This document shows positions 1-24,690 of a stretch of 24,690 nucleotides of DNA, in pieces; position 1 is the first letter of the stretch, and the number at the start of each line of letters is the position of its first letter. The notes under the pieces are model-generated. The model saw only the letters and a list, made by a program, of their open reading frames with translations, did no database searches and was not told the DNA's origin. The translations under genes were made by a program, and so were the position numbers. This stretch comes from Nitrospirota bacterium. GTDB taxonomy: Bacteria > NPL-UPA2 > JAADIA01. The DNA is taken from NCBI GenBank assembly GCA_013151555.1, contig JAADIA010000086.1:1-24690 (forward strand). The letters run 5' to 3'.

Positions 1-2
1 TG

Positions 3-1559
3 GGGTTAAGCCTAGTTTCTTCCATCATAACGATAGTTGCTCAACGAGCAGGTGGAGCCGTAGCGCCGTTAAAGTATTGGCCGCTGGGAGCGCGAATTCT
101 GGAGAGTATCCGAGGACTCTCTTTCTATCTGGTGAAGATGGTCTGGCCAACAGGTCTGGCCCCGCTGTATCCTCATCCTCTACAAGTATCATTGTTAAAT
201 CCCACCTACCTGGGGGCATTGCTACTGGTAATAGGTATCACCGTGTTTTGTATCCGAACCTGGCCCCGCCGGAAAATATGGTCAGCGGTATGGGCTTACT
301 ATGTGATAACCTTGCTGCCGGTACTGGGACTTATTCAAGTGGGCAACCAGGCAGCTGCCGACCGCTATACTTACTTGCCCAGTCTGGGTCCTTTTCTCCT
401 GGCAGGACTGGGGACAGTCTGGATCTGGATCAAGATTAAGCGCTTAAGGATGGGTAGACTTTTTGTTGTTCTCATTCCCATCCTCTTCATAGTTCTCCTC
501 ACCAACCTGACTTTAAAGCAGATCAAGGTCTGGAAAAACTCGATAACTCTGTGGAACCGCGAGTTAAAACTCTTCCCCGACCGGGTGCCTCTGGCTTATT
601 ATAACCGGGGCAATGCTTATGGAAAGTTGGGTAACTATCAGCGTGCTATAAAGGATTACGATAGAGCTATTGAACTGGACATTCAAGATGAACAGACTTA
701 TGTTAATCGCGGCGCAACCTATAAAAAGTTAGGTAACTATCAGCTCGCTATTGAGGATTTCGACAAGGCTATTGAACTGGACATTCAAGATGAACAGGCT
801 TATGTTAATCGCGGCGCAACCTATAAAAAGTTAGGTAACTATCAGCTCGCTATTGAGGATTTCGATAAGGCTATTGAATTGGATCCCCGATGCAAACGGG
901 CTTATTATAACCGGGGCAATGCTTACGGGACATTAGGCAATTATCGGCAAGCTATTGAGGATTATAATAGAGCCATTGAACTGGACCTTGAATATGTCAA
1001 AGCTTATGTTAATCGTGGCATAACTTATAAAAAGTCAGGCAACTATGAGCAAGCCGATGAGGACTTCAATAAAGCTATTGCCCTGGACCCCCAATATGTC
1101 AAAGCTTACATTAACCTGGGAATAGTTTATGCCGCAAAGGGCCAACATAAAGAAGCGATAAGCGAGTATAAACAGGCCTTGAAGATAGATCCCGATAGTA
1201 TTCAAGCTTATAATAACCTTGGCTATCTTTATATAGATACGGAGATTAATTTAAAGGAAGGATTGAATTTAATCAAGAAAGCCTTATCTCTTGCTCCTGA
1301 AAACCCTTCCATCATGGATAGTTTGGGATGGGCTTATTATAAAAATGGGATGTTTGACGAGGCCTTAGAGGAATTGAAAAAAGCCATTAAAATAGGTGGA
1401 GATAGAATTGAATTCCATGAACATCTGGCAAAAGTCTATGAGCGGAAAGGAAAATATGCAGAGGCAATAAAAGCCTGGAAGAAAGTGTTGGAGATCGATC
1501 CCCGGCATCGTGAAGCACAAAAAAGCCTTGCCCGGTTAAATGCTCAGGGACATCACTAA
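3..1559 (+). CDS. TMTC-like membrane protein with C-terminal TPR array (5' end outside window)
   Basis: The frame is open from the window edge, so the gene is 5'-truncated here. The GTG at 132 is an internal codon: the 43 residues before it (including AQRAGGAV and WPLGARI) match the conserved lumen/periplasm-facing part of bacterial polytopic TPR proteins of the TMTC/DUF1736 type. The 518 visible residues hold about four hydrophobic segments (up to about nt 520), then nine 34-residue TPRs (about nt 590-1550) with the usual N-R-G-x-x-Y and A-I-E-L-D signatures. Known relatives are membrane proteins thought to act in protein glycosylation or envelope assembly; no substrate can be read here. A family 2 glycosyltransferase gene follows 100 bp downstream on the same strand, which fits a role in glycan chemistry. 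TPRs 2 and 3 are almost identical in DNA sequence. Confidence 0.85.
   Translation, partial: GLSLVSSIITIVAQRAGGAVAPLKYWPLGARILESIRGLSFYLVKMVWPTGLAPLYPHPLQVSLLNPTYLGALLLVIGITVFCIRTWPRRKIWSAVWAYYVITLLPVLGLIQVGNQAAADRYTYLPSLGPFLLAGLGTVWIWIKIKRLRMGRLFVVLIPILFIVLLTNLTLKQIKVWKNSITLWNRELKLFPDRVPLAYYNRGNAYGKLGNYQRAIKDYDRAIELDIQDEQTYVNRGATYKKLGNYQLAIEDFDKAIELDIQDEQAYVNRGATYKKLGNYQLAIEDFDKAIELDPRCKRAYYNRGNAYGTLGNYRQAIEDYNRAIELDLEYVKAYVNRGITYKKSGNYEQADEDFNKAIALDPQYVKAYINLGIVYAAKGQHKEAISEYKQALKIDPDSIQAYNNLGYLYIDTEINLKEGLNLIKKALSLAPENPSIMDSLGWAYYKNGMFDEALEELKKAIKIGGDRIEFHEHLAKVYERKGKYAEAIKAWKKVLEIDPRHREAQKSLARLNAQGHH
667..881 (+). repeat. 102-bp tandem duplication encoding TPR units
   Basis: Units 667-768 and 769-870 differ at only two positions by eye (an a/g and a c/t), and similarity runs a few bases into a third copy before diverging near 882. 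The unit length is exactly 34 codons, one TPR. Neighbouring TPRs are far less alike, so this is a recent in-frame duplication and a likely site of repeat-number change or assembly collapse. Confidence 0.9.
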
Positions 1560-1595
1560 CATGGAGAGGTCAAACGAAACCGTCAGGACGACGTC

Positions 1596-1621
1596 AGAGA
1601 GCAAGGCTTCGTTCGCTCTCT
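1596..1621. repeat. Hairpin in the TPR-glycosyltransferase gap
   Basis: A 7-bp perfect stem (AGAGAGC at 1596-1602, GCTCTCT at 1615-1621) has a 12-nt loop. The loop side carries CTTCGTTCGCTCT, a word that also occurs in the repeat at 5064-5077. No T-tract follows on the plus strand, so it does not look like a terminator. Confidence 0.4.
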
Positions 1622-1659
1622 CACGATTATAGTTTTCATAAGAGGAAAGGCAAGCTACC

Positions 1660-2426
1660 ATGGAACAGAAAGTAATCATCGTCATGCCGGCTTACAATGC
1701 TGCCAGCACTATAAAGAAAACGGTTCAAGACATCCCCGAAGGATTTGCAGATGAAATCATCCTGGTTGATGATGCCAGTGAGGATAACACGGTAGAGATC
1801 GCACGTTGGGACTGACCGTCTTAGTGCAGGCAAAGAATAGGGGCTATGGAGCCAACCAGAAAACCTGTTACGACGAGGCGCTGAAACGCCGGGCAGATGT
1901 GATAATCATGATTCATCCTGATTATCAATACGACAGCCGCCTGTCTCCCCTTTTCGCTGCCCTCATCGGCAATAATGTCTGCGACTTAGTATTAGGTTCC
2001 CGGGTGCGGACCCGGAAAGAATGCTTGGCTTCAGGGATGCCGTTTTACAAGTACCTCTCCAACCGGGGCCTCACTTTCCTGGAGAATATCATCCTGGGAC
2101 AAAACCTTTCCGAGTGTCATACAGGGTACCGGGCCTATTCCCGGCAGGTTATAGAAGCTATCCCCTATCACCGCAACTCTGATGATTTTCTCTTTGATAC
2201 CCAGATGCTGGTCCAAGCAGCTTATTTTGATTTCCGCATTGGGGATTTGCCGGTGCCCTGCCGATACATGAAAGAGGCCTCCTCTATCAATTTCAAGCGC
2301 AGTACCGTTTACGGCCTGGGAACTTTATGGACACTTGTCCAGTTCGGTTTACAAAAACTTCATCTGAAGAGCTTTCCCTTATTTGAGACCTCTTCACACA
2401 GGATATCTTCGGCGACCGAGGAATAA
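1660..2426 (+). pseudogene. Family 2 glycosyltransferase, split by a one-base frameshift
   Basis: Translation starts at ATG 1660 after an AGAGGAAAGG ribosome binding site. It gives the GT-A nucleotide-binding start ([11 protein letters not shown], then [10 protein letters not shown]) and runs into TGA at 1813-1815. The rest of the protein ([37 protein letters not shown]) continues in another frame from 1806. Adding one base after 1805 rejoins them as A-R-L-G-L-T-V, the expected family sequence, giving about 255 residues. The HPDYQYD block takes the place of the metal-binding DxD region, as is usual in dolichyl-phosphate-sugar-synthase-like GT2 enzymes, so it is not itself a defect. Such enzymes move a sugar from a nucleotide donor to a lipid or glycan acceptor at the inner membrane. 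The frameshift may be real or a sequencing error; the otherwise intact second part favours an error or a very recent lesion. The last codons and TAA stop lie in a repeat shared with 15395-15440. Confidence 0.85.
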
Positions 2427-2451
2427 AAAAACCAAGCGGGGAAACACCCCG
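2425..2451 (-). terminator. Intrinsic-terminator-like hairpin downstream of acyP
   Basis: Read on the minus strand, a CGGGG/CCCCG stem with a 5-nt loop (2437-2451) is followed by CTTGG and seven T (2431-2425). It lies in the gap between the convergent glycosyltransferase and acylphosphatase genes, where the acylphosphatase transcript should end. The stem is only 5 bp. A near-copy lies at 15404-15429. Confidence 0.5.
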
Positions 2452-2538
2452 AAACAAACGCTATTAGTAACCACTCGTCTTAGCTTTTTCAGAACTCTCA
2501 ACAAGGAAAATTGAAAAGGGCGGATAACCTGGAGAATA

Positions 2539-2826
2539 TTAATGCCAGCCTTTGATGGAGAAGGATTTGAACTCTCCTTGATACTCCTGCCATTCTACAG
2601 CTACTTTTCGGACTACAGCCCCGGGGGGACCCTGGTGGCACCAGGAGATGAGATTCTCTACCGCCTCCTTCTCTCCCTCCACCACAGCTTCCACTGTCCC
2701 ATCGCGGCAGTTCCGCACCCAGCCGTTTACCTGCCGGTGTTCAGCTTCCCGGCCCATGGTATAGCGGAAGCATACTCCCTGCACCCTTCCGGAAACAACG
2801 ATCCTCGCTCGCACCTTAGATGACAT
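2539..2826 (-). CDS. acyP: Acylphosphatase
   Basis: The 95-residue product matches the single-domain acylphosphatase family in length and signatures. GRVQGVCFR (residues 13-21) supplies the phosphate-binding loop and catalytic Arg21, and NGWVRN (34-39) supplies catalytic Asn39. The enzyme hydrolyses carboxyl-phosphate bonds of acyl phosphates in the cytoplasm. The start at 2826 is the only suitable Met, although no strong Shine-Dalgarno is visible. The gene lies downstream of the DUF3352-like gene on the same strand, 244 bp away, with a 175-bp inverted-repeat element in the gap. It is convergent with the glycosyltransferase. Nothing suggests it works with its neighbours. Confidence 0.95.
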
Positions 2827-2885
2827 CGTTTACACTCTGAGTAAATAGCTAATACTTCGGGCTTGAGACAACAGTCAAGAAATAT

Positions 2886-3060
2886 GAAGCTTCCGGTATA
2901 GTCCTGAGCGGATTTTTTCTGGCCGCCTTTTCTCAAGAAGCTCCAAGCGGCCAGAAAACCCTCGCAGGTACGCTCATAGCAAAGACTCTGTCTTTATTGG
3001 AATGCTCACTTCTGGAAATGAGCGTGCCGAGAATGAGCGAAGGACTATGCCGGAAGCTTC
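2886..3060. mobile_element. 175-bp MITE-like element with 20-bp terminal inverted repeats
   Basis: The ends 2886-2905 (GAAGCTTCCGGTATAGTCCT) and 3041-3060 are inverse complements at 19 of 20 positions. Inside are a perfect 12-bp stem (2915-2926 with 2947-2958, TTTTCTGGCCGC), a 6-bp stem with 3-nt loop (AAAGAC TCT GTCTTT, 2981-2995), and a CGCTCAT/ATGAGCG pair (2971-2977 with 3018-3024). No ORF is carried and no clear target-site duplication flanks it. It could be a non-autonomous transposon or a structured RNA gene. It fills most of the gap between the DUF3352-like gene and acyP. Confidence 0.6.
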
Positions 3061-3070
3061 TCTCCGTCTC

Positions 3071-4930
3071 CTACTCCTCAACAGCCAGATAGAACGTCTG
3101 TTCGGTACCACCGTCTTTGTCGGTAAGGACATTAACTCCTAAGGATTTTAGGACTTTCAAGATTTTCAGGAGTGGGTAGACTCTCTCTTTGAGATTCTTT
3201 CGGAGATTGTTTACATCTCTCTCCTTCTTATCGAGCTGCATCTGGTAGGCTTTCAGTTCTTTTTCCCTCTCCCCGGGGGTCTTAAATTTCCGGGATTCCA
3301 GGGCAGCTCTCCTACTCTTTATCCGGCTCAACTGCATCTCCTGCATTGACAGAACCCAACCGGTCAGGCTCTGGACGGTATCCAGAGTTTTTTCTACGTT
3401 GAGATAACACAAACTATTGCTCTTCTCCCTGAAAATGGATTTAACTCTCTTAAAGTTGGCATCCTTGAGTAAAGAGTCTTCCTTGCCTTTCTCCGCATCA
3501 ATCACTTTCTTTATGGTTGAGGTATTAATGCCAATAACGAGGAAATCGTTGACAAAAGCATACCCGGGTTGCAGGAAAGGAACCTGGAGAGCCCTTATCT
3601 TCTCCTTTTCATACTCTTCCCCTCCAAATTTTAAGGGGAAGCCTTTCTCTACACTTATCTTCTCCAGAATATTTTCCACTTTATCCAGGGACTCCCGGGC
3701 TTTTTTCTCATCTCTGACTTTGATCATAATAAAGTAGCCGGGCAGGGGAAATATCCCTTCCATGTTTACCTCAGAAACGGCGTAGGCAAACTCGTTACCC
3801 ATCCAGGAGAAAATATCATCTTCCAGGCTGAGTCCCCATTCGGTCTTTAGCCTTTCCACTCCCCCAGACATCTGTTCAGCGATTTGCGGATTCTGCTCTT
3901 TCAAAGTCTCCCGGAGATATCTCCAGTAAGCGCCTATGTCATCCAGGGAGTTGTTGCTGGCATAGATTATTGTCCCCTGAGGAATGTATTTAAGACTTTC
4001 TGGTTTCCGGGGTTTCCAGGAATATATCTCCCGTAAGTTCTCATCTATTTTATCCCGGTTGAGAAGCAGACAGAACTTAGCTTTCAGTCCCTTATCAAAC
4101 CAGGTAGCTCCTCCCAGGGATTTAAACATCTCCAGCGAAGCACGCGTCCGGCGGTTTAGCTCTTTCAGGGGAGACTTCCCTTTCGCCATTCCCCCGGCTG
4201 TCCCCTCCGGATAAAGCGCTAAAGCTTCCTTCACCTTGAGGTAGAACAAACCCGCTCTCTCTTTGGGAAGTCTTGCTCGAACATCTTGAAAGTTGTCATC
4301 GTTCGCCAAAGACTCCTGGCTCTCACGTCGGTAGATATCAATGGTCTCTTTTAAAGCCGAGTTATTCTTCCCCAGGCCCACGACCAGCCAATCACCCAGG
4401 AAAGCGTAGTTTAACTCGATGTCGGAAGAGAAAGCCTTTAGGTTGGTAATCTCCACTTCCTTATAACTCTCCGAGGACAGTTTATCTTCGCCGGATAGCC
4501 TATCCTGCATTTTGGCAAGACGCTCCTGGATTTTCGTTTTCATCCCCACTCTGGTCAGGAGAAGTCCCCGGGGTATCGAGCCCGGCCTTTCATCAGGAAG
4601 TAGAGCTAAAGCTACTTCCTTGCCAAAGAGCTCCCTTATACTTCCTCCGTCCAAGGCAAAGCCTACCTTTGACTCCAGCTTCCTCTGAAGCTCCCTTAGT
4701 TGAGGTTCTATCTTCCCCCACTCTTCTGAGGAAGTCACTTCCTTCCAGAAACGGGAAGCCTTGAACTTTTCCCAGTCGTTGCCTATCCCTTTCCGGGAGA
4801 TATAGAGAAAAGCCTCCGCCGGAATAAAGTCTTCCGCTCCTTTCGCCCCCTCCCTGCTCTTTAAAAACAGAGCAACCCCACTTGCTGTTAAGACAACTAA
4901 TATCAAGACGGCTGCGATAACTTTCTTCAT
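3071..4930 (-). CDS. DUF3352-like membrane-anchored protein of unknown function
   Basis: The 619-residue product has an N-terminal membrane anchor or signal segment (residues about 3-24, after MKK) and then a large exported-looking region. The opening P-A-E-A-F-L-Y-I, the repeated G-x-x-L-V-V-G-L/I-G blocks (GDWLVVGLGKN; NDFLVIGIN) and the overall layout resemble DUF3352 proteins, for which no function is known to me. Residues about 530-595 near the C-terminus are rich in Lys, Arg and Glu and probably form a coiled coil. A GGAAGGGG ribosome binding site precedes ATG 4930. The gene lies 244 bp downstream of the zinc-ribbon/TPR gene on the same strand; the gap holds a repeat element, so co-transcription is uncertain. 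The DUF assignment is from pattern memory and should be held loosely. Confidence 0.7.
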   Translation of the reverse strand: MKKVIAAVLILVVLTASGVALFLKSREGAKGAEDFIPAEAFLYISRKGIGNDWEKFKASRFWKEVTSSEEWGKIEPQLRELQRKLESKVGFALDGGSIRELFGKEVALALLPDERPGSIPRGLLLTRVGMKTKIQERLAKMQDRLSGEDKLSSESYKEVEITNLKAFSSDIELNYAFLGDWLVVGLGKNNSALKETIDIYRRESQESLANDDNFQDVRARLPKERAGLFYLKVKEALALYPEGTAGGMAKGKSPLKELNRRTRASLEMFKSLGGATWFDKGLKAKFCLLLNRDKIDENLREIYSWKPRKPESLKYIPQGTIIYASNNSLDDIGAYWRYLRETLKEQNPQIAEQMSGGVERLKTEWGLSLEDDIFSWMGNEFAYAVSEVNMEGIFPLPGYFIMIKVRDEKKARESLDKVENILEKISVEKGFPLKFGGEEYEKEKIRALQVPFLQPGYAFVNDFLVIGINTSTIKKVIDAEKGKEDSLLKDANFKRVKSIFREKSNSLCYLNVEKTLDTVQSLTGWVLSMQEMQLSRIKSRRAALESRKFKTPGEREKELKAYQMQLDKKERDVNNLRKNLKERVYPLLKILKVLKSLGVNVLTDKDGGTEQTFYLAVEE

Positions 4931-5010
4931 TCTATTTTCCCCTTCCCGGCTTGCGACTACTGTCTAACTCAAATTGCAGATTTAATAAAAAACTTTCCCC
5001 CTGAGGCCAA

Positions 5011-5135
5011 GAGCTCACAGAGACCCGGAGGCACAAAGGATAGGATTAAGGATTAAGACGCTCACTTCGTTCGCTCTAAGAATTAAGTTTTTTGCCTAAT
5101 CCTTATACTTAATACTTACAACTTAATCCTTAAAC
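5011..5135. repeat. Intergenic heptad repeat element, TTAATCC family, copy 1
   Basis: The core 5033-5093 is an inverted copy of 17139-17199, identical at 58 of 61 positions by eye. To the right, 5094-5135 is a run of 7-base units (CCTTATA, CTTAATA, CTTACAA, CTTAATC, CTTAAAC); 5043-5056 is GGATTAA twice. The left flank 5011-5040 (cacagagacccggaggcaca) is another low-complexity word type. The element occupies the gap between two minus-strand genes. Confidence 0.8.
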
Positions 5136-5174
5136 CGCTTAAGCATTTTGTTGACCCTTTGAACCCTTGAGATC

Positions 5175-6152
5175 TTACTCGGACCCTGACTTAACCTTAA
5201 TTTCCTTAATCCGCTCCCGAGCTTCTTGGGCTTGCGCACTTTCCGGATATTTGTCCATCACCTTTTGATAATATTCAAGAGCTAATTTATATCTCTTGAC
5301 GTCGGCAAAATTGTTCCCTAACTGTATCCAGACGTTAGCTTCGTTTTCCTTCCTCCTTTTCTTTATCTTCGCTCTCTCTTCTGCAGTTAAGACTCTTTTC
5401 TTCGGAGGAGGGGTTATCTCTCCTTTTTTGACTGGGGCAATTATCTCTTCTGCCGGGCCCGCTTCCAGAACAAGCTTTCCTCCCTCAATCCGAACATCTC
5501 TCATTCCGGGAGGAAGATCGAGAGAAGAAAGAGTCTTTCTTTCTTTCTCCACCGACTTCATGGCTTGCTGAACAATCCTGACAGGAAGAGGCAATTTGCC
5601 AATCTTTGCCTCATCGGGTTCCAGAACCAACCTGCCATCCACCACGGACACTTTCTCAGTCAGAGAAACATAGATCGGTTTACCTTTCACCTTCACGGTA
5701 ATCACATTTTTCAACTTCTTCCCTTCAAACCTAACCTGAATATCATCCAGCTCAACATTCCTCTGCACGGAAGACTCCTCTCCCGTTTTCATCTCCTTCA
5801 GACGCTCGGTTATTAAGGAATTTAATTCCTCCTGGGTTATTTCTACCTTAACCGGTTTTCTTCCTGAACCTGCTTCGTCTATCCTCGCCAACTTAGCTTC
5901 TAAGCTTCGGGCTGCTTGAAGAGAAGTTTCCAGAGGTTCGATATTCGGATTTTGGATGATAAGATAGAAAGCTACCCCTAAAAAGATGAAGAGTAAGAGA
6001 AAGAAGATACCTGTAAATCCTTTCTTCTTTCCTTGTCTCGATTTCTTCCTGCGTTGAGAAGCTTTCCCCGGGTCCGGCAACAACTTGGCGCCACATTTGT
6101 AACAAAGAATTTTTCCGGATAGATTATCATTTCCACATTTAGGACATATCAT
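5175..6152 (-). CDS. Zinc-ribbon, single-pass membrane protein with DUF2140-like middle and C-terminal TPR
   Basis: The 325-residue product starts with a zinc ribbon (Cys3, Cys6, Cys17, Cys20), then a basic stretch (residues 30-44) and one hydrophobic segment (about 45-66). The middle (about 95-230) has ITQEELNSLI, DDIQVRFEG and KIGKLPLPVRIV, a layout like DUF2140/YpmS-type lipid-binding-fold proteins; that match is inferred from memory. The C-terminus (about 275-320) holds a TPR (YKLALEYYQKVMDKYPES). The basic residues before the membrane segment imply that the zinc ribbon is cytoplasmic and the rest external. The start at ATG 6152 is supported by AGGAG eight bases upstream and by an ATGA overlap with a short upstream ORF. 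A promoter lies at 6225-6253. Function is unknown. Confidence 0.8.
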   Translation of the reverse strand: MICPKCGNDNLSGKILCYKCGAKLLPDPGKASQRRKKSRQGKKKGFTGIFFLLLFIFLGVAFYLIIQNPNIEPLETSLQAARSLEAKLARIDEAGSGRKPVKVEITQEELNSLITERLKEMKTGEESSVQRNVELDDIQVRFEGKKLKNVITVKVKGKPIYVSLTEKVSVVDGRLVLEPDEAKIGKLPLPVRIVQQAMKSVEKERKTLSSLDLPPGMRDVRIEGGKLVLEAGPAEEIIAPVKKGEITPPPKKRVLTAEERAKIKKRRKENEANVWIQLGNNFADVKRYKLALEYYQKVMDKYPESAQAQEARERIKEIKVKSGSE

Positions 6153-6208
6153 TTTTTGATCTCCTGATAAGCATACAGTTTACGGTTGGGAATTAAAAAT
6201 TGATACAT
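6149..6208 (-). CDS. Short upstream ORF (19 aa) overlapping the zinc-ribbon gene
   Basis: ATG at 6208 follows AAGGAG with an 8-base spacer and opens a 19-codon frame. Its TGA stop (6149-6151) overlaps the ATG of the next gene as ATGA. The peptide is MYQFLIPNRKLYAYQEIKK and has no recognisable family. The arrangement fits a leader peptide that couples translation to the zinc-ribbon gene. The predicted transcription start (near 6218) would cut into the Shine-Dalgarno, so the short ORF could be an accident of the leader. Confidence 0.4.
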   Translation of the reverse strand: MYQFLIPNRKLYAYQEIKK

Positions 6209-6224
6209 GATTTCTTCTCCTTAG

Positions 6225-6253
6225 AGTATACTTTATCACTGCTGCTTTAGCAA
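6225..6253 (-). promoter_or_regulatory. Sigma70-like promoter for the zinc-ribbon gene
   Basis: On the minus strand, TTGCTA (6253-6248) and TATACT (6230-6225) are separated by exactly 17 bases. It lies just downstream of the ribosomal-cluster terminator and just upstream of the short ORF and zinc-ribbon gene, where a fresh promoter is needed. Confidence 0.7.
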
Positions 6254-6372
6254 GTGAAATAAGATAGGTTTTCATTGCGCTTATGTATCTGAGACTGCAC
6301 AGGTTTTTCATGAAAAAGATAATCAGAAATCAGTATATTTAAGAATAGAAATTATTAAAGCTTCTATACTGT

Positions 6373-6409
6373 AAAAAAGAGCTCACCTGCCCCTGTTCAG
6401 AGGCAGATG
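6373..6409 (-). terminator. Rho-independent terminator of the ribosomal protein cluster
   Basis: On the minus strand, an 11-bp stem with a GAAC tetraloop (6409-6384) is followed by AGCTC and six T (6378-6373). Two stem positions are G-U pairs in minus-strand RNA and would be A-C mismatches in plus-strand RNA, so the structure is built for the minus strand. It lies about 140 bp after rplQ. The 342-bp gene-free stretch 6209-6550 holds this terminator, two smaller hairpins upstream of it (6447-6468 TCAAGG/CCTTGA; 6477-6497 CCCT-GCTT/AAGC-AGGG) and the promoter at 6225-6253; I see nothing else there. Confidence 0.8.
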
Positions 6410-6550
6410 AACCCTGCAAAATTTAATGAGCTCACGACTTTATACTTCAAGGAGCGTAAGTCCCTTGAGCGAATTACCCTATGCTTGCGAAGCAGGGCAA
6501 CAGATCCAGTTATACGACTTAGCTTTACTATTACTCGCCAAGCTGTATTT

Positions 6551-6943
6551 TCATTTCACTTTTTTCTTTTTCTTTTCCGGTTTTTCTACCAGCTCTACCA
6601 GTTCTACCAGCACTAGAGAAGCAGCATCCCCCAGACGAGGTGAAAGTTTAATAAGGCGAGTATATCCTCCCTGTCTCTCAGCAAAACGAGGGGCAATATC
6701 GTTAAAGAGTTTAGAGAGTATTTTCTTATCCCTCACCACCCGAGCTGCCTCCCGTCGCGCTGCAAGCTCACCTTTCTTGCCTAAAGTTATCAGCCGGTCT
6801 GCCAAGCTTCTAACTTCCTTGCCTTTGGCCTCGGTTGTCTTTATTCTTTCCTCTGCAAAAAGGGATTTGACTAAGTTGCTTAATAAAGATTTTCGATGAC
6901 TTCCCGTTCGTCCTAATTTTCTCCCTTCCATTCTATGACGCAT
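6551..6943 (-). CDS. rplQ: 50S ribosomal protein L17 (bL17)
   Basis: The 130-residue product opens with the canonical MRHRMEGRKLGRTGSHRKSL start and has the body RITTLGKKG-like block (LITLGKKGELAARREAARVV) of L17, which sits near the tunnel exit of the large subunit. It is the last gene of the cluster, 49 bp after rpoA, as in the E. coli alpha operon, and is followed by the terminator at 6373-6409. AGGAGAAGG precedes ATG 6943. The C-terminus ends in a short Val/Glu/Leu repeat and a Lys run (EKKKKKVK), somewhat beyond the common fold. Confidence 0.97.
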   Translation of the reverse strand: MRHRMEGRKLGRTGSHRKSLLSNLVKSLFAEERIKTTEAKGKEVRSLADRLITLGKKGELAARREAARVVRDKKILSKLFNDIAPRFAERQGGYTRLIKLSPRLGDAASLVLVELVELVEKPEKKKKKVK

Positions 6944-6992
6944 TTCCTTCTCCTGCTATAATATTCATTCTACCTGATTACACAGATTAAAT

Positions 6993-7973
6993 CTATTCTT
7001 TTTCCCGGGTACTGATGTCTTGCATTCCTAGAGAGAGTCCCATCTCGGCTAAAATTTCCTTTATCTCTGCCAAAGATTTCTTGCCGAAGTTGGGATATTT
7101 TAACATCTCTGCCTCCGCTTTCTGAACCAGCTCTCCAATGGTTTGAATCCTGGCTCCCTTGAGGCAATTGGCTGAGCGAACGGATAACTCCAATTCACTG
7201 ACACTCTGTTTCAGATACTCCTGCCGTTTTGTCTCCTCTTCACTGACTTCCTCGCTTTTCTCCTCTACTTCCTCCCCGGGAGTTATGAACATCACGAAAT
7301 GCTTCTTCAGAACTTCCGCCGCTGATTCCACAGCTTCCTGAGGAGAAAGGCCCCCGTTTGTCCAGACCTCCAGGATCAGCCGGTCGTAATCAGTCTCTTG
7401 ACCAACCCGGGTAGGCTCTATATGATAATTCACTTTCTTTACCGGACTGAAGATAGAATCAATAGGAATAACTCCGATAGGATGGTCTTCCTTCTTGTTC
7501 TTCTCCGCGGAAACATATCCTTTTCCCGTTCCTACTTCCATGGTCATCTCCAACCCTCCCTCTTTATTCAAAGTAGCGATATGGAGATTAGGGTTGAGGA
7601 TTTCCACCTGATCATCTTTGATAATATCAACTGCTCTTACTTCTCCTTCTCCCTTGGCCTTAATCCGGATGGTTTTTGGTTCATCCTCATGAAGTTTAAT
7701 AACAAGCTGCTTCAAATTAAGTATGATTTCCGTAACATCCTCGACTACTCCAGGAATGGTAGAGAATTCATGCAAGACACCTTCGATCCCAATTGAAGTG
7801 ACTGCCGCTCCTTTCAAGGAAGAGATAAGAACCCGGCGCAAACTGTTTCCGATGGTCATCCCATATCCTTGCTCAAGAGGTTCAGCAATAAACTTACCAT
7901 AAGTTGGACTTAAAGTCTCTTCGTCCCAACTCAGTTTTCGGGGAAGCTCCAAACCTTTCCACTTTACACTCAT
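6993..7973 (-). CDS. rpoA: RNA polymerase alpha subunit
   Basis: The 326-residue product has the N-terminal assembly domain ([18 protein letters not shown], about residues 35-52, which dimerises and binds beta and beta') and a C-terminal helix-hairpin-helix domain ([10 protein letters not shown] and the [12 protein letters not shown] block) that binds UP-element DNA and activators. A Glu-rich linker ([14 protein letters not shown]) joins them. The ORF opens further at TTG 7985, but GGAGG lies five bases before ATG 7973, giving the usual [11 protein letters not shown] start. It stands between rpsD and rplQ as in other bacteria. The A/T-rich GATTACACAGATTA word overlaps the region just after its stop. 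Confidence 0.98.
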
Positions 7974-8043
7974 CTTTACCTCCAAAAAATGAATTTAATT
8001 CTTCGCCAGAGAAGAAAAGCAACACAATCCCGGGAAAGGGAAA

Positions 8044-8670
8044 TCACCGGGAGCAAAGCTCAACGATTAACTGTTCCCGAACAGGAACGGCCATCTCCTC
8101 GCGGGAGGGAATCTTGGTTACTGTCCCCGAGAAGCTGTTCCTATCCAACTTCAGCCAGTCGGAAACCTCCCTCTCTTCTGTCAGCTTCATTATCTCTTTA
8201 AACTTATCTAACTTCCGGCTTTTTTCTCTGACGCTGATAACGTCGCCAGCCTTGACTAAATACGAAGGGATATCTACTTTCCTCTCGTTAATCTGGAAAT
8301 GACCATGCTTAACTAATTGTCTGGCTTCACGCCGGGAAAGGGCAAGGCCGAGACGAAACACAATATTATCCAGACGCCTCTCCAGAACCTGCAAGAGATT
8401 CTCTCCCGTAATTCCGCTCTTCCTCTCAGCCATGCGGAAATAGATGCGGAACTGTTTCTCCAGAACCCCATATATCCGACGCACCTTTTGTTTTTCCCGG
8501 AGCTGCAATCCATATTCGGAAAGCTTCCCCGGCCTTTTTCCTTTCTTCCCGGGAGGATAATCTTTCTTCCCCAGGACACACTTGCCGGTATAGCACTTAA
8601 TCCCCTTCAAAAACAGTTTTTCTCTCTCCCTTCGACATAGCTTACAGACAGGACCTATGTAACGAGCCAT
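8044..8670 (-). CDS. rpsD: 30S ribosomal protein S4 (uS4), zinc-binding form
   Basis: The 208-residue product begins [15 protein letters not shown]. Cys9, Cys12, Cys26 and Cys31 form the zinc site of C+ S4 proteins. The S4 RNA-binding domain follows ([19 protein letters not shown] to [21 protein letters not shown]). S4 starts 30S assembly on 16S rRNA and in E. coli represses the alpha operon. GGAGG lies five bases before ATG 8670, so the TTG one codon upstream is not the start. It lies between rpsK and rpoA. Confidence 0.97.
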
Positions 8671-8686
8671 CAAGACCTCCGTTGAG

Positions 8687-8738
8687 AGTTGAAAGCTTTT
8701 ACTTTCAACTTTACACTTTCAACTTTAAACTGCAGTTT
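8687..8738. repeat. Heptad tract (AACTTTN family) with two palindromes, rpsK-rpsD gap
   Basis: Units ACTTTCA, ACTTTAC, ACTTTCA and ACTTTAA fill 8701-8728 in exact 7-base phase. A perfect 9-bp inverted repeat (AGTTGAAAG 8687-8695, CTTTCAACT 8702-8710) and a 12-bp palindrome (AAACTGCAGTTT 8727-8738) overlap it. The palindrome runs into the rpsK stop codon (8737-8739). Confidence 0.75.
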
Positions 8739-9132
8739 ATACTCTCCGGCGCTTAGGAGGACGGCAACCATTATGAGGAATGGGAGTAACGTCTTTGATA
8801 ACGTTTATCTCCAATCCTGCCGACTGCAAAGACCTAATGGCTGCTTCTCTACCCGAACCGGGACCTTTAACATATACTCGTATTTCCTTCATCCCTTGAT
8901 CAATAGCCTTTCGAGCAGAGGCGGCTGCGGCCATCTGAGCTGCGAAAGGGGTACTTTTCCTTGACCCTTTAAATCCCATGGCTCCGGCACTCGCCCAGGC
9001 AATTACATTTCCACCCTCATCAGTTATTGTAATGATAGTATTATTGAAGGTTGCCTGAACATGAGCTATTCCCCTGGGTACCTCCCGGGTTATTTTCTTC
9101 TTGCCGGAGAATGATTTTTTCTTCTCTACCAT
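8737..9132 (-). CDS. rpsK: 30S ribosomal protein S11 (uS11)
   Basis: The 131-residue product has the S11 core ([39 protein letters not shown]) and the conserved tail [17 protein letters not shown]11 forms part of the 30S platform near the E site with S7 and S18. It lies after rpsM and before rpsD as in the alpha operon. The 137-bp gap upstream holds two perfect hairpins. Confidence 0.97.
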
Positions 9133-9153
9133 TAGAGACTACTCCTTTAATGA

Positions 9154-9215
9154 GCACACAATTTACGGAACGTAAATGGTATGTGCGAATTACTCTGAGA
9201 AATTCAAAGAATTTC
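9154..9215 (-). promoter_or_regulatory. Tandem perfect hairpins in the rpsM-rpsK gap
   Basis: Hairpin 1 (9154-9186) has an inner perfect 7-bp stem ATTTACG/CGTAAAT with a 3-nt loop and an outer GCACA/TGTGC stem. Hairpin 2 (9199-9215) has a perfect 7-bp stem GAAATTC/GAATTTC with a 3-nt loop. They are 12 bases apart in a gap much longer than usual for these genes, 22 bases before the rpsK start. A role in mRNA processing or S4-type control is conjecture. Confidence 0.5.
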
Positions 9216-9269
9216 CAGGACTAAGCTGCGGCCTTATTTTCCTCCTTACACGCTCATCTCCCGCAAGCT

Positions 9270-9638
9270 TCATTTTCTCTTGATTCCCACTGTCCTCCTC
9301 GGCCCCTTACGGGTACGGGCATTGGTACTCGTCCTCTGTCCTCTTACCGGCAATCCTCTTCGATGTCGCAGCCCTCGATAACTACCAATGTCTGTTAGCC
9401 TCTTTATATTTGAGGATATTTCTCTTTGGAGATCGCCCTCAACCCGATAATCTCTTTGGATGATAGCTGAAATTCTGCTTATCTCTTCCTCTGTCAGGTC
9501 CTTCACCCTCCTATCAGGATCTACAGCGGCTAACCTCAGGATTTTATTCGATGAGGTGCGGTTAATCCCATAGATGTAGGTCAAACTAATCTCTACCCTC
9601 TTCTCTCGAGGAAGGTCCACTCCCACAATCCTGGCCAA
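9270..9638 (-). CDS. rpsM: 30S ribosomal protein S13 (uS13)
   Basis: The 122-residue product begins [10 protein letters not shown] and has the S13 helix-two-turn-helix region and the conserved tail [21 protein letters not shown]13 lies in the 30S head and contacts the P-site tRNA and L5. The start codon is TTG at 9638; a full AGGAGG seven bases upstream and the exact family N-terminus support it. It follows rpmJ and opens the alpha-operon block. Confidence 0.97.
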
Positions 9639-9671
9639 TTTTCCACCTCCTGTTTAACTTGGGGAAATTTA

Positions 9672-9713
9672 AAGTTAAAAACTCAAACCTTGAACTTTAA
9701 ACCTTAAACTAAA
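9672..9713. repeat. Heptad tract (AACTTTN family), rpmJ-rpsM gap
   Basis: Six units in 7-base phase from 9672: AAGTTAA, AAACTCA, AACCTTG, AACTTTA, AACCTTA, AACTAAA. It fills the space between the rpmJ stop and the rpsM Shine-Dalgarno. Confidence 0.75.
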
Positions 9714-9717
9714 CTTA

Positions 9718-9831
9718 TCATCCCTGTCTCTGTTTATGCCGGGGATTAGAACATATTACCCGAACAACACCTTTTCGTTTCACTACCTTACATCTTTCAC
9801 ATATTTTCTTAACTGAAGCTCGAACCTTCAT
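9718..9831 (-). CDS. rpmJ: 50S ribosomal protein L36 (bL36), zinc-binding form
   Basis: A 37-residue protein encoded between infA and rpsM: it begins [15 protein letters not shown] and ends NPRHKQRQG. Cys11, Cys14, Cys27 and His32 form the zinc knot of C+ L36. Length, position and ligands all match the family. L36 binds 23S rRNA late in 50S assembly. Confidence 0.97.
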
Positions 9832-9926
9832 AATAGAAACCCCTACTCCTAATCAGCAACTTGCATCACAATTTTACAAATTAGCCCACCTTTGTACATA
9901 CAGGTACAGAGACGTATAACTTAGAA

Positions 9927-10037
9927 AAATCCGAAATTCTAAATCCGAAACTCGAAACAAATTCTAAATTCTAATTTTCAAAACTCCAAATATTGTTTCG
10001 GTCCTTCGTATTTCGGGCTTCGAATTTCCAGCTTCTA
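9927..10037. repeat. Intergenic inverted heptad element (AAATCCG family), infA-rpmJ gap
   Basis: The left arm (from 9927) has units AAATCCG, AAATTCT, AAATCCG, AAACTCG, then AAATTCT twice after a phase slip. The right arm (9996-10037) has units TTTCGGT, CCTTCGT, ATTTCGG, GCTTCGA, ATTTCCA, GCTTCTA. The right arm is built from the complement of the left-arm words, so the element can fold into a long imperfect hairpin. The gap 9832-10054 (223 bp) holds this and otherwise nothing I can name. Confidence 0.75.
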
Positions 10038-10054
10038 AATTGTGCCTTTATTTC

Positions 10055-10273
10055 TCACTTATACCTATAAGTGATTCTTCCCCTGCTAAGGTCGTAAGGG
10101 GACAATTCCACTTTCACCTTATCTCCGGGCAAAATCTTAATATAGTGCATTCTCATCTTGCCACAGATGTGGGCTAAGACCTTATGCCCGTTCTCTAACT
10201 CCACTCGAAACATAGCGTTGGGAAGAGGTTCAACAACCGTTCCCTCTACTTCTATGGCCTCACCCTTAGGCAA
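10055..10273 (-). CDS. infA: Translation initiation factor IF-1
   Basis: The product is an S1/OB-fold protein with [37 protein letters not shown] and the end [15 protein letters not shown], all typical of IF-1, which binds the 30S A site during initiation. The frame opens at GTG 10285, but GAGG six bases before TTG 10273 and the family N-terminus (M-P-K-G-E-A-I-E-V) favour TTG, giving 72 residues, the E. coli length. It follows map and precedes rpmJ, the usual order. Confidence 0.95.
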
Positions 10274-10329
10274 TTTACACCTCACGAAGATAGTTAAAGG
10301 TTAAAATATCTTTCGGTTCCTTTTGTTCT

Positions 10330-11088
10330 CTACTCTACGCTCTTTACTTCCGTTAATATCTCGGGACCATCCTCAGCGATGAGAATAGTATGCTCGAAGT
10401 GAGCTGAAGGTTTTCCATCCTTAGTTACCACTGTCCAGTTATCGCTTAGAACCTCTACCTCATATCCTCCCATATTAACCATGGGTTCAATAGCCAGAAC
10501 CATTCCACTCTTCAAACGAGGTCCCCGATGGGGAACTCCGAAATTCGGTATTTGGGGGTCCTCATGCATCTCCGCTCCAATTCCATGACCAACGAAATCC
10601 CGCACTACCGAGAATCCCTCCGCCTCTACTTCTGTCTGGATGGCATGGGAGATATCTCCGAGCCTCCCCCCCACACGAGCCTGGTCTATCCCCAGATAAA
10701 GAGATCTTTTTGTAACCTCTAATAACTTCTTGAGCTCATCCCCGACCGCGCCCACCGGCCAGGTAACCGCCGCATCCCCATAATAGCCGTTCTTCTTAAC
10801 CCCTATATCCAGGCTAATAATATCTCCGTTTATTAACTTCCTTGAACCGGGAATGCTGTGGACGACTTCTTCATTGACCGAGGTGCAGATATACCCGGGG
10901 AATCCCCGGTATCCTTTGAAAGCAGGTTCCGCTTCCTTTTCCCGAATTAACTTAGTCGCCAACTTTTCCAATTCCGCGGTAGTAACTCCCGGACGGATAA
11001 CCTCGCTCAATGTCCGATGAATCTCTGCCACAATCCGATTACATTCCCTTATATATTTTAACTCTCTCTCAGATTTAAGAAGAATCAT
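10330..11088 (-). CDS. map: Methionine aminopeptidase, type I
   Basis: The 252-residue product has all five metal ligands of type I MetAP: Asp94 (SLDIG), Asp105 (YYGDAA), His168 (GHGIG), Glu201 (AIEPM) and Glu232 (HFEHT), plus His77 in VVHSIPG. It removes the initiator Met from nascent proteins in the cytoplasm. It overlaps the end of adk by 14 bp, so the two are probably translationally coupled, and it precedes infA. This adk-map-infA order is common in many bacterial phyla. Confidence 0.97.
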
Positions 11089-11740
11089 CTTTTATCTTTT
11101 TTTCAATTACCCTCCTTATCTCTTCAAATGTCTCTTGCGGTCCCTTACCCGAGTAAATCGTATATAAGAGACTTCTTTCCCGATAATAGCCAAGCAGTTC
11201 CTCTGCTTTAGATTCATAGATTTCCAATCTACTTCTAACTACATCCTCCCGATCATCAGGTCGCTGATAAAGTTTCTCTCCACAGCGGTCACAGACCCCT
11301 TCCTTTTTCGGAGGCATGTTCTTTACATGATAAAGAGCCTGACACTTTCTGCACACCCTTCTTCCCGCAAGGCGTTTCACCAGAACCTCAACAGGAACTT
11401 CCAGATGAAACACAAAATCCAGGGAGTAGTCAAGTTTGCTCAGGATCCCCTGGAGCGTTTCAGCTTGCTCTAAAGTACGGGGAAAACCGTCCAGGATAAA
11501 ACCTTTCCGACAGTCCTCCTTCCGCAACCTTTCTCCAACCAAGCCGATCATTACCTCATCAGGAACCAAGCCTCCTCCTTCGACATAACTTTTTGCTTTC
11601 TCTCCCAGTTGCGTTTTTTCAGCTATCGCCTGACGCAGGATATCTCCGGTTGAGACATGAGGAATATTCATTCTCTCGCTCAAAAGACTTGCTTCTGTTC
11701 CCTTCCCTGACCCCGGTGCTCCTAATAATACTATCCTCAT
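11075..11740 (-). CDS. adk: Adenylate kinase, zinc-lid type
   Basis: The 221-residue product has the P-loop GAPGSGKGT (residues 7-15), the NMP-binding region STGDILR, the DGFPRT motif (84-89), and a LID with Cys130, Cys133, Cys150 and Cys153, the zinc-binding four-Cys form. It converts ATP and AMP to two ADP. It lies 30 bp after secY and overlaps map by 14 bp. Full length and intact. Confidence 0.97.
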
Positions 11741-11770
11741 AAGGTCGCGCTCCCTGCGTTGCCACTTTAG

Positions 11771-13090
11771 TTATCTTCTTGCTCTTATCCTACCCTTTTT
11801 CATGAATCCATCGTAATGTCGCATCAAAAGATGCGATTCTATCTGCTTTACCGTGTCCAGGATCACCCCGACAATAATAATAAGACCCGCACCACCCGCA
11901 AAACTAGTAAGGAGACTTCCCGGTCCTAATCCCAAACGGATAGAGATAATCGTAGGCATGATAGCAATGAAAGCTAAGCCCAGAGCCCCTACCAGAGTTA
12001 TCCGGTTCATAACATGATAGAAATAATTTGCGGTAGGTTTTCCCGGTCTGATTCCGGGAATGAAGCTCCCGTATTTCTTCATATTGTCAGCCAACTCCGG
12101 AGGATGAAAGGTTATCGCCGTATAGAAATAACAAAAGAACAAGATTAAGATAACATAAAAGGTATTGTAAACAATGGTTTTACTGAGAAAATCAGCCATC
12201 GCACTTAGGAATTCATTGGGAGACTGTCTGAGAAAGAGAGGGAACTGGAGAATAGAAACGGCAAAGATAATAGGAATCATTCCTGCCTGGTTAAGCCGCA
12301 GAGGTATATAAGTCGCCTGCTGGCTGTAAACTTTTCTCCCCACAATCCGCCGGGCATGCTGGATGGGAATCCTCCGTTGAGCCTGGGTAAGAATAACCAC
12401 CGCCGCTGTCATCAGAACAGTAAGAACAAGTAAGATAAAAGCTACCTCGGGGCGTAACATCCCGTCGTGGAGCATACGAATAGCCTGAAGGATAGCCCGG
12501 GGGATACGGGAGATGATATTAACGGTAATGATCAGAGAGATACCATTGCCGATTCCCCTTTCGGTAATCTGTTCCCCCAACCACATGATGAAAACCGTTC
12601 CGGCAGTCAGAGTAATTATAGCCATCAGACGAAAAGACCAACCGGGATTGGCAACTACCATCCTGCCTCCTTCCCCCTGAAGAGCTTCCAGTCCCCTACT
12701 TATAATCAAGGCCTGGATGATAGAGATAGCCACTGTACCGTAACGAGTATATTGAGTAATCTTCTTCCTCCCGGCTTCGCCTTCCTTAGCCAACTTCTCC
12801 AGGAAGGGAACCACGGCTGTAAGAAGCTGGATAATGATAGAGGCAGTGATATAAGGCATAATTCCTAAAGCGAAGATAGAGGCCCGGCGCAAAGCTCCCC
12901 CGGAGAACATATCGGCTAACCCGAAGAGCGTGCTCTGCATTCTCTGAAAGAAAAGAGATAAGGCTACCGCATCAATCCCCGGCGTAGGTATATGGCAACC
13001 CAGCCGGTAGACAATGAGGAGACTAGCCGAAAAAAGGATTCGTTTTCTTAAATCCGGGATCTTAAAAATATTCCGAAAAGCACTAATCAT
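11771..13090 (-). CDS. secY: Preprotein translocase subunit SecY
   Basis: The 439-residue protein has about ten hydrophobic segments and family blocks: the start FKIPDLRKRILF, the plug-side GGALRRASIFALGIMPYITASII, the cytoplasmic loop with RRIPIQHARR, and IRPGKPT. SecY is the channel of the Sec translocon for export and membrane insertion. It follows rplO after a 148-bp gap and precedes adk, as in the spc operon. That gap shows a CCCCA/TGGGG hairpin (13203-13223) and no heptad tract. Confidence 0.98.
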   Translation of the reverse strand: MISAFRNIFKIPDLRKRILFSASLLIVYRLGCHIPTPGIDAVALSLFFQRMQSTLFGLADMFSGGALRRASIFALGIMPYITASIIIQLLTAVVPFLEKLAKEGEAGRKKITQYTRYGTVAISIIQALIISRGLEALQGEGGRMVVANPGWSFRLMAIITLTAGTVFIMWLGEQITERGIGNGISLIITVNIISRIPRAILQAIRMLHDGMLRPEVAFILLVLTVLMTAAVVILTQAQRRIPIQHARRIVGRKVYSQQATYIPLRLNQAGMIPIIFAVSILQFPLFLRQSPNEFLSAMADFLSKTIVYNTFYVILILFFCYFYTAITFHPPELADNMKKYGSFIPGIRPGKPTANYFYHVMNRITLVGALGLAFIAIMPTIISIRLGLGPGSLLTSFAGGAGLIIIVGVILDTVKQIESHLLMRHYDGFMKKGRIRARR

Positions 13091-13238
13091 TACTCACACC
13101 TTAAGTAAATATCCGCCACTTTGTGACAGAAGAATTTTAACAGCCGGAACCACATCTAAAGCTAATCAAACAAGCAGCTAAAGAATAGCTTCCTAACACC
13201 GCCCCAAGTCAAAAAATCCTGGGGTAACAAATTCCAGC

Positions 13239-13691
13239 CTAAACAGATTTGATAATCTCTACTTTTCCTCCCGCTGCTTCTATCTTGTGAACCGCTCCCC
13301 GGCTGAAAGCATGGGCCGTTACTTCTAATCCTTCCTTGGTCAATTCTCCCTTGCCAAGAACCTTGATTAAGTTTTTCGACTTTTTGATGAGCCCCATCTC
13401 CTGTAGACTTTCCAAGTCAACCTTTTCCTTTGCTTCGAATCGATTCAGATGCTCAACATTGATCAGAATGTATTCTCTCTTCCTTAAATGATGGAATCCC
13501 CTTTTGGGAACCCTTCTCACCAACGGCATCTGCCCGCCTTCAAAACCCGAGTGCACTTTCCCGCCGGATCGCGCGCCCATTCCCTTATGTCCTCTTCCTG
13601 AAGTTTTTCCATGTCCGGACCCCGGACCCCGGCCCACTCTTTTCCTCCGATGTCTGGAACCGGGTTGAGGTCTAAGTTCGTTAAGTTTCAT
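13239..13691 (-). CDS. rplO: 50S ribosomal protein L15 (uL15)
   Basis: The 150-residue product has the Gly/Arg-rich N-terminal tail ([21 protein letters not shown]) and GFEGGQMPL, diagnostic of L15, which buries its tail in 23S rRNA. The start overlaps the end of rpsE by 11 bp. In most bacteria rpmD (L30) lies between rpsE and rplO; here the overlap leaves no room for it. Confidence 0.97.
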
Positions 13692-14178
13692 CTGAATTGC
13701 TCCTGCGCGCTTTTACAGCTTCTTGAATTTCTTTAAGTTTTTTCAAGCCTTCCACGGTTGCTCTCACCATATTGGAAGGATTGCTTGAGCCTAAGGATTT
13801 AGTCAGGATATCCCCGATACCGGCCGATTCCAAAACTGCTCTCACCGGACCGCCGGCAATCACTCCTGTTCCTTCCGAGGCCGGCTTGAGGAGGACTTTC
13901 CCCGCTCCAAAGAGTCCGATTATCCGATGAGGAATCGTCCTCCCGGACAGGGGCACGGATATTAAGCTTTTCTTGGCCGCCTCCGTTCCCTTCTTTATCG
14001 CCTGGGGAACCTCGTTAGCTTTTCCTAACCCGTAACCAACATACCCCTTGCCATCGCCAACGACCACTAAGGCAGTAAAGCTAAACCGTCTTCCTCCTTT
14101 GACCACTTTAGCTACTCGGTTTATTTTAACTACTTTTTCCGGTAATAATTCCAATGTATTGGGATTAATTTTGGCCAT
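13681..14178 (-). CDS. rpsE: 30S ribosomal protein S5 (uS5)
   Basis: The 165-residue product has the double-stranded-RNA-binding-like N domain ([19 protein letters not shown], then [15 protein letters not shown]) and the conserved [13 protein letters not shown] and [15 protein letters not shown] blocks. S5 shapes the mRNA entry side of the 30S and affects fidelity. The frame opens at ATG 14184, but GGGG lies eight bases before the second ATG, 14178, which I prefer. It overlaps rplO by 11 bp. Confidence 0.97.
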
Positions 14179-14197
14179 AAACATTTCCCCTTAAGTT

Positions 14198-14321
14198 CAC
14201 TCGCTTCGCTCGTAATTGTAAATTGAAAATTGTAAATTTATCAAAAAATAAATCAAAACTTAAGAAACGAAAACCCCTACATTTTAAAATTTCCAATCTA
14301 TAATTCGTGATTAGAATTTCA
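14198..14321. repeat. Intergenic heptad element (AAATTGN family), rplR-rpsE gap
   Basis: CACTCGCTTCGCTC is followed by four exact 7-base units at 14212-14239 (GTAATTG, TAAATTG, AAAATTG, TAAATTT). A right arm of complementary words (AAATTTC, CAATCTA, TAATTCG, TGATTAG) runs to the end of rplR. The left 28 bases match 19337-19364 at 27 positions. The rplR stop codon (14311-14313) lies in the right arm. Confidence 0.75.
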
Positions 14322-14679
14322 GTCCTCCCTCCCTGGCTCCCTCAGCTAAAGCCTTCACCCGACCATGGTAAAGATAACCGCTCCGGTCAAAAACTATTTG
14401 CTCTATTCCTTTTCCCTTACATTTCTCAGCCAAAGCTTTCCCTACCAACTTAGCAGCCTCTACGTTTCCTCCATATTTCAATTTCTTTCTAAGCTCCGGA
14501 GACAGGCTGGAGACAGTTAAAATAGTCTTTCCGGTTTCATCATTAACCAACTGAGCATAGATACCCCGAAGACTTCTGAACACCCCGAGCCGGGGTCGAG
14601 CAGCCGTCCCAAAGATCCTCTTCCGCACCCTTTTGTGTCTTCTATTTCGAGCTAACCTCTTATCCCGCTCCTTTGACAT
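14311..14679 (-). CDS. rplR: 50S ribosomal protein L18 (uL18)
   Basis: The 122-residue product has the L18 layout: basic N-terminus ([17 protein letters not shown]), [20 protein letters not shown], and the end [27 protein letters not shown]18 binds 5S rRNA and brings it into the central protuberance with L5. It lies between rplF and rpsE as expected. The last residues and stop coincide with the start of a heptad repeat element. Confidence 0.97.
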
Positions 14680-14746
14680 CCCTCACCTTTCCTTCTTAAA
14701 TTAAAGATTTTAAATTAGAACTTGCCTTTTGATATTTCTAATTGAT

Positions 14747-15298
14747 TTAAGCAGCCGCAGCCTTGCCGGCCTTGCGTCTCACCGTTTCTCCCCGGTACCT
14801 AATCCCTTTTCCCTTATAAGGATCGGGAGGATAAAGAGCCCGGAAACGAGCAGCTGCCTGCCCTACCAATTCCTTATCGATACCCCTCATTCCCACGGTA
14901 GTAACCTGTCCTTCCCTCTTCGCCTCAGCTTCAAGACCTTCCAGTAAATCGAAGTTAACAGGATGAGAACGCCCTATCTGTAGCACAATTACCTTTTCCT
15001 TTACCTCTGCCCGATATCCCACCCCATGTATCTCCAAAGTCTTCTGGAAACCAACTGTAACCCCTTCCACCATATTAGCAACCAGAGTGCGAGTAAGACC
15101 ATGTAAAGACCGGTGCCGTTTGGTATCAGCATCTCGCTCTACGAAGATTTGGTTATCATCTATTCTCGCTTTCACCAAGGGCAATAATAACTTCCGACTT
15201 AACTTTCCCTTAGGCCCTTCCACAGTAATCAGGCTTTCCTCAATAGTAACCTTAACCCCCGCAGGGATACTTATTGGTTTTCTGCCGACTCGAGACAT
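14747..15298 (-). CDS. rplF: 50S ribosomal protein L6 (uL6)
   Basis: The 183-residue product starts MSRVGRKPISIPAGVKV and ends in the family block RALYPPDPYKGKGIRYRGETVRRKAGKA. L6 lies near the sarcin-ricin loop. AAGG precedes ATG 15298. The 150-bp gap upstream, before rpsH, contains a terminator-like repeat and a small palindrome, unusual inside a ribosomal operon. Confidence 0.97.
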   Translation of the reverse strand: MSRVGRKPISIPAGVKVTIEESLITVEGPKGKLSRKLLLPLVKARIDDNQIFVERDADTKRHRSLHGLTRTLVANMVEGVTVGFQKTLEIHGVGYRAEVKEKVIVLQIGRSHPVNFDLLEGLEAEAKREGQVTTVGMRGIDKELVGQAAARFRALYPPDPYKGKGIRYRGETVRRKAGKAAAA

Positions 15299-15380
15299 TT
15301 TTTTCTACCTTTTTTATTAATATTATCAACTAAAGCGCGGCGCGAGCGGGTTTTTCAAGCGCAGAGCGGTTATGCCACAG

Positions 15381-15440
15381 TCTGCCTTAGGCGGACGAGG
15401 AATAAAAAAGCCAAGCGAGGAAAACCCCGAAGCAGGCGCG
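15381..15440 (-). repeat. Terminator-like dispersed element, copy 2, with a TAA-bearing palindrome
   Basis: 15395-15440 matches 2415-2462 at roughly 85% by eye. On the minus strand a CGGGG/CCTCG stem with a TTTT loop (15429-15416) is followed by CTTGGC and six T (15409-15404). Next to it, 15381-15395 is an imperfect palindrome, TCTGCCTTAGGCGGA, related to those at the rplE and rplV stops. It lies between rpsH and rplF, inside the operon, so full termination here would silence downstream essential genes. Confidence 0.55.
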
Positions 15441-15448
15441 CGCTCCCT

Positions 15449-15847
15449 TTACCATACATACCCAAGTACTTCGCCCCCGATTCCTTGCTGACGGCATTCT
15501 TCATCAGTCATAATTCCCTTAGATGTAGAAATGATCGCTATCCCTACCCCTTCCAACACCCGAGGTACTTCTTCCTTCCCGGCATAGACTCTTAATCCGG
15601 GTTTGCTGATTCTCTGTAAACCGCTGAAAGTCTCCTTCCGTCCCGCCCTGTACCTAAGATAAACCCTTAAGATACTTTGCTTACTGTCCTCAATCAGCCT
15701 ATAATTTTTTATAAACCCTTCTTTCTTCAGGATACCGGCTATTTCTTTTTTTATCCGGGAAGCCGGCATATCAACCTTATCTCTCCCAGCCCCACTGGAG
15801 TTTCGCAAACGAGTAAACATATCAGCAATAGGATCCGTCATGCCCAT
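15449..15847 (-). CDS. rpsH: 30S ribosomal protein S8 (uS8)
   Basis: The 132-residue product has the S8 N-terminus ([14 protein letters not shown]) and the conserved tail [27 protein letters not shown]8 is a primary 16S rRNA binder in the platform; in E. coli it also represses the spc operon at rplE. GAGGAG lies eight bases before ATG 15847, so the first of two near Mets is the start. Confidence 0.97.
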
Positions 15848-15896
15848 TAGTTTTGCTCCTCACTACATATCTGTCTTATTGAAATTCACATGTGGA

Positions 15897-15945
15897 AAGT
15901 CAAAGGTTGACAACTTTAAACTTTCAACTTTACACCTTAAACTAT
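15897..15945. repeat. Heptad tract (AACTTTN family), rpsZ-rpsH gap
   Basis: Five units in exact 7-base phase at 15911-15945: CAACTTT, AAACTTT, CAACTTT, ACACCTT, AAACTAT. The preceding bases (15897-15910) contain complementary words (AAAGT, GGTTGA), so a local hairpin is possible. It ends five bases before the rpsZ stop. Confidence 0.75.
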
Positions 15946-15949
15946 CGTA

Positions 15950-16135
15950 TCACCAACTTGCTTTAATTACTCCCGGAACCTCACCTTTAAGAGCTAAGTT
16001 ACGGAAACATATCCGGCACAGCTGAAACTTTTGGATATAAGCTCTCGGCCGACCACAGATTCGGCAACGGCTGTATTTCCTTACTTTATATTTCGGTTCT
16101 CGCTTTGCCTTCTCAACCAGACTTTTTTTAGCCAT
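15950..16135 (-). CDS. rpsZ: 30S ribosomal protein S14 type Z (uS14, zinc-binding)
   Basis: The 61-residue product is the short zinc form of S14, with Cys24, Cys27, Cys40 and Cys43 and the family blocks [22 protein letters not shown] and [11 protein letters not shown]. It sits in the 30S head next to S10 and S19. Its place between rplE and rpsH is standard. The start ATG 16135 gives M-A-K-K, typical of the family. Confidence 0.97.
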
Positions 16136-16158
16136 AAAAATTTCTCCGAAAGATTCCT

Positions 16159-16173
16159 CCCGCCTCAGACGGG
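16159..16173. repeat. Palindrome CCCGCCTCAGACGGG carrying the rplE stop codon
   Basis: Read on the minus strand as CCCGTCTGAGGCGGG, its TGA is the stop of rplE, and the palindrome encodes the final P-V. The same element, with a perfect palindrome, ends rplV at 19452-19466. Confidence 0.7.
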
Positions 16174-16707
16174 ACGGAAAGGCATCCCCAAAAGGCGAAG
16201 AAGCTCCTTAGCTTCTTCATCACTCTTGGCTGTAGTTACCAGAGTAATATCCATTCCATGGATCAAGGGTATCTTCTCGTAGTTGATCTCAGGAAAGATT
16301 ATCTGTTCTTCAATCCCCATAGTGAAATTACCTCTGCCATCAAAAGACACCGGAGGGATACCTCTAAAGTCCCGGACACGAGGAAGAGTAACATTTACGA
16401 AGCGATCGAAGAACTCGTACATTATTTTCCCTCTCAAGGTAACCTTGCAGCCAAGAGGCATCCCCGCTCTTACCTTGAAAGCAGCTACTGACTTCCTGGC
16501 CCTGGTTACTATTGGTCTCTGGCCAGTGATAATGGATAGTTCCTCCTTAACTGCCTCCAAGAACTTAGGCTCACTTATCGCCTCCCCGAGACCAACATTA
16601 AGAACAATTTTCTCAAGTCGGGGAACCTGGAACCTATTCTTATATTTGAATTTCTCCTGCAATTGAGGAGCAATCTCCTGTTCGTGCTTATCCTTTAGTC
16701 TAGCCAT
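16165..16707 (-). CDS. rplE: 50S ribosomal protein L5 (uL5)
   Basis: The 180-residue product has [56 protein letters not shown] and the end [11 protein letters not shown]5 binds 5S rRNA and contacts the P-site tRNA. The frame extends to ATG 16731, but its AGGAG is only two bases away. GAGG stands six bases before ATG 16707, and that start gives the family N-terminus and usual length (179-180). The stop is in the palindrome 16159-16173. Confidence 0.96.
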
Positions 16708-16756
16708 TTCATCCCTCAGATATTTAGCCATTTCTCCTCACGGCTAAACGGTTACC

Positions 16757-17083
16757 TCATGCCTTCCCGATTTGCTCATTACATCTTCGACAGAATCTAA
16801 TCTTGGTCCCATTTTCCAGCTTTCTCCGCCCCGAGCGGCTACCTCGATTACACTTTTGACAGGAGAGCATTACATTGGAGATATGCAACGGAGCCTCCTG
16901 CTCAAGAATGCCTCCTTGCTGTTCAGGAGGACGAGGACGGATATGCTTCTTAACAAAATTTATCCCCTCAACGATAACTCTCTCTTTTTTAGGAAAGATT
17001 TGAAGAACCCTACCTGTCTTACCTTTATCCTTACCAGCGATAGCTATAACCATATCACCTTTTCTCACATGAAGTTTCGGCAT
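16757..17083 (-). CDS. rplX: 50S ribosomal protein L24 (uL24), zinc-ribbon form
   Basis: The 108-residue product has the KOW start (KLHVRKGDMVIAIAGKDKGKTGRVLQIFP) and INFVKKHIRP, which identify L24, a starter protein for 50S assembly. A C-terminal four-Cys site (Cys75, Cys78, Cys98, Cys101) is likely to bind zinc; such a ribbon occurs in a subset of bacterial L24 proteins. Earlier in-frame starts at 17098 and 17092 are unlikely, because GAGG lies nine bases before ATG 17083 and would overlap them. Confidence 0.96.
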   Translation of the reverse strand: MPKLHVRKGDMVIAIAGKDKGKTGRVLQIFPKKERVIVEGINFVKKHIRPRPPEQQGGILEQEAPLHISNVMLSCQKCNRGSRSGRRKLENGTKIRFCRRCNEQIGKA

Positions 17084-17108
17084 CACAATCATCCTCAATA
17101 AAAAAACC

Positions 17109-17199
17109 GGATTAAGTATTAAGTTGTAAGGATTAAGAAAAAAACTTAATTCTTAGAGCAAACGAAGTGCGCGTCTTAATCCTTAATTCTATCCTTTGT
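17109..17199. repeat. Intergenic heptad repeat element, TTAATCC family, copy 2
   Basis: 17139-17199 matches 5033-5093 in inverted orientation at 58 of 61 positions by eye. The left part, 17109-17136, has exact 7-base units GGATTAA, GTATTAA, GTTGTAA, GGATTAA. The element fills the rplN-rplX gap and reaches within a few bases of the rplN stop. Confidence 0.8.
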
Positions 17200-17203
17200 A
17201 TCC

Positions 17204-17572
17204 TTATATGACTTCCGGAGCTAAGCTAATTATTTTGGAAAAATTCTTCTCTCTAAGTTCCCTGGCTACCGGTCCGAATATTCTCGTCCCCACCGGATTT
17301 TTCTGTTCATCGATGATGACAGCACTATTATGGTCAAACTTTATATAAGAACCATCAGCGCGCCTGATCTCCTTTTTCGTCCTGACGATAACTGCTTTAA
17401 CTACATCACCCTTCTTAATCGTCCCCCCCGGCATCGCTTCCTTAACCGAGACTACTATTATATCTCCTAATCGGGCATAGCGGCGTCGACTTCCTCCCAG
17501 GACCTTAATACAGGATAAACGCCTCGCGCCTGAATTGTCAGCAACATTCAACCTCGTCTGCATCTGAATCAT
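17204..17572 (-). CDS. rplN: 50S ribosomal protein L14 (uL14)
   Basis: The 122-residue product has [33 protein letters not shown] and [25 protein letters not shown], the full L14 pattern. L14 lies at the subunit interface and contacts 16S rRNA helix 14. Its ATG overlaps the rpsQ stop as ATGA, so the pair is coupled. The stop abuts repeat copy 2. Confidence 0.97.
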
Positions 17573-17829
17573 CTCTTACCCTTTTCTACAATTTCTACCA
17601 GTCGCCACCTTTTTGTTTTGCTTAAGGGGCTGGTTTCCATTATCTTTACCTTGTCTCCGACCTTAGCCACATTTTTTCCATCATCTGCTTTAAATTTAGC
17701 TGTTCTTCTGATTACCCGTTTATACAAGGGGTGTTTTACCAACCTTTCCACGGTAACCACTATTGTCTTATCCATCTTATCACTGACTACCTTACCTGAG
17801 CGTATTTTCCTCTGTCCTCGTTCTTTCAC
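17569..17829 (-). CDS. rpsQ: 30S ribosomal protein S17 (uS17)
   Basis: The 86-residue OB-fold protein has [43 protein letters not shown], typical of S17, an early 16S rRNA binder. The start is GTG 17829, with GGAGG five bases upstream. It overlaps rplN by four bases. Confidence 0.96.
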
Positions 17830-17900
17830 TTAACCCTCCTAGAAATATAGTTACTCATATAAAATCAAAGGCCTTAAGGTTTAAAATGTTAGTTTTTTTC

Positions 17901-17928
17901 ACTTTCAACCTTAAACTTTCAACTGTCT
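17901..17928. repeat. Heptad tract (AACTTTN family) running into the 3' end of rpmC
   Basis: Units ACTTTCA, ACCTTAA, ACTTTCA and ACTGTCT are in 7-base phase. The rpmC stop (17911-17913) and its last residues Q-L-K-V are encoded by this tract. The left flank to 17833 is A/T-rich with small palindromes (AAGGCCTT, CCTTAAGG). Confidence 0.65.
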
Positions 17929-18099
17929 TTCAATGGTCTTTATCCTGGCTATCGTTCTTCTGACCACCCCAATTCTGCTGGGATTTTCCAACCTCCCGGC
18001 AGCCCGTTGGAATCTCAGGTTAAAGAGCTCTTCTCTGAAATCAGCCTCTTTCTGCTTTAATTCTTCTTTAGTCAATTGCCGCAATTCCCCGGTTTTCAT
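17911..18099 (-). CDS. rpmC: 50S ribosomal protein L29 (uL29)
   Basis: The 62-residue two-helix protein has ELRQLTKEELKQKEADFREELFNLRFQRAAGRLENPSRI, the L29 pattern (shown by the helix hairpin and the NLRFQ block). L29 lies at the tunnel exit with L23 and helps dock SRP and trigger factor. It is after rplP and before rpsQ. Its C-terminus reads through a heptad repeat that supplies the stop. Confidence 0.95.
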   Translation of the reverse strand: MKTGELRQLTKEELKQKEADFREELFNLRFQRAAGRLENPSRIGVVRRTIARIKTIERQLKV

Positions 18100-18122
18100 C
18101 TTAGGACTTTCTCCAAAAAATC

Positions 18123-18220
18123 AATCAGATACTGATTAATTTAGGTAGACAAATGATAATCAGTTATTGGTAAATGGCGATTAATGATTGACCATTAGTT
18201 GCCGGAATCAGTAATCACCA
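18123..18220. repeat. Heptad tract (ATTGGTN family), rplP-rpmC gap
   Basis: Units AAATGAT, AATCAGT, TATTGGT, AAATGGC, GATTAAT, GATTGAC and CATTAGT (18151-18199) stay in 7-base phase with A at position 2 throughout and T at position 4 in six of seven. A perfect 6-bp hairpin (AATCAG ATA CTGATT, 18123-18137) is at the left end. The 156-bp gap otherwise holds nothing recognised. Confidence 0.65.
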
Positions 18221-18255
18221 GGCCAAAATCTGGGGCCAATAAAAAGTCTTAGTTA

Positions 18256-18663
18256 TTATCTGGTAATAAATCTCGTCCTCAAAGGCAATTTATGAGCAGC
18301 TAACCGCATCGCTTCCCGGGCGAGGTCTTCCGGAATGCCTTCTAACTCGAACAAGACACAACCCGGCCTTACTACAGCCACCCAGTATTCCGGAGAACCT
18401 TTACCCTTTCCCATTCTCGTTTCCGCAGGTTTAGCCGTCACCGGTTTATCCGGGAATACTCTTATCCAGACCTTTCCTCCCCGTTTGAGATGCCGGGTAA
18501 GAGCTACCCGGGCAGCTTCTATCTGTCGACTGGTAATCCAGGAAGGCTCAAGAGCTTTAAGCCCATACTCACCGAAACTGATATGCGAGGTCCGAAAAGA
18601 TATCCCTTTCATTCTCCCTCGATGAGTCTTACGAAATTTTACCCTCTTTGGCATTAAGGGCAT
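18256..18663 (-). CDS. rplP: 50S ribosomal protein L16 (uL16)
   Basis: The 135-residue product begins [12 protein letters not shown] and has the conserved [27 protein letters not shown] block (listed here only by its ends GKVWIR and RMGKGKG). L16 lies near the A site and peptidyl-transferase centre. Its ATG follows the rpsC stop with no gap, and GGGGAG seven bases upstream favours the first Met. Confidence 0.97.
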
Positions 18664-19317
18664 TTAACTTCTCCCCCTTTTTTTCTTTTCCTCCGGAAGA
18701 ATCTCTCCCTTAAAGATCCAAACCTTGACTCCAATCATTCCGGAGGTTGTCTTAGCTTCTGCAGTTCCATAATCTATATCAGCGCGGAGGGTATGAAGAG
18801 GAACCCTTCCCTCCCGGTACCATTCAGAACGTGACATTTCCGCTCCCGCCAAACGTCCTTTACAAGCCACCTTCACTCCCTTAACGCCTCCATCCATAGC
18901 CAGAGTCACTGCTTTCTTCATCGCTCTTCGGAAAGAGGTTCTCTTCTCCAATTGCCGGGCGAGACTCTCCGCCACTAATTGAGCATCCTTTGCCGGTTCC
19001 TTAACCTCCTGAATATTAATGAAGACTTGCTTGCTAGTCATCTCTTCCAATTCTTCCTTGAGCCGGTCCACCTCTGCTCCTCTCCGCCCAATAATGATTC
19101 CCGGACGAGCGGTAAGAAGGTTTATACTTATCCGGTCAGCAGCCCTCTCAATCCCGATGCGGGAAACCCCCGCCGAGGTTAACTTCTTCTTAATGTATCG
19201 ACGGATCCGGATATCCTCTTGAAGCAGATCCCCATAATCTTTCCCAGCATACCAGCGGGAATCCCAATTTCGGATAAATCCTAACCGAAAACCGATCGGA
19301 TGAACCTTCTGTCCCAT
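18664..19317 (-). CDS. rpsC: 30S ribosomal protein S3 (uS3)
   Basis: The 217-residue product starts [20 protein letters not shown], has a KH domain with the G-R-R-G loop ([15 protein letters not shown]), and the C-domain block [21 protein letters not shown]3 forms part of the mRNA entry helicase site in the 30S head. It is directly followed by rplP. Confidence 0.97.
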
Positions 19318-19336
19318 ACAACCCCCTTTTAAACTA

Positions 19337-19466
19337 ACTCGCTTCGCTCGTAATTGTAAATTGCAAATTGGAAATCTTAGATTGGAAATTTAAAAATAAA
19401 TCGGCTGACATTTTCAAATTTCCAATCTTCAATCTTCAATTTCCAATTCGGCCCGCCTCAGGCGGG
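19337..19466. repeat. Intergenic inverted heptad element (AAATTGN family) plus stop-codon palindrome, rplV-rpsC gap
   Basis: Left arm 19350-19391: units GTAATTG, TAAATTG, CAAATTG, GAAATCT, TAGATTG, GAAATTT. Right arm 19415-19449: CAAATTT, CCAATCT, TCAATCT, TCAATTT, CCAATTC. The arms are made of complementary words and can pair over about 35 bases around a 23-base loop. A perfect palindrome, CCCGCCTCAGGCGGG (19452-19466), follows and contains the rplV stop codon. The element fills the whole 140-bp gap. Confidence 0.8.
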
Positions 19467-19811
19467 TCGTTTCGTCTCTTCCCTCTCCCTCAGCACCACG
19501 GTAATATGGCAGGACCTTTTCAAGATGCGGGTAGCTCTTCCCATAGCCCGGGGCATAAACCTTTTTAGAGAAGGACCTACATCGACATAAGCTTTCTCGA
19601 CATAAAGCCTATCGATATTTACCTGAGGATCCTTTCCCGCATTAGCCAAAGCTGATTTTAATACCCTCTCCACCGATACCGAGGCCGCTTTCTGGGTAAA
19701 TTTGAGGATGGTTAAGGCCTTGTCCACCTGCTTGCTCCTGATGAGATCGACAACCTGCCTTACCTTGCGAGGACCCATAGGTACATACTTAGCAACTGCT
19801 TTTGCTTCCAT
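19458..19811 (-). CDS. rplV: 50S ribosomal protein L22 (uL22)
   Basis: The 117-residue product has [29 protein letters not shown] and the extended hairpin [22 protein letters not shown], typical of L22, which lines the exit tunnel. The frame opens at GTG 19817, but GAGG lies five bases before ATG 19811. The last residues (R-P-A) and the TGA stop are read from the palindrome CCCGCCTGAGGCGGG. Confidence 0.96.
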
Positions 19812-19913
19812 AACCACCTCAGCTATATCTAACTCTAATCAAAAAATATTTAGCCATTGATCCGGCACCTTTTTCAACCTAAACCCCGGCAAACCGGAGC
19901 CTTCACTATCTTG

Positions 19914-20198
19914 TTACGTCTTAGATGCCGATTTCTCCGTATGCGCTCCATGACCTCTGAAAGTCCGCGTTGGCGCGAACTCTCCCAACTTATGGCCGAC
20001 CATATTCTCCGTCATATAAACAGGAATGAACTTCTTCCCGTTATGAACAGCCAGGGTGAAACCCACAAATTCAGGAGGAATGGTCGAATTCCGAGCCCAG
20101 GTTTTAATGGATTTCTTATCTCCGGACTGCCTTGCGGACTCGATCTTCTTAAGCAATTTGGCATCTACATAAGGCCCTTTCTTGACCGATCTACCCAT
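19914..20198 (-). CDS. rpsS: 30S ribosomal protein S19 (uS19)
   Basis: The 94-residue product starts [20 protein letters not shown] and has [23 protein letters not shown]-type and [15 protein letters not shown] blocks diagnostic of S19, which pairs with S13 in the 30S head. It is in the usual place between rplB and rplV. Confidence 0.97.
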
Positions 20199-20249
20199 CT
20201 TTTATCTTCTCCTTAGGCAAAGTCACGAAAACCGTTCCCGCCCATATTT

Positions 20250-20285
20250 GATCTGTGTAATCTGCTTTTTAATCTGCGCAATCAA
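20250..20285. repeat. Short AATCTGTGT/AATCTGCGC word tract, rplB-rpsS gap
   Basis: The word AATCTG recurs with a period near 9 (GATCTGTGT, AATCTGCTT, then AATCTGCGC after three extra T, then AATC). The complementary word GATTACACAGATTAAATC is found just after rpoA (about 6975-6992). It is the only tract here that lacks the 7-base period. Confidence 0.5.
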
Positions 20286-20309
20286 GAACAGCACTTTTTT
20301 GTGATGTCC

Positions 20310-21128
20310 CTATTTTCTCCTCTTCACGATATATCTATCGCCAGCGGCGTTCTTTCTCCTGGTTTTATATCCTTTGGTCGGCTGTCCCCAGGGACTAACA
20401 GGATGACTTCCTCCGGAACTCTTGCCTTCACCTCCACCATGAGGGTGATCAACGGGGTTCATAGCCACTCCCCGCACCCGGGGACGCCTCCCCAGCCAAC
20501 GGGAACGTCCGGCTTTGCCTATCTGAATGCTCTCGTGTTCTAAATTCCCTATTTGTCCAATAGTAGCCTGACAACCCAAGCGAATTAATCTTACCTCTCC
20601 CGAAGGTAGTTTAACAGAAGCATATTCTTTTTCTTTTGACAGGAGTTGGGCTGCCCCTCCGGCAGTACGCACCAACTGTCCTCCCTTGCCCGGCACAAGT
20701 TCGAGGTTATGAATGAAAGTGCCTTCAGGAATACTACCCAGAGGAAGAGAATTGCCTATCTCTACTTCAGCTTTCAAACCGGAAAAAACCTCACTCCCTA
20801 CTTTCAGGCCCCGGGGAGCAATAATATATCTCTTCTCTCCATCCCGGTAACATAGGAGGGCAATCCTGCTTGATCTATTAGGATCATACTCAATGGAAAC
20901 TACTCGGGCAGGGATATCAAATTTATCCCGCTTAAAGTCGATGATCCGGTAACGACGGCTATGTCCTCCACCCCGATGCCGGGCAGTAACTCTTCCCTGA
21001 GAGTTTCTCCCCCCTTTTTTCTTCAGGGGACGAATAAGAGATTTCTGGGGACGGGTAACGGTAATTTCCTGAAAATCAGAACCCGTCATGAACCTTCTAC
21101 TGGGAGTTGTTGGTTTATATTTCTTCAC
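20310..21128 (-). CDS. rplB: 50S ribosomal protein L2 (uL2)
   Basis: The 272-residue product has the L2 start ([18 protein letters not shown]), [20 protein letters not shown], and the peptidyl-transferase-near block [16 protein letters not shown] with the conserved His. L2 is needed for subunit joining. The start is GTG 21128. Unusually, it is separated from rplW by an unrelated membrane protein gene, 55 bp upstream. Confidence 0.98.
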
Positions 21129-21183
21129 TTTTCAACCCTATCCTATGCGTTTTCGCTATTTTGTGCCTCATCGCGGAATCCTT

Positions 21184-22140
21184 TCACTCGATAAAGAATC
21201 GATCTCCTCCTTCATCTTCAGCATGGCGAAGAGCTTCCTGTGCCTTTTCAATCAAATCTTTATAGCTTGCCATCTCAGAGACATAAGAGGCTATCCCAAT
21301 ACTTAGAGTTATTCTGTTTTCCTTCACCTTCCAGGACTTCAAGTATTCTTCCAGGAGTTTCTTTACGCGTTTTGCCTGAATGGAAGCTCCGGTACCTCCC
21401 GTATGGGCCATGGTGATGGCAATTTTTCCATCTTCAATTCTTCCCACAGCATCTGCTTCCCGAATATTGTTGTCAATAATATTTACCATGCCTTCTTGAG
21501 CTTTCCTCATCGCCCGACCTTTCAACTGATCAGATTGATCAATATCTATTATAGTCAAAGAGAGAGGCGCAGAATAGCGCTTCACCTCAGCAAAAGATAT
21601 CTTCAGTTGACGGTAGAAACTTCGCGTCTCTATAACCGCTCTCCAGTCAACCGGACTAAAAAGGGATAAACAAAAAACATGCCAGAACCGCCAGGTGACT
21701 CCCAAGGCCGAGCTCAAAATGGCCGCACCGAGGGCCAGGATCAGAACTATAATCCAGATAATAACATCAGACACCTCAGAAGAAGTAGCGTTGAGCCAGA
21801 GAATCACGCTAGGCACCAGAAGGCAAAGAAAGAAAAAAGGATAGACAAGGGGAATATGAAACTCTGCCACCCTTTTATAAGACTCCCGGTTGATCATATA
21901 TTCCCACCGGAGAAGCTTAGCTGCTATTGCGCCCAGAAGGCTGAAACCGATCAGAAGCCCGATAACTACTTCTTTCAGTCCTTCCCAATGCATCCCCTGA
22001 ATCAGGATAATCACCAGAGGTGATAATAACAAAGCCGCTATTAATCCCCCCAAGAAACCCGCTATCACCAAGACAAACGGGGGAGAAAGAACAGCAAGGA
22101 TCTCATATTTCTCATTAGCTGAGATTCTCTCTTTTGCCAT
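21184..22140 (-). CDS. Polytopic membrane protein with degenerate GGDEF domain, inserted between rplW and rplB
   Basis: The 318-residue product has four or five hydrophobic segments in residues 14-160 and a C-terminal GGDEF-fold region (about 175-318). Recognisable GGDEF landmarks are I-D-I-D at 198-201, R-E-A-D-A-V-G-R-I at 227-235, L-S-I-G-I-A at 279-284, and the ending AQEALRHAEDEGGDRF. The signature itself reads E-D-G-K-I at 236-240 instead of G-G-D/E-E-F, and the F-K-x-I-N-D segment after the first Asp pair is absent. Cyclic-di-GMP synthesis is therefore unlikely; a sensory, nucleotide-binding or scaffold role remains possible. GAGGAG lies 11 bases before ATG 22140. The gene is 35 bp after rplW and 55 bp before rplB, so it should be co-transcribed with the S10 operon. 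I know of no standard gene at this position. Confidence 0.85.
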   Translation of the reverse strand: MAKERISANEKYEILAVLSPPFVLVIAGFLGGLIAALLLSPLVIILIQGMHWEGLKEVVIGLLIGFSLLGAIAAKLLRWEYMINRESYKRVAEFHIPLVYPFFFLCLLVPSVILWLNATSSEVSDVIIWIIVLILALGAAILSSALGVTWRFWHVFCLSLFSPVDWRAVIETRSFYRQLKISFAEVKRYSAPLSLTIIDIDQSDQLKGRAMRKAQEGMVNIIDNNIREADAVGRIEDGKIAITMAHTGGTGASIQAKRVKKLLEEYLKSWKVKENRITLSIGIASYVSEMASYKDLIEKAQEALRHAEDEGGDRFFIE

Positions 22141-22175
22141 TGCTTCAAACTCTCCTCAGGTAACTTACCTTCTCG

Positions 22176-22454
22176 TTAAGCCAGATCTATCTTATCCCCG
22201 GCCTTTAAAGTAACAATAGCTTTCTTCCAGTCAGGTGTCTTTCCCTGGTGAAAACGAACTCTTCTTTGTTTACCTCTCATCCTGACCGTATTTACTTTTA
22301 CCACTTTCACCTTAAACAAATCCTCAATAGCTTTCCGTACTTCTATCTTATTTGCTCTCTCATCTACAACAAAGGAATATTTATTATATTTTCCCGTTAA
22401 ATCCGTACTCTTCTCTGTAATTATCGGACTTTTTACAACAGTATGAGCATTCAT
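22176..22454 (-). CDS. rplW: 50S ribosomal protein L23 (uL23)
   Basis: The 92-residue product has VVKSPIITEKST, YSFVVDERANKIEVRKAIE and NTVRMRGKQRR, the L23 pattern. L23 is the tunnel-exit docking site for trigger factor and SRP. It follows rplD after a 97-bp gap, and is followed by the GGDEF-like membrane protein rather than rplB. Confidence 0.97.
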   Translation of the reverse strand: MNAHTVVKSPIITEKSTDLTGKYNKYSFVVDERANKIEVRKAIEDLFKVKVVKVNTVRMRGKQRRVRFHQGKTPDWKKAIVTLKAGDKIDLA

Positions 22455-22504
22455 ATCAGTTACCCGTTCAGGCTGCTACGAAACTCGTTTTAGCCTCTCA
22501 TTGA

Positions 22505-22529
22505 AGGACGGTGCTTTTGTATCCGTCCT
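22505..22529. repeat. Hairpin in the rplD-rplW gap
   Basis: AGGACGG (22505-22511) pairs with CCGTCCT (22523-22529) in a perfect 7-bp stem with an 11-base loop. There is no T-tract on the minus strand, so termination is unlikely; mRNA processing or stability is possible. ATTAGTTATTGG at 22533-22544 recalls the ATTGGTN word family. Confidence 0.4.
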
Positions 22530-22551
22530 ATATTAGTTATTGGTTTCAGCC

Positions 22552-23205
22552 TCACTTATCACTTTTATTTGTCTTGCTTTCCTTCAACAGCCCTTCCTCT
22601 AACAGGGCAAGAGCTCCTTTAGTAATAAGAAGCTTCTCATGACTTAAGACATCATAAGTATTTAAACCGAGGGGAGCTTTTAGATGAAAATTAACAATGT
22701 TACGAGAAGACTTCTTTACTTTATCGTCAGGATTGCTGAGAATTAACAGGGACTTCCTCTCCGCTTTCAGAGAGCGGAGGATAGCCATCATATCTTTGGT
22801 TTTTATTCGCTCTAATTCCAGCTTATCCAACACCGTAATCTTATCCTCTTTGAACTTCGAACTAAGAGCTGAGAGGAGAGCCAGCCTCCTCGCCTTTTTA
22901 GGAAGAGAAAAGGAATAATCCCTCGGCCTGGGCCCAAAAACGGTTGCTCCCCGACGCCAGAGAGGAGAAGTATTGGAACCGACCCGTGCTCTTCCTGTTC
23001 CTTTCTGCCGCCAAGGCTTAACTCCACTACCACTCACCTCGGAACGATTCTTTGTCTTAGCCGTCCCTCGCCGCCTGTCGGCTAAATAGTTAACCACCGC
23101 TTGATGAAGGAGAGCCTCATTGATCTTTCTTTCAAAAATTTCCTTGGATAGCTCAGTCTTACCTACAACCTCTCCTTTAACGTTACAAACATTCACCGTA
23201 GCCAT
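22552..23205 (-). CDS. rplD: 50S ribosomal protein L4 (uL4)
   Basis: The 217-residue product has the tunnel-lining loop block around GVKPWRQKGTGRARVGS and WRRGATVFGPRPRDYSF, diagnostic of L4. In E. coli L4 also represses the S10 operon at its leader. The C-terminus ends in a short Lys/Ser-rich tail (KESKTNKSDK). It lies between rplC and rplW. Confidence 0.97.
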   Translation of the reverse strand: MATVNVCNVKGEVVGKTELSKEIFERKINEALLHQAVVNYLADRRRGTAKTKNRSEVSGSGVKPWRQKGTGRARVGSNTSPLWRRGATVFGPRPRDYSFSLPKKARRLALLSALSSKFKEDKITVLDKLELERIKTKDMMAILRSLKAERKSLLILSNPDDKVKKSSRNIVNFHLKAPLGLNTYDVLSHEKLLITKGALALLEEGLLKESKTNKSDK

Positions 23206-23231
23206 CAGCCAAAATTCCTCTATAAAATAAG

Positions 23232-23287
23232 GTTAAACAACTTTAAACTTTTAACTTTCAACCTTCAACTTTTAACTTTTAACTATA
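23232..23287. repeat. Heptad tract (AACTTTN family) running into the 3' end of rplC
   Basis: From 23232 the units are GTTAAAC, AACTTTA, AACTTTT, AACTTTC, AACCTTC, AACTTTT, AACTTTT and AACTATA: eight units with no phase slip. This is the clearest tract in the window. The rplC stop (23272-23274) and its last residues I-V-K-S are encoded within it. Confidence 0.85.
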
Positions 23288-23892
23288 ATGAGGTATCCTC
23301 CGTTGCATCCCGGAACTGCGCCTTTCACTAAAAGCAGACTCTGGTCCAAATCAACCTTTATTACCCTCAGGTTCCGGCAGGTCACCTGTTCCGCCCCTAC
23401 CCTGCCGGCCATTTTCTTACCTTTAAATACCCGGGAAGGATAAGCGCTCGAGCCAATAGACCCCGGTCGCCGATGCCACTTATGAGTCCCATGGCTGGCC
23501 GGGCCACCGGCAAAACCCCATCTTTTCATAACTCCCGAGAATCCCTTCCCCTTGGAAACACCGGTAATGTTAACCAAGTCTTTCTCCTTGAAAATGTCAA
23601 CCTTAATTTCCTTCCCGGCTTCATAAACATCAATATCATCTGCCCGGAATTCCTTAAGCATCCTCTTGGGGGTAACTCCAACCTTAGCAAAATGTCCGCG
23701 CCGGGGCTTATTGACCCCATTTTCTTTCTTATCCTCAAAGCCAAGCTGGACGGCCTTATAACCGTCTTTATCCTCTGTCTTCTTCTGGACGATAGAACAA
23801 GGACCTGCCTTGATGATAGTTACCGGGATTGCCTCCCCGCTCTCGCCAAAAAGTTGAGTCATGCCAATTTTTTTACCTATTAGTCCCATCAT
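23272..23892 (-). CDS. rplC: 50S ribosomal protein L3 (uL3)
   Basis: The 206-residue product starts [15 protein letters not shown] and has the central block [30 protein letters not shown] and [11 protein letters not shown] of L3, which reaches the peptidyl-transferase centre and starts 50S assembly. Its ATG overlaps the rpsJ TGA as ATGA, so the two are coupled; no clear Shine-Dalgarno is visible. The final codons are read from a heptad repeat tract. Confidence 0.97.
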
Positions 23893-24500
23893 AATTTTAT
23901 TTCCACATCCACTCCTGCCGCCAGGTCCAACTTCATCAGAGCATCCACTGTTTTACTGGTCGGCTCGATTACGTCAAGCAACCTTTTATGAGTCCTGATT
24001 TCAAACTGTTCCCGTGACTTTTTATCTACATGAGGTGACCTGAGCACGGTAAACCGTTCTTTCTCCGTGGGAAGAGGTATAGGACCCGAGACTTGAGCTC
24101 CTGTCCTCCTCACCGTCTCTACAATCTCATGAGCAGAATGATCCAATATCCGATGGTCATAGGCCCGCAGCTTGATTCTTATCTTCTGTTTAGGAGTTCC
24201 AGCTACTTTTACTTTCTCTTCTTTCTTCAATTTCCGGCTTTCTTTAACTTCGGATACTTTACCTGCATTCTCCTTGGTCCGCCGCTCGGCCTCGGTTACT
24301 TTTACTTTCAACTTCTTCATTTCTTTCTTTTGCTTTTCTTCTTTTTTCTCCACCGGCTTCGCTTTTCCCGCCCCGACCTTTGCCTTTTTCTTTACTTCTT
24401 TCTTAACTTCTTTCTTTATTTCTTTTACCTTCTCTTCTTTCTTTTCCACTTTATCTTTCTTCACTTTCTCTACTTTCTTCTCTTTTTTTTCCTCAGCCAT
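23889..24500 (-). CDS. rpsJ: 30S ribosomal protein S10 (uS10) with long Lys/Glu-rich N-terminal extension
   Basis: The last 100 or so residues (from [17 protein letters not shown] through [20 protein letters not shown] to [12 protein letters not shown]) are ordinary S10, a 30S head protein and NusB partner in antitermination. Before them lies an extension of about 103 residues, mostly Lys, Glu and Val, with [17 protein letters not shown]-type repeats. GAGAAG eight bases before ATG 24500 supports that start; GTG 24509 is also possible. No Met lies near the core; the only nearer start codon is TTG 24230, with a weak upstream site, which would give about 113 residues. I favour the long form. It overlaps rplC by four bases. 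Confidence 0.9.
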
Positions 24501-24540
24501 TTTTTTCACTTCTCTTTCCTAAACAGAAACATTTAATGAT

Positions 24541-24595
24541 GACAAGAGCCTTCGGCGAACGAGACCCCGCCGGCAGGCGACCACAATCCCTTGTC
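24541..24595 (-). promoter_or_regulatory. Structured hairpin in the tuf-rpsJ gap
   Basis: Nested stems: GACAAG/CTTGTC (24541-24546 with 24590-24595), GCCT/AGGC (24548-24551 with 24575-24578) and GGCG/CGCC (24554-24557 with 24568-24571), loop AACGAGACCC. No T-tract follows on the minus strand. It is the leader-side structure just before the S10 block; S10-operon leaders are regulatory in E. coli, but no homology to that leader is visible. Confidence 0.4.
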
Positions 24596-24597
24596 CC

Positions 24598-24690
24598 TCA
24601 CTTAATAACCTCGCTAATCACTCCGGCGCCTACCGTATGGCCACCCTCTCGAATAGCAAACCTTAACTCTTTCTCCATAGCTATAGGCGT
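24598..24690 (-). CDS. tuf: Elongation factor Tu, C-terminal end (partial)
   Basis: Thirty residues, [20 protein letters not shown] then [10 protein letters not shown] and TGA, match the C-terminus of EF-Tu domain 3. The rest of the gene lies beyond the right edge. EF-Tu delivers aminoacyl-tRNA to the ribosome. tuf directly upstream of rpsJ is the common str-S10 junction. Confidence 0.97.

Follow-up and report, generated by a model that had tools for sequence, protein, structure and literature searches.

A gene for a 318-residue membrane protein, here called X, whose GGDEF domain is predicted to be catalytically inactive, lies precisely between rplW and rplB in the S10 operon of its host, and as far as was sampled this insertion is a singleton and specific to the lineage. 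It is a clear case of an intact signalling, non-ribosomal gene inside an operon that is among the most conserved in bacteria, and the surprise lies in its address and not in the protein itself. We give about an even chance to the reading that X is a membrane I-site receptor for c-di-GMP of the PssE/YdaK/CdgA kind, which would have lost catalysis, come into the S10 operon by a lineage-specific insertion and be transcribed with it.

Position, rarity and origin of the inserted gene

The window, that is, the whole stretch of DNA analysed, is an entire contig of 24,690 bp from a draft genome bin (1.81 Mb, 99 contigs, 94% complete). Its minus strand encodes a canonical S10-spc-alpha ribosomal cluster, and X as well. 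The features are the following.

22176-22454, minus strand: rplW (L23), intact upstream neighbour of X (Pfam L23, E = 4.5e-34)
22152-22157, minus strand: GAGGAG ribosome-binding site of X, 11 nt upstream of the ATG (from the sequence)
21184-22140, minus strand: gene X, 318-residue membrane protein with a GGDEF domain that is probably catalytically dead (open reading frame; Pfam GGDEF, E = 6.3e-14; host-like GC of 0.449 and codon usage)
21706-22083, minus strand: predicted membrane region of X, about four long helices, residues 20-145 (hydropathy peaks; models of low to moderate confidence; no homologue in 386 genomes)
21451-21462, minus strand: I-site motif R227-E-A-D230, five residues ahead of the signature position (alignment A1)
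21421-21435, minus strand: degenerate signature EDGKI in place of GG(D/E)EF, residues 236-240 (alignment A1)
21187-21639, minus strand: GGDEF-fold domain of X, residues 168-318 (AF2 pLDDT mostly >90; VIA Z 21.7 to 6eib_C and 20.7 to PleD 2wb4)
20310-21128, minus strand: rplB (L2), intact downstream neighbour of X, GTG start (Pfam L2, E = 1.6e-56)

Gaps of exactly 35 bp on the rplW side and 55 bp on the rplB side flank X, whose open frame of 318 codons is intact and starts with ATG. The earlier note had described a same-strand reading frame of 318 residues parting the two ribosomal genes, with these gaps and a GAGGAG site, and every coordinate and gap size in it was right. The window contained no Rfam matches.

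To place the insertion, we compared the rplW-rplB junction across a phylum sample of nine genomes, including that of the window, and across the 68 measurable loci out of a further 80 from many phyla. The nearest of the other phylum genomes belong to the same order as the host, with an rplB 77% identical. All six phylum relatives in which the region is assembled (G001, G002, G004, G006, G007, and G008) have no gene inserted there, with spacings that run from an overlap to at most 88 bp, and so the insertion that the earlier note had proposed seeking in the S10 operons of relatives was absent down to the same-order level, the closest available. The gap in all 68 further loci was 8 to 196 bp and held neither X nor another gene of its size. 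Hence, the junction was unbroken in 74/74 other genomes measured, in agreement with the initial statement that rplW and rplB are adjacent almost everywhere. X is not a conserved S10-operon gene, as it is missing at this site in relatives, and most simply the insertion is younger than the divergence from the nearest family sampled. Among the papers searched, nothing relevant turned up on a non-ribosomal gene at the rplW-rplB junction or on GGDEF genes in ribosomal operons.

The GC content of X is 0.449, compared to 0.460 (sd 0.029) for 104 host open reading frames of at least 200 codons each, and its codon usage falls at the 44th percentile among these genes. No direct repeats flank X, no inverted repeats occur at its ends, and its junctions are repeat-free, which rejects a mobile element as its carrier. 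Because X is host-like in both composition measures and lacks flanking repeats, a chimera or a recent foreign insertion appears unlikely as its source. The host genome is a draft metagenome bin in 99 contigs and a single assembly, which would leave room for an assembly or binning artefact; we regard this as very unlikely, given the exact placement of X between two intact genes of the same strand, its host-like composition and its repeat-free junctions.

The origin of X was searched for among its relatives. No ortholog was found by tblastn in genome contigs or viral contigs; plasmids yielded nothing above 26% identity and 386 genomes, at E <= 1e-15, nothing above 33%, in both cases over the GGDEF part only. 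The N-terminal 170 residues alone matched only the window's own genome among the 386 genomes searched. In a tree of GGDEF domains, the branch of X is the longest, with an end branch of 3.8 changes per site. A recent duplication of a host GGDEF gene was rejected, as the paralogs are 26-27% identical and X stands alone on its long branch, and a candidate paralog on contig C42 proved to be a response-regulator GGDEF-like protein of a different type. X is also not a relocated ortholog of the HAMP-like/GGGRF protein of the sister family (L021/L024), since the host keeps that gene elsewhere (contig C7, 64% identity). The missing orthologs and the orphan membrane domain restrict what can be concluded about X.

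The GGGRF protein is itself a second degenerate GGDEF protein, with two membrane segments and a HAMP-like linker, and is common to the order (L150:1787-2677 on G000:C7 in the host; L021; L024). In the host, its gene neighbours one for a pilT-like ATPase and the I-site, reading RDVD, is retained, while in G001 and G004 the arginine of that site has been lost.

Since X is sited in the S10 operon, it should be transcribed with the growth-linked ribosomal genes; growth-linked transcription is what this position most simply implies, and co-transcription with the operon is probable. No minus-strand promoter- or terminator-like sites were found in 21129-22175, which covers X and both gaps, a scan that is weak evidence either way. 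The proposal that X is made at ribosomal-protein levels was not borne out, as genes of one operon need not be translated equally (SecY belongs to the same cluster) and codon usage here fails to set ribosomal genes apart.

The GGDEF domain and its active-site columns

The assignment of the C-terminal half was consistent across methods. Pfam PF00990 matched residues 173-313 (E = 6.3e-14, 52.5 bits against a cut-off of 23.8), NCBIfam TIGR00254 matched with E = 8.5e-14, and the domain was also matched by sequence to solved structures. The AlphaFold model of X has a pLDDT mostly >90 from residue 168 onward and aligned with GGDEF structures of the PDB with Z scores of about 20-21.7 and an rmsd of 2-3. 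The earlier note had named profile searches and structure prediction as a check that could refute a GGDEF fold; both recovered the fold.

The domain of X was then aligned with 20 other GGDEF domains. X lacks FK and N of FKxxND, where it carries a four-residue deletion, GH and GD of GHxxGD, all five signature residues (EDGKI instead) and K and R of AKxxGRN, and it keeps DxD at 199-201. Only 1/16 catalytic or substrate columns, a list modelled on PleD, is kept in X, compared to 25/49 other conserved columns (Fisher p = 0.0012), which indicates a preserved fold whose active site is gone. Thus, X has the GGDEF fold of a diguanylate cyclase but neither the signature nor the substrate-binding residues of one, and it appears to be a catalytically inactive GGDEF protein. 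The view that EDGKI makes a diguanylate cyclase improbable is strengthened by the 15/16 catalytic columns found changed or deleted.

Ahead of this domain, the models predict helices at residues 20-49, 52-83, 99-118, and 123-145 with low to moderate confidence (mean pLDDT of 62 for the membrane part modelled alone). The charge distribution would fit an N-in/C-in topology, with the basic loop 78-95 inside and the acidic loop 117-125 outside.

The I-site and the c-di-GMP receptor reading

X carries, in order, R227-E-A-D230, AVGRI, and EDGKI, which is the standard spacing of an I-site. The I-site-associated R258 is also kept; against the receptor reading, X has K260 at column 264, another position close to the I-site where arginine is conserved. 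The R and D of the I-site are common ancestral residues, present in 15/20 (75%) and 17/20 (85%) of the other aligned domains, respectively. At roughly 40-50% retention of conserved columns, X would keep both by chance with a probability of about 0.16-0.26; in this one sequence, their retention is suggestive and statistically not significant.

Three host proteins have a normal GGEEF signature (active-type diguanylate cyclases), and the host genome also has five PilZ matches and six matches to HD_5, the domain of HD-GYP phosphodiesterases. Because these genes are present, c-di-GMP signalling very probably exists in the host. X therefore combines what an I-site receptor would have, an inactive signature with RxxD five residues upstream, with a host that carries genes for making c-di-GMP. 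Under the receptor reading, the host GGEEF cyclases would make cytoplasmic c-di-GMP, which may bind the retained R227xxD230, and the GGDEF domain would use the four membrane helices to relay the signal to a partner, in the manner of PssE and YdaK. The target would probably be an envelope process rather than the ribosome. The idea of X as a membrane receiver of nucleotides is thus possible, and the intact RxxD, which the earlier note had not mentioned, speaks for it; its tie to L23 found no support. If X binds c-di-GMP, its transcription would track growth rate directly, a new wiring for a c-di-GMP receptor.

Three characterized proteins are the closest comparisons. In PssE (Lmo0531) of Listeria monocytogenes, DKDDA replaces GGDEF, an RxxD precedes it by five residues, and the Kd for c-di-GMP is 0.79 uM (PMC4125290). 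PssE resembles X in size (the PssE GGDEF construct ends at residue 285), in its destroyed signature and in the spacing of RxxD; however, its gene closes an exopolysaccharide operon and its binding was measured, where X lies in the S10 operon and its binding is only predicted. YdaK of Bacillus subtilis/B. velezensis is, like X, a membrane protein with a degenerate GGDEF domain and an I-site, and has been proposed as a c-di-GMP receptor (PMC9800504), but it is encoded with the EPS-synthesis genes ydaLMN, whereas X has no adjoining EPS gene. CdgA (Bd3125) of Bdellovibrio bacteriovorus also pairs an inactive GGDEF (GVNEF) with RxxD and binds c-di-GMP with a Kd of about 2 uM (PMC3271064); the active site of X is far more degenerate and X has four predicted membrane helices. 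PssE, YdaK, and PelD are encoded beside the polysaccharide genes that they control. No exopolysaccharide or other candidate target gene adjoins X, which counts against the receptor reading, as does the low to moderate confidence of its membrane helices. Its neighbours, rplW and rplB, are uninformative on the target because they are ribosomal.

GdpP/YybT is a membrane protein with a degenerate GGDEF domain and DHH/DHHA1 domains, whose gene adjoins the L9 gene rplI in Firmicutes. X shares with it the membrane part, the degenerate GGDEF domain and the place beside a ribosomal-protein gene, and PF24898 matches X weakly (25.6 bits, under the cut-off of 30). Unlike GdpP/YybT, X has no PAS or DHH/DHHA1 (no Pfam match), ends at its GGDEF domain and sits in a different operon.

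Rival readings, the ribosome link and other features of the window

The same residues could be read otherwise. X may be a dead GGDEF domain that binds no nucleotide and serves a membrane sensor only for protein-protein contacts or dimerisation, its RxxD being an ancestral leftover. The unremarkable statistics of R and D retention and the far divergence of the domain (3.8 changes per site) fit this picture, but nearly the whole active site was lost while R and D stayed, together with one more basic residue close to the I-site, and we consider the scaffold rather doubtful. It is unlikely that X is now without function, a GGDEF gene trapped in the operon as a passenger and decaying there: the degenerate domain, the missing orthologs and the singleton position would suit such a gene, yet X has a full open frame, a good ribosome-binding site, host-like codon usage (44th percentile among 104 genes) and a high-confidence fold in which non-catalytic conserved columns were preferentially kept.

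A third reading would explain the adjacency to rplW: through X, nucleotide signals or the state of the membrane would be linked to ribosome assembly or to the L23-based targeting of nascent chains. X does lie exactly between rplW and rplB on the same strand, with no regulatory sites of its own, and a membrane protein gene stands beside the gene of the tunnel-exit protein L23. Against this, X is missing from the six phylum relatives and from 68/68 other loci, no ribosome-binding domain was found in it, and expression level alone can draw a gene into an operon; we find this reading quite improbable. Since the insertion is not shared by relatives, the rplW-X pairing is no evidence of a functional linkage. 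The suggestion that X ties signals to L23 or ribosome synthesis had as its sole basis the adjacency in one genome; such a link is not supported, though X might conceivably act directly at the ribosome. Effects of c-di-GMP on ribosome modification or assembly through other proteins, RimK (PMC4741518) and RlmI (PMC11894153), have been reported, and to that extent a link between c-di-GMP and the ribosome is conceivable and no more. It is very improbable that X is a membrane c-di-GMP receptor with its synthesis locked to ribosome production, acting at the ribosome-membrane interface (L23/SecYEG) so that protein export or ribosome synthesis in the host lineage would be coupled to c-di-GMP.

Other genes of the window were noted as well. 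The S10 encoded by rpsJ (23889-24509, minus strand) carries about 105 additional N-terminal residues, rich in Lys and Glu, ahead of the normal S10 start. The same-order genome G001 (L029) has a K-rich extension too, of 60 residues or more before the contig ends; G002 (L032) and G008 (L031) have none. A family-2 glycosyltransferase frame (1806-2426, plus strand), whose profile match starts at position 55, looks N-terminally truncated or frameshifted, and a DUF3352 protein (3071-4930, minus strand) is encoded right past the end of the alpha operon.
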